From Flammeovirgaceae bacterium UBA4465 (GTDB lineage Bacteria; Bacteroidota; Bacteroidia; Cytophagales; Cyclobacteriaceae): DNA of 64,000 nucleotides. Shown in pieces: positions 1-64,000 of the stretch. The notes beneath the pieces were generated by a model. It had not been told where the DNA came from, made no database searches, and worked only from the letters and a program-made list of their open reading frames with translations. A program made the position numbers and the translations under genes. Positions within the stretch are counted from its first letter, which is position 1; the number at the start of each line of letters is the position of its first letter. The stretch spans positions 479,984-543,983 of the forward strand of contig CAJJBF010000009.1 of NCBI GenBank assembly GCA_905182375.1, in the 5' to 3' direction.

Positions 1-1228
1 TTTTGAAATTGAAGGTAATTGTAGGAATTGGATTTGAAAATACTGTCATTTTATAGCCCTCAACATCTCCATCAACGGTCTTAAAAAAAATCGAATACAC
101 ATTATCCCTACCCAAAACATTATAAATCGAAAAGGTCCAGAACGAGTGGCCCAATTTTTTTATTTTATGCGTCCCTTCTACATCAAATCCTATGTCAACT
201 CTGAAATAATCAGGAATACGAAAAGCATTTCTATTCGAATAGAGCAGGCTTTCAGCATTATTAAATTTCCACTTCCCAATGGGATATGTAACCGGCCTTC
301 CACTTGAGTAAATCAAGTTTAAGGATAAACTGTACCTTCTTGTAAATTTATAATTAGTTACCAAATTTAAATAATGTGGCTTATCATAATTAGTCTCGAA
401 AAAAGCCCCTCCATTGACCCGTTCCTCAGAAAAATTTCCATTTAAACGGATAAAACTTCGTGACCATGTATAATTGAACCAGCCTGTAAACCATCCATCA
501 GACTTTTTTGCGGACAGCTCCAATCCATAAGATTTGCCCTCTCCTTGAAGCAAATCAGTCTCAATATTTTTATTGAATTGCAAATCTGCACCTACTTTGA
601 AATCCACTAAATTCTTAATTAATTTGTAATAGCCCTCAACTGAAAACTCTAGCACATCATTTCCAAGGATGTTTTTGTAATACCCAATTGAAAATTGATC
701 CGCTATTTGGGGCACCAAATATTTACCCGACAATCTCCAAATGTCAGTAGGTGCTAATGAAGCAGAATTAATGAGCATGTGAATATATTGTCGAGACCTA
801 TTATAGCTCATCTTCAAAGAACTTAGATTTGGAAGAGAAAATCTACCCGATAATCGCAATTCAGGACCATGATAGGTAGCCATTGACGCCCCTTTTTCAT
901 ATGAAAGCGTATCAGTAATAAAATCTTTGTTTAAGGGTTTATTAAGGGCATATTGATATGATTCTGAAGGACCTAACCGGGTATATAAAGAATATCTTAA
1001 CCCTGCGTAAAGTGAAAGACTTTTTGAAGGATCATATTGATTAGAAAAATAAATTGCTGACTCTAGGGCTTGTTCGGGATTAATCTTATCATAACCAATA
1101 TCAGATAGTTCCCCCAAGGGTTCTCGAATCCCCGGATTGATCTGATATTTTTTTGTATTAGTACCAAAGTTTAAATGATTTTTATCATTCATATAATAAT
1201 AATTACAGTCCCTGCCCATTCGGAAATA
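1..1228 (-). pseudogene. TonB-dependent receptor, C-terminal beta-barrel part
   Basis: This stretch stays open on the minus strand from 1228 to base 1 and runs off the window. It reads as the C-terminal half of an outer-membrane TonB-dependent receptor barrel: YYYMNDKNHLNFG near its start (a typical barrel strand of the form nYY-np-nt-sFG), then alternating aromatic/polar strands such as SLSLYAGLRYSLYTRLGP, with PDYFRVDIGF toward the end. It has the same reading frame as the N-terminal part at 1235-2779, separated from it by two in-frame stops, TAA at 1235-1237 and TGA at 1229-1231. It is therefore the continuation of that gene, not a separate one. The true C-terminus lies outside the window. 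I infer decay, a sequence error, or a pair of compensating indels; the barrel itself looks intact. Confidence 0.8.
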
Positions 1229-1234
1229 TCATAA

Positions 1235-2779
1235 TTAATTTGAACTAAATAATTTTCCAAAACCAATATCATAGCGATATTGACTACCCGTAAGCCTCAG
1301 GGATCCATCAAAGTCATCGTTGAATTTTCGCATCCAATTTACAGAAAAGTTTGAATTAGTATAACTGAAATCAGAATAGCCAAGCAATGAGTCAGAACTC
1401 AATTGAAAACTATCAAAGCTGTAATAACTTGAAGCCGAAAGTGTATTTTTTTCATCTATTTTATGATCCAATTTAATCATCAAATCATGGAAAACAGCAT
1501 TTTGATTGCCCAGCGGAGAGTTTCTTATTTGTTTGAGTACAAAATCAGAATAAGTTGCTCTTCCCCCCAACATGAGCGATGTTTTATCTTTTATAATAGG
1601 CCCTTCAAATAAAAGACTCGAAGTGATGGGTCCTAGACCGGCTTTGACTGAATACTTTTCTTTATTGGGTTCTTTAGTCGTAATGTCAAATACAGAAGAA
1701 AGACGCCCCCCATATTTAGCTGGAATCCCTCCCTTAAAAAGTTCCATGCCCTCTAAAACCTCTGAATTAAATATAGAAAAAAATCCAAAAAAATGTGATG
1801 TGTTATATACGGTAGCTCCATCGATTGTAAAAAGATTTTGATCTGCTTTGCCCCCTCTTATATTAACCCCTGCGGCACCCTCTCCAACTGCTTGGACTCC
1901 TGAAGTTGTTATCGCTGACTTAACGATGTCCCTTTCACCCAAAAGGGTAGGCAAATTTTTAGTCTCTTCAATCCCTAACCTTGTGACCCCCATTTGGGTC
2001 TGTTGAATATTATTATCTCGATCTGACATAACCATCACCTCATTTAAAGCTATGATGTCCACATCCATCTCAATATTCATTGTCCCTTCAGAAAAGGCAA
2101 CTATATTACGATAGGTATTTTTCATCTCAATGGATTGGATTAATAAAACGTGCTCTCCTGAAGGCACATTCAACGCATAAAAACCTGAACTATCTGTAGT
2201 TGTACCTGTGAATGGCTCTTGTAAGTATACAAAAGCACCTTCTACAGGATTTTTATTATCACTCCGAATGATGTATCCCGCAATCGTTACCGTTTTGCTA
2301 GTTTCATATTTATTTCTTGACCCAATCTCAAAGATTTCGCTTTCTTTATTAACTTGATTGATCTCATTGCCTATTTCCTTTTCAAAAATCAGGCCCTTAT
2401 CAACCGGATCATATACTATTTTATCATTAAAGAATCCGCTTATCGCAAAAGTTGAAAGGATGGGTTTTTTATAGGAAAGGATAATTTCGTTGCTGTTTAT
2501 TAGATAACTAAAATCATGATTTAAAAAAAGGAGATCTAAGGCTGATTCCAAAGAAAGTTCCTTGAACTCTACAGTGATCAAAACTGTATCAATCCAATTT
2601 TGATCAAATCTAAATTTTATGTCTAGCTCATGTTCTATTTCAACTAGAACTTCATTCAATGGTGTGCCGTTGTAACTGCCATTAACTACTTCACTTGTTT
2701 GAGCAAAACAGTAGGAGGAAATCAACATAATCCAAGTTAATAAACGCCCACTCACAATCCCCAATTTTTCTTCGAACAA
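1235..2779 (-). CDS. TonB-dependent receptor, N-terminal part (interrupted)
   Basis: Outer-membrane receptor that would import a substrate using TonB energy. A signal peptide ends near residue 27 (CFAQ). An STN (secretin/TonB short N-terminal) domain spans about 33-100, a carboxypeptidase-regulatory-like beta-sandwich about 163-245 (VTIAGYIIRSDNKNPVEGAF), and the plug about 262-370 (GVNIRGGKADQNLFTIDG, then LFKGGIPAKYGGRLSSVFDI), followed by the first barrel strands. An STN domain often marks receptors that signal to an anti-sigma factor, but no sigma/FecR pair is visible here. The first 28 bp overlap the end of the upstream secreted-protein gene, so the two are probably translationally coupled. 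Translation stops at TAA 1235-1237 inside the barrel; the rest continues in the same frame at 1-1228. Without it the product could not form a full 22-strand barrel. The substrate is unknown. Confidence 0.85.
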   Translation of the reverse strand: MFEEKLGIVSGRLLTWIMLISSYCFAQTSEVVNGSYNGTPLNEVLVEIEHELDIKFRFDQNWIDTVLITVEFKELSLESALDLLFLNHDFSYLINSNEIILSYKKPILSTFAISGFFNDKIVYDPVDKGLIFEKEIGNEINQVNKESEIFEIGSRNKYETSKTVTIAGYIIRSDNKNPVEGAFVYLQEPFTGTTTDSSGFYALNVPSGEHVLLIQSIEMKNTYRNIVAFSEGTMNIEMDVDIIALNEVMVMSDRDNNIQQTQMGVTRLGIEETKNLPTLLGERDIVKSAITTSGVQAVGEGAAGVNIRGGKADQNLFTIDGATVYNTSHFFGFFSIFNSEVLEGMELFKGGIPAKYGGRLSSVFDITTKEPNKEKYSVKAGLGPITSSLLFEGPIIKDKTSLMLGGRATYSDFVLKQIRNSPLGNQNAVFHDLMIKLDHKIDEKNTLSASSYYSFDSFQLSSDSLLGYSDFSYTNSNFSVNWMRKFNDDFDGSLRLTGSQYRYDIGFGKLFSSN

Positions 2780-3543
2780 AACTTAGTTAAAATCATGATA
2801 TCAACATCATTACCTGGCTTAATCAATAAATTATTTGCCCTTATGTATTCTTTAATTTCTACCTTATGTGAGTCAAACATTTGAAAAAATGCTTTTTTAT
2901 TTTTTATTCTGATACTTCTGTTGGCCCTCATTAAATAATAGTAATCTAGCTCATAGAATGCTACTGAGGGAAACCCTTCCTCTCCGTTTTCAAAAGTTTG
3001 ACTTTTCATTCTTTTCACAAAAACTTTGAGCTGAGGATAATCTGATAATAATTGATAAAATCCCGTTTTTGCTGGCGCTTCATCTCCCTCTAATCGAACA
3101 AATAATGCTGAATTAATTTCAAATCTCGATACCAGGTTTTGGGATAATTTAAGTGGTTCGACCATGGTCTCTGCATTGGTTGTGTTTTGAATAATCAAAA
3201 GATCTTGAAAAACATTATAGAGCATATTAACCTCAAAAACTTGGCCTTTGTAGATTACCGTTCCTAAATCCCATTTGTTTTTAATAAAATATTCATGCGT
3301 TTTGAGCGCTTTGGTCCGAAAAGGATAAAAGGAACCATCAATTAAAGAGGTACGCTCCAAGCCAACTATACTATCATACCAAACGTTAAGCTTTCCATCC
3401 AGATCCAAATTTCCTATCTTATATTGAGCTTGAGCCTGCCCATAAGTAAGCAAATAGGACATAAAAAAAAGTGTTAAAAGCGCAATACGGCTCATTGATA
3501 TTAAACTGATTAAAAATTTCCCTTCTATTTTCTCCTTATACAT
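2752..3543 (-). CDS. Uncharacterised secreted protein upstream of TonB receptor
   Basis: I do not recognise the family. The protein has up to 263 residues. A better start is probably the internal Met at residue 17 (MSRIALLTLFFMSYLL), which opens a clean Sec signal peptide ending near AQAQ, so the mature protein should be periplasmic or on the cell surface. The body is lysine- and aromatic-rich with no cysteine-rich or catalytic motif that I can name; FYQLLSDYPQLKVFVKRM and YELDYYYLMRANRSIRIKN are its most structured stretches. It ends inside the first codons of the TonB receptor gene (28-bp overlap), which implies a two-gene operon and a role connected with the receptor, for example an accessory protein. 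That role is inferred from position only. Confidence 0.6.
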   Translation of the reverse strand: MYKEKIEGKFLISLISMSRIALLTLFFMSYLLTYGQAQAQYKIGNLDLDGKLNVWYDSIVGLERTSLIDGSFYPFRTKALKTHEYFIKNKWDLGTVIYKGQVFEVNMLYNVFQDLLIIQNTTNAETMVEPLKLSQNLVSRFEINSALFVRLEGDEAPAKTGFYQLLSDYPQLKVFVKRMKSQTFENGEEGFPSVAFYELDYYYLMRANRSIRIKNKKAFFQMFDSHKVEIKEYIRANNLLIKPGNDVDIMILTKFCSKKNWGL

Positions 3544-3952
3544 ACTCTACCACAAAAAACAAAAATTATTGCGGTTTTAGTATTCTTTATCTGATTTGTA
3601 CAATCCTTTAATAAACGATCAATATCCGATTACTGTTCAAAAATTTTAAAGAACGACGCTTTAAAAGAAATTTGTTTACAATTTCAGCAATTTAGTGTAT
3701 GAATGTTTCTCATTCAAATACGCTGAAATCAACTACTTATTTCTTCACATATAATATCCAAATAATAGTATCAAATTATGAGGCTCTTCAAGAATTTCTC
3801 GGATTTATAAATTTAAGTGGTCCGTGATATTAATTAAATCTCATTCCTATCTTTAAAAGGTAAGGTCCACAATTAAAAGAGGCCATTTTTTATAATAATG
3901 GGGGTTGATTCTTTCAAAAAAGAACCACAAAACACAGATTATCTTTTTAACA

Positions 3953-3995
3953 AGCCATAGGTGCCAATACAGGAAGAGAATGGGCACCTATGGCT
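3953..3995. repeat. Perfect 13-bp inverted repeat
   Basis: AGCCATAGGTGCC at 3953-3965 is exactly complementary to GGCACCTATGGCT at 3983-3995, with a 17-nt spacer. The arms are GC-richer than the surrounding DNA. No T-run follows directly, so it does not look like a simple terminator. It could be an RNA stem, a protein-binding palindrome or a remnant of a mobile-element end. Confidence 0.7.
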
Positions 3996-4176
3996 GGAGT
4001 TACTGTGGGTTATATCTATATCAAGCATTTAAAAAAAGTCTTAGATTTCGGTATTTGGACTCTTCGAATGTTCGATCGCTGTGCACTGATATCGGATAAA
4101 TATCAAAATCTTTGGCCAATTGTGCGCGCATCACTTGTGAATGAAATTAAATTTTATCATTTGCTGTGGAATAATT

Positions 4177-4204
4177 ATCTTTTATAAACAATAAAAGATT
4201 TTTT
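4177..4204 (+). terminator. Terminator-like hairpin upstream of TRAP genes
   Basis: ATCTTTTAT (4177-4185), a 5-nt loop, then ATAAAAGAT (4191-4199) form a perfect 9-bp stem followed by a T-run on the plus strand. The stem is AT-rich, so it would be weak. It lies 62 bp before the TRAP small-permease ATG, so it could end an upstream plus-strand transcript or act as an attenuator in the TRAP leader. Confidence 0.4.
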
Positions 4205-4266
4205 ATGTCGAAAACGGAGAGATGGAATAATTTTTTATTGCTATAGTTTTCGATAGATTAGCGTGT

Positions 4267-4761
4267 ATGAATTCAATCATAGGTGGGATCCAATATTTAA
4301 CTCGTTTCCTTGGAAAAACTATTTCTTGGAGCTCCCTCATTTTAACATTTATCATCGTTACAGATGTATTCTTTCGCTATGTTTTTAGTATCACCTCTGC
4401 AGCAACTTTTGAGATAGAATGGCATCTATTTGGCCTCATGTTTCTGTTGGGTGCTGCCTGGACACTGGATCAAGATAAACATGTTCGTGTGGACCTTTTT
4501 TATCAACGCTTTGGCCCCAAAAAAAAGGCTCTGATCAATCTCATTGGCACATTAATATTCTTGATCCCTTTTTGTTGGGTCACTCTGATCACAAGTATCG
4601 ATTTTGTCCAAAGTTCATTTTTACTCAATGAAACCAGTCCAGATCCTGGCGGATTACCCGCGCGATATTTAATTAAATCAGCCATTCCCCTAGGTTTTGG
4701 TTTATTGATGCTTCAAGGCGTCGTACTCATTCTCAATTCGATAAAAACATTGTTGAAATAA
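4267..4761 (+). CDS. dctQ: TRAP transporter small permease subunit (DctQ family)
   Basis: This is the small integral-membrane subunit of a tripartite ATP-independent periplasmic transporter, which uses a Na+ or H+ gradient to import carboxylates or related acids. The 164-residue length and four predicted helices fit the family. The loop signature is visible: VFFRYVF near residue 35, then EIEWHLFGLMFLLGAAWTL, then the basic segment DKHVRVDLFYQRFGPKKKALI. The start ATG at 4267 gives the expected N-terminus. The stop codon overlaps the ATG of the large permease by one base, so the two subunits should be translationally coupled. No periplasmic substrate-binding (P) gene is adjacent. Confidence 0.9.
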   Translation: MNSIIGGIQYLTRFLGKTISWSSLILTFIIVTDVFFRYVFSITSAATFEIEWHLFGLMFLLGAAWTLDQDKHVRVDLFYQRFGPKKKALINLIGTLIFLIPFCWVTLITSIDFVQSSFLLNETSPDPGGLPARYLIKSAIPLGFGLLMLQGVVLILNSIKTLLK

Positions 4762-6062
4762 TGTACGAATACCTGCCTATTATTTTTTTTATAGTTGCTT
4801 TTATATTGATTCTTATAGGCTACCCTGTCGCCTTTACTTTAGGAGGTGTAGCCGTTATTGTAGGCGTTTGGATATTTGATGTTGATTTTTTTTACCTGCT
4901 CTCTTTAAGAATTTTTGGTACTATGCAGAATTTTGTCCTCTTAGGGGTTCCCCTCTTCGTTTTCATGGGTATGATGTTGGAAAAATCGGGCATTGCTGAA
5001 AAACTATTAGAGACGATGGCCTTATTGTTTGGTAGATTTAAAGGAGGTTTGGCGTTATCTGTGATCGTCGTAGGCGCTTTGCTTGCAGCGTCTACAGGAA
5101 TCGTAGGTGCCACGGTCGTCACTATGGGCTTGATCAGCCTTCCTACCATGTTCAAACGCGGCTACGCACCCACCCTTGCCATGGGAACGATCGCAGCTTC
5201 GGGTACTTTGGGACAAATCATCCCACCCTCTGTAGTGTTGGTCTTGCTGGCAAGTGTATTGAATGTTTCGGTAGGCGCTTTATTTCTTGCCGCCATCGTA
5301 CCTGGTTTTTGCCTGATTGGTATGTATATGATTTATGTGATCATCTATGCCCAGCTACACCCAAATCAGGCACCAGCCATGCCCCCCGAAGAAGTTGCTC
5401 ATTTTCGAAATAAAGGATTTTCAAAAGAGATTATTCAGTCTTTTTTATTGCCCTTACTATTGATCATACTGGTGTTGGGAACGATTATTGGAGGTATCGC
5501 TTCTCCCACAGAAGCGGCTGGAATTGGGGCGATGGGTACTTTAATTCTCACAGCCTATAAAGGAAAACTGAATAAAAAAATCCTTGGGGCAGTTACCAAA
5601 GAAACGCTCATGCTCACCTCTATGGTTTTCATGATTCTGATTGGGGCCACGGCCTTTTCTTTGGTCTTTAGAGGGCTTGAGGGGGACAAACTTTTCTTAG
5701 AGATGATCTCTAAATCTAATTTGGGGCCTAATGGGTTTTTGATTTTAGTCATGATCATGGTTTTTATTGCAGGATTTTTTATCGACTTCATTGAGATCAT
5801 ATTCATTGTCGTTCCCATCGTTGCCCCCATATTTGCCAGCATGGGTGTGGATTTGGTGTGGGTAGGTATATTATTGGCCATCAACCTTCAAACCTCTTTT
5901 TTAACTCCTCCCTTTGGGTTTGCCCTCTTCTACCTCAAAGGCGTCGCCCCTCCCGAAATAAAAACCAACCAACTCTACATAGGGATCCTACCATTTGTAG
6001 TAATTCAAATTATCTTTCTAGGCCTCTTGATTCTTTTCCCACAATTATTAAAAATCTTTTAA
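4761..6062 (+). CDS. dctM: TRAP transporter large permease subunit (DctM family)
   Basis: This is the transport channel subunit of the TRAP system: 433 residues, about 12 hydrophobic segments, and normal length for DctM/SiaM. Family landmarks include NFVLLGVPLFVFMGMMLEKSG near residues 54-74, LLAASTGIVGATVVTMGLISLPTM, GTLGQIIPPSVVLVLLAS, GGIASPTEAAGIGAMGTL, and the C-terminal LQTSFLTPPFGFALFYLKGV. The inverted PPS and TPPFG helix-break motifs are those that line the substrate and Na+ sites in the characterised family members. It starts directly on the dctQ stop. The cognate substrate-binding protein must be encoded elsewhere, so the substrate (a dicarboxylate, keto acid or similar) cannot be read from this locus. 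Confidence 0.93.
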   Translation: MYEYLPIIFFIVAFILILIGYPVAFTLGGVAVIVGVWIFDVDFFYLLSLRIFGTMQNFVLLGVPLFVFMGMMLEKSGIAEKLLETMALLFGRFKGGLALSVIVVGALLAASTGIVGATVVTMGLISLPTMFKRGYAPTLAMGTIAASGTLGQIIPPSVVLVLLASVLNVSVGALFLAAIVPGFCLIGMYMIYVIIYAQLHPNQAPAMPPEEVAHFRNKGFSKEIIQSFLLPLLLIILVLGTIIGGIASPTEAAGIGAMGTLILTAYKGKLNKKILGAVTKETLMLTSMVFMILIGATAFSLVFRGLEGDKLFLEMISKSNLGPNGFLILVMIMVFIAGFFIDFIEIIFIVVPIVAPIFASMGVDLVWVGILLAINLQTSFLTPPFGFALFYLKGVAPPEIKTNQLYIGILPFVVIQIIFLGLLILFPQLLKIF

Positions 6063-6254
6063 GAAAGATGCAAGGTATCCTGATTGAGATAGGTAACATT
6101 GGCTTTTACAAATAGGACTTTAATTTTTCGAAAAAGGACTTAGGTTCCAGATACCATCTTCATTGGTGACCCAGCTATTGATTCAATTATGGGGCCTAAT
6201 GATTCTGGATATTTTAAATAATCATCTCGGAACGAAAGAGCTCTATGGGTAAAT

Positions 6255-6287
6255 AAAAAAACGGATATCACCCTTAGGTATTATCCG
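6255..6287 (-). terminator. Rho-independent terminator of tRNA-Pro
   Basis: On the minus strand a CGGATA/TATCCG stem (plus-strand arms 6262-6267 and 6282-6287, 14-nt loop) is followed by seven T residues (plus-strand A-run 6255-6261). It lies 13 bp downstream of the tRNA-Pro 3' end and is correctly oriented to end that transcript. The rest of 6063-6254, between the TRAP operon and this hairpin, shows no gene I can support. Confidence 0.75.
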
Positions 6288-6300
6288 CTTCTCCTGTTCT

Positions 6301-6378
6301 TGGTCGGGATGACTGGATTCGAACCAGCGGCCCCCACTACCCTAAAGTGGTGCGCTAACCGGACTGCGCCACATCCCG
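6301..6378 (-). tRNA. tRNA-Pro, anticodon AGG as read
   Basis: A complete cloverleaf on the minus strand: acceptor CGGGATG pairs perfectly with CATCCCG, discriminator A, and the CCA end is encoded (6301-6303). The D arm is GCGC...GCGC, the T arm GCTGG/CCAGT with loop TTCGAAT, and the anticodon stem CCACT/AGTGG closes the loop TTAGGGT. By position that loop puts A at 34 and gives anticodon AGG, reading CCU. C1-G72 with A73 is the normal bacterial proline identity. Bacterial proline tRNAs usually carry T, G or C at position 34, so A34 is unusual. The gene stands alone with its own terminator. Confidence 0.93.
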
Positions 6379-6464
6379 AAAAACATTTAATAATAATAGC
6401 CACAAACTTATTTCAATAATGGGACTATAAAAAGGACTAACCTTTAAAATCTAATGATTTATCC

Positions 6465-7862
6465 TTACTCCCTCTGGACAAATACTTTATCCTTTATTGA
6501 GAGGGCTGCCCTTCCTTCGATCTGGAATATAAATTGGATCTCGTCTTCATTCATCCCCTTCGAATAAAGGGTGAATGTATTCAAATCTAAATCCAGAGCT
6601 ATTTTTTTCGATAAGACTGATTTATTCAATCCACGAGCAATGCAGTCATCTAGCGAATAGAGAAAAGGACTCATGTCATAGCTTGACTGACTCACTACAT
6701 ATTTTTCAATGGCCCGATGCATTGCCAAGTCTGTAATCTTTGCCCATCCTTCCATTTTGGGTAATTCATAGTCAAAAGCTGAAAATCGCATCACCAAATC
6801 TTCATCAATACTCGGCACTACAAACAAAGAAATAATTCCATTGATATCCCCCTCCACCGTTAAATTCCATTTCAAAAATCCCTCATGGGGGCTGATCTCC
6901 ACCCTATTTACTTTTGCAGCAATCCCTTCCAAATTTAACTCCTTCCCTACCAAGAGCGAATCCATCGTCTGCTCTATTTTCAAAAAGGACAACCGAAGTT
7001 CAACAAAAGAACTGATCTGTGCATGCCTAGACAGGGGATTGGTCCTCAGTGGTAAAACTTCCAACAACTGATGGCTGTTTTGCGCATCGTTGATTCGTAA
7101 TATCGATTGATGCTCCAGTTGGAAAAATAAGGTATCGTTAATTTCGAACTTAACAAAATTACCCCTTAAACTGATGGCCTCATTGGTAAAATAAAAAGGC
7201 AGTGGCGTAGCTGATACCTTCAATGGCTTTTGTATCGATCGATACAGCCTTTCTACTCCTGCTCTTAAATTTATTTGGTCTTGAAGAATGGCATTGATGA
7301 TTTTTTCTAAGGGCCTTTTATGTGTTTGAATCTCTTTTTCTATCAGTTCTGCCAAATCGATTTTCAAGCCCAAAACTTTAAAATTAGGCGGTTCATTCCA
7401 TGTAATCGTCTCCCATCTTGAATCAAATTCTAGATCCCATCGTTCATCAATATTTAACTCCAAAGAAAGTTCAGCTTTAGCTTGAAATTTGATAGGCTTT
7501 GCTGCATTACTGATCGACACGCCCAAGAGACGAGATTTGATAATCGCTGAAATATTTAAGGGTAAAGCCAAATGAAGACGCCCTTGATAATATTCAATAT
7601 CAATACGTTCCTCGCGCTTAATTTTTAAAAATAAGCTGTCTTTTTTTTTATTCAAAGCAAACTCTCCATCGAATAATTGTTGACCCAAAATTTTATTAAT
7701 CCCCTCTTCTAGCTCAGCGATCGGTAACTTAATGAGGACATTGGTAAAAGAGGCTGGCACCGGTATGATCGCCCCTATTCTATCATCATTGCCTTGACAA
7801 CTTATCAAAAATATCAGGGTAGTCATTATCGATAAGCGAAAGTATAAGCCTAACTTTATCAT
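6465..7862 (-). CDS. DUF4403-like lipoprotein
   Basis: A 465-residue protein with a lipoprotein signal ending at LIFLISC (Cys about residue 22), so it is probably anchored in the outer or inner membrane facing the periplasm. The body resembles the DUF4403 family of Bacteroidota: an opening SFTNVLIKLPIAELEEGINKIL segment and long repetitive beta-rich modules with basic side chains, ending in LYSKGMNEDEIQFIFQIEGRAAL. The family resembles lipid-binding tubular (TULIP/BPI-like) folds in having two similar halves; that comparison is inference. The neighbouring gene at 7898 is divergent and only 35 bp away, so their promoters must overlap. Function unknown. Confidence 0.65.
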   Translation of the reverse strand: MIKLGLYFRLSIMTTLIFLISCQGNDDRIGAIIPVPASFTNVLIKLPIAELEEGINKILGQQLFDGEFALNKKKDSLFLKIKREERIDIEYYQGRLHLALPLNISAIIKSRLLGVSISNAAKPIKFQAKAELSLELNIDERWDLEFDSRWETITWNEPPNFKVLGLKIDLAELIEKEIQTHKRPLEKIINAILQDQINLRAGVERLYRSIQKPLKVSATPLPFYFTNEAISLRGNFVKFEINDTLFFQLEHQSILRINDAQNSHQLLEVLPLRTNPLSRHAQISSFVELRLSFLKIEQTMDSLLVGKELNLEGIAAKVNRVEISPHEGFLKWNLTVEGDINGIISLFVVPSIDEDLVMRFSAFDYELPKMEGWAKITDLAMHRAIEKYVVSQSSYDMSPFLYSLDDCIARGLNKSVLSKKIALDLDLNTFTLYSKGMNEDEIQFIFQIEGRAALSIKDKVFVQRE

Positions 7863-7897
7863 CTATGTAAAATATAATGTGATCTCTATTTATTAAG

Positions 7898-8761
7898 GTG
7901 ACGCTTATTCATCTACTTTCCATTCCTATGAAATATAAATCCTTTTCTTTTAATTGCATTTCAAACTTAAGTCCAAGCCTTACCCCAATCATAAAAAATT
8001 GGGGCTTTTTTGGTGTTTTATTGCTCTTCATTTGGTCTTGCGAAAATAAGGCCTCCTCATCTCAAAAAAAAACATCTACACACAAAGGCCAAGAAGTAAT
8101 TGATCAAGCAATCATAGCACATGGGCAACATCTTTTCGAGAATGCCACCTTGTCTTTTTTATTCAGAGATAAGCAATACAGTGCAAGGCGATCCGATGCC
8201 GAATACATTTATACAAGATCTTTTAAAAACGGTTCTGCACTCATAGAAGATATGTTGATCAATAGTACCGATTTTTCTCGAAAAAAAAATGACGTCTCGA
8301 TAGAAATCGAGAAAGAATGGGCCGAAAAATACAGTAGATCTATAAATTCTGTGCTTTATTTTTTTCAACTCCCCTACCTGTTAAACGATCTCGCGGTTAA
8401 AAAAATAGATCAGGGAATAAAACAGATCAAAGGTGAGAACTATTATCAAATTAAAGTCTCTTTTCAAATAGAAAATGGGGGTGAGGATTTTGAAGATGAA
8501 TATCTCTATTGGATCGATGTAAACACTTTTGAAATTGATTATTTGGCCTATAATTATATTACCGATGGCGGCGGCGTTAGATTTAGATCTGCCATTAATA
8601 AGCGAAGAGTGAATGGCCTGCTGGTTCAAGATTATATCAACTATGCGCCGTTGAATAAAAAAATCCCTTTGTCCAGCTTAATCACTGAATTTGAAAAGGG
8701 CGCTTTGATAGAGCGTTCTCGTATTATCAATTCCGACATAACCCTTCTCCCAAATAATTAA
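7898..8761 (+). CDS. DUF6503-like lipoprotein
   Basis: A putative lipoprotein of about 277-287 residues. The first possible start is GTG at 7898; ATG at 7928 (MKYKSFSF) is more likely and still gives a long N-region before the lipobox LLFIWSC. The C-terminal half has features I associate with DUF6503 proteins: EDEYLYWIDVNTFEIDYLAY, then RFRSAINKRRVNGLLVQDYINY, a pattern also seen in outer-membrane lipoproteins with a LolA/LolB-like concave sheet. The family assignment is from memory of sequence style, not a search. It ends 2 bp before the convergent lgt gene. Function unknown. Confidence 0.6.
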   Translation: MTLIHLLSIPMKYKSFSFNCISNLSPSLTPIIKNWGFFGVLLLFIWSCENKASSSQKKTSTHKGQEVIDQAIIAHGQHLFENATLSFLFRDKQYSARRSDAEYIYTRSFKNGSALIEDMLINSTDFSRKKNDVSIEIEKEWAEKYSRSINSVLYFFQLPYLLNDLAVKKIDQGIKQIKGENYYQIKVSFQIENGGEDFEDEYLYWIDVNTFEIDYLAYNYITDGGGVRFRSAINKRRVNGLLVQDYINYAPLNKKIPLSSLITEFEKGALIERSRIINSDITLLPNN

Positions 8762-8763
8762 TC

Positions 8764-9948
8764 TCAAACCTCTTCTCTCTTTTGTACAGTCTTTAGAAAT
8801 ACCACCAGACCTATTAAGATCAAAGGTATACTAAGAATTTGACCCATATTGATAGGTAAACTCGCCTCAAAAGCTTCCTGATCCATTTTAAAAAATTCAT
8901 TGAAGAACCGGTCCCCCCAAAGGAGTACCATAAAGACACTAAAAATTAAACCGTCATTTAACGTAGCTCTTTTGTAATTCCATAGAGCCAATAAAATGAA
9001 GGCAATGATGAGACAAGCCAGAGCTTCATACAACTGCGGTGTATGCCGAAGGACCCCTGTAGCTTTAATTTCTATCTGCTCAACTCCCGCTTCATCAATG
9101 ATTTGATAATCAAGGCCTCCTCTTGACGAAGTAAAATCAACATGTTCCACCACTTCTTGATAATTGTTGAGACTGTAGGCCAATTGGCCATTTATAAAGT
9201 GTTTCATTGCTTCATCCGCTTGAACACCTGATTTCAATTTCAGAACCGCTTTCAAAGGTAAATATCCAGGATTTCCGGGATCATAGACCTCCTCCTCAAA
9301 GACTACTTCTTCAATTACATTTTCATCAAAATTCAATACTCCCTCAGTTGCCCTGGCATACACAACGCCGTAATCCGTTCCTGTTTTCACACCCTCCATT
9401 TCCGAATTCATGAAATTCCCGGTTCGGATAAGTGCTCCGGTAATGGCCACTACAATGGCCACCCTATCCAAAATCCATAAATAACTTTGACCTTCTTTTT
9501 TTCGCTTTTTTACAGAAAAACTTGTGGGAATAACCAAAATCCATTTCGACCTGATGTCATAATTAGCATATAACCAAAGGGCCACAAATATTCCAATCGC
9601 ACCCCCATGGCTGGCCAAACCTCCCTCCCAAATTTTCAAAATCTCAATAGGATCTGACAAATAATAACTGGGATTATAAAATAGGCAATGTCCCAGTCTA
9701 GCACCCAATATAGTGGCAATAACCATGAACGTAGTCAAGGTGTCCACATCCTTCTCAGAATGACCCTCTGCCTTGAAAATTCTATAAGAAATTTGTTGAC
9801 CGATAATAAATCCCATCGCAAACAATAAACCATACCACACAATGGGACGATCTGGTAAACCCAAAAAGGATAAGGGAATTTTAAAAATGACGGGATCAGG
9901 ACTCCAAATTATATATTCCAACAAAATCATAACTATGTTTTTCTCCAA
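8764..9948 (-). CDS. lgt: Prolipoprotein diacylglyceryl transferase
   Basis: An inner-membrane enzyme that transfers diacylglycerol from phosphatidylglycerol to the lipobox cysteine, the first step of lipoprotein maturation. Key motifs are present: RPIVWYGLLFAMGF (35-48), GARLGHCLFYNP (82-93), GGLASHGGAIG (109-119), RTGNFMNSE (175-183) and RHTPQLYEAL (301-310). At 394 residues it is about 100 longer than E. coli Lgt; much of the extra sequence is an acidic insertion at roughly 200-295 between the RxGNFxNSE and RHxxQLYE motifs, which would lie on the periplasmic side. The ATG at 9948 overlaps the trkH end by 16 bp; Met7 (9930) is the alternative start. It is the last gene of the trkA-trkH-lgt run. 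Confidence 0.94.
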   Translation of the reverse strand: MEKNIVMILLEYIIWSPDPVIFKIPLSFLGLPDRPIVWYGLLFAMGFIIGQQISYRIFKAEGHSEKDVDTLTTFMVIATILGARLGHCLFYNPSYYLSDPIEILKIWEGGLASHGGAIGIFVALWLYANYDIRSKWILVIPTSFSVKKRKKEGQSYLWILDRVAIVVAITGALIRTGNFMNSEMEGVKTGTDYGVVYARATEGVLNFDENVIEEVVFEEEVYDPGNPGYLPLKAVLKLKSGVQADEAMKHFINGQLAYSLNNYQEVVEHVDFTSSRGGLDYQIIDEAGVEQIEIKATGVLRHTPQLYEALACLIIAFILLALWNYKRATLNDGLIFSVFMVLLWGDRFFNEFFKMDQEAFEASLPINMGQILSIPLILIGLVVFLKTVQKREEV

Positions 9949-11390
9949 AAAAATGGGGTAAATAATATTAATACGGTAAAAAGCTCTAATCTACCCAATA
10001 ACATCAACAAAGAAAGTATCCATTTTCCAACGGTAGGCATATGCGCAAAATTAGCAACGGGCCCCACGGATCCGATCCCAGGCCCTACATTGCCTAGACA
10101 GGATGCGGCCGCACCCATAGCGGTCACCAAATCTACGCCTAGCAAGGCCATTCCCAAGGAACCTAAAGCAAAAATGGTCAGATATAACATGACAAAAGCA
10201 AGAATTTGAAAAGTAATTTCACCATTTACAGTCCTCCCATTGAGCCGCAAAGGCAATATGGCTGATGGATGAATTTGTCTGTTAAATTCCAAAAAGCTAT
10301 TCTTTACTAAAATTAAATGTCTGATTATTTTAATCCCCCCAGCCGTTGACCCTGCAGAAGCACCCACAAACATGAGAAAGAAAAAAAGCATGGTCAATAA
10401 AGGTGTCCAAGCCGTATAATCCTTTGTGATATATCCAGTAGTGGTGATAATTGAAACGACCTGAAAAATACTGTATCTAAACGAATCTATTAAATTTTCA
10501 TTTCCATTCATCCAGATCCCTAGCGTACAAAATATCGTGATAACCAAACAAAAAATACCATAGGTTCTGAATTCTTGATTCTGAAAGACTTTTTTTATCT
10601 TACCATGCAAACCAAAGTAAATCATGGTAAAATTAGTGCCCGCTAAAAACATGAACGTCACAATAATAAAATCTATATACGCCGAATCATAATAGGCAAT
10701 ACTGCTATTCTTCGTTGAAAATCCTCCACTAGCCATTGTCGTTAAACTGTGGTTTAATGCATCAAAAAAAGTCATATCTCCCACCATCAGGAAAATCATT
10801 TCTAATCCCGTGAAACCTATATAAATAATCCATAATCTCTTAGCGGTTTCTTTGATTCGAGGCTGAAATTTATCCGGTGAAATCCCAGGGGCTTCTGCTA
10901 CAAAAAGCTGCATACCGCCAATTCCCAAAATAGGCAATATCGCTACAGTAAGCACAATGATTCCCATACCACCTATCCATTGACTCATGCTTCTCCATAA
11001 CAAGATCCCTTTACTGACCGATTCAATATCTTCTAAAATCGTGGCCCCGGTTGTAGAAAATCCGGATAACGTTTCAAAAAATGCATCTGTGAAGTTTGTG
11101 ATCTCCCCACTCAGCATATACGGCAATGTTCCAATTAAAGACATCACCAACCAGCCAATAGTGACCACCAAATACCCTTCACGTTTACGTAATTCTTTAT
11201 TAATCGAATTACGTGTCAATAGCCACATGACCGTACCTAAAGATATGGCAATCAATGCAGATCCTAATAGAGCTCTAAAATCTTCACCTCCAAAATACCA
11301 GCTGAAAGGCAGACAAATCGACATGAAAATACCGTTGAGCACCATAAGAATGCTCATGATTTTAATGATTAATTTATAATTAAACATCAA
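9933..11390 (-). CDS. trkH: Trk-type K+ uptake channel subunit TrkH
   Basis: The membrane pore of the Trk/Ktr potassium uptake system, 485 residues as in E. coli TrkH/TrkG. It holds the four pore-loop repeats: TLSGFSTTGATIL (about 109-121), SLTTMASGGFSTKN (about 216-229), SIITTTGYIT (about 315-324) and AAASCLGNVGPGIG (about 436-449), each with the T-x-G-type selectivity element. It lies 3 bp after trkA, so gating protein and channel are co-transcribed. The genes are ordered trkA-trkH-lgt. Confidence 0.94.
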   Translation of the reverse strand: MMFNYKLIIKIMSILMVLNGIFMSICLPFSWYFGGEDFRALLGSALIAISLGTVMWLLTRNSINKELRKREGYLVVTIGWLVMSLIGTLPYMLSGEITNFTDAFFETLSGFSTTGATILEDIESVSKGILLWRSMSQWIGGMGIIVLTVAILPILGIGGMQLFVAEAPGISPDKFQPRIKETAKRLWIIYIGFTGLEMIFLMVGDMTFFDALNHSLTTMASGGFSTKNSSIAYYDSAYIDFIIVTFMFLAGTNFTMIYFGLHGKIKKVFQNQEFRTYGIFCLVITIFCTLGIWMNGNENLIDSFRYSIFQVVSIITTTGYITKDYTAWTPLLTMLFFFLMFVGASAGSTAGGIKIIRHLILVKNSFLEFNRQIHPSAILPLRLNGRTVNGEITFQILAFVMLYLTIFALGSLGMALLGVDLVTAMGAAASCLGNVGPGIGSVGPVANFAHMPTVGKWILSLLMLLGRLELFTVLILFTPFFWRKT

Positions 11391-11393
11391 AAA

Positions 11394-12734
11394 TTATTTA
11401 AAATAATGTTCCACTGCATGGATACACTCTGGTTTAGATAGTACGACGACACGATCCTCTGCCTCAAAATTAAAGTTTCCTCTTACCGTAAAACCCTTAT
11501 TTTTTCTAATAACCCCTCCGATTACCGCTGTCCGTGGGAAATCTAAATTGCGTAATTCATCAAGCAAAATCTTTGCCCCTTCTTTAACTTCGAATTCGAG
11601 TACTTCTGCATCCACTCCATGCACACTGGTGATATTGACTACCTCTCCTTTTCGTATGTGCCTAAAAATAAAATTAGCGGCAATAAGTTTTTTGTTGATC
11701 ATCGTATCTACGCCGATGCTTTGAGATAAATGAATATAATCAATGTTTTCAACCAAGGCTATGGTTTTCTTAACACCGGCATCCTTGGCCACCAATGAAG
11801 AAATGATATTGGTTTCGGAATTACCCGTTACAGCAATAAACGCATCCATGCTATCAATACCTTCCTCTTTTAGTAATTTTAAATCCCTTCCATCTCCGTT
11901 GATGATCATGGTATCGGGGAGTTCTTCTGCTAGGCGAAAACATTTTTCTTTGTCTTTTTCAATGAGCTTGATTTTATATTTTTTCTTCAGCTCCCGGGCC
12001 GTATTGATGCCAATCTTACTTCCTCCTAAAATCATTAAATGTTTGACCTCAGATTTAACTTTACCGGAAAGTTGTAAAATTTGATCAATCCCCGTCGGCT
12101 CAGCAATAAAATAAGCATGGTCATCTTTCTTGAATTTATTTTCACCATGCGGAATAATCGTCTCATTATCTCTGAGCAAAGCCACCGTGGTAAAATCATG
12201 ATTTGAAGCCATATAGGCCGTTTCGGTAAGAGTTTTATTGAGGAATTGAGATTCCTCATCAATGGTAATCCCCACTAAAGACAAAATGCCTTTATCAAAT
12301 TCGAAAGTATCTGTTAATGCCGTCTTTTTTAACAATCTCTTGATCTCCCGCGCCGCCAATAACTCTGGAGAAATGAGCTCATCAATACCCACATCTTTCA
12401 AGTTGAGAAGCTCTTTTTTCTTTAAAAATTCAATATTGGAAATTCGAGCAATGGTCCTCTTAGCACCCAATTTTTTACCAATGATGGCGGCAACGATATT
12501 GGTTTCTTGATCAGAAGTAACGGCAATCAATAAATCTGTTTTAGAAATATTGGCTTCAGTGAGAACACTAATGGACGTCGCACTACCCACGACAGTGACC
12601 ACATCAAATTGGTTTCTCGCTTGATCCAAAACACTGTCATCCTCATCAATGAGTGTAATGTCTTGCTCTTCTATTGCGAGTAATTTGGCTAAGTGAAATC
12701 CAAGTTCACCAGCACCTGCAATAACTATTCTCAT
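11394..12734 (-). CDS. trkA: Trk K+ transport regulatory protein TrkA
   Basis: The cytosolic peripheral subunit that gates TrkH in response to NAD(H) or nucleotides. The 446 residues form two RCK units: a first Rossmann fold starting at VIAGAGELGFHLAKLL (3-18) and a second at ILGGSKIGINTARELKKKY (about 235-253), each followed by a TrkA-C domain (SLVGITIDEESQFLNKTL; EVLEFEVKEGAKILLDEL). The acidic residue ending the second strand of each Rossmann fold (LIDED, LIEKD) favours NAD binding. The gene has a good -7 promoter element at 12760-12767 and opens the trkA-trkH-lgt operon. Confidence 0.94.
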   Translation of the reverse strand: MRIVIAGAGELGFHLAKLLAIEEQDITLIDEDDSVLDQARNQFDVVTVVGSATSISVLTEANISKTDLLIAVTSDQETNIVAAIIGKKLGAKRTIARISNIEFLKKKELLNLKDVGIDELISPELLAAREIKRLLKKTALTDTFEFDKGILSLVGITIDEESQFLNKTLTETAYMASNHDFTTVALLRDNETIIPHGENKFKKDDHAYFIAEPTGIDQILQLSGKVKSEVKHLMILGGSKIGINTARELKKKYKIKLIEKDKEKCFRLAEELPDTMIINGDGRDLKLLKEEGIDSMDAFIAVTGNSETNIISSLVAKDAGVKKTIALVENIDYIHLSQSIGVDTMINKKLIAANFIFRHIRKGEVVNITSVHGVDAEVLEFEVKEGAKILLDELRNLDFPRTAVIGGVIRKNKGFTVRGNFNFEAEDRVVVLSKPECIHAVEHYFK

Positions 12735-12759
12735 GTATTTTTTAACCTCATGGCCCCTG

Positions 12760-12767
12760 CAAATATA
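12760..12767 (-). promoter_or_regulatory. trkA promoter -7 element
   Basis: TATATTTG on the minus strand matches the Bacteroidota -7 consensus TAnnTTTG exactly. It ends 25 bp upstream of the trkA ATG, leaving a leader of about 20 nt. A clear -33 TTG is not seen at the usual distance. Confidence 0.5.
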
Positions 12768-12851
12768 TAGAGTTATCCTTTTTTAAATAACTATGCTCAA
12801 GTCAATCCCTGTGATTGAGATCCGAAAAACAGAATAAAACATAAATAGCAC

Positions 12852-14216
12852 CTAATTTTCAATCTTTTTGAAATAAATGTTAGCCGCTTTCATCACTTTA
12901 GGTGCCAATATCACCGCAGAAATCATGGTGGGAAAGGCCATCAAGCCATAAGCCATATCAACCAAACTCACGACCGCACCCAATGTAGCTACTGAACCCA
13001 CAATAATGATTCCTACATACCAATAATTAAAATACCATCCGTATTTAGCCCCTATGATAAAAGACAAGCATTTACGGCCATAATAAGACAATCCTACAAT
13101 AGTTGTAAATCCAAATACCAACACACAAAGTGCCAAAATATAGGAGCCCACCAAAGGGAGACTTGTCCGAAAAGCTTCTACCGTCAAGGTAATCCCACTT
13201 AATTCACTAGATTCCCAAACTCCGGTCGTTAGGATACATAAACCCGTTAATGTACACACCAATAAGGTGTCGATGGCAGGCCCCAGCATGGCCACAAGTC
13301 CCTCCCTGATCGGTTCTTCGGTTTTGGTAGCGCCGTGCATCATCGGAGCCGTACCGATACCTGCCTCATTAGAAAATGCCGCTCGGCGCGCCCCAGCCAA
13401 AATAATAGCCCCAACCGCACCCCCCAATACAGCATTTGCTGAAAAGGCATCCTCTATGATTAACAATAAGGAGGGAATAATATTTGATGCATTTAAAAAA
13501 AGGATGCAGCCTACACTGATTAAATAGAGTATGACCATCGCTGGCACCAAACGTGCTGCCCAAAGACCGATCCGCTGTATCCCGCCAAAAATAACGATGC
13601 CTGTTAAAAGAGTCAGAACCAGTCCCATAACCAAGTCTCCAGATAAAGAAGCTTCTATTCCAGCGGGTTGAAATACAATCTCATTGGCTGCAGCTATGAT
13701 TTGATTGGCTTGAAAAATGGGTGTGGCACCGAAAAAGCCTGCCACACAGAAAAATATGGCCAATGGACGCCATTTTTCACCCATTCCCTCGCTAATGACG
13801 TACATGGGACCCCCCTGTAAATCTCCATTGGAGTCTTTTCCCCGATACATAACCGCCAGAGTACACGTGAAAAATTTAGTAGACATACCAAAAATAGCAC
13901 TGATCCACATCCAAAAAATGGCCCCTGGGCCGCCTGTCGCTATGGCCACAGCTACACCACTGATATTTCCCATACCAATGGTCGCCGCCAAATGACTCGC
14001 CAAAGCCTGAAAATGACTGATCTCTCCTACATCATGGGCCTGATCATATTTTCCCGTCAACACCTTCAAAGCATGTCTTAGGTATTTAAAAGGGAGCAAC
14101 CTTGAATACATCATGAAGAAAAATCCTCCTCCCAACAAAAGGATGAGCAGCGGCAAGCCCCACACAAAGTTAGCGCCTTGAATAAAAAAATATTCGATCT
14201 GTTCTATGATCATCAA
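12852..14216 (-). CDS. Sodium:alanine/glycine symporter (AGCS family, AlsT-like)
   Basis: An inner-membrane Na+-coupled amino-acid importer of 454 residues, normal for the AGCS family. Signatures: FQALASHLAATIGMGNISGVAVAIATGGPGAIFWMW near 69-104 (the family signature region), KDSNGDLQGGPMYVISEGM, and GARRAAFSNEAGIGTAPMMHGATKTEEP near 276-302. About 10-11 helices are predicted. The most 5' start is TTG at 14216; the ATG immediately after it (14213) overlaps the tesA stop as TGATG, so translation is probably coupled to tesA. Substrate is most likely alanine or glycine, by family. Confidence 0.92.
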   Translation of the reverse strand: MMIIEQIEYFFIQGANFVWGLPLLILLLGGGFFFMMYSRLLPFKYLRHALKVLTGKYDQAHDVGEISHFQALASHLAATIGMGNISGVAVAIATGGPGAIFWMWISAIFGMSTKFFTCTLAVMYRGKDSNGDLQGGPMYVISEGMGEKWRPLAIFFCVAGFFGATPIFQANQIIAAANEIVFQPAGIEASLSGDLVMGLVLTLLTGIVIFGGIQRIGLWAARLVPAMVILYLISVGCILFLNASNIIPSLLLIIEDAFSANAVLGGAVGAIILAGARRAAFSNEAGIGTAPMMHGATKTEEPIREGLVAMLGPAIDTLLVCTLTGLCILTTGVWESSELSGITLTVEAFRTSLPLVGSYILALCVLVFGFTTIVGLSYYGRKCLSFIIGAKYGWYFNYWYVGIIIVGSVATLGAVVSLVDMAYGLMAFPTMISAVILAPKVMKAANIYFKKIEN

Positions 14217-14890
14217 TTCAATTCTAAAAGTGGCAACAACGTTTCCCAGACCAATTCAGCTATTAAAAGGTGGCCTTCTGGAGTAGGGTGAATGCCGTCA
14301 GGTAAGTTCAAACTAGGCCGGCCTGCAACATCCACAAGTAAAAAAGGGATCAGCACTGCCGCATTATTTTTGGCAAGTGTTGAAAAAATATTACGAAACT
14401 GGCGGGTATAGGCTTCCCCTAAATTTGGAGGAACTTCCATTCCAGTAATGACGATTTTCACCTCAGGGTTAATCAATTTTACTTTATCAATGATGACTTG
14501 TAGATTTTTGGGAGTCTCTTTTAATGGGAGCCCCCTAAGACCATCATTCGCCCCTAATTCCAAAATAAAAATATCGGGTACGGTTCGCAGCACCCAATCT
14601 ATCCTATTCTTACCACTGGCAGTGGTCTCTCCACTTAATCCGGCATTAATTACCTGATAGCTTAAGCCCAAAGAATCTATTTTTTGCTGAATAATGGCCG
14701 GAAATGCCTGATTCATATCTAATTGATAACCCGCGGTAATACTGTTCCCAAAAAATAAAATGACCTTTTTTTGAGAGGGGGGCAAGGATTCTGCGACCCC
14801 TTTTTCCGGCAAAGTAGGGGCCGATTTTTCTTTTTTTGGCCCCTGACAACCTACCCATAAAAGTACTAGGAAACCCATTAAAAATCTCAT
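14213..14890 (-). CDS. tesA: Arylesterase / TesA-like SGNH hydrolase lipoprotein
   Basis: A GDSL/SGNH esterase of the acyl-CoA thioesterase I / lysophospholipase L1 group. Met at 14890 (MRFLMGFLVLLWVGC) is the natural start because it opens directly onto a lipoprotein signal with lipobox WVGC; an upstream ATG at 14923 would add 11 residues. The four SGNH blocks are visible: FFGNSITAGY with catalytic Ser, INAGLSGETTASG, ELGANDGLRG, and the Asp/His dyad in LPDGIHPTPEGH. In E. coli TesA is a soluble periplasmic enzyme; here it would be lipid-anchored. Its divergent position beside ybbA-ybbP copies the E. coli tesA-ybbA-ybbP arrangement. Confidence 0.9.
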   Translation of the reverse strand: MRFLMGFLVLLWVGCQGPKKEKSAPTLPEKGVAESLPPSQKKVILFFGNSITAGYQLDMNQAFPAIIQQKIDSLGLSYQVINAGLSGETTASGKNRIDWVLRTVPDIFILELGANDGLRGLPLKETPKNLQVIIDKVKLINPEVKIVITGMEVPPNLGEAYTRQFRNIFSTLAKNNAAVLIPFLLVDVAGRPSLNLPDGIHPTPEGHLLIAELVWETLLPLLELN

Positions 14891-14989
14891 GATTTCGTCT
14901 TGATTAAGTTGTAAATTAGACAAGTCAAAGCATTAATATTCAAAAGGGGGCATTTAAAGATCTGAATCTGCTAAAGGACCTTTTAAAAT

Positions 14990-15013
14990 AAAAAAGGAAC
15001 TTTAACCTTTTTT
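14990..15013. repeat. 8-bp hairpin in the tesA/ybbA intergenic region
   Basis: AAAAAAGG (14990-14997) and CCTTTTTT (15006-15013) are perfectly complementary around an 8-nt loop. It sits between the divergent tesA and ybbA-like genes, so it could be an operator or a leader hairpin. It could also be chance in A/T-run-rich DNA. Confidence 0.35.
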
Positions 15014-15053
15014 AACCTCTTATATAAGCCTCGCTGATTTATTATTGTAGGAC

Positions 15054-15722
15054 ATGTCTGAAATTCTAAAAGTTAAGAGCTTATCTAAAGTATATGGCTC
15101 TAAAACCAATGCTCTCACAGTACTCAAGGATATTAATTTTTCTGTCCTCAAAGGTGAGTCTGTAGCCATTATTGGGCCCTCTGGTAGCGGGAAAACGACG
15201 TTACTTGGCCTTTGTGCCGGATTAGATCGTATGACAGAAGGAGAAATTATCTTGAACCACATCTCACTCAGTGAGCTTAATGAAGATGAATTGGCCCAAG
15301 TTCGCAATCAAAATATTGGTTTTGTTTTCCAAAATTTTCAATTGATTCCTACCTTAACGGCCCTTGAAAATGTCCAGGTTCCCTTAGAGCTACGAGGCGT
15401 AAAAAACACCATGGAACCCTCTATTGCCTTGCTCGAAAGAGTCGGTTTAGGTGCCCGTAAAAATCATTACCCCTCGCAACTATCTGGAGGTGAACAGCAA
15501 CGTGTCGCCATTGCCAGAGCCTTTTCAAACAATCCTGAAATCCTTTTTGCCGATGAACCCACGGGGAACCTAGATGAAGAAACAGGAAAATCTATTGAGG
15601 CCTTACTTTTTGAAATTAACAAAGAAAAAGGAACGACATTGATCATCGTCACCCATGACTTAGAGCTTGCTCAAAAGACCCATCAAATTATCAAAATCAA
15701 AGGGGGAACCATCATTCATTAA
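15054..15722 (+). CDS. ybbA: ABC transporter ATP-binding protein (LolD/YbbA-like)
   Basis: The ATPase subunit of a MacB/LolD-type mechanotransmission ABC system, 222 residues. Walker A GPSGSGKTTLLG (about 42-53), Q-loop FVFQNFQLIP, signature LSGGEQQRVAIARAF (about 142-156), Walker B ILFADEPTGNLD and H-loop VTHD are all intact. The DEPTGNLD form and the LIPTLTALENVQVPLELRG stretch are typical of the LolD/MacB/YbbA subgroup. It lies 15 bp before the YbbP-like permease and is divergent from tesA, which points to YbbA rather than LolD. Confidence 0.9.
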   Translation: MSEILKVKSLSKVYGSKTNALTVLKDINFSVLKGESVAIIGPSGSGKTTLLGLCAGLDRMTEGEIILNHISLSELNEDELAQVRNQNIGFVFQNFQLIPTLTALENVQVPLELRGVKNTMEPSIALLERVGLGARKNHYPSQLSGGEQQRVAIARAFSNNPEILFADEPTGNLDEETGKSIEALLFEINKEKGTTLIIVTHDLELAQKTHQIIKIKGGTIIH

Positions 15723-15737
15723 GACAGGCTTTAAACC

Positions 15738-18299
15738 GTGCATAAAAATTCTCCATTAAAAAAAATTAGATACGATCGCTCTTGGCCCTGGAAAATGGCC
15801 TGGAGAGATAGTAGAAAAAGTCGTGGTAAATTATTACTATTTATCGCTTCTATTTCATTGGGTATTGGTGCGCTGGTGGGCATCACTTCTTTTAGAGAAA
15901 ATCTCATGGATGAAATCGACGGCCAAGCAAAAAACTTGCTGGGTGCAGACGTTTCTGTTCGTGGTAAAGCTGAGTTACCTGATTCGTTATTTTTCCAAAT
16001 GTCCCGACTGAGCAAAGATGAATCTAATGAAGTTTATTTTGCTTCAATGATTCGGTTTCCCAGTACAGATGGCACCCGTTTGGTACAAATCCGCGCTTTA
16101 GAAGGTAACTACCCTTATTATGGAGACATAGAAACAGAGCCCCGCAGGGCCGCACAAGATTTTCGGATCGCGCAAAAAGCCTTAGTAGATGAAAAATTGA
16201 TGCTTCAATTTGGCGTTCAATTGGGTGATTCCATTAAGGTCGGGAACATCAGCTTTGAAATCGTCGGAAAAATACAGAAAATTCCTGGACAAAGTGACGT
16301 CGGTTCATCGGTTGCACCAGTAGTGTATATCCCCCTAAAGTATTTAGATGAGACGGGTCTAATCCAGAAGGGAAGTATCATCAACTACATCACTTATTTT
16401 CAATTCCATCCTGATATAGATACGACCAATGTTTTTGAAGAATCAAGAAATATTCTTGAGCAGGCGGGTTATGACGTAGATAATGTGGAAGACAGAAAAG
16501 CACAAACGGGCAGGGCTTTTAGAGATCTTTCTTCATTTTTGGAACTGATCGCATTTGCTGCCTTGTTATTGGGGTGTTTGGGTGTTTCAAGCTCAATTTA
16601 TGTATACATAAAAAGTAAAGTACAAATTGTAGCTGTCTTGCGCTGCATGGGTATGCAAGCCAAAGAAGCCATTAATATTTATTTAATTCAAGTGGGTTTT
16701 TTTGGCCTCATCGGTGCATCTATTGGCTGCCTTTTGGGAGTCGTCATTCATCTTTACTTGCCAAAAATCGCAAAATCATTTATTCCCTTTGATATTCAGC
16801 CAACCATTTATTGGCCTGCGATTATCGCAGGGTTGGTTATTGGTGTGGTTACCTCTATTCTCTTTGGATTACTGTCACTTATTGGATTGAGAAAAGTAAG
16901 TCCCCTCTCCGCCATTCGTTTTGGATATGAATCTTTAAAACTCAAATTAGATCTGCCCTTTTTCACTATCATTGGGAGTATTTTAATCTTCTTGTATCTG
17001 ATCATGTTTTGGCAACTTAAAGATGCGTTGGATGCTTTGATCAATATATCCATTCTTTTGGCAGCGTTGGCCTTGTTGTACGCCCTTGCCCATGGCCTGA
17101 ATGCGTTACTTAAAAAACTCCTGCCCAAGCAGATGGGGTTTGTATGGCGTCAAGGCATTTCAAACCTCTATCGACCCAATAATCAAACGGTGATTTTGGT
17201 GACGACTTTGGGTTTGAGTACGGCGTTTTTAGCGATGTTATATTTCATGCAAGGATTACTTGTAGATCGCGTATCTATCAGTGGTAAGAATGAACGACCC
17301 AATACCATACTTTTTGACATTCAAACCAACCAAAAAGAAGCTATTCGGACCTTGACTGAAGAATATGACCTTCCGGTCCTGCAAGAAGTTCCTGTCGTCA
17401 CCATGCGGTTGTTAGAAATCAATAATCAGACGCGTGATCAAGCCGACGCCGACTCCACTGTCGATCTTCCAAAATGGGCATTTAATCGAGAATATCGCGT
17501 AACCTATCGAGACACATTGATCAGTTCAGAAACGATCTCTCAAGGAACATGGCAGGGAAAATTAAAAAATCCAGATGATTCTATATTTGTTTCCATATCC
17601 GATGGATATGCCGAAAACTTAGGCCTTAACATTGGTGATCAATTGCTTTTTAATGTACAAGGAGCATTGATAAAAACCTATATAGGCAGTTTTCGTGAAG
17701 TAGATTGGCGTCGAGTGCAAACCAATTTTTTAGTCTTATTTCCCACTGGAGTTTTAGAACAAGCGCCCCAGTTCTATGTACTCATCACACGAATTAATCA
17801 AAATGATGTTTCTGCCCGCTTCCAGCAAGCCATTGTACGACAACATCCCAATGTATCCATCATTGACTTAGAACTCATCTTGAAGACCCTTGAAGATCTC
17901 CTGTCAAAAGTAGCTTTTGTCATTCAATTCATGGCCCTATTTAGTATCGGGACGGGATTGATTGTGATGATCAGTGCCATTGTCTTGAGTAAATTTCAGC
18001 GCATGCGCGAAAATGTTTTGCTTCGGACTATGGGGGCCTCCAAGGCCCAATTATGGAAGATCATCGCGGCTGAATATTTCTTTTTGGGGGGCTTAGGAGC
18101 ATTGGCAGGCCTCTTTTTAGCCGTCGTTTTTACCAGTCTATTGGGTTATTTCATTTTTGAATTTACCTATGTGCCCGACTTATTAGAAATCATGGGATTC
18201 TTTTTTGGGATCACTGCCCTCACCGTATGTATTGGCCTGCTCAACAGTCGCACCATCGTCCGGCAATCGCCTTTAACTATTTTGAGAAATGAAACTTAA
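15738..18299 (+). CDS. ybbP: FtsX-like ABC transporter permease (YbbP-like)
   Basis: A large inner-membrane permease, 853 residues with a GTG start at 15738. It has the double FtsX layout: an N-terminal helix (LLLFIASISLGIGALVGITS), a MacB-like periplasmic domain, a first three-helix FtsX block around 275-400 (ILEQ... then SSIYVYIKSKVQIVAVLRCMG), a second periplasmic domain, and a C-terminal FtsX block near 730-850 (MISAIVLSKFQRMRENVLLRTMGAS). Together with the preceding ATPase it probably extracts or moves a lipid or lipoprotein substrate. The partner TesA-like esterase next door suggests lipid or acyl-chain handling; that link is inference. Confidence 0.88.
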   Translation: MHKNSPLKKIRYDRSWPWKMAWRDSRKSRGKLLLFIASISLGIGALVGITSFRENLMDEIDGQAKNLLGADVSVRGKAELPDSLFFQMSRLSKDESNEVYFASMIRFPSTDGTRLVQIRALEGNYPYYGDIETEPRRAAQDFRIAQKALVDEKLMLQFGVQLGDSIKVGNISFEIVGKIQKIPGQSDVGSSVAPVVYIPLKYLDETGLIQKGSIINYITYFQFHPDIDTTNVFEESRNILEQAGYDVDNVEDRKAQTGRAFRDLSSFLELIAFAALLLGCLGVSSSIYVYIKSKVQIVAVLRCMGMQAKEAINIYLIQVGFFGLIGASIGCLLGVVIHLYLPKIAKSFIPFDIQPTIYWPAIIAGLVIGVVTSILFGLLSLIGLRKVSPLSAIRFGYESLKLKLDLPFFTIIGSILIFLYLIMFWQLKDALDALINISILLAALALLYALAHGLNALLKKLLPKQMGFVWRQGISNLYRPNNQTVILVTTLGLSTAFLAMLYFMQGLLVDRVSISGKNERPNTILFDIQTNQKEAIRTLTEEYDLPVLQEVPVVTMRLLEINNQTRDQADADSTVDLPKWAFNREYRVTYRDTLISSETISQGTWQGKLKNPDDSIFVSISDGYAENLGLNIGDQLLFNVQGALIKTYIGSFREVDWRRVQTNFLVLFPTGVLEQAPQFYVLITRINQNDVSARFQQAIVRQHPNVSIIDLELILKTLEDLLSKVAFVIQFMALFSIGTGLIVMISAIVLSKFQRMRENVLLRTMGASKAQLWKIIAAEYFFLGGLGALAGLFLAVVFTSLLGYFIFEFTYVPDLLEIMGFFFGITALTVCIGLLNSRTIVRQSPLTILRNET

Positions 18300-18309
18300 T
18301 AGATTAAAA

Positions 18310-19137
18310 TTACTTTTGAAATGAAAGCAGCTTTGCCAGTAACTCCTTAATAATTTTTGCCGCCGTCATGGCGGTAACCCCATTGAGGTCACGATCAGGA
18401 TTGTACTCAACTAGGTCAAGGCCCACAATATTTAAATCAAGTTTTTGTATCATCCGCAATACCTCTCGGGTAGTGAAGCCTCCGGGCTCATGATGAGAAA
18501 CTCCAGGCGCAAAGGCAGGATCGAGTACATCCATATCAAAACTTAAATAAACGGGTCCCGATAAATTTAAATCTATGTCCGGTGACCAATTTCTCATGTC
18601 TATGACCTTTACACCAAACTTACTGACTTGCGTTTGTTGATGATCATTCAAGGTCCGAATACCTACCTGTGTCAATGCTTGCGCCAAGCCCTCTTCCATA
18701 ATTCGAGCAAAGGGGCTCGCATGTGAATGCCGATTCCCTCCCAATGAATCATATAAATCCCCATGGGCATCAAAATGCAGAATACTTAAACTAGGGTAAG
18801 AAGCTGACATGGCCCGCAGAATCGGATAGGTAATCGAATGATCACCGCCTATCGAAAAAGGAATCGCCCCCCCCTTTAAAATCTCAGCAATGATGGACTC
18901 AATATCAAAATAATCTTGGAGCGGGGCATTGCCCAACCAACAAACATCCGAATGATCCGCTAAATCCATCAAGTCCTCGGTAAAATAATTGGCCGAGTCA
19001 CTCTCAATGGCCTCGATGATCAATGGAGGAGCCTTGGCTGGCCCTTTGAGAAAAGAAGAATGATCATCAAAGGGGATACCTATAAGGGCAATATCCCCAA
19101 GCTTGAGGGTGGATGTTTTGGCGCGATGTATGGGCAT
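18310..19137 (-). CDS. speB: Ureohydrolase (agmatinase/arginase family)
   Basis: A cytosolic binuclear Mn2+ enzyme that hydrolyses a guanidino group to urea. All metal motifs are present in 275 residues: GGDHS (97-101), FDAHGD (122-127) and SFDMDVLDP (about 198-206), plus the late Glu in VGLDLVEYNPDRD. Length and the LDPAFAPGVSHHEPGG loop fit agmatinase/SpeB and related enzymes better than classical arginase, but formiminoglutamase or another guanidino substrate cannot be excluded. Its ATG overlaps the stop of the upstream M28 peptidase gene by one base (TAATG), so the two form an operon. It converges on ybbP with a 10-bp gap. Confidence 0.82.
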   Translation of the reverse strand: MPIHRAKTSTLKLGDIALIGIPFDDHSSFLKGPAKAPPLIIEAIESDSANYFTEDLMDLADHSDVCWLGNAPLQDYFDIESIIAEILKGGAIPFSIGGDHSITYPILRAMSASYPSLSILHFDAHGDLYDSLGGNRHSHASPFARIMEEGLAQALTQVGIRTLNDHQQTQVSKFGVKVIDMRNWSPDIDLNLSGPVYLSFDMDVLDPAFAPGVSHHEPGGFTTREVLRMIQKLDLNIVGLDLVEYNPDRDLNGVTAMTAAKIIKELLAKLLSFQK

Positions 19138-21326
19138 TAATTCAGAACCAATATGCTCTGCAAGTGGGCATCAAAATTTTGAAGTGTCGTTGCCAAAATA
19201 GTGACCTGGGACTGGCATTCCTCCCAATTTTCTTGTTCGATCGCCTCTCTTACGCCTGGAAGCGTTTTAACGCCATATCCCGTGTAAAAGCCCGGTGCAT
19301 AAATCTGATGCCGGTACCAACTCCTTCGGGGTAGGCCTGAGGCAAAAGTCAAAACCTGTTCAGCATGCATGAGTTTGTCATTAAGGGCACCTTTGGAGGT
19401 CAAGGAAACGAGTGACTTGCCTTCAAGAGCATCTATTGTGACCTTCAGATTGGCCAGAGCATTGTGTAGAGGCGAAAAATCGACATAAGGTACAATGGCT
19501 TTCTTAATGGGCTGATTGAACGGTTTTTTTGGATCTGCAGTCAAAGAAAATACTTTTTTATCGATGAAGACATTGTGTTGCTCAACTGCCCCACGCATCG
19601 TATTTGTCAATGCATTAATTTCTGTTAAGTAACCCTCTACCGTCGTGTGCCATGCCTCAAACTCAAAAGGCAATACTTCAGCATTGGCCAATCTCAAAAC
19701 TATGCGTCCCGCTGTTTTCGCCAACGCAATGCCATAAGCCAAGTCAGGATCTTTGAATCGTTTGTAATGCTCATAAGTATCGTAAATGGTATGATATTCT
19801 CCTCCTGAATTTTCTCCTCCAAATCCAATATTCAAGGCTGCAATGCCTGCATGCTGAATAAAAGGCGTATAGTCAGAACCGGATCCTAAGGCATACAAAC
19901 CCGGATTACCATCGCCCCCATTCAATAAATCTCTAGCCCCAAGTCGTTCTGCCACGGATACGCCTTTTTGGGGATCCATCACATCCGCCGCTACCTCTTT
20001 TACCATCGCCTGCAAGGAATGGGATCCCCCTGCCCCTAAAAATCCGCGGCCATTCCCATCTGTGTTGATGTAGGCTACCGTTTTTTGTTGCAGCTCTTCG
20101 AGATGATCCTCCACCCATTCGGTAGAGCCAATCAAACCTGGCTCTTCAGCATCCCATGCACAATAGATAAGGGTTCTTTTTGGTTTTTTTCCTGCTTTTG
20201 CCAGCATTCCTACTGCCCTAGCCTCCTCCAACAAGGCGACCATGCCACTTACAGGATCAGCAGCCCCATGAACCCAAGCATCGTGATGATTTCCTCTGAT
20301 GACCCATTGATCAGGAAAATCTGTACCCTTAAGAGTAGCGATTACATTATGAGCAGGCTTCAACTGCCAATCAAAAGTTAACTTTAAATGAACCTTAGCC
20401 GGTCCAGGTCCAATATGATAAGTAATGGGTAACGCGCCTCGCCATGAGGGGGGTGCCACTTGCCCTTCAAGGGCGGCCAACAACGGCAGGGCATCTTCAT
20501 ATGAAATGGGTAATACCGGAATTTTTGTAATGGTAGGGGCATCCTTTCGATCGAGTCTTTTGGCATTCTTAGTGGCTCCATAACCAGGGGTCAAGACATC
20601 ACCAGGATACAGTGGCATATCCATTACGGATCCCCTTTGTACGCCCGTAGCATTTTTAAAAGCCCCTTTGGGGTATACGTCACCTGCATAAAACCCATCA
20701 TCCTTAGGGTCTGAGTAAATGATGCATCCAATGGCACCTTTCTCTGCCGCTAATTTGGGTTTGATCCCTCTCCAAGAACCATAGTATTTAGCGATAACAA
20801 TTTTCCCTTTGACATCTATCCCCCTTTTCTCTAACTCCTCATAATCCGCCGGAATGCCGTAATTAACAAATACGAGCTCCGCCGTCACATCGCCATCAGT
20901 AGAAAAGGCATTATAACTTGGCAACAAGGCATCCCCTTGATCGGTGTAGGCATCGCCTGCGACAGGAACAGCAGTCAATTTCGCCTTGTATTTTTCAGGA
21001 GCTATCAACTCAAGCAAACGTACTTTTGGATAAGGGAACAATACCTGATAGGTCTCTATTTTGGCTTCATAGCCCCATGATTTAAATTGCTTGACCATCC
21101 ATTCGGCATTTTTTCTTCCATACGCCGTTCCCAGATAATGGGGCTCTGCGGACATTAATTTCATCCATTGATCTAGGTTATCTGCTGAAAGCATTGTATC
21201 AAATTCAGCTTCAAGAGCTTTTTGTTGACCCACTTGATCGGCTTCAAAACCGATAATGGAAGATTGAGCAAAGGTCAAAACACTTTGCAACACCAGCATA
21301 ACCGAAAGAACTATTTTTATTTTCAT
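19137..21326 (-). CDS. M28 family metallopeptidase (glutamate carboxypeptidase II-like)
   Basis: A secreted zinc peptidase of 729 residues with a Sec signal ending near TFAQ (21). Architecture: an N-terminal segment, a PA-domain insertion around 140-300 (GKIVIAKYYGSWRG), the M28 catalytic domain around 325-545, and a C-terminal transferrin-receptor-like dimerisation region. Di-zinc ligands appear in RGNHHDAW (His about 347) and AADPVSG (Asp about 357), the catalytic/bridging pair in WDAEEPG (394-395), and the last His in EYHTIYDT. By family it acts as an exopeptidase, releasing C-terminal acidic residues or processing dipeptides outside the cytoplasm. It is co-transcribed with the ureohydrolase. 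Confidence 0.88.
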   Translation of the reverse strand: MKIKIVLSVMLVLQSVLTFAQSSIIGFEADQVGQQKALEAEFDTMLSADNLDQWMKLMSAEPHYLGTAYGRKNAEWMVKQFKSWGYEAKIETYQVLFPYPKVRLLELIAPEKYKAKLTAVPVAGDAYTDQGDALLPSYNAFSTDGDVTAELVFVNYGIPADYEELEKRGIDVKGKIVIAKYYGSWRGIKPKLAAEKGAIGCIIYSDPKDDGFYAGDVYPKGAFKNATGVQRGSVMDMPLYPGDVLTPGYGATKNAKRLDRKDAPTITKIPVLPISYEDALPLLAALEGQVAPPSWRGALPITYHIGPGPAKVHLKLTFDWQLKPAHNVIATLKGTDFPDQWVIRGNHHDAWVHGAADPVSGMVALLEEARAVGMLAKAGKKPKRTLIYCAWDAEEPGLIGSTEWVEDHLEELQQKTVAYINTDGNGRGFLGAGGSHSLQAMVKEVAADVMDPQKGVSVAERLGARDLLNGGDGNPGLYALGSGSDYTPFIQHAGIAALNIGFGGENSGGEYHTIYDTYEHYKRFKDPDLAYGIALAKTAGRIVLRLANAEVLPFEFEAWHTTVEGYLTEINALTNTMRGAVEQHNVFIDKKVFSLTADPKKPFNQPIKKAIVPYVDFSPLHNALANLKVTIDALEGKSLVSLTSKGALNDKLMHAEQVLTFASGLPRRSWYRHQIYAPGFYTGYGVKTLPGVREAIEQENWEECQSQVTILATTLQNFDAHLQSILVLN

Positions 21327-21401
21327 GGTATTTACGTTTAGAAAATGAAATTAACCCATCTTCGGACCATTGACGAACCGTTCAAATAAAACCCCTCTTT
21401 T

Positions 21402-23075
21402 TTAATCGTTTTTCTTGGTCCAACCGTCTCTTAAGGTGAGGGTCCTATTGAAAATGAGCTTTTCTGAATGGCTGTCTTCATCTACCCTGAAATATCCTAT
21501 CCGTTCAAATTGAAACTGATCGCCCACTTGGGCATCCCGAACAGAAGGTTCCAAAAGCGCCTGCGTATTGATGGTCAAAGAATCTGGATTCAAATGATTT
21601 TTAAAGTCATCATCAATCTTATTCAGATTTTCAGTAAGAAATAAGCGATCATACATCCGTATTTCGGCCGAAACCGCATGTGGAGCTGATACCCAACCAA
21701 GGGTTCCTTTTACTTTTTTTCCACTGGTATCTTGGCCACTCTTGGTATTGGGATCGTATTCAGCATAGATTTCAATGACTTCCCCTTTTTCAGAATTTTT
21801 AAATCCTGTACATTTAATGATGTAGCCCTTTTTAAGGCGGACTTCACGGTCAGGGCCCAATCTGAACCATTTTCGGGGACTTGGGGGATCTTCCATAAAG
21901 TCTGACCGGTCAATGAAGAGTTCACGAGTGAATGGCATCTCACGAGTACCTGAGTTTTCGTCCTCCGGATTGTTTTCAGCCGTCATGATCTCCTGATGAC
22001 CCTCTGGCCAATTGGTAATAATCAACTTAACGGGATCCATGATTCCAAAGATGCGATGGGCTGTCTTATTTAAATCTTCACGTACCGAATGTTCCAATAA
22101 GGCCACATCGGTAATGCCATCTCTTCTCGCCACTCCAATGGTATCTGTGAATTTTCTGATCGATTTGGCAGTAAAACCCCTTCTTCGAATACCCGAAATC
22201 GTAGGCATCCTAGGGTCGTCCCAACCTGCAACATAATGTCCTTCAACCAATTCACGAAGACTTCTTTTGCTTACAATCGTATAACTCAAATTTAATCGGG
22301 CGAACTCTGTTTGCTTCGAAGGATGAATCTCTAATTCCCGAATAAGCCAATCATATAAAGGTCTATGTACCTCAAACTCGAGAGTACAAAGCGAATGGGT
22401 AATTTTCTCCATGCTGTCCGACTGTCCATGTGCAAAATCATAGGTAGGATAAATACACCATTTTGATCCTGTACGATGGTGCTCCATGTACTTAATTCGA
22501 TATAAAATAGGATCCCTCATGTGCATATTTGGGCTACTCATATCAATTTTGGCCCGAAGTACTCTTTCTCCCTCTTGAAATGCCCCTGATTTCATGGCTT
22601 CAAAAATTTCAAGACTTTCTACGATCGGCCGATCTCTAAAGGGGCTTACTTTTCCGGGTTCAGTCGGTGATCCTTTAAGCTCATTGAATTGAACCGCGCT
22701 TAACTCGTCAACGTAAGCAGCACCTTTTTCAATCAAGCGAACGGCGAAATGATATAGCTGTTCAAAATAGTCTGAAGTATGATGGGCAGATGATCCCCAA
22801 TCAAAACCTAGCCATTTAATGTCTTCTTTGATAGCATCCACATATTCAGTTTCTTCTTTTTCAGGATTTGTATCGTCAAATCTAAGATTGCACTGACCTC
22901 CATATTTTTGAGCAATTCCAAAATTTAAACAAATCGATTTGGCGTGACCGATATGTAAATAACCATTGGGCTCAGGAGGAAAACGCGTAGATACCTTTTG
23001 AACTTTGCCCTCCTTCAAATCTACCTCTATAAGCTGCTCAATAAAATTTAATGACTCTTTTTTGTTTTGCTCCAT
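21402..23075 (-). CDS. glnS: Glutamine--tRNA ligase
   Basis: A class I aminoacyl-tRNA synthetase charging tRNA-Gln, 557 residues like E. coli GlnRS (554). The HIGH motif is NGYLHIGHAKS (about 33-43) and the KMSKS motif is VSKRSL (about 268-273). The catalytic core continues through DGITDVALLEHSVREDLN, followed by the two anticodon-binding beta-barrels ending FERIGYFRVDEDS. A GlnRS means this organism charges Gln directly rather than through GatCAB transamidation. It is divergent from the FKBP gene across 196 bp. Confidence 0.97.
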   Translation of the reverse strand: MEQNKKESLNFIEQLIEVDLKEGKVQKVSTRFPPEPNGYLHIGHAKSICLNFGIAQKYGGQCNLRFDDTNPEKEETEYVDAIKEDIKWLGFDWGSSAHHTSDYFEQLYHFAVRLIEKGAAYVDELSAVQFNELKGSPTEPGKVSPFRDRPIVESLEIFEAMKSGAFQEGERVLRAKIDMSSPNMHMRDPILYRIKYMEHHRTGSKWCIYPTYDFAHGQSDSMEKITHSLCTLEFEVHRPLYDWLIRELEIHPSKQTEFARLNLSYTIVSKRSLRELVEGHYVAGWDDPRMPTISGIRRRGFTAKSIRKFTDTIGVARRDGITDVALLEHSVREDLNKTAHRIFGIMDPVKLIITNWPEGHQEIMTAENNPEDENSGTREMPFTRELFIDRSDFMEDPPSPRKWFRLGPDREVRLKKGYIIKCTGFKNSEKGEVIEIYAEYDPNTKSGQDTSGKKVKGTLGWVSAPHAVSAEIRMYDRLFLTENLNKIDDDFKNHLNPDSLTINTQALLEPSVRDAQVGDQFQFERIGYFRVDEDSHSEKLIFNRTLTLRDGWTKKND

Positions 23076-23252
23076 GAATGCTCCGTTTGATGTGCAAATT
23101 AAATCAGATTTTTAGATTGACCCTTTTTAATCTTAAATGAAATCCATATTAATGCTCAATTAATTTCTTTTAAAAAGAAGTGCTTAGATAAATTTTGAGC
23201 CTTTTAAAGGATTCATATTTACCTCATTTTTAATAATTCAATTAAAACTCAT

Positions 23253-23260
23253 TATATTCG
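23253..23260 (+). promoter_or_regulatory. Possible -7 element of the FKBP gene
   Basis: TATATTCG is a one-mismatch match to TAnnTTTG, placed 11 bp before the first ATG (23272) and 17 bp before the second (23278). It would give a very short leader. No clear -33 element is visible. Confidence 0.3.
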
Positions 23261-23277
23261 CATTTCATTTTATGATC

Positions 23278-23943
23278 ATGCAAAAAATTAAAATCTCGAT
23301 TTTAGTAGCTATAGTAGCACTATTTTCAAACTGTTCAGATAAATCAACATCTGCGCAAGTCCAACTTACAACGTTTAAAGATAGCTTAAGCTACAGTTTT
23401 GGTGCCCTATTGGCAGAACAAATTAAGCCACAGCTAGAAGATATCGATATAGCCATGGTTACCGCGGCATTTAGAGAAGCCCTAAGCGATACCAGCCAAC
23501 TGACTATGGAGCAATGTCAACAAGTATATATGGCCTTCAATGAGAGAAAAACAGAGAGCCTAGCAGAAGAAGGGGTAGCTTTTCTTCAAGAAAATGCCAC
23601 TAAAGAAGGTGTCCAAACTACAGCCAGTGGCCTTCAATACAAAATTTTACAGGCTGGTACGGGAGAGTTTCCCACCGCTGAAAGTACTGTGACGGTACAT
23701 TATACTGGTACATTGATAGATGGAACTGTTTTTGACTCTTCTGTCGAGCGCGGTGAGCCTATCTCTTTCCCTTTAAGTGGTGTCATCCCCGGATGGACGG
23801 AAGGAGTACAACTCATCAATGTAGGAGGTAAAATTGAACTTACCATTCCTTACGAATTGGGTTATGGAGAAAGAGGGTCAGGTCCCATTCCTCCTAGATC
23901 TGTATTAGTATTTGAAGTCGAACTGATTTCTATCGAAGCCTAA
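23278..23943 (+). CDS. FKBP-type peptidyl-prolyl isomerase lipoprotein
   Basis: A periplasmic peptidyl-prolyl cis-trans isomerase that helps fold exported proteins. A lipoprotein signal ends at LFSNC (Cys about residue 19 from the ATG at 23278; another ATG two codons upstream is possible). An alpha-helical FKBP_N/Mip-like dimerisation segment covers about 30-100 (LSYSFGALLAEQIKPQLEDID). The FKBP domain covers about 110-220, with VTVHYTGTLIDGTVFDSS, VIPGWTEGVQLINVGGK and IPYELGYGERGSGPIPPRS, which carry the usual active-site aromatic residues. It resembles the FkpA/FklB group. A terminator follows immediately. Confidence 0.92.
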   Translation: MQKIKISILVAIVALFSNCSDKSTSAQVQLTTFKDSLSYSFGALLAEQIKPQLEDIDIAMVTAAFREALSDTSQLTMEQCQQVYMAFNERKTESLAEEGVAFLQENATKEGVQTTASGLQYKILQAGTGEFPTAESTVTVHYTGTLIDGTVFDSSVERGEPISFPLSGVIPGWTEGVQLINVGGKIELTIPYELGYGERGSGPIPPRSVLVFEVELISIEA

Positions 23944-23961
23944 AAATAAACTCATCTAAAG

Positions 23962-23994
23962 ACCCTACTCATTCATTTTGGGTAGGGTTTTTTT
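23962..23994 (+). terminator. Rho-independent terminator after FKBP gene
   Basis: ACCCTAC (23962-23968) pairs with GTAGGGT (23982-23988) and is followed by an unbroken T-run. It begins 18 bp after the FKBP stop and ends 5 bp before the convergent rhomboid gene. Confidence 0.88.
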
Positions 23995-23998
23995 ATGC

Positions 23999-24622
23999 TT
24001 AAAAAGGGCTATAGCTTAAGATTTTTTCTAGGAATATGGCTGCTGACTCAGGATAAACCCAAATACTGAAAGCAATTCCATACAGGGCGCCATACAAATG
24101 GGCTTCGTGGTTGATGTTTTGAGATAAGTTTTTCCCTTGGGTAAAAGAATAAATGAGAAAAATAACTCCCAAGATAAATCCAGGAAAACAAAGTACTGCA
24201 AAAAGACATATTTTGTTCAAGGGGGCATAAATGATACTCGCAAATACCATAGCTGAAACTGCTCCAGAGGCTCCTAAGGTATTATATCCAGGCCTATTTT
24301 TATTTTTAAAAAATCCTGGCAGATCCGAAACAACAAGGGCAGACAGATAGAAGAAAACAAATACAACGGTCGCATTTGATCCCAAAATATAACCGAAATA
24401 TTGCTCCACAGCACCACCAAAAAAGTACAGTGTAAACATATTAAACCCCAAATGTGAATAGCCGTCGTGGACGAAACCCGAAGTAATGAGTCTCCAATAT
24501 TGGCGCCTCTTCATGACCTCATGTGGATTCATCATAAGTTGGACATAAAGATTCGTATTGTTCTGGGCATAAATACTGACCAATACCGTCAACACAATAA
24601 TGATTAAATTTAAACTCATCAT
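23999..24622 (-). CDS. Rhomboid family intramembrane serine protease
   Basis: A six-helix membrane protease of 207 residues that cleaves transmembrane substrates. The catalytic dyad is visible: Ser119 in GASGAVSAM and His175 in NHEAHLYGALYG. HLGFNMFTLYFFGG (57-70) supplies the conserved helix-2 His/Asn, and QYWRLITSGFVHDGYSHLGFN matches the family L1-loop signature. The start ATG is preceded by the polyprenyl synthase gene only 23 bp upstream, so they are likely co-transcribed. Confidence 0.92.
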   Translation of the reverse strand: MMSLNLIIIVLTVLVSIYAQNNTNLYVQLMMNPHEVMKRRQYWRLITSGFVHDGYSHLGFNMFTLYFFGGAVEQYFGYILGSNATVVFVFFYLSALVVSDLPGFFKNKNRPGYNTLGASGAVSAMVFASIIYAPLNKICLFAVLCFPGFILGVIFLIYSFTQGKNLSQNINHEAHLYGALYGIAFSIWVYPESAAIFLEKILSYSPF

Positions 24623-24645
24623 GTAATTATTTGCTTTTATGTTTA

Positions 24646-25620
24646 TTAACCTTCTCTTTTAATCAAGCTTTTAGCAAAATTATTGAAAACATCAAGGCCT
24701 TCTTTATCACAATCAATGGTTTTAAGTAATCTAAAGGCCTCATCAAAATAAGTGTCCATTTTGATTTTTACGAGCTGGGGGATCCCCAAGTCATCAAAAA
24801 TGTTCTTGACGCCGGCTACTTTCTCCATAGGATCTGCATCCCTCATACTGATCCAGCCATTCAATTGGCTACGCGCATCGGTTCCTGCAAGATCTAAAGC
24901 ATTGATCATTAAAAATGTTTTTTTATTGGCGATAATGTCACCCCCCACCTGCTTACCTATCTTTTGTTGATCTCCATAAACATCTAACAAATCATCCATC
25001 AACTGAAAGCCGAGCCCTAGGTTTTCTCCCACCTCATAGAGTCGCTCTTGATCCTCACGGCCAAAGCCGCCCATTAATCCTCCTAATTCCATACTAAAAC
25101 CCAATAATACCGCGGTTTTCAACCTAATCATCTTCAAATAATCTGCTTGAGAAACATCGACCATCTGCTCAAAATCCATATCCAATTGCTGACCTTCGCA
25201 GACTTCCAAAGCCGTTTCATTAAATCGATCCATGGCCAATAATAAGTAACTGGGATCGATCTTAGTGATGAGTTGATAGGCTTTTACGAACATCGCATCG
25301 CCACTTAAGATGGCGGTATTTTGATTCCACTTTTCATGAACTGAGGGCTGACCTCTACGGAGCGGTGCTGCATCCATAATATCATCATGCATCAAGGTGA
25401 AATTATGAAACACTTCGACCGCTAAGGCTGGATCTAATGCTTTTGGGTTCTGCGTCCCTCGCAGCTGTGCAGTCAACAAAACCAGCAAAGGTCTAAACCT
25501 TTTTCCACCCAAAGCCAATAAGTAGCCAATGGGTTCATAAAGGTTCCGAGGCTGTGCCTTTACCTCTAATTGAACCAAGCGCGTATCAATTGATTTTCGT
25601 AAGGTAATTATTGATTCCAT
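24646..25620 (-). CDS. Polyprenyl (isoprenyl) diphosphate synthase
   Basis: A trans-isoprenyl diphosphate synthase, 324 residues. The first aspartate-rich motif LMHDDIMDAAPLRRG and the second GFQLMDDLLDVYGD are both complete, with LALGGKRFRPLLVLL supplying the KR substrate-binding segment. The residues just before the first motif (FHNFTLMHDD) control chain length; the Phe/Thr pair suggests a medium product such as farnesyl or geranylgeranyl diphosphate rather than a long chain, but this is a rough reading. It probably feeds quinone, carotenoid or undecaprenyl pathways. A UbiA-like enzyme lies elsewhere in the window. Confidence 0.92.
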   Translation of the reverse strand: MESIITLRKSIDTRLVQLEVKAQPRNLYEPIGYLLALGGKRFRPLLVLLTAQLRGTQNPKALDPALAVEVFHNFTLMHDDIMDAAPLRRGQPSVHEKWNQNTAILSGDAMFVKAYQLITKIDPSYLLLAMDRFNETALEVCEGQQLDMDFEQMVDVSQADYLKMIRLKTAVLLGFSMELGGLMGGFGREDQERLYEVGENLGLGFQLMDDLLDVYGDQQKIGKQVGGDIIANKKTFLMINALDLAGTDARSQLNGWISMRDADPMEKVAGVKNIFDDLGIPQLVKIKMDTYFDEAFRLLKTIDCDKEGLDVFNNFAKSLIKREG

Positions 25621-25740
25621 TTATTTAATGTGTACTAAATCTGTGATTAAAAAGGGCGCTGAAAAATTTATTACTCCCTACCGTCACCGGTCTAAATTGG
25701 CCCTATCCTAAAAAAGATCAAGCAAATCTTTCAAAATAGG

Positions 25741-27903
25741 TTATTTTTCAACCCAAAGCAAATCTATCGTTCTTCGGTCTATGTCTGTTTTTACCACCTT
25801 GACATGAATTTCATCCCCCAAGGAAATTATTTCCCCAGTCCGTCTGCCGACGATCCGATATTGCTTTTCATCGTATTGAAACTGATCGTGATCTATATCT
25901 GCAATTCTAATCATTCCTTCACATTTGGTGGCACTAATTTCTACAAATAAGCCCCACTCAGTCACTCCTGATACAATTCCATCAAAAGTTTCTCCTAACA
26001 TTCCGGACATAAATTCAACCTGCTTGAATTTTATGGATGCCCTTTCAGCCTCAGCAGCCCTTTTCTCTCGTTCTGATGAGTGCATGCATTTTTGTTCGAT
26101 GGCCTCTTTTTCGGGAGGGTTTTTTCCTTCCAAATAATCCCAAAGCAACCTATGAACCATTACATCGGGATACCTGCGAATGGGGGAAGTAAAATGGGTG
26201 TAATGCTCAAAGGCCAAGCCAAAATGACCCTTAGGATCTGTGGTGTACCGTGCTTTGGCCATGGACCTGATGGCTATGGACTCCAATATATGCTGTTCTG
26301 GCTTACCTTGTATGTCTGCCAATAATTTATTTAGATTTTTAGAGATCCTTCCTTGGGTCAAAAGTTGATGCCCAAACCTACTGGCAAACTTTGAAAAATT
26401 ATCTAATTTTTCTGGGTCAGGGTCATTATGAACTCGGTATACAAAAGGAAGACTGTCCTCTGGTTGTTTCCCTTTTTTCTTATCAAAAATGAAAGTAGCG
26501 ACCTCTCTATTGGCCAAGAGCATGAATTCTTCGATCATCTTGTGAGCTTCTTTTCGCTCTTTGGGTATCACTTCCAAAGGCTTCCCTTTCACATCCAATC
26601 TGAATTTTACTTCTACTGATTCAAAGTTTACTGCTCCATTGGCGAAACGCTGCTCCCGGATTTTTCCAGCGAGGTCATTGAGGAGTAATATTTCCTCTTG
26701 ATAATCTCCCGCATTACCCTCAATAATTTCTTGGGCATCTTCATAAGCAAATCTTCGATCCGAATAGATGACAGTTCTTCCAAACCACTTATCAAATACT
26801 TTTCCTTGATGATTGATTTCAAAAACCGCCGAGAAGGTCAACTTTTCTTCTTTTGGTCGCAATGAGCACAAGCCATTGGACAATTGTTCCGGTAACATGG
26901 GTATGGTTCTATCCACTAAATAAACAGAAGTCGCCCGTTCAAAAGCTTCTTTTTCAAGTAACGAATCGGGTGTAACATAATGAGAAACATCCGCTATATG
27001 AATCCCTACTTCAACATGCCCATTCTCCAGTTTTTTTACAGATAACGCGTCATCAAAATCTTTGGCATCGTGGGGGTCAATAGTGAACGTGACCTCCTTT
27101 CTAAAATCTCTTCGCTTGTTTATTTCCTCTTTTGAGATGGCTACAGGAATGAGCGCTGCCGCTGCTTCTACTTTTTTAGAAAATTCGAAAGGCAGACCAT
27201 ATTCTGCCATAATCGCATGAATCTCGGTATTGTTTTCTCCTGCTTGACCCAAGACATGGGTTATACTTCCAAGGGGACTTTTATTCTCCTTATTGGGCCA
27301 TTTATCAATCTTTACTAAAACCTTATCGTTATGAGTAGCCTCTTTAAATTTTTGTGGGTAGACCATCACGTCGAAAAAAATATTTCTACTATCCAATACC
27401 ACAAAACCAAATTTCTGAGATACTTCAAGTCGCCCTACAAATTCATTTTTAGCCCGCTTAACTATAGAAATCACACGCCCCTCGGGTCGTTGACTGGCCT
27501 TTGCTGCACTCATAATCTGAATAGTAACGGTATCCCCGTGCATGGCAAAATTCAAGTCTTTGGATTTTACCCAAACATCATCGGGAAGCGATGCCACCAT
27601 GATATAGGCAAACTTGAGATTGACATGATCAACCGTTCCCTCATAATAAGTGGGTTCTATGGCGGTAATCCATCGCCCATCAGGTCCACGTCGCAAGTGC
27701 CCTTCGGATTCCATTTTAAACAACAATTCCTTTACAAACTCTTTTGACTTTCCATCCCGTATTCTCAAGTGTTTAACTACTTGACTGAAACTAAACGACT
27801 CATTGGGTCTATTTTGAAAATGTAATTTGACCTCTTCCTTGATATTGATTTTGACTCGTGGAATTTTTCCATGAGTACTTGATGATTTCTTTTTTCTAGA
27901 CAT
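25741..27903 (-). CDS. rnr: Ribonuclease R
   Basis: A 3'-5' exoribonuclease that degrades structured RNA, 720 residues. Order: an N-terminal winged-helix segment (FSFSQVVKHLRIRDGKSKEFV), cold-shock OB folds (about 85-240), the RNB catalytic domain (FTIDPHDAKDFDDALSV, with the metal-binding aspartates, about 272-288), and a C-terminal S1 domain (GIVSGVTEWGLFVEI). The lysine-rich tails at both ends are usual. It starts 3 bp after the exonuclease gene stop, so 3'-5' exonuclease and RNase R form an operon. Confidence 0.95.
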   Translation of the reverse strand: MSRKKKSSSTHGKIPRVKINIKEEVKLHFQNRPNESFSFSQVVKHLRIRDGKSKEFVKELLFKMESEGHLRRGPDGRWITAIEPTYYEGTVDHVNLKFAYIMVASLPDDVWVKSKDLNFAMHGDTVTIQIMSAAKASQRPEGRVISIVKRAKNEFVGRLEVSQKFGFVVLDSRNIFFDVMVYPQKFKEATHNDKVLVKIDKWPNKENKSPLGSITHVLGQAGENNTEIHAIMAEYGLPFEFSKKVEAAAALIPVAISKEEINKRRDFRKEVTFTIDPHDAKDFDDALSVKKLENGHVEVGIHIADVSHYVTPDSLLEKEAFERATSVYLVDRTIPMLPEQLSNGLCSLRPKEEKLTFSAVFEINHQGKVFDKWFGRTVIYSDRRFAYEDAQEIIEGNAGDYQEEILLLNDLAGKIREQRFANGAVNFESVEVKFRLDVKGKPLEVIPKERKEAHKMIEEFMLLANREVATFIFDKKKGKQPEDSLPFVYRVHNDPDPEKLDNFSKFASRFGHQLLTQGRISKNLNKLLADIQGKPEQHILESIAIRSMAKARYTTDPKGHFGLAFEHYTHFTSPIRRYPDVMVHRLLWDYLEGKNPPEKEAIEQKCMHSSEREKRAAEAERASIKFKQVEFMSGMLGETFDGIVSGVTEWGLFVEISATKCEGMIRIADIDHDQFQYDEKQYRIVGRRTGEIISLGDEIHVKVVKTDIDRRTIDLLWVEK

Positions 27904-27906
27904 ATG

Positions 27907-28632
27907 TTATTGATCAACACGCGTAATATTCTCTTTCTTGACCACGGGCAAACCTTTCAATTTTAAATAAACTTGAGCTGTGGCAATCACATCTCCTTGA
28001 CAATAATTCACAATCTCCATGAGACCCTGATTATCACTGTAATATACCTTATTGACTTGAGAACCATCAATATTTGATTTACTCGAATCGATATTAAATA
28101 AGGACGTCAATAAATCTAAAGACGTATAATTTTTTTTGTCCCCAAACTTCCAGAGGTCCATGGTGTCGATATGCTGTACTTCCCATGGCTTTTTTCCTGA
28201 TAAATTTAAGGCTTGAGGAATGGATACTTCGTTGACAATCATGCGTCGACACAGAAAAGGAAAATCAAATTCTTTTCCATTATGGCCACATAATTTTAAA
28301 TACTGTTGATTGAACTTTGTCTCTAAAAATACTTTAAACACATATAGCAATTTTGCCTCATCATGATCTTGAAAGGAAGTAACCCGTAGTGCAGCCTCCC
28401 CCTCAACTTCATAAAATATCCCCACGGCGATGACAATGATTTTTCCAAATTCAGCAAAAATTCCTGCTTTTTCAAAATACAAATCGCTCGCTGATTTTTC
28501 ATCATCATTGCGCAACTGAAGGGCTTTTCTTTCCCAATGATGTCGCAAATTTTCAGGTAGTGTCTCAAAACTTGAGGATACACTCACCGTTTCAATATCA
28601 ATGATCAATAAGTTTTTTAATTCCGAATTCAT
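27907..28632 (-). CDS. PolB-like 3'-5' exonuclease
   Basis: A 241-residue stand-alone exonuclease domain related to the proofreading domain of family B DNA polymerases. DEDD acidic residues are visible in LLIIDIETVS (motif I), CGHNGKEFDFPFLCRR (motif II) and YCQGDVIATAQVYL (motif III). EVQHIDTMDLWKFGDKKNYTSLDLL is also typical of this Bacteroidota-common family (often annotated as a predicted 3'-5' exonuclease). No polymerase domain is attached. It overlaps the upstream hypothetical gene by 4 bp (ATGA) and precedes rnr by 3 bp, so it probably works in nucleic-acid turnover or repair. Confidence 0.85.
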   Translation of the reverse strand: MNSELKNLLIIDIETVSVSSSFETLPENLRHHWERKALQLRNDDEKSASDLYFEKAGIFAEFGKIIVIAVGIFYEVEGEAALRVTSFQDHDEAKLLYVFKVFLETKFNQQYLKLCGHNGKEFDFPFLCRRMIVNEVSIPQALNLSGKKPWEVQHIDTMDLWKFGDKKNYTSLDLLTSLFNIDSSKSNIDGSQVNKVYYSDNQGLMEIVNYCQGDVIATAQVYLKLKGLPVVKKENITRVDQ

Positions 28633-29012
28633 AAATGCAATACTCCTTTTAGTTTGAGCTCTTCAATGTAGCTTAGGTGGGAAGCATTGATCGACGAAGG
28701 TAAATAGATATATTTCTTATCATAAATTTGTGCCCCAATGTAGAAACTAATCCAAAATTCATTGATAAAATGAAAAACCTCAGGACTTATGGATTCAATT
28801 AAGGCCAAAGATCCCGCTTCTAAATGGGGAATGGCATGACGCAATAATGAAGTTTTTTGATCTCCATTGTACCCCTTAGAGGTAACTAAAATAGTTTCTA
28901 AATTGTTCTTATTCCTGTTGATTAAATAAACTTGCCATAAATCATTTCCATCTGACGGCACAATGGCCATAACGACTTGCTCTACGGGTAAATAAAGAAT
29001 ATCTTTTTTCAT
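28629..29012 (-). CDS. Conserved hypothetical protein upstream of exonuclease
   Basis: About 127 residues with no signal peptide and no motif I can assign. The sequence looks globular: VEQVVMAIVPSDGNDLWQVYLIN at the start and YIGAQIYDKKYIYLPSSI later. I favour the ATG at 29012; the TTG three bases earlier is also in frame. A perfect promoter -7 box ends only 7 bp upstream of that ATG, so the mRNA may be leaderless. It overlaps the exonuclease gene by 4 bp, so the products may act together; the role is unknown. Confidence 0.6.
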   Translation of the reverse strand: MKKDILYLPVEQVVMAIVPSDGNDLWQVYLINRNKNNLETILVTSKGYNGDQKTSLLRHAIPHLEAGSLALIESISPEVFHFINEFWISFYIGAQIYDKKYIYLPSSINASHLSYIEELKLKGVLHL

Positions 29013-29019
29013 CAAGATA

Positions 29020-29027
29020 CAAAATTA
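29020..29027 (-). promoter_or_regulatory. Promoter -7 element of the exonuclease-rnr operon
   Basis: TAATTTTG on the minus strand fits TAnnTTTG exactly. TTT sits 19 bp upstream and TTG 22 bp upstream, in the range of a -33 element. The expected transcription start falls at or within a few bases of the ATG at 29012, which would give a leaderless or nearly leaderless transcript. Confidence 0.55.
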
Positions 29028-29135
29028 GTCAAAAGGGTTTCGAAGTAAACAAGAGTGTAGTTTGTTAAATTAATGATTCGATAAACATAATGCTATCAGA
29101 TCATCAACTATCGTTCTTAATTGACTCCTAATTAA

Positions 29136-29864
29136 CTATTCCATTGCAGGAGAATCCTCTTTCCATTGCATTTGAAAAAGTTCTGAAATATGTTGACGCA
29201 ATCTATCTTCGACTTCATTCAGCGCTATAAGTCTCCCTAGTTCTTGATGCATTGAGGTAACCGCTTTATCATCAATACCACAAGGAATAATGTTTTTGAA
29301 ATACTCAAGATCTACATTTACATTTAAAGCCAGTCCATGCATGGTTACCCATCTACTCGACTTGACGCCAAAGGCACATATTTTTCTTGCTTTTTGAGGG
29401 TCATTTACATCCAACCAAACTCCCGTCAATCCTTCAATTCTTCCAGTTACCATATCATAAGAGGCTAAAGTTCGAATCACCGCCTCCTCCAAAAACCTAA
29501 GATATTTGTGAATATCAGTAAAAAAATTATCCAAATCTAGAATTGGATATCCTACAATTTGACCGGGCCCATGATAAGTGATGTCACCTCCTCGGCTGAT
29601 GCGGTGATAGGTCGCTTCCTTTTCAAGCAGTCCCTCTTTATCTAATAGCAAATGATCCTCTTTCCCACTTTTACCTAATGTATAAACGTGAGGATGATAC
29701 AAGAAAAGCAAATAGTTGGGCGTAATTTCTTGGGCGTCTGGGGGTTGATTTCTATTTTTAATTTTTAAATCTATGGTCTTCTTGAATAGCTTTTCTTGAT
29801 AATCAAGCGCCTTCTGATAATCAAGTAATCCCAAATGCCGAAATTCTACAACTTTATTTTGCAT
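29136..29864 (-). CDS. lipB: Octanoyltransferase (lipoate biosynthesis)
   Basis: Transfers octanoyl from acyl carrier protein to the lipoyl domains of 2-oxoacid dehydrogenases and GcvH; LipA then adds sulfur. 242 residues. Motifs: RISRGGDITYHGPGQIVGYP (88-107), VKSSRWVTMHGLALNV with catalytic Lys168, and NIIPCGIDDKAVTS with acyl-accepting Cys195. The ATG overlaps the manA stop by one base (TAATG), giving a manA-lipB operon. Confidence 0.95.
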   Translation of the reverse strand: MQNKVVEFRHLGLLDYQKALDYQEKLFKKTIDLKIKNRNQPPDAQEITPNYLLFLYHPHVYTLGKSGKEDHLLLDKEGLLEKEATYHRISRGGDITYHGPGQIVGYPILDLDNFFTDIHKYLRFLEEAVIRTLASYDMVTGRIEGLTGVWLDVNDPQKARKICAFGVKSSRWVTMHGLALNVNVDLEYFKNIIPCGIDDKAVTSMHQELGRLIALNEVEDRLRQHISELFQMQWKEDSPAME

Positions 29865-30838
29865 TATGCGATATAGGTTTCCAAAAGTATAACTTCAGCA
29901 TCCGCTTTAATTTCATAAGTTGATAAGATAGCAGGTATCAAAACCGTTTCCCCTTTTACTAAAAGAGTCTCTTCATCACCATTAACTATTTTAGCTGAGC
30001 CCTCAACACACATATATATTTTGAATCCTGCTATTTGAGGTGCCTTTAATGTTTTTTTATCGGTTAAGCTCAGTTTGTTCGTCACAAAGTAAGGACATGT
30101 AACCAATGAGACCCGTTTATTGGATTCCTCATCATAGCTGGTTTTATAATTTGATTGATAGGTGTAGTCGATGGCTTCCAATGATTCTTCAATGTGTAAG
30201 TCCCGCTCATTTCCTTGATCATCTGTACGGCCAAAATCATGAATTCGATAGGTGATATCTGAGGTTTGCTGTATTTCAGCAATTAACAACCCTTTTCCAA
30301 TGGTATGTATCCGACCTGCAGGTAAGAAAAAAACATCCCCTTTGGCTACTTGCTCTTGATTCAGAATTTCCATTAAATTTCCTGATTCAAACTTCTTTAA
30401 ATACTCCCCTTGAGACATTGGTCGATTAAAACCGGTAATCAGTGAGGCCTTTGGATCCGCTTGCAACACATACCACATTTCAGTTTTACCCAAGCCTTGA
30501 TGCCGTTTTTTGGCCAATGCATCATCTGGATGCACTTGAATTGAAAGATCCTGATTTGCATCAATAAATTTGATCAACAAAGGGAAGTCTGTACCGAATT
30601 TCTCATATAATTTTACCCCCATAATGGCAGCCCCGTGTTGTACTAATAGCGATTTAAAATCCTGACCTCTCCAAAGACCATTACTAACCACAGAGATGTC
30701 TCCAGGTACTGCAGAAAGCTCCCAAGTCTCCCCGCAATTAGGCAAGTCGCCGTAATCTTTATTTAGGAGATTTTTAATCTTATTTCCACCCCAAATCTTA
30801 TCTTTATATATGGTTTTAAATTTTAATGGATACGCCAT
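29864..30838 (-). CDS. manA: Mannose-6-phosphate isomerase, class I
   Basis: Interconverts fructose-6-phosphate and mannose-6-phosphate, feeding GDP-mannose for surface polysaccharides. 324 residues. The zinc-site motif is FPLLIKFIDANQDLSIQVHPDD (about 86-107), followed by GKTEMWYVL and the third ligand region VFFLPAGRIHTIGKGLLIAEIQQ. The size and the GETWELSAV segment match the short bacterial type I enzymes of Bacillus style. The ATG at 30838 lies 11 bp from the opposite-strand yraN start, and the best promoter box is inside yraN. Confidence 0.93.
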   Translation of the reverse strand: MAYPLKFKTIYKDKIWGGNKIKNLLNKDYGDLPNCGETWELSAVPGDISVVSNGLWRGQDFKSLLVQHGAAIMGVKLYEKFGTDFPLLIKFIDANQDLSIQVHPDDALAKKRHQGLGKTEMWYVLQADPKASLITGFNRPMSQGEYLKKFESGNLMEILNQEQVAKGDVFFLPAGRIHTIGKGLLIAEIQQTSDITYRIHDFGRTDDQGNERDLHIEESLEAIDYTYQSNYKTSYDEESNKRVSLVTCPYFVTNKLSLTDKKTLKAPQIAGFKIYMCVEGSAKIVNGDEETLLVKGETVLIPAILSTYEIKADAEVILLETYIA

Positions 30839-30849
30839 AAAGAATCTTC

Positions 30850-31200
30850 ATTTTAGAAAACAAAGTTAAAGGAAAATTAGGGGAAGCCTTAGCCAAAGAA
30901 CATCTAGAATCTGTAGGCATAAAAATTATAGAAGAAAACTATCGTTATAAGCGGGGTGAAATAGATTTAATTGGGATCTCATCCAACCAACTATTGGTTT
31001 TTATTGAAGTGAAGTATTGGAAAAATGATAGTTACGGAAACCCTGAAGATTTTGTTTCTAAAAGACAAAAGAAAAATATTATCCAAACTGCCGATGCTTA
31101 TATTCACCAAATCCATTGGAAAAAAGACATCCGGTTTGATATCATCAGTATTTTGGTCTCAGATGAAACGATTACCCATCTTGAAGATGCTTTTTATTGA
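30850..31200 (+). CDS. yraN: YraN/UPF0102 family nuclease-like protein, non-standard start
   Basis: About 116 residues of the UPF0102 (YraN) family, a small restriction-endonuclease-like fold. Visible: KVKGKLGEALAKEHLES, then the catalytic-type motif RYKRGEIDLIGI and EVKYWKNDSYGNP (the E-x-K pair of PD-(D/E)XK nucleases), and FDIISILVSD. The family start should fall a few residues before GKLGEALA, but no ATG, GTG or TTG exists there. The frame offers ATT at 30850 (or ATC at 30844), and an in-frame TAA stands at 30838-30840, four codons after an ATG at 30826. Either a rare ATT start is used or the start codon is mutated. It is head-to-head with manA. Confidence 0.75.
   Translation: MLENKVKGKLGEALAKEHLESVGIKIIEENYRYKRGEIDLIGISSNQLLVFIEVKYWKNDSYGNPEDFVSKRQKKNIIQTADAYIHQIHWKKDIRFDIISILVSDETITHLEDAFY
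30861..30868 (-). promoter_or_regulatory. manA promoter -7 element inside yraN
   Basis: TAACTTTG on the minus strand matches TAnnTTTG exactly and ends 22 bp before the manA ATG. It lies within the first codons of the divergent yraN gene. A TTTG occurs 25 bp upstream, longer than the usual spacing. Confidence 0.45.
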
Positions 31201-31204
31201 TACG

Positions 31205-32371
31205 CTAATGGTATTCGAAGGAGCCCATAGCCGTTTGTATAAGCAGCTCTTTGGTAGGCGCTGCCTCTACATGTCCCACCACTTGTGCCTGAACATTGAA
31301 AGATTCTGAAATTTCAATAAGGTCATCAACTACTTCTTCGGGAACATAAAGCTCAAATCTATGACCCATATTAAACACCTGATACATTTCACGCCAACTC
31401 GTAGTACTCTCGTTTTGAATTAAGGAAAATAAAGGAGGTACTTCAAAAAGATTATTTTTAATGATTTTTAATTGGTCAACAAAATGCAAAATCTTGGTTT
31501 GGCCACCTCCACTACAATGGATCATTCCATGAATTTGATCATGGTGCTCAGTTAAAATGGCCTTAATGATGGGAGCATACGTACGGGTAGGAGACAATAC
31601 CAGTTTTCCTGCATCCAAACTCGTATTTTTTACCGGATCTGTGAGGCGTTTGGATCCACTGAAAATTAGATCCATCGGTACCGATGGATCAAAAGCTTCA
31701 GGATATTTTGATTGGTAAACCTTTGAAAACACATCATGTCGCGCTGAGGTAAGGCCATTGCTTCCCATGCCTCCATTATAGGCTGACTCATAGCTCGCCT
31801 GACCAAAAGCAGAAAGACCTACGATAACATCGCCCGGGGCAATGTGGCCGTTATCAATAACTTTACTCCTGGGCATTCTTGCCGTCACGGTACTGTCCAC
31901 AATAAGGGTTCGAACCAAGTCTCCTACATCGGCCGTTTCACCACCTGTTGAAATGATATCAATCCCTTGATTTCTCAACATTTCTAGCACTTCTTCTGTC
32001 CCCTCTATTATTGCAGCAATTACCTCCCCGGGTATTTTATTTTTGTTCCTACCGATGGTGCTTGATAACAAAATATTTTCAGTACAGCCCACGCACAGCA
32101 GATCATCTGTATTCATGACCACCGCATCTTGAGCAATTCCTTTCCAAACAGACATATCTCCTGTTTCTTTCCAGTACATATAAGCCAGAGAAGACTTAGT
32201 CCCTGCCCCATCTGCGTGCATTATGGCACAGTAATCCTCATTTTTTGTTAGCAGATCAGGGACTATTTTGCAAAAAGATTTAGGGAAAAGGCCCTTATCT
32301 ATATGTGCAATCGCCCTGTGAACATCTTCTTTGACGGCTGAAACTCCTCGTTGTGCGTACCTATCAGACAT
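31205..32371 (-). CDS. purM: Phosphoribosylformylglycinamidine cyclo-ligase (AIR synthetase)
   Basis: Closes the imidazole ring of 5-aminoimidazole ribotide in purine synthesis, using ATP. Met at 32371 (MSDRYAQRGV) is the natural start; the open frame extends seven residues further. Motifs: GVSAVKEDVHRAI, HADGAGTKSSLAYMYWKETG, QDAVVMNTDDLLCVG, STGGETADVGD and GLSAFGQASYE. About 388 residues, longer than E. coli PurM (345) but with the AIRS N- and C-terminal domains complete; longer PurM proteins are common in Bacteroidota. It ends 4 bp before the convergent yraN stop. Confidence 0.92.
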   Translation of the reverse strand: MSDRYAQRGVSAVKEDVHRAIAHIDKGLFPKSFCKIVPDLLTKNEDYCAIMHADGAGTKSSLAYMYWKETGDMSVWKGIAQDAVVMNTDDLLCVGCTENILLSSTIGRNKNKIPGEVIAAIIEGTEEVLEMLRNQGIDIISTGGETADVGDLVRTLIVDSTVTARMPRSKVIDNGHIAPGDVIVGLSAFGQASYESAYNGGMGSNGLTSARHDVFSKVYQSKYPEAFDPSVPMDLIFSGSKRLTDPVKNTSLDAGKLVLSPTRTYAPIIKAILTEHHDQIHGMIHCSGGGQTKILHFVDQLKIIKNNLFEVPPLFSLIQNESTTSWREMYQVFNMGHRFELYVPEEVVDDLIEISESFNVQAQVVGHVEAAPTKELLIQTAMGSFEYH

Positions 32372-32398
32372 GGTATATTTTATAAACTGCAAATATCG

Positions 32399-33586
32399 CT
32401 ACTTAAATTGAATCATGGTACCTATTGCGCTAATCATTATTGACAGTCCCACAACCAATACCAAAGCTAGAGATAATCCATACTGCTCTGAGATAAAACC
32501 AATGATCGGAGGCCCTATAAAAAATCCTATAAAGCTTATGGTTGATACTACCGCAATGGCCGATTCTGCCGTGTATCCTGGTTCATTAGCTGCAGAAGAA
32601 TACAAAATGGGGACAATACATGAAAACCCTAACCCCACTAGAGAAAATCCCACAATGGCTGCCCACGGATCGTGTAAGATCAAAAGGGCTGACATACTGA
32701 GGGCTGATAAAAGGCCCCCACCTATGACTAGGTTTTTCTTACCAAACTTTGGAATAAGCATATCCCCCGTAAACCTGCCTATTGCCATGAACATGGCGTA
32801 ACCTGCATAAGCCATCCCTACCAGATAAGGGTCACTTTTCAGTGTCTCACGCAGGTAAACCGCACTCCAGTCTGCAATGGCTCCCTCGTTTAAAAAAATA
32901 CTAAAAGCAGCTAACGAAATGGCTAAAAGTGCCATATTAGGCTTTTGGAATCCTTTCTTTTGCTCAGGGCTAGGCAATGTGTCAAACATCTGTATTATCT
33001 TAGGGCTCAATAATAGAGGGATCAGTACCGCCAGAGAAATCATTAATAAATGGGGTCGCAGAGCAATATTCAAGCCTGCGATGACACTTCCCATTGCAGC
33101 TCCCATCATCGCACCTAAACTCCACATCCCATGACAAGTAGACATAATAGGCCTTTCTAATTTTTTTTCAACTCCATTAGCAGCGGCATTGATAACCACC
33201 CCCATCAAGCCCTCAGTAATCCCTAAATATATCAAGCAAGCCAAGAGGCTATTAAATGAGGTTATGTTGGCCAACATTACTGGAGAAAGAAGAAAAAGAG
33301 CAGAAAAAAGATACAAGGAACGCCCAAGACCCATCAAAGAAACAAGCCAACCAGTAAAAGGCATGACCAAGATAGATCCCAAGGGTGCTCCTAGGAGTCC
33401 CATGCCCAAAGCCGCATCTGTCAGCCATAGACTTTCTTTTATATCCGGTATTCTGGCCACCCAATTTCCAAACACAAAACTGTTGGCAACAAAAAGTAAT
33501 CCCAGAACGCGACTGTAGGTATTATAAAAGTAAAATTTAACATGAGCGAAGAGTGAGGTCATATAAATAAAATAAGACCCGTGCAA
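32399..33586 (-). CDS. MFS transporter (YbjJ-like)
   Basis: A 12-helix major facilitator of 395 residues. The N-terminal motif FVFGNWVARIPDIKESLWLTDAALGMGLLGAPLGS is typical of the YbjJ group, and the cytoplasmic loop motif is degenerate (TGWLVSLMGLGRSL). GKKNLVIGGGLL supplies the equivalent loop in the second half. The substrate is unknown; related proteins are annotated as sugar or drug transporters without firm proof. It follows the PorE-like gene by 18 bp and precedes purM by 27 bp. Confidence 0.82.
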   Translation of the reverse strand: MHGSYFIYMTSLFAHVKFYFYNTYSRVLGLLFVANSFVFGNWVARIPDIKESLWLTDAALGMGLLGAPLGSILVMPFTGWLVSLMGLGRSLYLFSALFLLSPVMLANITSFNSLLACLIYLGITEGLMGVVINAAANGVEKKLERPIMSTCHGMWSLGAMMGAAMGSVIAGLNIALRPHLLMISLAVLIPLLLSPKIIQMFDTLPSPEQKKGFQKPNMALLAISLAAFSIFLNEGAIADWSAVYLRETLKSDPYLVGMAYAGYAMFMAIGRFTGDMLIPKFGKKNLVIGGGLLSALSMSALLILHDPWAAIVGFSLVGLGFSCIVPILYSSAANEPGYTAESAIAVVSTISFIGFFIGPPIIGFISEQYGLSLALVLVVGLSIMISAIGTMIQFK

Positions 33587-33604
33587 CGAATCGGTGGATC
33601 ATCG

Positions 33605-35581
33605 CTATTCATTATCCTGATCATTATCGAAGAATCGCTCATATTCATCTACAGATTCCTCTTCTGCTTCAATCTCCTGAAAATCATATTTCAATACTTT
33701 AAATTCGGTACGCCGATTAATCTGATGATCTGCTTCTATTTGCGCATTTTCAATAATTAATTTTGACTCCCCGTAACCTTTGGCCAAAACTCTTTTCGAC
33801 TGAATGCCGCGACCAATCAAGTAGTCAACTGCTGATTTGGCTCGTCGCTGCGATAAATCTAAATTATAAACATCCGTATTCCTGTCATCAGTATGAGAGC
33901 CTAATTCAATATAAATCTCAGGATTATCTTCCAAAATCAGCACTAAGCTATCAAGCATAAAAGCTGCATCTGTACGTATTTCGGCTTTATCTAAATCGTA
34001 ATAAATATTATTGAGCACAATGGTTTTCTCAATCACGATTTGATCTAATTCAACATCCAAATCAAAGGTAATATCGGTCTGAAATTGGGTAAGCGTATCT
34101 CTTCGAATACTTCTACCAACAGTAGAAAATGCTTTTCTAGCAGAAAAATAAGTAGGCTTTTCAACCCTAATATTGTAATTTTCCTTTGCATAAACTCGAA
34201 ACTTATACGCACCATCTTCTCGAGTAAAAAATTCATCCAATATTTGACCATCTTCTGAAATTAAAGAAACCTTCGTATTTGATACTGTAATAGCCGCTCC
34301 ACCATCATCCTTGGTCAGGGTATTCCCCGTTAAAAAATAATTGATGATTTTCAAATCAGGATCATCGTTAACAAAAGTATAAATGTCATCATCCCCTTTC
34401 CCTCCCGGTCTATTTGAAGAAAAGAAGCCTCGGCTAAGATTGTATTCATAAAATCCAAAATCATCAGCAGAAGAATTCATCGGGGCCCCTAAGTTTTCTA
34501 TAATCATAGAGCCTCCCATCCTCGTCGCCTTAAAGACATCAAGGTTACCAAAGCCAGGTTGACCATCCGAAGAAAAATACAAGACCCCTGATTCGGAAAT
34601 AAAGGGAAACATCTCATTGCCTGGCGTATTGATTTCCGGTCCTAAGTTTCGCACATCTACCCATCTTCCTCTTCGATCTAATTGTGCAGAATAAAGATCT
34701 GCACCTCCAAAGCCCCCTGTTCTATTAGAGGCAAAATACAAAGTATTCCCTTCCTTGTTTAGTGCCGGAGTACCATCATAGGCATTGGGGTCATTAAGGT
34801 TAAGAGCCTTTGGAGTTCCCCACTTACCATTGCGGTATCGGGCAGCAAAAATATTGACCTCAAGTGTCCCACTGGCCTTTCCGGAATTGCCTTTTGCGAA
34901 TAATAGGTACTTCCCATTAGCAGCTAAAGCAAGCGATCCCTCGTTGACCAAGGGGTTATTGATGATAGGATCTAGTGGGGTCAAGGTTCTTACAGCTACT
35001 TTGGCACCCTTCGTCTCCACACTGTAGATATCGGTAAAGGGGGTTCCTGTGCTTTTATATATTTTACCCCCATCGCGATTAGAAGTGAAATAAAGCCTCC
35101 CATTTTGAAAAACAGGTCCATATTCTGCTCCTGAGGTATTAATTTCCTCCAAATTCTTGGTTCTAAAAAAAGTTTCGGCTCCATACATGTCATCCAAGGA
35201 GGAAAGCCCATCTATTTCGTAGGTGATTAATTGAAAAATCAACTCGTCCTTGACTTTAGGCAAAGCATCACTTAAAACTTCACGAGCCTCATCATACTTT
35301 TGATTGGCTTTTAAGGAACGAGCATAGTAATAAAAAGCATCATCTTGATTAATCCCTAACTTTAGAGCTGAAGCGTAGAACGGTTCGGCATTTTTGATTC
35401 TATTGGAAAGTCGATAAGCTTCAGCGATCTGATAGTTAGTTACACCATCATTAGTTTTCATATACTTCCCGTATTTGGCGATTATACCGTCATAATCCCC
35501 TTTAATTAATTGGATAGCAGGAGAAGTACAACCACTCATTAAAAACAAAATTAAAAGCTTATAAAAAAATCTCATTATCAA
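33605..35581 (-). CDS. porE: PorE-like outer-membrane lipoprotein (TPR, PD40 repeats, CNA-like, OmpA domain)
   Basis: A 658-residue lipoprotein (lipobox LFLMSGC, Cys about 18). Domains in order: TPR-like helices about 30-130 (YQIAEAYRLSNRIKNAEPFY), WD40/PD40 propeller blades about 150-420 with repeated LYFTSNRDGG, LYFASNRTGGFGGADLY and FFSSNRPGGKGDDDIY, a carboxypeptidase-regulatory-like sandwich about 440-510, and an OmpA_C peptidoglycan-binding domain about 530-640 (NIYYDLDKAEIR; ELGSHTDDRNTDVYNLDLSQRRAKSA). This is the layout of P. gingivalis PorE, which tethers the type IX secretion system to peptidoglycan. Similar TPR-PD40-OmpA proteins occur in several copies in Bacteroidota, so the PorE role is probable rather than certain. 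Confidence 0.78.
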   Translation of the reverse strand: MIMRFFYKLLILFLMSGCTSPAIQLIKGDYDGIIAKYGKYMKTNDGVTNYQIAEAYRLSNRIKNAEPFYASALKLGINQDDAFYYYARSLKANQKYDEAREVLSDALPKVKDELIFQLITYEIDGLSSLDDMYGAETFFRTKNLEEINTSGAEYGPVFQNGRLYFTSNRDGGKIYKSTGTPFTDIYSVETKGAKVAVRTLTPLDPIINNPLVNEGSLALAANGKYLLFAKGNSGKASGTLEVNIFAARYRNGKWGTPKALNLNDPNAYDGTPALNKEGNTLYFASNRTGGFGGADLYSAQLDRRGRWVDVRNLGPEINTPGNEMFPFISESGVLYFSSDGQPGFGNLDVFKATRMGGSMIIENLGAPMNSSADDFGFYEYNLSRGFFSSNRPGGKGDDDIYTFVNDDPDLKIINYFLTGNTLTKDDGGAAITVSNTKVSLISEDGQILDEFFTREDGAYKFRVYAKENYNIRVEKPTYFSARKAFSTVGRSIRRDTLTQFQTDITFDLDVELDQIVIEKTIVLNNIYYDLDKAEIRTDAAFMLDSLVLILEDNPEIYIELGSHTDDRNTDVYNLDLSQRRAKSAVDYLIGRGIQSKRVLAKGYGESKLIIENAQIEADHQINRRTEFKVLKYDFQEIEAEEESVDEYERFFDNDQDNE

Positions 35582-35654
35582 AATACCTTGATAAAACTAA
35601 AACGAAAAAAAATAAAAAATGTTCCCTTTTTTCGATAAATTATTTATTGGAAAT

Positions 35655-36140
35655 TTATGTAAAATATTTTTTGCACCAAGACTGATCAACACTTTGATGC
35701 CATGATTTTTTAAACTCTGCTACACTGGAAACAGCATTATTTAAGATGATATCTTCTGCCTTGATTTTATCAGAAGCTATGGCTTTTTTTATTTTACTTA
35801 AATTAAGTATCCTTATCTCTTGATCAATCATGAATCCGATCTGGGTCCGATCCAACAAAGAAACGCCATAAGTTTGTTCTAATGATTTCATAAAAGCAAC
35901 AGATGTATCGATACTACAACCACTTGCACCATGAGATGACTCGTCCACCGAAAGGACAATAATCTGATCATAATACAGGGCATAAGCAGGTTTTAATTCG
36001 GTTCCATGCGCCACCCAAGACGCTAAAAATTCTTGTAACGAGGAATTGATAGCTTCTAATTCTGACGGTATAAATTTTCGATTGCACTGATATACCCACA
36101 ATCGGGCATCATCAGGCATTTGATCAAAGGAATTGTTCAT
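35655..36140 (-). CDS. Conserved Bacteroidota protein of unknown function
   Basis: 161 residues, no signal peptide. I recognise the general type: Bacteroidota databases often label it an ABC transporter ATPase, but no Walker motif is present. Visible conserved-looking stretches are DARLWVYQCNRKF, FLASWVAHGTELKPAYALYYDQIIVLSVDES and ASGCSIDTSVAFMK. It lies 44 bp downstream of the Fe-S electron-transfer pair on the same strand and may be co-transcribed with it. Function unknown. Confidence 0.65.
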   Translation of the reverse strand: MNNSFDQMPDDARLWVYQCNRKFIPSELEAINSSLQEFLASWVAHGTELKPAYALYYDQIIVLSVDESSHGASGCSIDTSVAFMKSLEQTYGVSLLDRTQIGFMIDQEIRILNLSKIKKAIASDKIKAEDIILNNAVSSVAEFKKSWHQSVDQSWCKKYFT

Positions 36141-36184
36141 AAGGCTAAATTAAAACACAAAGTTAGGCCTTAAGTTTGAATAAA

Positions 36185-36976
36185 TTAGAGCCCCTCAGAT
36201 TCGGCAATAAGTTCTGCCAAATCTTGCACCTGTACAGACCCTTCTTTTTCTTTATTTTTTACCCCGTCACTCATCATGGTCATACAAAACGGGCAGGCCA
36301 CAGCTATGGTGTCTGCCTGGGTCTCTAATGCTTCTTCGGTACGTTCAATATTGACTTCTTTATTCCCTTTTTCTGCATCTTTAAACATCTGTCCGCCTCC
36401 CGCTCCACAGCAAAGCCCTTTGGTTTTACATCTTTTCATTTCAACCAATTCCGCATCGAGGGCTTCCAATACCTTTCGCGGCGCCTCATAAATATTATTG
36501 GCTCTCCCCAAATAACAAGAATCATGAAAAGTTATTTTTCTCCCTTTGAAAGCGGTTTTTGCTCCCTTTTGAATAACTTTCCCTTCATCTATAAGCTGTT
36601 GCAAATAGGTAGAATGATGGACTACTTGATAATTTCCCCCCAGTTCAGGATATTCATTCTTTAAGGTATTGAAACAATGCGGACAAGCGGTTACAATCGT
36701 TTTGATACCATAACCATTCAAAACTTGAATATTGGCCATCGCCTGCATCTGAAAGAGAAAGTCATTTCCCGCCCTACGGGCTGGGTCTCCCGTGCAAGTC
36801 TCCTCAGGACCTAAAACGGCAAAGTCTACCCCAACCTTATTTAATATTTTGACAAATGCCTTAGTGACATTTTTATAACGCTCATCAAATGATCCCGCAC
36901 AACCCACCCAAAATAAAATTTCAGGAACCTTTCCCTCGACAGCCAATGCTGCAACTGTTGGTATCTTTATATCCAT
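36185..36976 (-). CDS. CCG-domain Fe-S oxidoreductase subunit (HdrB/GlcF-like)
   Basis: 263 residues with two cysteine-rich CCG-type domains. Visible cysteine groups: WVGCAGS and ETCTGDPARR early, ACPHCFNTL in the middle, then SCYLGR, LCCGAGGGQMF and CPFCMTMM in the second domain. These bind a non-cubane or 4Fe-4S cluster in HdrB, GlpC and GlcF relatives. It starts 12 bp after the membrane Fe-S gene and almost certainly forms a complex with it. The pair probably passes electrons between a soluble donor (for example ETF or a dehydrogenase) and menaquinone; the donor is inferred, not seen. Confidence 0.82.
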   Translation of the reverse strand: MDIKIPTVAALAVEGKVPEILFWVGCAGSFDERYKNVTKAFVKILNKVGVDFAVLGPEETCTGDPARRAGNDFLFQMQAMANIQVLNGYGIKTIVTACPHCFNTLKNEYPELGGNYQVVHHSTYLQQLIDEGKVIQKGAKTAFKGRKITFHDSCYLGRANNIYEAPRKVLEALDAELVEMKRCKTKGLCCGAGGGQMFKDAEKGNKEVNIERTEEALETQADTIAVACPFCMTMMSDGVKNKEKEGSVQVQDLAELIAESEGL

Positions 36977-36988
36977 CTTAAACTTTAA

Positions 36989-38311
36989 TTATTTATCATT
37001 TTTTAACTCTTCTGACCAATTGAAACGATCTTGCGGAGAAAATTTCCATGGGGCAGCATTCGTTTCTACGTTCTGAAACATGGCATTCCACGAAGCCGGT
37101 GATCCAGAGGCCTCCATTGCCTCATACCTCCTGAGCTGTAGAATGATGTCTAGAGGATTGATCAAGACTGGACAAGCCTCTACGCACGCATTGCAGCTGG
37201 TACAAGCATTGATCTCCTCTTTGCTTATAAAGCCTCCCAATAAGAATTTTTCATCATGAACCTTGGCATCCGACCTGCTCTTTCCAATTTCTTCCATACG
37301 ATCCCTAGTATCCATCATTATTTTTCTGGGGCTCAACTTTTTCCCGGTAAGATTCGCTGGACATTCAGCAGTACAACGCCCGCATTCAGTACAAGTATAT
37401 GCATCCATTAAATTTTTTCGACTGAGATCACTGACATCACGTGCCCCAAATTTGAAGCCTTCCAGCGGCGGCGTTGTCTCCCCTTCAACGGGTATGCCCA
37501 ACATCATTTTAACCTCAGAGGTGATCTCAGGCATCGGTTCCATGGCCCCTTTGGGTGTCAGCTTAGAAAAGTAGGTGTTGGGGAAGGCCATGAAGATATG
37601 CAAATGCTTCGAATAGGTTACATACAAGGCAAAACCAAAAATGCCCACGATATGAAACCACCAGGCCATTCTTTCAATGATAACCAGCGTACTGGGAAGG
37701 TATCCATCAAAGATCGGCATAAGCCATGAACTCACTAAAAATGATCCCGTCAGAGGATACGCGGCATTGCCCATCCCTTGCAGAAGCTGGTCTGTAGCAT
37801 TCATGGAAAGTATAGCGCCCATAAGGATAATTTCAATGACCAAGATAAGATTACCATCTAAAGAAGCCCATCCTTTCATTTCAGGCTTTTGAAAACGCGC
37901 TACCTGGATTACATTTCTACGGAGCAAGAATAAGACGCAAGAAAAGATTACCCCTATGGCCAGAATTTCAAAAAATGAAATCAAGGGGGCATAAAAATCT
38001 GACAATAACGACGTAAAGATTCTATGACTCCCTAAAACCCCATCTAAAATAATCTCTAATACTTCAATATTAATCAATACAAACCCAACATATATTAATA
38101 AATGCAATACCGCTGGGACAGGTTTTTTAAACATCTTCTTTTGTCCTAAGGCAATCAATAATACATTTTTCCATCGTTGCCTCTTATTCCCAACTACTTT
38201 TTGTGGCCGCCCTAAAGCGATGTTTAATCTGATGAAATTGACCCTCTTTGCAATAAAAAAGACGAATATTCCTAAGATCACCGTGAAAATAACTTGTGAA
38301 ATTATGCTCAT
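36989..38311 (-). CDS. Membrane 4Fe-4S ferredoxin-type electron transfer protein
   Basis: 440 residues. The N-terminal 260 form about five or six helices resembling the nitrate-reductase gamma/HdrE cytochrome b fold (HLLIYVGFVLINIEVLEI; WWFHIVGIFGFALYVTYSKHLHIFMA, with paired histidines for heme). The C-terminal part carries two ferredoxin cluster motifs, CTECGRCTAECPANLTGKKLSP (quoted motif cysteines C-x2-C-x2-C-x3-CP) and CTSCNACVEACPVLINP. With the downstream CCG protein it makes a quinone-linked electron-transfer module common in Bacteroidota. It is divergent from tRNA-Phe. Confidence 0.84.
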   Translation of the reverse strand: MSIISQVIFTVILGIFVFFIAKRVNFIRLNIALGRPQKVVGNKRQRWKNVLLIALGQKKMFKKPVPAVLHLLIYVGFVLINIEVLEIILDGVLGSHRIFTSLLSDFYAPLISFFEILAIGVIFSCVLFLLRRNVIQVARFQKPEMKGWASLDGNLILVIEIILMGAILSMNATDQLLQGMGNAAYPLTGSFLVSSWLMPIFDGYLPSTLVIIERMAWWFHIVGIFGFALYVTYSKHLHIFMAFPNTYFSKLTPKGAMEPMPEITSEVKMMLGIPVEGETTPPLEGFKFGARDVSDLSRKNLMDAYTCTECGRCTAECPANLTGKKLSPRKIMMDTRDRMEEIGKSRSDAKVHDEKFLLGGFISKEEINACTSCNACVEACPVLINPLDIILQLRRYEAMEASGSPASWNAMFQNVETNAAPWKFSPQDRFNWSEELKNDK

Positions 38312-38346
38312 AATATTTTTTTGATAAGATTAATCATTCAAATTAC

Positions 38347-38376
38347 TTGCAACGTTCATATATTTTTCTACTTTTG
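38347..38376 (+). promoter_or_regulatory. tRNA-Phe promoter
   Basis: TTG at 38347-38349, a 19-bp spacer and TACTTTTG at 38369-38376, an exact match to the Bacteroidota -33/-7 promoter with TAnnTTTG. It ends 14 bp before the mature tRNA 5' end. Confidence 0.8.
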
Positions 38377-38390
38377 CAACCACTTTTTAA

Positions 38391-38463
38391 GGTGCTATAG
38401 CTCAGTTGGTAGAGCATCGGACTGAAAATCCGTGAGTCGGTGGTTCGAATCCACCTAGCACCA
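38391..38463 (+). tRNA. tRNA-Phe (GAA)
   Basis: 73-nt cloverleaf: acceptor GGTGCTA/TAGCACC with discriminator A, D arm GCTC...GAGC, anticodon stem TCGGA/TCCGT with loop CTGAAAA giving anticodon GAA, and T arm GGTGG/CCACC with loop TTCGAAT. CCA is not encoded, unlike the tRNA-Pro in this window. It stands alone with its own promoter and terminator. Confidence 0.98.
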
Positions 38464-38466
38464 CTC

Positions 38467-38494
38467 AAACCCACTCAAATGATTGGGTTTTTTT
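38467..38494 (+). terminator. Terminator of tRNA-Phe
   Basis: AAACCCA (38467-38473) pairs with TGGGTTT (38484-38490) and runs into further T residues. It starts 4 bp after the tRNA. The 165 bp from here to rluB hold nothing I can assign. Confidence 0.8.
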
Positions 38495-38659
38495 GTTACT
38501 AAGTTATGTATAATTGCTTAATTTGTTATGCATGCATACATAAATTTTATTTCAAGACATTTAAACAAATACTTTTTGAAATAAGAAAGGCCTCATGGCG
38601 CTAGTTTTCAGTGGGAATCGAATGAGAAGCACTACATATGAGTACCTCCTAATGGCGGA

Positions 38660-39415
38660 TTAATCCGTTCGCATGGAGAACTTACCCTTTAAATTTCCTA
38701 TCTCTTTGGGATGTAGGTGCCGCCATTTACCTCTAGATAAATTTTGCTTGGTCAGGTTTCCAAACATGACACGATCTAATTTCAGCACTTCATATCCATA
38801 TTTTTCAAAAATTCTTCTGACAATTCTATTTTTCCCAATATGAATTTCAATGCCTAACCTTTTACGATCATCCGTCAAAATCGCCAAATGGTCTACGAAT
38901 GCCAAACCATCTTCTAGATGAACACCCATCGTAATTTCATTATAATGCGCTTCAATAATGGGCTTATCTAACTCGAGTTGATAGATTTTTTTTATTTTAT
39001 ATTTGGGGTGGGTCAGTCTCTTGGCTAAATCACCATCATTGGTAAACAACAACAATCCTGTAGTATGCCGGTCTAAACGGCCTACTGGATAAATTCTCTC
39101 CACACAAGCCTTTTCTATGAGGGTCATAACAGTTCTTCGATTTTGTGGATCTTGCGTTGTTGTGATGAAATCTTTGGGCTTGTTCAACAACACATATTGA
39201 AGCTTTTCTGATTGAATGATTTTTTTTAGATAGGTAATCTTATCGGTCGGCATTATCTTGGTTCCTAAGACCTGAACTACCTGATCATTGACCGTTATTT
39301 TACCACTTAAAATCAATTGATCAGCATCACGCCTCGAACAAATCCCCGCATTTGCAATGAACTTATTAAGTCTAATTTCTACTGCTTCAGTAGTCTGAAT
39401 TATTTTTTTTTTCAT
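38660..39415 (-). CDS. rluB: 23S rRNA pseudouridine synthase (RluB/RsuA family)
   Basis: 251 residues: an N-terminal S4 RNA-binding domain (RLNKFIANAGICSRRDADQLILSGKITVN, about 16-45; quoted core RRDADQLI) and the RsuA/RluB catalytic domain with catalytic Asp in VGRLDRHTTGLLLFTNDGDL (about 118-137). LNKPKDFITTTQDP is the family motif after the linker. It modifies uridine in 23S rRNA helix 89 in E. coli; the exact position here is unproven. It starts 2 bp after scpB. Confidence 0.9.
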   Translation of the reverse strand: MKKKIIQTTEAVEIRLNKFIANAGICSRRDADQLILSGKITVNDQVVQVLGTKIMPTDKITYLKKIIQSEKLQYVLLNKPKDFITTTQDPQNRRTVMTLIEKACVERIYPVGRLDRHTTGLLLFTNDGDLAKRLTHPKYKIKKIYQLELDKPIIEAHYNEITMGVHLEDGLAFVDHLAILTDDRKRLGIEIHIGKNRIVRRIFEKYGYEVLKLDRVMFGNLTKQNLSRGKWRHLHPKEIGNLKGKFSMRTD

Positions 39416-39417
39416 TC

Positions 39418-39975
39418 TTATTGATTTTCGCCTATGGTGTTCTCATCCATAGAGAAATCCTTTGGGGTGGGTAATTCTTTCAAATCATTAATACCAAAAT
39501 AATCCATGAATTTTGGACTGGTTACATACAAAAGGGGACGACCGACCGTTTCCGCCTTTCCTTTGACCAAAATCAATTCTTTTTCCAACAATCTGGTCAC
39601 ACTGTAATCACAATTGACTCCCCTAATATTTTCCATTTCGGAACGTGTGACCGGTTGTTTGTATGCGATAATTGCCAGCGTTTCTAGCGCTGAATTAGAC
39701 AACCTTTTTTTAGACTGTCTTTTGAGCAAAATACCAATACTCGATTCATAAGCCGGCTTGGTTAAAAATTGATAACCACCCCCACTTTCAACTAATTCAA
39801 AGGAATGCTGCTCGCTTTTATACCTTTGATCTATATTATTAATCCCCTGATGTACCTCTTCCATGGGAACTTGGGCATCAAACATTTCTTTGAGGCAATC
39901 CTGTATATCGAACTCCGTAATTGGTTTTGGTGCACAAAAAATAAGGGCTTCGATGTGCTGTGCCAAAAAATTCAT
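39418..39975 (-). CDS. scpB: Segregation and condensation protein B
   Basis: A kleisin-associated winged-helix subunit of the SMC-ScpAB chromosome-condensing complex, about 185 residues. ATG at 39975 (MNFLAQHIEALIFCAPKPI) is the correct start; a longer open frame runs back through the upstream gene. Two winged helices are seen, with SNSALETLAIIAYKQPVTRSEMENIRGVN (core LAIIAYKQPVTR) as the family signature. Its ATG overlaps the dksA/traR-like stop by one base (TAATG), so the order dksA/traR-scpB-rluB forms a tight operon, and scpB-rluB is a widely conserved pair. Confidence 0.93.
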   Translation of the reverse strand: MNFLAQHIEALIFCAPKPITEFDIQDCLKEMFDAQVPMEEVHQGINNIDQRYKSEQHSFELVESGGGYQFLTKPAYESSIGILLKRQSKKRLSNSALETLAIIAYKQPVTRSEMENIRGVNCDYSVTRLLEKELILVKGKAETVGRPLLYVTSPKFMDYFGINDLKELPTPKDFSMDENTIGENQ

Positions 39976-40352
39976 TAGCTCTTTTTGAGCTTGGCGGCTA
40001 TTGAATGCATCGTATGGGGTACCGACATCAACCTTTCTTTTTGAATCAAATTTCCCGTATCTACACAAATACCATAAGTACCATTTTTAATCCTGATCAG
40101 GGCATTCTCTAAATTATTAATGAACTTTTGCTGGCGAGCGGCCAATTGATTCATCTGCTCTTTTTCAGCTGTTTCAGCACCATCTTCGAGAGTCTTAACG
40201 CCTCCATAAGAACCATCGGTCGTCTCATCAGTACTGTGATTGATAGATCCCATTAAGGTGTTCAGCTCTTCTTTGGCTAACTTCAATTTTTGAAGTATCA
40301 AATCCTCAAACTCCTTGAGTTCCTGCTGGGAATATTTACTTTTATCTGACAT
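39975..40352 (-). CDS. DksA/TraR-family protein, cysteine-poor zinc-finger region
   Basis: 125 residues. A coiled-coil-like helical segment (residues 8-95) with an acidic stretch is followed by the C-terminal YGICVDTGNLIQKERLMSVP, which aligns in form with the DksA/TraR zinc-finger signature YGxCxxxGxxIxxxRLxAxP. Only one of the four usual cysteines (Cys about 100) is present, so zinc should not bind in the normal way. Cysteine-poor DksA relatives are known in other bacteria. It probably binds RNA polymerase through the secondary channel and tunes transcription. It heads the scpB-rluB operon. Confidence 0.82.
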   Translation of the reverse strand: MSDKSKYSQQELKEFEDLILQKLKLAKEELNTLMGSINHSTDETTDGSYGGVKTLEDGAETAEKEQMNQLAARQQKFINNLENALIRIKNGTYGICVDTGNLIQKERLMSVPHTMHSIAAKLKKS

Positions 40353-40381
40353 CTGATTTCATTTAAACTGAAAAAACAAAG

Positions 40382-40389
40382 CAAATTTA
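40382..40389 (-). promoter_or_regulatory. Promoter -7 element of the dksA/traR-scpB-rluB operon
   Basis: TAAATTTG on the minus strand is an exact TAnnTTTG match, 29 bp upstream of the ATG at 40352, giving a leader of about 20-25 nt. T-rich sequence lies at the -33 position. Confidence 0.5.
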
Positions 40390-40480
40390 AACTAAATCAA
40401 GAATAATTAAAAACATTATTTTCAGACCTAAAAAAGGCCTTGTCGACTAAATTAAAAGAACCTTCTGCTACTTCGGGCGA

Positions 40481-42007
40481 TCAATCTTTAATGTCATCTA
40501 CTCTATTGAGCAGAGAATCTGGGAAATAGCGATTGGATAAGGTGACCATCTCATCTCCTTTAACGAACATATCAATACTGATCTCCTCAGTGTGCTTGAG
40601 CCCACAGGTGCCCAATAACTCCAAAACAGCCACGACGGTATTGTGATGGAATCGATAGACCCGCTCTGACTTATCCGTCACAGCCAATCCTTTGGCCAAC
40701 TCTGCGTCTTGTGTCGCAACGCCCGTAGGACAATCATTGCTGTTACACTTTAACGCTTGAATACAACCCAAGCTAAACATGAAAGCGCGTGCAGAATTAC
40801 AAATGTCTGCCCCAAGTGCTTTCATTCTCAATATAGAAAAAGCAGTAAGTACTTTACCGCTGGCGATCACCTTAATCTCATCCCTCAATCCATATTTTTT
40901 AAGCGTACTTTGCACAAAAATCAATGCCGGCTCTAAAGGAACACCCACCGAATCTGCAAATTCTAGTGGGGCTGCACCGGTACCGCCTTCAGCTCCATCT
41001 ACAGTGATAAAGTCTGGCCAAATTCCTTCTGATTTCATTACCTCACATAATTCTATAAATTCCTCAGTTCTACCGATACACAACTTAAAACCAATAGGCT
41101 TGCCCTCTGACAAGTCTCTCAATTCTTTCACAAAATGAATCAATCCTTTAGCATCATTAAAGTGATTGTGACTAGGGGGAGAAATCACTGTTTTGAATGG
41201 CTCAATATCTCGCATTCTGGCGATTTCAAGTGTATTTTTTATTCCAGGTAAGACCCCACCGTGGCCGGGCTTGGCTCCTTGAGACAATTTGATCTCAATC
41301 ATTTTAACATTGGGAATTGTGGCCTTTTCTCTGAACTTTTTTGGCTCAAATTTGCCTTCTTGCGTACGGCATCCAAAATAGCCCGTCCCCAATTGCCAAA
41401 CTAAATCGCCACCGGGTTCAATATGATAATCCGACAACCCTCCTTCACCTGTATTATGATAAAATTCACCTTTTTTTGCCCCTTTATTAAGGGCTATGAT
41501 CGCATTTTTACTTAGCGAACCAAAGCTCATTGCAGAAATATTTAAAACAGAAGCACTGTAAGGTTGCTTACAAAGACTGCTCCCCACGGTTACCCTTGGG
41601 AATTCCTCCACAGGCTCCTTGGCATAGATAGAATGCCTTAACCCCTCGTAGTGATCATCTAAAATCTCTGCCTGAGTTCCAAAGGGATAGGTGTCATTGA
41701 CCCCTTTAGCTCTTTTATAAACCAATGCTCGGTGATTACGACTGAACGGTTTGCCATCGGTATTTCGCTCAATGAAATACTGTTGAATTTCTGGTGCAAT
41801 CAATTCAAACAAGTACCTGAAATAGCCCAAAATTGGGAAATTTTTCAAAATAGCATGCTTTCCTTGCATCGAATTCATCAATCCCACAAGAATGAGTGGC
41901 CCTAAAACAGCAAATACCCAAAGAATATTGGAATTGTCTAAAAAAAAGGCCAAAGCACCTACCAAAAGGCTGCTAACTATTGCGAATTTATAAAAAAGGT
42001 GTCTCAT
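40481..42007 (-). CDS. FMN-binding glutamate synthase-family protein
   Basis: 508 residues comprising two N-terminal membrane segments (about 8-45: FAIVSSLLVGALAFFL, ILWVFAVLGPLILVGLM) followed by a single glutamate-synthase FMN-binding barrel (Glu_synthase). Core features: NISAMSFGSLSKNAI, IKLSQGAKPGHGGVLPG, ISPPSHNHFNDAKGL, DGAEGGTGAAPLEFAD and the Fe-S cluster cysteines in CNSNDCPTGVATQD. It lacks the glutaminase (GATase) and GXGXG domains of GltB, so it is not a complete glutamate synthase. Its substrate is unproven in this membrane-anchored class. Confidence 0.88.
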   Translation of the reverse strand: MRHLFYKFAIVSSLLVGALAFFLDNSNILWVFAVLGPLILVGLMNSMQGKHAILKNFPILGYFRYLFELIAPEIQQYFIERNTDGKPFSRNHRALVYKRAKGVNDTYPFGTQAEILDDHYEGLRHSIYAKEPVEEFPRVTVGSSLCKQPYSASVLNISAMSFGSLSKNAIIALNKGAKKGEFYHNTGEGGLSDYHIEPGGDLVWQLGTGYFGCRTQEGKFEPKKFREKATIPNVKMIEIKLSQGAKPGHGGVLPGIKNTLEIARMRDIEPFKTVISPPSHNHFNDAKGLIHFVKELRDLSEGKPIGFKLCIGRTEEFIELCEVMKSEGIWPDFITVDGAEGGTGAAPLEFADSVGVPLEPALIFVQSTLKKYGLRDEIKVIASGKVLTAFSILRMKALGADICNSARAFMFSLGCIQALKCNSNDCPTGVATQDAELAKGLAVTDKSERVYRFHHNTVVAVLELLGTCGLKHTEEISIDMFVKGDEMVTLSNRYFPDSLLNRVDDIKD

Positions 42008-42103
42008 TATATTGGATTGGTTTCAGTTAATGCCTAAAGTTTAAACTCTTTCGGGAGAAATTATTGAAAATATGAAATTAATTTTTCTGAAAAGTAATAA
42101 TTT

Positions 42104-42913
42104 TTAGGGATGGAAACCCACGACGATAGTTTGGTAATGCGTCTGGAAAGATTGCTTAGGCCCATAGGTTTCTAGAACAATCAAATAACTCCCCACTTGG
42201 ACCGGCCGGCCAGCGGCATCTGTTCCATCCCAAATCACTACACCAGCATAGTCTAATAAACTGTTTTGAAATAGCTGTTTAATCAATCTTCCACGATGAT
42301 CATAGATCATCAGATTTCCATAAGTCCCCGAAAGATTCATTTGATAGAAAATACTACCAAATGAATCCTAGGCAGTAGTACGGGATCCTGGGATAAAAAC
42401 TTTAGGCGCTACTCGTAATGAGGTAGAGCCCATAGAAGAACTCCTGAACTGACTGTTTTGATAGCCTGGAGTGGCAAAATTCGAGGTACTGGCAGCAGAA
42501 TACCAATTCCCCAAAATACTTCCTGACATTTCCGGTGACAATTGTTCTAACGAGATCCCTTCAGTACTGGCAAGTAAAGAGGAATGCAGTTCATCTCCGT
42601 AATTCATGATATCGATCAAGGTATCACGCCGTAAAAAAAGCATCTCCCCTTCATTGGGCATGATAGGTAAGGCAAATTCAAATAACGTATTCAAAGATGT
42701 TTGCGGAAATTCTAAAAGATATTTTAAGGTGTCAGATGTGAGTAAAATGTAGGCAAATGGTTCTATTATGATTCCAAAGGGTAGCATTACCTCCTCATTG
42801 CCATTGCCGATACGCAATCCATTGAGTGACATGTACCTGCCAGTATGATTATAAAGTTCTAAAAAATCTACCCCGCCCGGAACGGGATCGTACAAAATTT
42901 CATTGATGACCAA
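42104..42913 (-). pseudogene. Lamin-tail-domain surface protein remnant
   Basis: The frame reads a lamin tail domain (VINEILYDPVPGGVDFLELYNHT at the very 5' end; core DFLELYNHTGRYMSLNGLRI), a linker, then an FlgD-like/gliding-associated C-terminal sandwich (MIYDHRGRLIKQLF; IWDGTDAAGRPVQVGSYLIVLE). TAG at 42368-42370 interrupts it in frame between PGSRTTA and DSFGSIFYQ. The 5' end is also missing: the first usable codon is TTG at 42913, with TGA directly upstream and no coding sequence beyond. Intact relatives in Cytophagales are long secreted proteins, often T9SS cargo. I infer a decayed gene; the domain calls are from motif style. Confidence 0.7.
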
Positions 42914-43459
42914 TCAAATCTTTCATAAAAAGATCATTTTATTATTTTTGGTACCTAATAAGTTAGAAAAAGCCTACTTGGCTTAAAAAAAGAAGTGAAT
43001 GAACCTAGCTATTTTTAACTTGAAATGGGCTAGAGATGTTTCAATTGAATAAACCGCCCTCGCAGCCAATAGAACATTCATCTACCCCACTCTCGCGACC
43101 TTTGTGCATCTCTTTAAGCAAACACCTCTGCTCAAAATTCCATACTCCCGCATCTGCTGTTAGATTGAAATTCACTATTAGAAAAATCTTTATAAAAACA
43201 ATATGAGTTGACAGTTCAATGGCTGCCTATTTTTTCTACCGGAAAGGTCAAAAAAATTAAATATTATCATGGCTATTTTAATTTTGGCCTAGAGACCGCT
43301 TTCTGTGATCCCAAAAGTTACGTTTGATTGCAGCTAAAAAAAAAAAGCGAATATTAAAATTCTTAATTTTATCTTTTCATAAGAATTACACCCCCATCAA
43401 ATTCAAAGAAACAATAAGATAAATTTAAAAATAAGTTACCCATTCATTAATAAAATTAT
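42914..43459. other. 546-bp stretch without a confirmed gene
   Basis: It lies between the truncated surface-protein remnant and asd. It contains a minus-strand open frame at 43041-43226 (61 codons) with only GTG 43175 as a common start, reading NFEQRCLLKEM and DECSIGCEGG, plus a hairpin AAGCC/GGCTT at 42970-42984 followed by T residues on the minus strand, downstream of that frame. The asd promoter should sit at the right end; TATCTTTT at 43370-43377 is a one-mismatch -7 box. Confidence 0.45.
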
Positions 43460-44452
43460 ATGAAAATTGCAGTTATCGGTGCTTCTGGATTAGTTGGACA
43501 GGAGGTTTTGCGCTTACTTGAAATGAGAAATTTCCCATTTCAAAATTTAATTCCTGTGGCCTCGCCTAAATCTATTGGTAAAATTGTTCAGTGTAAGGGC
43601 CAATCCTATCGCATCATCGGTATGGAAGATGCGATTGTATTGAAACCTGAAATAGCTATTTTTTCTGCAGGGGGTGGGACTTCTCTAGAATGGTCGCCAA
43701 AATTTGCTGAAATTGGCACCGTAGTTATTGACAATTCCTCCGCTTGGAGAATGGACCCAACGAAAAAATTAGTGGTCCCAGAGGTCAATGGACATGTCCT
43801 GACGGCAAAAGATAAAATTATAGCAAATCCCAATTGCTCGACCATTCAAATGGTTTTGCCTTTATTGTATTTACATGAACATTATCGAATCAAACGTATT
43901 GTCGTAAGTACCTATCAATCTATTACAGGTACAGGTAAGGCAGCTGTGGATCAAATGGAAGATGAACGGGCAGGTATCAAAAACCCTAGAATGGTATATC
44001 CACATACCATAGATAAAAATGTGTTGCCCCACATCGATATGTTCCAAGCTAATGGCTATACCAAAGAGGAAATGAAAATGACCCTTGAGACTAAAAAAAT
44101 CATGAATGATGATCAGATTCAAGTGACCGCTACCTGTGTACGCATACCTACCATAGGTGGGCATTCTGAATCCGTCAATATTGAATTCGAAAAAGATTTT
44201 GAACTCGCCAAGGTCCGCGAACTCATTGCCCAAACGCCTGGCTGTATTGTAGCAGATGAGCCAAAAAATAACCTCTACCCCATGCCCATCAGTGCCTATC
44301 AAAAAGATGAGGTTTTCATTGGTAGAATTCGTAGAGACGAGAGCCAGAAAAATAGCCTCAATATGTGGATTGTTGCAGATAATTTAAGAAAAGGTGCCGC
44401 CACGAATGCTTTGCAAATTGCCGAATATATTGTGGCCCATCAACTGATATAG
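43460..44452 (+). CDS. asd: Aspartate-semialdehyde dehydrogenase
   Basis: Reduces aspartyl-phosphate to the semialdehyde, the branch point to lysine, diaminopimelate, threonine and methionine. 330 residues. The NADP-binding GASGLVGQE opens the protein (7-15). Catalytic Cys126 lies in NPNCSTIQ, SAWRMDP is the conserved phosphate-binding segment, and RIPTIGGHSESVNIEF carries the catalytic-site His. It matches the shorter, Gram-positive-like ASADH class by length. It is followed after 1 bp by a methyltransferase gene on the same strand. Confidence 0.97.
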   Translation: MKIAVIGASGLVGQEVLRLLEMRNFPFQNLIPVASPKSIGKIVQCKGQSYRIIGMEDAIVLKPEIAIFSAGGGTSLEWSPKFAEIGTVVIDNSSAWRMDPTKKLVVPEVNGHVLTAKDKIIANPNCSTIQMVLPLLYLHEHYRIKRIVVSTYQSITGTGKAAVDQMEDERAGIKNPRMVYPHTIDKNVLPHIDMFQANGYTKEEMKMTLETKKIMNDDQIQVTATCVRIPTIGGHSESVNIEFEKDFELAKVRELIAQTPGCIVADEPKNNLYPMPISAYQKDEVFIGRIRRDESQKNSLNMWIVADNLRKGAATNALQIAEYIVAHQLI

Positions 44453-44453
44453 C

Positions 44454-45647
44454 ATGCCCCTTAACGGTGAATTTTATGACTTTTTAATCAAGAATGAAAT
44501 TCAACAGTTTATACGTGATCATGAATATGTCGACATCAATACTTTACTGCTCAATCCCCCAAAGCTTATTCAAGCCTGGAAAAAAGAGATAATAGCTCAA
44601 CTCGTCGCTCGTAAAAAATGCAAAACTAAACTTCCACTTTGGTACCAAACACCAAATATTTATTACCCACCCCCCTTATCGGTTGAGCAGTCCTCCTCTG
44701 CCATAACCGCTCAGTATAAAGGGGGATTGGTTGGGGGCAGCGTTCTTTATGACCTTACCGGTGGCATGGGTGTTGACTGTATGGCCCTTGCCACACATTT
44801 TGATACCTCATGTTACGTCGAGCAAAATAAAGATTTATGTCACCGATTTTCGGTAAATCAAGAACTTTTAGGGCCGGGTAATATCAACATTCAACATGAG
44901 TCTGCCGAAGAAGCCTTAGCTCACATAAAAACTTCAGACGTTATATACCTTGATCCAGCACGACGAAACGTTGATCACAAAAAAATATTCCAATTTGATG
45001 ATTGTACCCCTAATATTAAGCCTTTACTTTCCGAGCTAAGGAAAAAATCACAATCAATCATGATCAAAGCTTCCCCTATGATTGACCTTTCAAAGGGACT
45101 ACGTGACCTTGGGTCCGTGGCTGAAATACACATCATCAGTGTCCGCAACGAATGTAAGGAAATCATCTTCATCCTCAATAATGAAAGTTACACCCCTCCC
45201 ACACTATATTGTGTTAATCTAGACAGTCTTCATCCACTCCTGCAAGGAAATTTTACTGAAGAAAAAAGCCTGAGTATTGAATACTGTATACCGAAGAATA
45301 TTATTTTAGATCCCAATACTTCCATATTAAAAGCAGGTCTGTTCAAAACCATAGGGCATCACTATGGACTTTCCAAAATCGCTATTAATACGCATTTTTA
45401 TACCTCAGATAAGAAATTAAAAGATTTCCCTGGTAGGCAATTTGAAGTAATCAGTTCCCTAAATAAAAAAAACATTAAAAAATTACTCCCCGCTAGAAAA
45501 GCCAACGTAATCACAAAAAATTATCCGATCTCCGCTGGGGAGCTCAAAAGCCAATGGGGCCTAAATGATGGTGGAAATTATTTTATCTTAGGGTTTAGAA
45601 ATCAAGAAAACGAGGCCCAATGTTGGCTGACAAAAAAAATAGATTAA
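44454..45647 (+). CDS. Class I SAM-dependent methyltransferase with THUMP-like C-terminus
   Basis: 397 residues, a type common in Bacteroidota. An N-terminal helical region (1-75), then a Rossmann methyltransferase with SAM motif YDLTGGMGVDCMALA (about 98-112), and a motif IV-like VIYLDPARR (about 162-170). The C-terminal part (about 255-397), with PGRQFEVISSLNKKN and RKANVITKNYPISAGELKSQWGL, resembles the ferredoxin-like and THUMP-like domains of the PG_1098-type family. A nucleic-acid substrate (tRNA or rRNA) is likely but unproven. It starts 1 bp after asd, so they share a transcript. Confidence 0.8.
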   Translation: MPLNGEFYDFLIKNEIQQFIRDHEYVDINTLLLNPPKLIQAWKKEIIAQLVARKKCKTKLPLWYQTPNIYYPPPLSVEQSSSAITAQYKGGLVGGSVLYDLTGGMGVDCMALATHFDTSCYVEQNKDLCHRFSVNQELLGPGNINIQHESAEEALAHIKTSDVIYLDPARRNVDHKKIFQFDDCTPNIKPLLSELRKKSQSIMIKASPMIDLSKGLRDLGSVAEIHIISVRNECKEIIFILNNESYTPPTLYCVNLDSLHPLLQGNFTEEKSLSIEYCIPKNIILDPNTSILKAGLFKTIGHHYGLSKIAINTHFYTSDKKLKDFPGRQFEVISSLNKKNIKKLLPARKANVITKNYPISAGELKSQWGLNDGGNYFILGFRNQENEAQCWLTKKID

Positions 45648-45700
45648 CCCATAAACTGATCTTGCCATAATATTTTTAACCGCCTTCCTTTACTCGGAAC

Positions 45701-45724
45701 AAAGACTATTAATATTTAGTCTTT
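45701..45724. terminator. Stem-loop between convergent methyltransferase genes
   Basis: AAAGACT (45701-45707) and AGTCTTT (45718-45724) form a perfect 7-bp stem with a 10-nt loop, at the stop codon of the minus-strand gene. There is no long T-run, so it would be a weak bidirectional terminator at best. Confidence 0.35.
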
Positions 45725-46340
45725 AGTCAGTATTAATTTTAGTGTAACTTTTTGAAAAAATCATCCCATCTTTTCGGAAAAGATGGGCACTGGTTTTAAA
45801 TTCTTTATCTAAAATTAATGTATTTAAGGGTGCCAGTTGACGTGCCGCTATGCGTGTGCTCATCCCAAAAAAGACATACATTAATTTGATTAATTGCTTA
45901 CTCCACCAGGTAGTACACTGAAAGTCTGAAACAAAAAGAGTCCCCTTTTTTTTCAGTATCCTCGCTATTTTATCCAGCACTTCTCCCAATTGAAAAGGGG
46001 TGAATACATCGAGAAAAAAAGGACATATTACTATGTGAGTGCTTTCATCCTCCAACGCATATTCTAAGAAATCTGCACAAATAAACTGTACGTTAGCAAA
46101 AGTCGAAGTCTGGGCTAATTTGATCATCTTAGCAGACTTTTCAATGAATATGACGCGATCTACATGCGTCAACTGTTTTAAAATCTTACCAGATCCTCCC
46201 CCTAATACCACTACGGTATCTAATTTATTTAGGGTCTCCAACCACTGGATACTCGCTTGATAAAGTCTTTCTCCAAAAATGAGTTTTGCCATAAAGTCAT
46301 AACACCACGCAATCCCATCAAAGTCATTTTCCTTCACCAT
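45723..46340 (-). CDS. Class I SAM-dependent methyltransferase (UbiE-like)
   Basis: About 205 residues from Met at 46340 (MVKENDFDGIAWCYDFM); the open frame begins 23 residues earlier but that extension reads through the upstream gene end. The start resembles UbiE/COQ5-type enzymes (D-x-IA-x-xYDxMxxLIFG). The SAM motif I is VVVLGGGSGKILKQL and motif IV is HIVICPFFLDVFT. It overlaps the UbiA-like gene end by 7 bp. Pairing a small-molecule methyltransferase with a prenyltransferase-like protein suggests modification of a quinone- or lipid-type compound; that is inference. Confidence 0.75.
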   Translation of the reverse strand: MVKENDFDGIAWCYDFMAKLIFGERLYQASIQWLETLNKLDTVVVLGGGSGKILKQLTHVDRVIFIEKSAKMIKLAQTSTFANVQFICADFLEYALEDESTHIVICPFFLDVFTPFQLGEVLDKIARILKKKGTLFVSDFQCTTWWSKQLIKLMYVFFGMSTRIAARQLAPLNTLILDKEFKTSAHLFRKDGMIFSKSYTKINTD

Positions 46341-47143
46341 AAAAAGATCAAAGGATAAAAAAATATGGCATCGGCATAAATACGATAGCGCTCGGCCAAC
46401 ACAAACCAATCCGGCCGCAATAAGATGATCGCAAGTTGCAGAGAAGAAAATAGATATATAATCTCTAAATGCATAAAATAAGGGTGATAATAAGCGATAA
46501 TGATAATAGATAGTGCTGAAATAATGAGTAATCCTCCCAGTAATTGGGACGTGCGTCTTTTGCCCATCGACAAAGACAAAGACCCAAATTCATTAAAGCG
46601 ATCTTCCTCCAATTCAAACGTCGAAATTAAAACAATGTTGACAAAAGCCAATAATGCAAGTTGCATCGAAAGAAGTCCATGTATTCCCTCTAGTTGGTCC
46701 ATTTGAATGAGAGGAAATAAAAATACTCCTCCACCATAGAGGAGTGCCACGATTATTTCTTTGACTAAAAAAGCTGATAATCCTGCAGATAGGATCAAAT
46801 ATACCAAGCACGTCAATGCAACGAGCAAACCCGATTGGATCAATTCTAGCGGTAAATAAAACAGCAGGGTCAAGCCCAATAGGCCTACAAATAGTGCGGT
46901 TACAATAATCGCCTTTTGATTTTTTTTATGAAAGATTCTCCTCGCGCCCTTTTGATGTAATTTATGTCTCACATCACGCTGATGATCTAGCGTATAAATA
47001 AGCCAAATACATACCGCCAGAGCCAATGATACTGCGATGGGGACCTCCACATTAAGTTGGTCTCCTATAAAATTAAGAAAGATGACCCCACCCAGCACAA
47101 TGTCAAGGGAAAGCCATCTTATGTATTTTAAACTTTCCATCAT
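46334..47143 (-). CDS. UbiA-like integral membrane protein
   Basis: 269 residues, about eight or nine helices. Likely UbiA superfamily: the first acidic motif appears as YTLDHQRDVRH (about 51-61) where canonical enzymes have NDxxDxxxD, and the second as ELEEDRFNEFGSLSLSMG (about 182-199) where DxxxDxxxGxxS-type motifs are expected. Both are variants, so diphosphate/Mg2+ binding may be altered. FLFPLIQMDQLEG follows a membrane helix. It sits 33 bp after atpG and overlaps the methyltransferase gene. Function unassigned. Confidence 0.6.
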   Translation of the reverse strand: MMESLKYIRWLSLDIVLGGVIFLNFIGDQLNVEVPIAVSLALAVCIWLIYTLDHQRDVRHKLHQKGARRIFHKKNQKAIIVTALFVGLLGLTLLFYLPLELIQSGLLVALTCLVYLILSAGLSAFLVKEIIVALLYGGGVFLFPLIQMDQLEGIHGLLSMQLALLAFVNIVLISTFELEEDRFNEFGSLSLSMGKRRTSQLLGGLLIISALSIIIIAYYHPYFMHLEIIYLFSSLQLAIILLRPDWFVLAERYRIYADAIFFYPLIFLW

Positions 47144-47175
47144 CTCAGTTTTACCTGAAGTTCGGAAATAAATCT

Positions 47176-48069
47176 TTAAGATTCTTTTGCAAGTGCTTCT
47201 GCACCACCAACAATCTCCAATATTTCCTTTGTAATCGCCGCTTGCCGCGTTCTATTGTAAGTAAGTTTAAGTTCCTTCAAGAGCTCACCTGCATTATCTG
47301 TAGCTTGTCCCATGGCGGTCATCCGTGCTCCATGTTCGGAAGCATTGGATTCTAACAATCCTTTATAAAATTGTATTTTCAGAGACTTAGGAATAATCTC
47401 ATTGAAAATGAATGCTTCATTTGGCTCAGCGATAAAGTCAATATTTTGAGCATTGGTTCCCTCTGAAGGCTCTATCGGAAGAATGGGCAAAAACTGCTCA
47501 TTCCGTATGATCTGAGTGGCCACATTTTTAAATTCATTGAAGATGATCTCTATTTGATCATATTCTTGAGATACGAAAGACTTCATGGTATGCTCTGCGG
47601 CGGCACGCACATGATCGAAATCAAGTGAGTTAAAAAGATCATAATAAGTATCTATGATCGAATAACCCCTTTTCTTATAGTATTCAAAAGCTCTTTTACC
47701 TATTGGAAGAATGTGTAAATTGCCCGAAGCTTGAATATGACTGTATTTTTCGGCAATTAAACTGCGGGTATGCTTAAAAATATTACTATTAAACGCACCA
47801 CACAATCCTCTATCAGAACTGATCACGACTAGAAGTACCGAATTGACATCACGTTCCTGCCCATAAGGATTGTCTACGGATTGGGTATCAACGGCACTCG
47901 AAACGTTCTGCATAACTCCGTCCAACTTCTCAGCATAGGGACGCATCTGCATGATCCGATCCTGTGCCCTGCGCAACTTGGCTGCCGCAACCATTTTCAT
48001 GGCTTTGGTGATTTGCTGCGTAGAAGTAACCGATTGAATCCTACCTTTAACTTCTTTTAAATTTGCCAT
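47176..48069 (-). CDS. atpG: F1 ATP synthase gamma subunit
   Basis: The rotor shaft of F1, 297 residues. The N-terminal helix VKGRIQSVTSTQQITKAMKMVAAAKLRRAQDRI (core ITKAMKMVAAAKLRRA) and C-terminal helix MGQATDNAGELLKELKLTYNRTRQAAITKEILEIVGGA (core NRTRQAAITKEILEIV) form the coiled coil that turns inside alpha3beta3. Catalytic beta and epsilon genes are not in this operon, as is usual for Bacteroidota. Confidence 0.97.
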   Translation of the reverse strand: MANLKEVKGRIQSVTSTQQITKAMKMVAAAKLRRAQDRIMQMRPYAEKLDGVMQNVSSAVDTQSVDNPYGQERDVNSVLLVVISSDRGLCGAFNSNIFKHTRSLIAEKYSHIQASGNLHILPIGKRAFEYYKKRGYSIIDTYYDLFNSLDFDHVRAAAEHTMKSFVSQEYDQIEIIFNEFKNVATQIIRNEQFLPILPIEPSEGTNAQNIDFIAEPNEAFIFNEIIPKSLKIQFYKGLLESNASEHGARMTAMGQATDNAGELLKELKLTYNRTRQAAITKEILEIVGGAEALAKES

Positions 48070-48078
48070 TGACCTCTA

Positions 48079-49659
48079 TTACGCTATGATTTTGGATCCA
48101 ATGTCTCGGGCTACTTGCTCGATAGCACCCGTCGCCTCGTCAGATAGCTTGCCTGCTTTCAAATCCGCCAAAGCTTTGGCGTGACTCCCAAGCATAGTCG
48201 AGGTAAATTCTGCCTGAAACTCTGTGATTTTTTGTTCAGGAACTTTATCTAAAAATCCTTTGGTTGAAGCATATAAAATGGCTACCTGAAGTTCAACCGA
48301 TACCGGTGAGTATTGTGGTTGCTTAAGTACCTCTTGATTTCTTCTTCCTCGATCAATAACTAGTTTGGTCGCTGCATCTAAATCAGAACCAAACTTTGAA
48401 AACGCCTCCAACTCTCTAAATTGAGCCTGATCAAGCTTCAATGTTCCAGAAACTTTTTTCATCGACTTGATCTGTGCCGATCCCCCTACTCTTGATACAG
48501 ATATTCCCACATTAATCGCTGGACGAATACCCGAATTAAATAAATTGGTTTCTAAGAAGATCTGACCATCTGTAATCGAAATTACATTGGTAGGTATATA
48601 GGCTGAAACGTCACCTGCCTGCGTCTCAATGATGGGCAATGCGGTCAGGGATCCCCCTCCTTTTACAATTCCTTTTAATGATTCTGGCAAATCATTCATT
48701 TGGGCCGCGATCTCATCATTATTGATGACTTTAGCTGCACGTTCTAGTAAACGAGAATGCAAATAAAATACATCCCCTGGATACGCTTCTCTACCTGGAG
48801 GTCTTCGAAGTAAAAGCGAGACTTCCCGATAAGAAACAGCTTGCTTGGAAAGATCGTCATATATGACCAGCGCAGGTCGTCCTGTATCACGAAAAAACTC
48901 ACCTATGGCTGCTCCCGTGAATGGTGCGAAAAATTGCATTGGTGCCGGATCAGCTGCTGAAGCATTGACAATGACCGTATAATTCATTGCCCCGTTCTTC
49001 TCGAGCGCAGAATAAATCCCGGCTACTGTTGATGCCTTCTGACCTACGGCAACGTAGATACAATATACAGGCTCACCTTTCTCGTAAAATTCTTTCTGAT
49101 TGATAATCGTATCAATGGCCACGGCAGTCTTACCCGTCTGGCGATCTCCAATAATTAATTCTCTTTGACCTCTACCGATAGGGATCATGGCATCAATCGC
49201 TTTTATCCCTGTTTGTAAAGGCTCACTTACCGGCTGTCTAAAGATCACCCCAGGCGCCTTCCTCTCGATCGGCATTTCATAAAGATCACCTGTAATCTCT
49301 CCCTTACCATCGATCGGTTTGCCTAAGGTATCAACTACACGTCCTATCACACCGTCACCTACTTCCACAGAACCAATGCGGCCAGTTCTTTTGACGGTAT
49401 CACCTTCTTTAACCCCACTAGACTCTCCCAATAAAACCGCACCCACATTATCTTCTTCCAAATTTAAGACCAATGCATTCAGTCCATTCTCTAGTTCTAA
49501 TAACTCACCTGCTTGGGCATTAGATAATCCATAGATTCGGGCGACACCATCACCTACTTGAAGGACGGTACCTACTTCTTCTAACTCCGCTTCTGACTTG
49601 AAATTTGAGAGTTGCTCTCTTAAAATTGCTGAAACCTCATCGGGTCTGACATCTGCCAT
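48079..49659 (-). CDS. atpA: F1 ATP synthase alpha subunit
   Basis: The non-catalytic nucleotide-binding subunit of F1, 526 residues. Walker A is [14 protein letters not shown], with the arginine-finger region [19 protein letters not shown] and the P-loop flank [10 protein letters not shown]. The N-terminal beta-barrel ([17 protein letters not shown]) is intact. It lies between atpH and atpG in an operon. Confidence 0.98.
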
Positions 49660-49697
49660 ATTACTAATTTTTATAGCCTAAAAGACTAATTTTATGA

Positions 49698-50243
49698 TTA
49701 TTTACTTTCTTGATCAAATTTTAATTTCAATTTATTCAGAGCTCCTTTGACACTTTGATCGATCTGACGATCATCCATGGTCAAAATATAACCCCCAATA
49801 ATATTTTTCTCAACTTCCGCGGTTAATAAAGGCTTTTTGCCGGAAATCTTTTTTACCAACGCTTCCACAGAGGATTTTAATGTCGTTGTTAAGGCCACGG
49901 CCGTCATTACATGTGCCGGCTGAAAACCTCGCGCTTCATTAAATGCATTGATAAATTCTTGGGCAATCTGAGGCAAAATTTTCTCCCTATTTTTACGCAC
50001 AATGAGATTGAACATCGCTAGGGTTAATTTTGAAACCTTGCCTTCAAATATTTTTACCAGAATCTCTCCTTTTTTTAGATGAGGAATAACTGGGCTTTTA
50101 AGCATATTCAGGAAAGCCATATTTCCTTTACAAACAGCTAGGAACTGCTCCATATCTGATTTCACGATGTCCACTGATTTTTGCTCATCAGCTAACTTAA
50201 GCAATGGTGTAGCATAACGTTTGGCTATCCTGCTTTCAGACAT
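49698..50243 (-). CDS. atpH: F1 ATP synthase delta subunit
   Basis: The stator subunit joining F1 to the b-subunit stalk (OSCP family), 181 residues. RIAKRYATPLLKLADEQ opens it, and the C-terminal VEKNIIGGYILTMDDRQIDQSVKGALNKLK (core GGYILTMDDRQIDQSVKG) is the family signature. It overlaps nothing and starts 1 bp from atpF's stop. Confidence 0.95.
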   Translation of the reverse strand: MSESRIAKRYATPLLKLADEQKSVDIVKSDMEQFLAVCKGNMAFLNMLKSPVIPHLKKGEILVKIFEGKVSKLTLAMFNLIVRKNREKILPQIAQEFINAFNEARGFQPAHVMTAVALTTTLKSSVEALVKKISGKKPLLTAEVEKNIIGGYILTMDDRQIDQSVKGALNKLKLKFDQESK

Positions 50244-50244
50244 A

Positions 50245-50739
50245 TTAATTTACTTTAACTTCTTTTAAAAACTTTTCAACAAGCTGTTGCTGCGATGGGT
50301 CATTGTTTAACTTTTCGCGAATTAATTTTTCGGCTATATCTAGTGACAAGGTTGAGACTAAGTTTTTTACTTCTGCCAAAGCTGCATTTTTTTCGCTTTC
50401 GATGATACTTTTTGCATCTAAAATCATTTTTTCCGAAATTTTGGAAGTTTCTGATTTCGCATCATCTTTTATTTTATTAGCAACGATGGTAGCATCTTTG
50501 AGTAATTGGTCTCGTTGAACCCTTGCTTCTTTTAACACCATTTCATTGTCTGCTTTGATCTGCATCATCTCTTCTCGTGCCAATTCTGCAGATTTAATGG
50601 AATCTTCGATCATGGATTCTCTCGTACGAAGTGCCTCAGTCACCGGCTTCCACACAAATACTGCCAATATGGTCAGTACAATTGAGAAAACAACCAACTG
50701 CCAAAATAACAAACCGTAATCGGGTATTAAAAGATCCAT
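50245..50739 (-). CDS. atpF: Fo ATP synthase b subunit
   Basis: The membrane-anchored stator stalk. Met at 50739 (MDLLIPDYGLLFWQLVVF) is the proper start; a longer frame runs upstream. One N-terminal helix (FWQLVVFSIVLTILAVFVW) is followed by a long charged coiled coil to the end. About 164 residues, normal for the family. Confidence 0.94.
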   Translation of the reverse strand: MDLLIPDYGLLFWQLVVFSIVLTILAVFVWKPVTEALRTRESMIEDSIKSAELAREEMMQIKADNEMVLKEARVQRDQLLKDATIVANKIKDDAKSETSKISEKMILDAKSIIESEKNAALAEVKNLVSTLSLDIAEKLIREKLNNDPSQQQLVEKFLKEVKVN

Positions 50740-50811
50740 ATTTCTATTTTTTTTGTTCAAAAATAAGGAATTAACCAACACCTAATGTGAATGATTAATT
50801 CCTTTGAATTG

Positions 50812-51099
<288 letters not shown>

Positions 51100-52077
51100 T
51101 TAATGATGCTCTTCTACCGCCATACCTATATAGAGCGAAGTGAACATCGTAAAAACATATGCTTGTATCGTAGCTACAAGCAATTCTATTATAGTAATCA
51201 AAGTAACAATGACCGTACTTCCAAAACCTACCATCCAAGAATGGAATATGAAAGTCAGGCTTACCAAACTCAACACAACAATGTGTCCTGCCGTAATCGA
51301 AACAAAAAGTCTCACCATTAAAGAGACTGGCTTGGTAAGGACACCTATAAGCTCTACAGGTAATATGATGGGCCTCAACCACCAAGGCACTCCTGGGGTC
51401 CAAAAAATGTGTGACCAATAAGCCTTTTTACCACTAAAGTTAGTAATAAAAAAGGTGCCAAGAGCCAATACGGCGGTAACAGCAATGTTTCCTGTCATGT
51501 TGGCTGCTCCTGGTATGAGTCCCAGTAAGTTTCCAAACCAAATGAAAAAAAACAGGGTCAATAGGTAGGGTAAATATTTTTGATAATTATCTCCTATGCT
51601 TGGCTTCACCACTTCGTCTCGAATGTATATGATTACTGGCTCGAAAAGGGATTGAATCCCTTTTGGCGCCTTACCTGCATTTTTCTTGTATCCACGAGCA
51701 ACCGCGAAGAAAATCAACAGCATAATAGACGCGTCTATGAAAATAAATAAAACATTTTTAGTTATTGAAAAGTCGTAAACGGGCTGACCGTCCGCTCTTG
51801 ATATGTGTTCATGTGATAATAAATAACCTTTATAGGCTACTTCTTCATGTGCATTGTTGAAAAAATTACTGGAGGAAAAAATCATCAAACCGTCAGGCTC
51901 AGAATACAGGATGATCGGAAGCGGTACGACCACCCCATGAGTAATCTCCCAACCATGGGCATCTTTGATATGGTGATTGATCATATCCCCTGGATTGAAG
52001 CCTTCTCCTTCGGAAGCATCAGATGCATAGGCTTGCTGAAGGCTGCTCATCGAAAATAAACAAATTAACCCGAACAT
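51100..52077 (-). CDS. atpB: Fo ATP synthase a subunit
   Basis: Stator proton channel, about 325 residues from Met at 52077 (MFGLICLFSMSSLQQAYAS); a longer frame extends 39 residues upstream. The N-terminus carries a signal-peptide-like segment and a soluble extension (HHIKDAHGWEITHGVVV), as in other Bacteroidota AtpB. The catalytic region shows WFGNLLGLIPGAANMTGNIAVT, RPIILPVELIGVLTKPVSLMVRLFVSITAGH with the essential Arg (MVRLFVS), and VATIQAYVFTMFTSLYIGMAVEEHH at the end. Confidence 0.93.
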   Translation of the reverse strand: MFGLICLFSMSSLQQAYASDASEGEGFNPGDMINHHIKDAHGWEITHGVVVPLPIILYSEPDGLMIFSSSNFFNNAHEEVAYKGYLLSHEHISRADGQPVYDFSITKNVLFIFIDASIMLLIFFAVARGYKKNAGKAPKGIQSLFEPVIIYIRDEVVKPSIGDNYQKYLPYLLTLFFFIWFGNLLGLIPGAANMTGNIAVTAVLALGTFFITNFSGKKAYWSHIFWTPGVPWWLRPIILPVELIGVLTKPVSLMVRLFVSITAGHIVVLSLVSLTFIFHSWMVGFGSTVIVTLITIIELLVATIQAYVFTMFTSLYIGMAVEEHH

Positions 52078-52111
52078 AATCAGTTCCTTCCGCTCCGCGC
52101 TCCGCTCTTCG

Positions 52112-52486
52112 TCATGTTGTCCGGGGTGAATTTCGCTGCAAGTTAAACCATACGTAGCGTAATTCAAATACAAGGTGCGCCAAATAAAGGACAATTATTT
52201 CGAAGGACAAAAGCTGAAAATTTTGATCCTTAATGAGTAAAAAAAATATCAATAAAAGAACAGCAGTCAACAATCTAAAAACCGTAGCACCTAAAAAATA
52301 GACTACGGATGTATCTACTTTTTTTCGGGCCTTAACAAACAGCCAAGACATAATCATGGATTGAATAAAGAAAAATCCAATAAGTCCCGGGGAATCTCGA
52401 TGCAATGGGAAGGGTAACTGCTCTTCAAATATCCAAAGAATAGTAAAAACGATACTGAGCACGACCGATTGGTAGAAAAACTTCAT
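52112..52486 (-). CDS. AtpI-like small membrane protein
   Basis: 124 residues, four hydrophobic helices (LSIVFTILWIF; GLIGFFFIQSMIMSWLFV; VVYFLGATVFRLLTAVLLLIFFLL; SFEIIVLYLAHLVFELRYVWFN) with a basic tail. Its place between the AtpZ-like gene and atpB suggests an accessory role in c-ring assembly, as proposed for AtpI/UncI, but sequence likeness to AtpI is weak. It overlaps the AtpZ-like stop by 4 bp. Some Bacteroidota have a hypothetical protein here. Confidence 0.6.
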   Translation of the reverse strand: MKFFYQSVVLSIVFTILWIFEEQLPFPLHRDSPGLIGFFFIQSMIMSWLFVKARKKVDTSVVYFLGATVFRLLTAVLLLIFFLLIKDQNFQLLSFEIIVLYLAHLVFELRYVWFNLQRNSPRTT

Positions 52487-52704
52487 TTTGAAGTCTTCTT
52501 AATCAAATACCATAAAGAACCAAAAACACTCAATAGTATCGCCATCACTAAAAAAATAGGCCATTGAAGCTCAAATTTCTGATCAATGAAATTACCTAGC
52601 CAAAAAATTGTCAAATTGAAGGTGAAGAGCTGAAGGGACAACCCTGCAAAACTCCCTAAACTTGTTTTAGTATCAGGATTCGGCTTTTTTGAGGAAGGGT
52701 ACAA
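52483..52704 (-). CDS. AtpZ/AtpI-like protein
   Basis: 73 residues, two helices: SFAGLSLQLFTFNLTIFWLGNFIDQKF and WPIFLVMAILLSVFGSLWYLIKK (cores LFTFNLTIFWLGNFID and ILLSVFGSLWYLI). The first helix followed by G-x-x-x-D-x-K, then a second helix, is the AtpZ/AtpI signature, associated with Mg2+/Ca2+ supply or c-ring assembly in other bacteria. Its start lies within the bactofilin gene end (32-bp overlap), so expression is coupled. Confidence 0.78.
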   Translation of the reverse strand: MYPSSKKPNPDTKTSLGSFAGLSLQLFTFNLTIFWLGNFIDQKFELQWPIFLVMAILLSVFGSLWYLIKKTSK

Positions 52705-53140
52705 TTTCTTCTGTCTTCTCTTTTTTTTCTTTTCTGTCTAATTGCTTAGGATCTGAAGGCTCATTAATTACTATTTCCGCGAACTTAACCCCCATTCTAC
52801 ATTTCCCATTAAATTGAGACCCTATTTCTATAACCAGTTTATTAACGGTTAGATCTCCTTTAATGGTGGCCGAAGATTTCAACGTCAGTTGCTCGGCGAT
52901 TTGAACATTCCCTATTATGGCACCTGCAAACTCTGCATTGTTCGCTAATATATTCCCCTGAATTACGGAGGAAGTCCCTAAGGCCAATTTTGCACGTGTG
53001 GTAACATCCCCAATAATTTTCCCTTCTACTCTAACATTTCCATGCGCCTGTAGATTTCCTGTTAAAATAGTGCCTTTACTGATAATATTACTTGAATTAC
53101 TTGGATCTTCCATATTTTTTTGATTATTCTTATTCCACAT
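52673..53140 (-). CDS. Bactofilin (polymer-forming cytoskeletal protein)
   Basis: 155 residues with a central right-handed beta-helix: ISKGTILTGNLQAHGNVRVEGKIIGDVTT and repeats such as LGTSSVIQGNILANNAEFAGAIIGNVQI. A short disordered N-terminus and a basic C-terminal tail (KEKKEKTEEIV) flank it. Bactofilins form filaments that localise cell-wall enzymes, and in many bacteria sit beside an M23 peptidase, exactly as here (3 bp after the M23 gene). Its position upstream of the ATP synthase genes is notable. Confidence 0.9.
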   Translation of the reverse strand: MWNKNNQKNMEDPSNSSNIISKGTILTGNLQAHGNVRVEGKIIGDVTTRAKLALGTSSVIQGNILANNAEFAGAIIGNVQIAEQLTLKSSATIKGDLTVNKLVIEIGSQFNGKCRMGVKFAEIVINEPSDPKQLDRKEKKEKTEEIVPFLKKAES

Positions 53141-53143
53141 ATT

Positions 53144-54013
53144 TTATCTAACATTTACATAATCTTCGGGGTTTACTGCTTGTTCTTTGAACCAAAGCTC
53201 AAAATGTAAATGGGGCCCTGAGGTAAGCTCTCCTGTATTACCTATTATAGACACGATTTCACCCGACTCTACAAAATTACCAACACTTTTTAATAATTCC
53301 GAATTATGCTTGTAAATAGATATCAAATTACCGCTGTGTTGGATAACCAAAACGTATCCCCCATCTAGCGTCCACGAAGCCATAATAACGATCCCATCTG
53401 CCAAGGCCTTGATGGGTTCGTTTTCTTGAGAAACAATATCTATCCCAAAATGATCCTCTTTCGGATCAAAGTTATTGGTGACAATCCCTTCTAAAGGCGT
53501 AAAAAATACTATTTCACGTAGTTCATCCTCTGAGCGATTAAAATTAAGAGATACCAAACCTAGATCTGAACTCTCATATTCAGCCCTAAACTGAGAATCC
53601 AACGGACTCAGCGCAGGCGACAAATTAATATCTCCCAAGGTAGAAGTGGACAGTACTTTTTTACTTGAAGACAAACTATCCAAATTTTGTCCTTCTAAAA
53701 TATACTTCACGTTTTGAATATAATTATTTTTGACTTGAACTTCTTTCTGTAAGGAATCCAACATCAGGGTCAAATTCAAAACCTGCCTATTGGCTTCCAT
53801 TTCTGCATAACGAGGATCAAACCATTGTTTAAGTACCGTATTTACACTTAAAACAGACAAGGTCATTGATAAAATAAATATGAATGCCAACAATAAAATC
53901 AATCGGCCATAATTGAAAATAATGGTTCTTTTTTCTGAGAAATCCTCTTCGTTTCGTACGATAAGAAGATATCTATTCGTTAACCAGTTAGAAAATGTGC
54001 GTTTTTGAGACAA
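53144..54013 (-). CDS. M23 (LytM) family peptidase
   Basis: A membrane-anchored cell-wall endopeptidase of 289 residues. The start is TTG at 54013 (a stop lies 4 codons upstream and no ATG precedes the conserved LTNRYLLIVRNEEDFSEKRT). One helix (LILLLAFIFILSMTLSVLSV) is followed by a coiled coil (about 80-110) and the LytM domain with zinc ligands in EDHFGIDIV and GPHLHFELW. Both metal-site motifs are intact, so it should be active. It opens the M23-bactofilin-ATP synthase operon. Confidence 0.9.
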   Translation of the reverse strand: MSQKRTFSNWLTNRYLLIVRNEEDFSEKRTIIFNYGRLILLLAFIFILSMTLSVLSVNTVLKQWFDPRYAEMEANRQVLNLTLMLDSLQKEVQVKNNYIQNVKYILEGQNLDSLSSSKKVLSTSTLGDINLSPALSPLDSQFRAEYESSDLGLVSLNFNRSEDELREIVFFTPLEGIVTNNFDPKEDHFGIDIVSQENEPIKALADGIVIMASWTLDGGYVLVIQHSGNLISIYKHNSELLKSVGNFVESGEIVSIIGNTGELTSGPHLHFELWFKEQAVNPEDYVNVR

Positions 54014-54033
54014 AATTTTTGACTATTTTTATA

Positions 54034-54041
54034 CAAATATA
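54034..54041 (-). promoter_or_regulatory. Promoter -7 element of the M23-bactofilin-ATP synthase operon
   Basis: TATATTTG on the minus strand exactly matches TAnnTTTG, ending 20 bp before the TTG start of the M23 gene. It lies back to back with the SprE-like promoter at 54058-54065. Confidence 0.55.
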
Positions 54042-54057
54042 TTAAAAGCCATTCTTT

Positions 54058-54065
54058 TATCTTTG
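54058..54065 (+). promoter_or_regulatory. Promoter -7 element of the SprE-like-PBP1A-uvrC operon
   Basis: TATCTTTG matches TAnnTTTG exactly on the plus strand. The expected transcription start is about 54070-54072, just before the TTG start at 54077. Confidence 0.55.
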
Positions 54066-54076
54066 TATAATATTTT

Positions 54077-56677
54077 TTGTCCCGATACAAGTTTTCTAAT
54101 TCAACCTGTAATTTGAGCCTTTTGCGATATTTTTTGACTCCCTTATTTGTTCTTGTTCTAATAGTGCCCACTTTGGGTCAATCGAACGGGGTCATCAATT
54201 CTGGATATCACGACCTCACAGCACATTATAATGGCTACTTTATTGCTCGCGAAAAAATCAAAGAAATTGAAGCTGGGATTTTTAATAAATACAAATGGAA
54301 CTATAATAGAACTCTCCCTGTTTTCGCCCCTTTTGATACCACAGATTCTAAATCATTAGAAGCTACCTTATTAGAATGCATAGAAAAAGCCTCGATCGCC
54401 ATCCAAAGACATCCAGAATCAAAATGGCAAGATGATGCTTACATTCTCGTTGGAAAAGCCCGCCTTTATGGTTCCGAATTTCCCGAAGCCATCGAAACCT
54501 TTAAGTGGATCAATAAATTCGGCGAAAACAAAAACATACAACATCTTGCCTTATCTCAACTTATCAGAACTTTCTGTGAGGCCTACGAATATCAAAATGC
54601 ACAAGCCGTTATTGCCTACCTGGAAAACGAAAAATTATCTGATGATAATATGCTTATCTACTATTTAAATAGGGCCTATTACTATCAAAAAATTGAAGAA
54701 AATACAGCCGCAGCCGAAAATTTAGAGATGGCGGTAAAGTATCTAAAACGCAACCCAGATAGAGCTAGAATAGAGTTTATAGCCGGTCAAACCCATCAGG
54801 AAATAGAAGATGATCTAAGTGCCTTTCGTTATTATAGAAAAGCTATGAAACATAGCAAAAGTTATGAACTTTCTTTTTTCTCAAAACTCTACATGGTTGA
54901 AGTGACGCCTATCGATGATTTTTCTTACGAAAAAAAGACCCTTAAGAATTTCAAAAAACTCTTAAAAGATCGCAAAAATGCAGATCATAAAGATAAAATT
55001 TATTTTCGAATGGCCGAATATGAATTTAAGAAAGGAGCTTTAGATTTGGCTATTTTGAATTATAAAATGTCTATTGCTAACAATACCATTGATCCCCGAC
55101 AAAAAGCTTATGCTTACCTGAAATTGGCTCAAATTTATTACGATAATAACATGGATTTCAGACTTGCCAAAGTATATTATGACAGTACAATGACCCTTTT
55201 ACCCAAAGACGAAAAAGAGTATGCAGCTTCATTGAGTAGGAAAGAAATTCTTAATGAATTTGTCACCCATATCAATACCATTTCAAAAAATGATAGCTTG
55301 ATCAATTTGACCCTCATTAACAATGATTCCTTAGATATTTTGGTCAATGCAGTACTTGATAATCAAGAAATTGAAACCAAAAAAGCCAAAGCACAGGCAA
55401 AAAAAGAAGCCCGTGCTTCCAATAATGTCCAATTTTACAACAATGAAAATCAGGTAGCCCTTTCGGCATCGACACAAGGAGAATGGTATTTTTACAACAG
55501 TCTTGTTGTGAGTAAAGGATTGGCAGCATTTAAACAAAAATGGGGTCAAAGAAGTTTAAATGATCATTGGAGAAGACAAAATAATAGTAATAATTCCTCA
55601 ACTAATCCTGAGGTCTTGGCATCACAGAGTAATTCTAAAGACAATACAAAAGACACAGAAGAAAAAAATACCAAGTTCGATAGAGTCGAAGCAAAAAATT
55701 CTTTATTGGCTGCTATCCCAAGAGATTCTATCCAATTAAATAAACTTCTAAATGAAATAGAACAGGCATTGTATGAGCTTGGGAAAATTTATAATTTCAA
55801 GCTAAAGGAGCCTCCCAATGCCATATGTACTTTTAATAAGCTCATCAACAGATTCCCGAAGGGTCCCTACCATGCAGAAGTCCTCTATCAACTTTATTTA
55901 CTCAATAAAGAATATGACTCATTGGCAAGTCTCAGTGCGGCTGATCAGCTTGTTTTGTCTTATCCTGATTCTATTTATGCCAAACTTGTAATCAATCCCA
56001 ATTATATTGAAGACAATGACCGATTAACCATTGCGTTACAAAAAGTTTATAAAACCGCCTATCATCACTACAATAATGGTGCTTATAAACAATCTATGTC
56101 ATTGATTGACAGTACTTTGTCATCTGAAATGGGAAATGCATTTGTAGACTATTTATTACTATTAAGAGCCCTCTGTTTTGGGAAGACTGATGGTATTTAT
56201 AAATACCAATTTGAATTAAATAATTTTATCGAGGATCAACCCACGAGTGAATTAATTGAATATGCGAAAGAACTCATTACCGTTTCCGAAGCCTTCCAGA
56301 TTAATCTATTCAGCGCTTCGAAAGCAAAGTATATCAGCAATACTGATCGAGAACATTATTTTCTTTATTTATATCCATCGGACATTGATCTTAAAACCTC
56401 TGTCTCGTCCTTGATAGATGATTACCTTAGCATTCAAAATTCAAACCTCATTACTGGTAATATGGTTTTCGATAAAACCTATTCTATTGCAATGGTAACA
56501 CCATTTAGTAATCTAGAAGCTGCACAAAAATTTCGTTCTGAAATTGAAGTAAACCTGCTTACTTCCGCTGAAAAAGAAAAATGGATCAACCTCATCATGA
56601 CCAAAGAAAATTTTGACATCTTTTATAAGACCAAAGACTTAGACTCCTACCTCACCTTTTTTGACAAGTATTATTAG
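54077..56677 (+). CDS. sprE: SprE/PorW-like TPR protein
   Basis: 866 residues from TTG at 54077; TTG codons for residues 13 and 16 are later options that give a tighter signal peptide. The signal ends near PTLGQ; no lipobox cysteine is visible, although characterised SprE/PorW proteins are lipoproteins. The mature protein opens with YHDLTAHYNGYFIAREKIKEIEAG, followed by tetratricopeptide-type helical repeats (HPESKWQDDAYILVGKARLYGS; KAYAYLKLAQIYYDNNMDF) and a C-terminal SPOR-like region (YSIAMVTPFSNLEAAQKFRSEI). This layout and size match SprE/PorW, needed for T9SS and gliding. It is followed by PBP1A after 1 bp. Confidence 0.72.
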   Translation: MSRYKFSNSTCNLSLLRYFLTPLFVLVLIVPTLGQSNGVINSGYHDLTAHYNGYFIAREKIKEIEAGIFNKYKWNYNRTLPVFAPFDTTDSKSLEATLLECIEKASIAIQRHPESKWQDDAYILVGKARLYGSEFPEAIETFKWINKFGENKNIQHLALSQLIRTFCEAYEYQNAQAVIAYLENEKLSDDNMLIYYLNRAYYYQKIEENTAAAENLEMAVKYLKRNPDRARIEFIAGQTHQEIEDDLSAFRYYRKAMKHSKSYELSFFSKLYMVEVTPIDDFSYEKKTLKNFKKLLKDRKNADHKDKIYFRMAEYEFKKGALDLAILNYKMSIANNTIDPRQKAYAYLKLAQIYYDNNMDFRLAKVYYDSTMTLLPKDEKEYAASLSRKEILNEFVTHINTISKNDSLINLTLINNDSLDILVNAVLDNQEIETKKAKAQAKKEARASNNVQFYNNENQVALSASTQGEWYFYNSLVVSKGLAAFKQKWGQRSLNDHWRRQNNSNNSSTNPEVLASQSNSKDNTKDTEEKNTKFDRVEAKNSLLAAIPRDSIQLNKLLNEIEQALYELGKIYNFKLKEPPNAICTFNKLINRFPKGPYHAEVLYQLYLLNKEYDSLASLSAADQLVLSYPDSIYAKLVINPNYIEDNDRLTIALQKVYKTAYHHYNNGAYKQSMSLIDSTLSSEMGNAFVDYLLLLRALCFGKTDGIYKYQFELNNFIEDQPTSELIEYAKELITVSEAFQINLFSASKAKYISNTDREHYFLYLYPSDIDLKTSVSSLIDDYLSIQNSNLITGNMVFDKTYSIAMVTPFSNLEAAQKFRSEIEVNLLTSAEKEKWINLIMTKENFDIFYKTKDLDSYLTFFDKYY

Positions 56678-56678
56678 C

Positions 56679-58949
56679 ATGAATCAAAAAAAACACATCC
56701 ATATGATGAGCCTTTTCTTCTGGCTTTTATTTGGTTCCATATTTATAGGTGCGCCCACATTTATTTATATGGTCAAAAATGATACTCTGGGCCTCTTTGG
56801 AGGGCTTCCTAGTTTAAACGATTTAGAAAAACCCAAAACAGATTTGTCATCCGAATTGATAAGTGCTGACGGCGTCTCTCTTGGAAAATATTTTAGAAAA
56901 AATCGAACGGCCATTACTTACGATGAACTTTCTCCTGAATTAATCAGTACCTTGTTGGTAACCGAAGATTATAGATTTAAAGAGCATTCGGGAATAGATC
57001 TTAAAGCTTTAGTTCGAGCGATCTTTGGAAAATTAACCTTCCAATTTAAAGGTGGTGGGAGTACGCTGACCATGCAATTAGCAGAAAATTTATATGGTAC
57101 CAATTCTCAAAACCAAGGGGCGATCTATACTATTTCTAGTTTAGGGCAAATTGTTACCAAATTGAAAGAGTGGATCATCGCCTTCCAACTGGAACAGTCG
57201 TATACCAAAGAAGAAATTCTCGCCATGTATTTAAATACAGTGGAGTATGGCTCTAATTCCTTTGGCATACAGGTTGCTGCAAAAACCTTTTTTAACAAAC
57301 TCCCCTCAGAACTTGATTACCAAGAATCAGCCAGCCTCATTGGATCCGTCAATAAGCCTACCCGTTACAATCCTGTTTATAATCCCAACGATGCCAAAGC
57401 CAAAAGAACGGAAGTATTATATAACCTTTTAAAATATGATATTATTGAAAGGTCATTATACGACTCTTTAGTCCAAAAACCACTCCTTCTTAATTATAAA
57501 GTGGACAATCAGCACCAAGGACTGGCCACCTATTTTCGCTCAGTGATCAGGAATAGACTGATGAATTGGTGCAAAGAAAATGGTTATGACCTTTTCAATG
57601 ATGGACTAAAAATATACACCACCTTGGACAGCCGATTACAAAAACATGCGGAGACAGCCGTTACCGAAGAAATGAGTCGTTTACAGGCTTTATTCGAAGT
57701 ACATTGGGAGGATAAAAATCCTTGGATAGATGAAAATAATCAAGAAATCAAAGGTTTTTTGGAATCTGCTATCAAACGAACGGCCACTTACAATAATTTA
57801 CAACTTAAATTTCCAGATGCCCCTGATTCGATCAAATATTATCTGGAACAACCTAAAAAAATCAAAGTTTTCTCATGGGATGGAGAAAAAGACACCCTTT
57901 TAAGCCCGCTCGATTCTGTGCGTTATTATAAGCGCTTTCTACAAGCCGGGTTTTTAGCGATGGATCCAAATTCTGGTCATATTAAAGCTTGGGTTGGCGG
58001 CATTGATTATAAATATTTTCAATATGACCACGTAAAGCAAGGCAAGCGTCAACCCGGATCTACCTTTAAGCCCATTGTATATACCGCCGCCATAGACAAT
58101 GGCTATTCGCCGTGCTACGAGGTCGTAGATGCTGCTGTCAGCTACGCCGTACCCGGACAAATTCCCCCTGTCTGGCGTCCAAATAATTCATCCGGCAAAT
58201 ACAGCGGAGAAGTCATGACGATCAGACAAGCAATGGCCAGATCTGTAAACTCCATTACGGCTTTTATTATGAGTAAGGTCGGACCAAGCAATGTGGTTGA
58301 TTATGCTCGAAAATTGGGATTTACCAGTCCCCTGAATGCGGTACCCTCATTATGCCTTGGTACAGATGATGTTTCTCTTTATGAACTGGTCGGCGCCTAT
58401 GCCACTTTTGTCAACAAGGGGAATTTTACTAAGCCTGAATACATTACTAAAATTGCTGATAAAAATGGAAATATTCTACAATATTTCATTCCTGAAACAC
58501 GAGAGGCGTTGAACGAGCAAACAGCTAATCTGATGTTACATATGCTCAAAGGAGCCATAGAAGAGCGTGGTGGATCAGGAGTATCGCTTGATCCTTGGTT
58601 AAAAGAGAATAACGATATAGGTGCTAAGACAGGTACCACACAAAATGGTTCAGATGGTTGGTTTATAGGTGTCACCAAAGACCTAGTAGCTGGCACATGG
58701 GTAGGAGGAGATGAGCGGAGTATTAGATTCAGGGAATGGATTTTAGGTCAAGGGGCCCGCACTGCCCGACCCATTTGGCAAAACTTCATGCTAAAAGCCT
58801 ATCAGGACTCAACGCTCGATTATGAGCGAGCACCGTTCGCTCCACCCTCAACACAAATCACTGTCGAATTAGATTGTAATATTTATAAGGGTACCTACGG
58901 AAAAGATTCAACCTATTATGACATCGTCAATGAAGGTGATATATTCTAA
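56679..58949 (+). CDS. Penicillin-binding protein 1A (bifunctional)
   Basis: Class A PBP, about 756 residues from ATG at 56679. One N-terminal helix (FFWLLFGSIFIGAPTFIYM). The GT51 glycosyltransferase domain has catalytic Glu in LLVTEDYRFKEHSGID and GGGSTLTMQLAENLY. The transpeptidase shows QPGSTFKPIVYTA (SxxK), SVNS and KTGTTQNG. All catalytic motifs are intact. It polymerises and crosslinks peptidoglycan. It is coupled to the SprE-like gene (1-bp gap) and to uvrC (no gap). Confidence 0.94.
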   Translation: MNQKKHIHMMSLFFWLLFGSIFIGAPTFIYMVKNDTLGLFGGLPSLNDLEKPKTDLSSELISADGVSLGKYFRKNRTAITYDELSPELISTLLVTEDYRFKEHSGIDLKALVRAIFGKLTFQFKGGGSTLTMQLAENLYGTNSQNQGAIYTISSLGQIVTKLKEWIIAFQLEQSYTKEEILAMYLNTVEYGSNSFGIQVAAKTFFNKLPSELDYQESASLIGSVNKPTRYNPVYNPNDAKAKRTEVLYNLLKYDIIERSLYDSLVQKPLLLNYKVDNQHQGLATYFRSVIRNRLMNWCKENGYDLFNDGLKIYTTLDSRLQKHAETAVTEEMSRLQALFEVHWEDKNPWIDENNQEIKGFLESAIKRTATYNNLQLKFPDAPDSIKYYLEQPKKIKVFSWDGEKDTLLSPLDSVRYYKRFLQAGFLAMDPNSGHIKAWVGGIDYKYFQYDHVKQGKRQPGSTFKPIVYTAAIDNGYSPCYEVVDAAVSYAVPGQIPPVWRPNNSSGKYSGEVMTIRQAMARSVNSITAFIMSKVGPSNVVDYARKLGFTSPLNAVPSLCLGTDDVSLYELVGAYATFVNKGNFTKPEYITKIADKNGNILQYFIPETREALNEQTANLMLHMLKGAIEERGGSGVSLDPWLKENNDIGAKTGTTQNGSDGWFIGVTKDLVAGTWVGGDERSIRFREWILGQGARTARPIWQNFMLKAYQDSTLDYERAPFAPPSTQITVELDCNIYKGTYGKDSTYYDIVNEGDIF

Positions 58950-60752
58950 ATGGAACATTTTCAGTTTGATAAAACTTCTTACAATCATATCCCCAAAGAA
59001 CCGGGTGTTTATAAATTTTTTCATACTTCAGGAACTCTTCTATATGTCGGCAAAGCTAAGGTTTTGAAAAATCGAGTAGCTAGCTATTTTAATAATAAAA
59101 ACTTACTCAATAAAAAAACACAACGACTAGTTAGTCAGATCGATACCATTGAGGTCACCATTGTAAATTCTGAATACGATGCCTTGCTGTTGGAAAATAA
59201 CTTAATTAAAGAAAATCAGCCTAAATTCAATATCTTATTAAAGGACGATAAAACATTCCCTTTTCTGGTGGTTACCCGCGAACGATTTCCAAAAATATAT
59301 GCTACACGGAAAGTAGACCCTGATAAGGGGACCCATTTCGGTCCTTACACCAGCGTACGAGCCATGCATAAAGCTTTGGACCTAATCAGTAAACTTTATC
59401 ATGTAAGATCATGTAGTCTCAACCTTTCAGAGAAAAACATTAGCAACTTGAAATTCAAAGTATGCCTCGAATATCATATTGGAAATTGTTTAGGCCCCTG
59501 CGAAGGTCTCCAATCTGAAAAAGATTATTTAAAGGAAATCGATCAAGCCAAGCACATCCTCAAAGGCATCATTCACCCTATTAAAACACGGCTGAAGGAA
59601 GACATGAACCATTCAGCTGATCTCCTTAAATTTGAGTTGGCAGCTGAATATAAGTCTAAATTACAATTACTGGAAACCTTTCAGTCCAAATCATTGATTG
59701 TCAATCCGAGTATCACAGATATTGATATTGTCACCATCCTTAGTGGAGAAGACATCAGTTATCTCAACTTTATGAAAATTGAAATGGGGACGATAAGAGC
59801 ATCTGAAACCGTCTTGATTAAATCTCGACTTAAAGAGAAAACAGAGGAAATCATGGCCTACGCAGTACCTGTTCTCCGACAAAAGTTCAATAGCCACAGC
59901 CCTACCATCATTTCCAACTTCATTTTTGAGCTCACCAACATCAACATCATTATACCACAAATAGGTGATAAGAAGAAATTACTGGATCTTTCTCTGAAGA
60001 ATGCATTTATGTTCAAGCAGAATCATCTGCGAATTAAAACGAAACAACAAGACGATTCAGAACGTACCCTACGACAATTGCAAGATGATCTAAGGTTAAA
60101 ATCTATTCCTCGAGTTATCGAATGCTTTGACAACTCCAACATACAAGGCGCCCACCCTACCGCGAGTATGGTATATTTTAAGAATGGAAAACCCTTAAAA
60201 CAGCAATATCGCCATTATAATATCAAAACTGTAATTGGCCCTGATGACTTCTCTTCAATGACCGAAATCATACACCGCAGATATGAACGCCTGTTAACAG
60301 AGAATAAGAATCTACCTGATCTCATCGTAGTAGATGGGGGGAAGGGCCAACTGAGTGCTGCTTGTATCTCCCTTAAAAACCTAGGCATATACGGAAAAAT
60401 CCCCATTATCGGAATTGCCAAAAGATTGGAGGAAATTTATTTTCCAGAAGATTCAATTCCTATTTACCTCAGCAAGAAATCCTCCACCCTTAAATTGTTA
60501 CAATTTATCAGAGATGAAGCCCATAGATTTGCAATTAACCACCATCGTAACATTCGTTCAAATGATTCTATTACATCAATACTCGATGGTATACCAGGTA
60601 TAGGCCCTAAAAATAAGACCCTTTTGCTTACAAAATTTAAAACACTAAGCCAAATTCGGAAAGCCTCCGTCTCTGTTCTGACAAATGCTATAGGCAATAA
60701 GTTGGCAGTAAGGCTGCATAACTATTTCAATAAAAAAAAGGGACCCCAATAG
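58950..60752 (+). CDS. uvrC: UvrABC excinuclease subunit C
   Basis: Makes the dual incision in nucleotide excision repair. 600 residues: GIY-YIG nuclease (GVYKFFHTSGTLLYVGKAK), a cysteine cluster KVCLEYHIGNCLGPCEG that can hold a 4Fe-4S cluster in characterised UvrC, a UVR-like region, an RNase H-like second nuclease (CFDNSNIQGAHPTASMVYF; DLIVVDGGKGQLSAA) and C-terminal HhH repeats (DGIPGIGPKNKTLLLTKF). It abuts the PBP1A gene. A bidirectional terminator overlaps its stop. Confidence 0.96.
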   Translation: MEHFQFDKTSYNHIPKEPGVYKFFHTSGTLLYVGKAKVLKNRVASYFNNKNLLNKKTQRLVSQIDTIEVTIVNSEYDALLLENNLIKENQPKFNILLKDDKTFPFLVVTRERFPKIYATRKVDPDKGTHFGPYTSVRAMHKALDLISKLYHVRSCSLNLSEKNISNLKFKVCLEYHIGNCLGPCEGLQSEKDYLKEIDQAKHILKGIIHPIKTRLKEDMNHSADLLKFELAAEYKSKLQLLETFQSKSLIVNPSITDIDIVTILSGEDISYLNFMKIEMGTIRASETVLIKSRLKEKTEEIMAYAVPVLRQKFNSHSPTIISNFIFELTNINIIIPQIGDKKKLLDLSLKNAFMFKQNHLRIKTKQQDDSERTLRQLQDDLRLKSIPRVIECFDNSNIQGAHPTASMVYFKNGKPLKQQYRHYNIKTVIGPDDFSSMTEIIHRRYERLLTENKNLPDLIVVDGGKGQLSAACISLKNLGIYGKIPIIGIAKRLEEIYFPEDSIPIYLSKKSSTLKLLQFIRDEAHRFAINHHRNIRSNDSITSILDGIPGIGPKNKTLLLTKFKTLSQIRKASVSVLTNAIGNKLAVRLHNYFNKKKGPQ

Positions 60753-60765
60753 CTCCCTTTTATAT
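60732..60765. terminator. Bidirectional terminator between uvrC and gldN
   Basis: AAAAGGGA (60736-60743) pairs with TCCCTTTT (60754-60761) across a 10-nt loop that contains the uvrC stop codon. The A-run on the left gives a T-run on the minus strand, so it can end both the uvrC and gldN transcripts. Confidence 0.8.
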
Positions 60766-60784
60766 TACTGTATATAGATATTAT

Positions 60785-61621
60785 TTAATTCTCCCATAAA
60801 TTACTCTCGAACTCCATCAATTCCATCTCAGCTTGTTGCTGTAATATCAAGGCTCTCATGGGATCCTGAGCAATTTGGTCAGCATACATCTGTCTAATAT
60901 CTAAATTCTGAGAATTAGATACCCCTATTACCGGTGCATTGAAGAGTCTCAGTTCCAATGCATCAGCTAAATTTACATGCGCCCCCGGATTTTGCTCGTT
61001 AAACCAGTATGCTCTGTCTTTATAGGGTCCTCTGAACAATTTGACAACATCATCATATCTAAAACTAGCTACCTTTTTTTCAAATTGAATTTCATAATTT
61101 GGATTGGCAGGAATACCTATGGTGAGCGCCCTGATGTAATAATACATTCTTGATCTCATACGATCAAAAATAAGATCCTCTCTAATATATATCTTATTAA
61201 ATTCAGTCGGATCAATATCACCATAATTTTTCCCATCACCCTCAGTCTCCTCTTCTGCCTCATCTCCAAAACCACCCCCAAAACCGAAATCATCTCCTCC
61301 ACCTTGAATCTCATATTGCAGCGCCGATATGAATTCATCATCAGGCATTGGTCGCAAACATGAATCAGACATATAGGGCTGGAGCAATCCATCTTTGGCT
61401 CCTTGAATCATCAAGGCCGACAGCTCCGAATTTTTTGAATTAAATGGTTGATTTTGTCTTTGTGTCAGGTTTAATCTCCTAAACAGCGTTTTTTTCCAAA
61501 AAATGTGAATAGGATCAACCTCTGGTTTGATTATCTCAGTTGCCGCCACTGGTGGCTCCACTCGTTGTGCCTGGACTTCCACAAGATATATGAGTCAAAA
61601 ACTAAATAACAATTTTTTCAT
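60785..61621 (-). CDS. gldN: Gliding/T9SS protein GldN, signal peptide interrupted by TGA
   Basis: Periplasmic ring component of the type IX secretion system. The intended start is ATG at 61621, overlapping the gldM end by 20 bp: codons read MKKLLFSF, TGA (61595-61597), then LIYLVEVQAQRVEPP. Except for that stop it is a textbook signal peptide. The only rescue start is GTG at 61582, which yields 265 residues lacking the signal, so the product would stay in the cytoplasm. The mature part keeps GldN features (DPIHIFWKKTLFRRLNLTQRQN; FNKIYIREDLIFDRMRSRMYYYIRAL) and ends with a helical tail. A glycine/acid-rich insert lies at about 98-124. Order is gldL-gldM-gldN. Confidence 0.85.
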
Positions 61622-63281
61622 CTTTCTTAATTTTTAAATCTATTTTAACGGGAATTGACATACTTCGATTGTATGCATTGAAATTTTCAACATTCCCTTT
61701 AAAATTTTGTCTTTTCACCTGCTTGAATTCTAATACCAATATATCTCCCTTGCGGGCCGAAGAAGCAATGGCAGATAAGTTTAATTTACCGCTTCCTTTA
61801 ACGCTCTGTCTACCTATCCCTCCACTCACCAATGTAGCCACGATTTGAGACACTTGAAATTTAGCATCATCCGGCAAAAACTCCTTAAATCCTGCATCTG
61901 GAATTGCTCTTATAGACAATCTCGCCGTTTTTGCAGGAATTCCTTTAGAAACATCAACTTCTCCGCGATCCGAAAAAGCCTTAATTTCAACCGCTGGGAT
62001 AGGTCTTACGCCAAAAGTTCTTGAACCAATTCTATTGCCATTACTAGAAACGCTCAAAACCACTTCTTTTGATTTGGGTACTATCGTCACCGCACCTGCA
62101 GTGGCTCCTTTAATCGTAGATCCTCCTTTCGCAGAAAATGTCGGATTGTAGGTAGTTCCTAACGCAGGTACTTGAACATCTAACTTATTTCCACAGTTGA
62201 AATAAAGTGCCCCTACCGACGCCGATTGAATCTGAATGACCGGCTTCATCACGAAATACTCTTCAGTACTTGAATAAGTGGTATCTCCCCCACCGGGTAA
62301 ATCAATAGTTATGGCTGCTTCGAAGGTTTGACGCTTTTGCATTTCTTTTCCTGCAAACTTTGCCGAGGCTGTAAACTCTACTAATCCCACGCCACCTTCA
62401 ACTGCTATCGGTTTTCCGTTATAAGTCATCGTAGGAACAATTGCTGAAGCAGAGGCTGCAATAAACATCTCCGCCTTATAGGATGTTCCAGCCGCAACAT
62501 ACTTCGACTCAGGCCTTACCATGGCCACAATCTGGTCAAAGGCAATATCGCCCGCTCCCACTTTTGTTGATAAGAAGGCCATCGCTCGTGTTTCATAGCT
62601 CAAAACCTTTGACTGAAAGTCAGCAACAGTAGCTAGACAAGCAGGAGTAGGTGAATCAGAAAAAGCGAGCTGTGCAAAAACCTTACCGGCTTGATTAGGA
62701 TCTTTATTGTAAACAGGATCGTCAATGGCATCTACGGCAATTGCTTTATATTTCAAAAGTTCTGATTCTGGCGCACCAAATTCATCCATAATAGATTTAA
62801 TCTCCTCAGCAAAACCATTTAATTGATCCTTTATCTCTTGACCTTTACCTTGACCTCCTTCTTCTACGGGCATCATATAATGTCCCACCTTACTGTAGTC
62901 TGTTTTACCTGCCAAATTTTTAGCATCGCCCACATAGGTGGGTTCATACTCAATATAGCCCCCAGTAATGGCAACCATCGTGTCCTTGAGCGCAACCATT
63001 TTTGTCATTAAAGCATCCGTTTTCTCATGAACTAATTTAGCCGCTTCCATGACCTTTAAATCTGCCTCTCGGTTACCTGTCTCATCCACAGTCCTGACAA
63101 TGCTCTCCATTATCTGCACGTTTCTCTCTTTGGTTTCATTATTTGCACTTACCAAACTTTCATTAATAAAGACGAATTTATCAATAATGGTATTACTCAC
63201 ATTTAGCGCCAATAAAGCAGTCAGCACTAAATACATCATACCGACCATTTTTTGACGTCCTGTTTCTTTCCCTCCTGACAT
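61602..63281 (-). CDS. gldM: Gliding motility/T9SS protein GldM
   Basis: A single-span inner-membrane protein that transmits the proton-driven rotation to the periplasmic T9SS. 559 residues: a cytoplasmic start RQKMVGMMYLVLTALLALNVSNTI (helix about 10-34), then a large periplasmic part with an alpha-helical D1 and beta-rich D2-D4 (GDTTYSSTEEYFVMKPVIQIQSASVGALYFNCGN; RTFGVRPIPAVEI). The N-terminal G-R-Q-K-M-x-x-M-M-Y-L-V-L-T motif is diagnostic. It is followed by gldN. Confidence 0.95.
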   Translation of the reverse strand: MSGGKETGRQKMVGMMYLVLTALLALNVSNTIIDKFVFINESLVSANNETKERNVQIMESIVRTVDETGNREADLKVMEAAKLVHEKTDALMTKMVALKDTMVAITGGYIEYEPTYVGDAKNLAGKTDYSKVGHYMMPVEEGGQGKGQEIKDQLNGFAEEIKSIMDEFGAPESELLKYKAIAVDAIDDPVYNKDPNQAGKVFAQLAFSDSPTPACLATVADFQSKVLSYETRAMAFLSTKVGAGDIAFDQIVAMVRPESKYVAAGTSYKAEMFIAASASAIVPTMTYNGKPIAVEGGVGLVEFTASAKFAGKEMQKRQTFEAAITIDLPGGGDTTYSSTEEYFVMKPVIQIQSASVGALYFNCGNKLDVQVPALGTTYNPTFSAKGGSTIKGATAGAVTIVPKSKEVVLSVSSNGNRIGSRTFGVRPIPAVEIKAFSDRGEVDVSKGIPAKTARLSIRAIPDAGFKEFLPDDAKFQVSQIVATLVSGGIGRQSVKGSGKLNLSAIASSARKGDILVLEFKQVKRQNFKGNVENFNAYNRSMSIPVKIDLKIKKDEKIVI

Positions 63282-63320
63282 AATTTATCTTTTGTTCAGT
63301 TTAAATTAATTTGTTAAGAA

Positions 63321-64000
63321 TCAACTTTTCATGGCAGTCAACATGCCGCCATAGACTTTATTTAAATTCTCAACATTAGAAGTTAATTGATTCAACTGTA
63401 CTTGAAAAGCTGCCGTCTCTTTGCCCGCTTCTGCCATACTTTCTAACGCATCTGTAACATTAGAATAAAATTTATTCAATGCTTTGGTATGACTTTGAGA
63501 ATCTTGAAGCTCCATTTCATACAAGGCGTTCAAAGCACTCAAACTTTTCGTAACCGTCAATACTTGCTCTTGGTAACCCTTTGCTCCCTTAGATGCTTCT
63601 GACATTGCTCCCAATGCTTGCATGGACGTACCGTAGGATTTATTCATTTCGGTAAGCGTTTTCGATGCTGATCGCATATTGTCAGCATATTCATTGGTAG
63701 CCACCGCGGCATCGCTGAGATTTGACATTTTACCTGCCGTGTCTGCAAGATTTCTCATACCATCACCTAAACCCTTTAATAAGTCAGGTCCAATTTTAGC
63801 ATCCTCCATAACTTTGTCCATCTGGGCTGAAATTCCTGTGGAGACCGCTGCTGGTGCAGCCGCTCTTTTTGGTGACACAGGACCATCATAATCAAGCGCA
63901 AGTTCAGGATAAACCTTTGACCACTCAGGATCAGGATGTGGCGGCTCAAAAGCACTTAAAAAGAAAATGACCGCTTCAACAGTCAATCCCACACCTAGCA
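63321..64000 (-). CDS. gldL: Gliding motility/T9SS protein GldL, partial
   Basis: The C-terminal part of GldL, truncated by the window edge: VGLTVEAVIFFLSAFEPPHPDPEW is the end of the second membrane helix and the start of the cytoplasmic part, followed by a helical coiled-coil domain (DNMRSASKTLTEMNKSYGTSMQALGAM). GldL drives rotation with GldM as the proton motor. The first helix and start are off the window. Confidence 0.9.
   Translation of the reverse strand, partial: LGVGLTVEAVIFFLSAFEPPHPDPEWSKVYPELALDYDGPVSPKRAAAPAAVSTGISAQMDKVMEDAKIGPDLLKGLGDGMRNLADTAGKMSNLSDAAVATNEYADNMRSASKTLTEMNKSYGTSMQALGAMSEASKGAKGYQEQVLTVTKSLSALNALYEMELQDSQSHTKALNKFYSNVTDALESMAEAGKETAAFQVQLNQLTSNVENLNKVYGGMLTAMKS

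Follow-up and report, generated by a model that had tools for sequence, protein, structure and literature searches.

The gldN gene in the assembled genome of Flammeovirgaceae bacterium UBA4465 (G000) is interrupted by an in-frame TGA in the region for the signal peptide, and we consider it very probable that this TGA is an error of the assembled consensus and not a stop in the living cell. In the window (the whole 64,000-nucleotide stretch that was analysed), gldN lies on the minus strand; it starts with an ATG at 61621-61619, meets the TGA at 61597-61595, and is then open to a TAA ending at 60785. The N-terminal translation of the assembled gene is MKKLLFSF*LIYLVEVQAQRVEPP..., with the interruption itself reading MKKLLFSF-TGA-LIYLVEVQAQ. 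A sequence-only reading of this DNA had reported a TGA in the gldN signal region and an intact remainder, and both are real in the sequence. The gene name it gave is likewise supported, by matches to TIGR03523 (101.5 bits, cut-off 85.9) and PF19841 (179.7 bits, cut-off 23, E 9.2e-53).

GldN/PorN is a subunit of the T9SS ring. The G000 gene resembles it in that the mature protein matches both models and in its placement, in the order gldL-gldM-gldN on the minus strand. It differs in its N terminus, where the TGA interrupts the Sec signal peptide of the assembled copy, whereas this region is open in all eight relatives that have the gene. We conclude that the missing Sec signal is probably a property of the assembled copy rather than of the organism. 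Only one gldN match was obtained in the whole G000 genome, and the idea of a backup copy was therefore rejected.

The features considered here, all on the minus strand of the window, are as follows.

60785..61621, minus strand: gldN as the congeners frame it, interrupted at codon 9
61595..61597, minus strand: in-frame TGA in the signal-peptide region, which is a net 3 bases shorter than in G003, G005 and G008
60785..61582, minus strand: open 265-codon gldN remainder from a GTG, with no signal peptide
61602..63281, minus strand: gldM, running 13 codons past its conserved end and overlapping the gldN ATG by 20 bases
61645..61656, minus strand: site of a +1 insertion in gldM (~61647-61653, depending on the reference), where the allele of G007 and that of G001/G002 are superposed
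63321..63998, minus strand: gldL, open and reaching the window edge
1180..1290, minus strand: TonB-receptor-like gene with a comparable indel cluster, TAA and TGA inside

The gldM/gldN junction among congeners

Ten genomes of the same genus were compared, G000 included. gldN is present in nine of them (8/9 without G000), and the one genome with no match, G009, is 67% complete. The signal region in G003, G005 and G008 is MKKLLFSFYVLVILVEVQAQ or MKKLLFSFYLLVILMEVQAQ. Compared with these three, the window lacks one codon (3 bases) of the signal region and shows differences at several adjacent bases, so that the earlier description of an otherwise perfect signal peptide was too generous.

A second change, overlooked by the sequence-only reading, lies 56 bases upstream of the gldN lesion, where gldM carries a +1 insertion in its last codons, at ~61653. 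GldM ends in SIPLK* in seven of the eight relatives and in SIPFN* in the other. In the window, the insertion displaces the gldM stop by 13 codons, to 61604-61602, which creates the overlap with the gldN ATG. The picture of one damaged codon in a sound locus is thus contradicted by the 3-base shortfall, by the gldM frameshift, and by the surrounding 243 kb, which is full of broken genes whose counterparts in relatives are whole. A GldM-GldN fusion was also considered and dropped on inspection by eye, since more than one frame change would be needed.

Along the 18 kb next to gldN, from 46 to 64 kb of the window, comparison with G005 and G008 yielded no window-specific coding frameshift except the one in gldM, and the damage in G000 is therefore patchy. 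In G003, gldN has a one-base frameshift of its own farther in, consisting of one extra A within an A run.

Broken genes and a possible real loss

We probed G000:C9:340001-582792 (~243 kb, window included) with proteins from the intact ORFs of relatives. These tallies omit stops 20 or fewer codons from the protein ends, and the gldN stop is accordingly not among the 12 or 22 broken genes given here. Genes broken inside numbered 12/90 with G007 proteins and 22/162 with G003 proteins, and 4/26, 1/26 and 4/40 with those of G005, G008 and G004, respectively. In the reverse test with G000 proteins, no broken gene was found in G007 (0/95), G008 (0/27), G004 (0/41) or G001 (0/35), and the single one in G005 (1/27) is beside Ns in that assembly. 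Lesions are thus frequent in G000 and rare in these relatives (12/90 versus 0/95 in the reverse test), as expected of consensus error. When G003 was probed with G000 proteins, 23/169 genes were broken, and G003 proteins revealed 1/89 in G007. G000 and G003, with 20 and 10 contigs, have the fewest contigs among the compared assemblies and many broken genes, whereas the others have few; G007, which is clean, has 50 contigs.

The many genes broken outside the window on this part of the contig include those for sulfatases, for a TonB receptor and a MoxR-type ATPase, and for GH97, a GDSL lipase and a protein of the alpha-amylase family. One of the 12 (1997 aa in G007) is broken in G003 and G008 as well and may represent real divergence. 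Beside this large gene, at window 42344-42910, the alignments with G003 and with G008 stop, again possibly through real divergence.

In G003, rpoC is split between two frames (G003:C3:200029-204194). Because no living cell could tolerate this split, the error class is demonstrated for G003, and such damage, seen both in an indispensable gene and in the gldN of that assembly, counts in favour of an artefact. In G000, by contrast, all four long conserved genes that were checked (rpoC, dnaE, sprA and prfB) are intact, against ~2 lesions expected over their combined length at the G000 broken-gene rate. Their integrity also fits a real decay of dispensable genes, and together with the clean 18 kb it counts against an artefact, as does the fact that the gldN lesion is not an allele union (see below).

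These observations give some room to a real loss, in which the nonsense change in the signal region of gldN and the frameshift in gldM would both be true, and recent enough to have left the rest of gldN unspoilt, and T9SS and gliding would be impaired. The two changes sit 56 bases apart in one junction beside 18 kb otherwise clean in coding frames, and no lesion was found in the long conserved genes of G000 that were checked. Such a loss would also be survivable: in the portion of PMC8444969 that deals with these genes, F. johnsoniae gldN and gldNO mutants are described as defective in gliding-linked traits and biofilm, the gldN mutants failing to glide and the gldNO deletion abolishing biofilm. 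A real stop would make the organism a naturally occurring T9SS mutant that has retained its cargo. Nevertheless, we regard a real loss as unlikely. It would need 12/90 genes of the stretch to be broken too, which is difficult to reconcile with 0/95 in the reverse G007 test, and the state of gldN and of the secretion system argues against it. The dN/dS of gldN, from a first set of three genomes only, is ~0.06 against G005 and ~0.10 against G008, compared with 0.07 between G005 and G008, and gldN is under purifying selection. SprA is open in G000, and the number of matches to the T9SS sorting domain (TIGR04183) is normal, with 17 in G000 and 20, 18, 21 and 20 in G003, G005, G007 and G008, respectively. 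We counted purifying selection, retained cargo and open SprA in favour of an artefact. None of dN/dS, cargo counts or TGA usage suggests a lineage that is abandoning T9SS or recoding TGA.

Lesion shape and a possible origin

Many of the lesions are single-base indels in genes that otherwise share 94-99.5% identity with their reference gene. At several +1 sites, G003 has one allele and G007 another, and G000 has both side by side. Eight sites were tested, all of them coding +1 insertions at which every available reference is exactly one base shorter (other insertion groups were excluded and uncounted). Five of the eight equal the union of two congener alleles, compared to 285/4000 random insertions (binomial P 8e-5). 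Random insertions pass this test in 3.3% of cases with two references and in 7.1% with three. The remaining three are not unions.

The gldM insertion, which was run apart from the eight sites and with a null covering more than coding sequence, is the union of the allele in G007 with the one in G001/G002; with 7 references, 16% of random insertions pass. Thus, insertions in G000 superpose alleles of related strains at five of the eight sites and at gldM, as consensus error would have it. The gldN lesion is compound and not a simple allele union, and its exact bases cannot be derived from the available alleles. The three non-union insertions and the 16% random pass rate for gldM were counted against an artefact. 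Random homopolymer error as the sole cause was rejected, as the sequence contexts of the lesions are mostly not long homopolymers. The TonB-receptor-like gene at window 1180-1290 lacks 8 bases at one place and 4 at another, net in frame, with a TAA and a TGA between them; this lesion is compound and resembles that of gldN.

The union pattern suggests that G000 is a consensus over reads from several co-occurring strains, probably long reads, judging from the contig counts of G000 and G003. We infer both this merging of strains and a shared cause for the gldN stop. Where strains differ at adjacent bases, a substitution could appear in the alignment as one inserted and one deleted base; bases would then be retained in the consensus or lost from it, and reading frames broken. 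The junction between gldM and gldN is highly variable among the congeners, as are the codons of the signal peptide, which would make them a likely place for such an error. The outcome there would be a gldM with one base too many and, 56 bases away, a gldN with three bases too few and a TGA. The organism itself would have an ordinary Sec-exported GldN and a working T9SS.

Comparable false frameshifts and stops are known from collapsed or long-read assemblies, as presented in parts of PMC8445201, PMC8302730 and PMC10877868, and the likeness lies in the many single-base indels in conserved genes and in the two-allele insertions. A passage of PMC8445201 describes how adjacent allelic variants misalign reads, so that a collapsed assembly acquires indels and its ORFs are cut short; that case concerned two alleles in a diploid, whereas here the alleles would belong to strains in a community. 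A long-read assembler is reported in a section of PMC8302730 to merge close strains into one consensus, with indels among the chief sources of frameshifts in what it puts out before polishing. In a portion of PMC10877868, which deals with spring-bloom marine metagenomes and names the clade UBA4465, marine PacBio data were given a frameshift-tolerant gene caller because of more frameshifts. The gldN site, as a compound change, is unlike the single indels described in these portions of the literature on collapsed and long-read assemblies.

As biology, the gldN stop probably matters little. Its use is as a caution: calls of a broken essential gene in a single copy from metagenome assemblies of few contigs require a check against congeners. 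In addition, the allele-superposition test offers a simple, read-free way to separate merged-strain insertions from real ones.

Consequences if the stop were real, and possible read-through

Given a real stop, the only readable product starts at the GTG at 61582. It runs open for 265 codons to 60785, without a signal peptide or a hydrophobic stretch; the best 8-residue mean hydrophobicity at its start is 1.4 versus 2.9-3.3 in the congeners. The sequence-only reading had held that a real stop would abolish GldN export unless the TGA is read through. Loss of the Sec signal would indeed follow from a real stop, while the proviso of read-through found no support.

The position of this GTG, 17 bases beyond the moved gldM stop and at the head of a full 265-codon frame, could allow translation to restart after gldM and produce a GldN that is functional, or exported, without a Sec signal. 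We consider this very improbable, given the lack of a hydrophobic segment at the GTG start, and no relative has such an arrangement. Moreover, in a part of PMC4980022 the homologue PorN is described as periplasmic with PorK, and stable PorK, PorL and PorM as needing PorN. It is, at best, very improbable that this is a marine Cyclobacteriaceae lineage truly without a GldN export signal, with gldN still selected, T9SS cargo kept and the GldM tail lying over the gldN start; if it were true, the ring would be built from leaderless GldN delivered some other way.

Read-through or recoding of the TGA, to which the frame open on both sides and a plausible hydrophobic continuation might point, can be dismissed almost entirely, as TGA terminates 42/195 ORFs of at least 120 codons on the stretch, the RF2 gene (prfB) is present and intact, a genome-wide search for tRNA-Sec, the one suppressor tRNA covered, gave no match at the Rfam gathering score (best 43.9 versus 47, the same value in G007), the broken genes bear TAA, TAG and TGA alike, and neither the 3-base shortfall nor gldM would be mended by it. 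Two other stops in the window, at 9993 (TAG) and 19173 (TGA), were set aside as start-site artefacts; both fall no more than 16 codons into ORFs of G003, and they are shared by G007.
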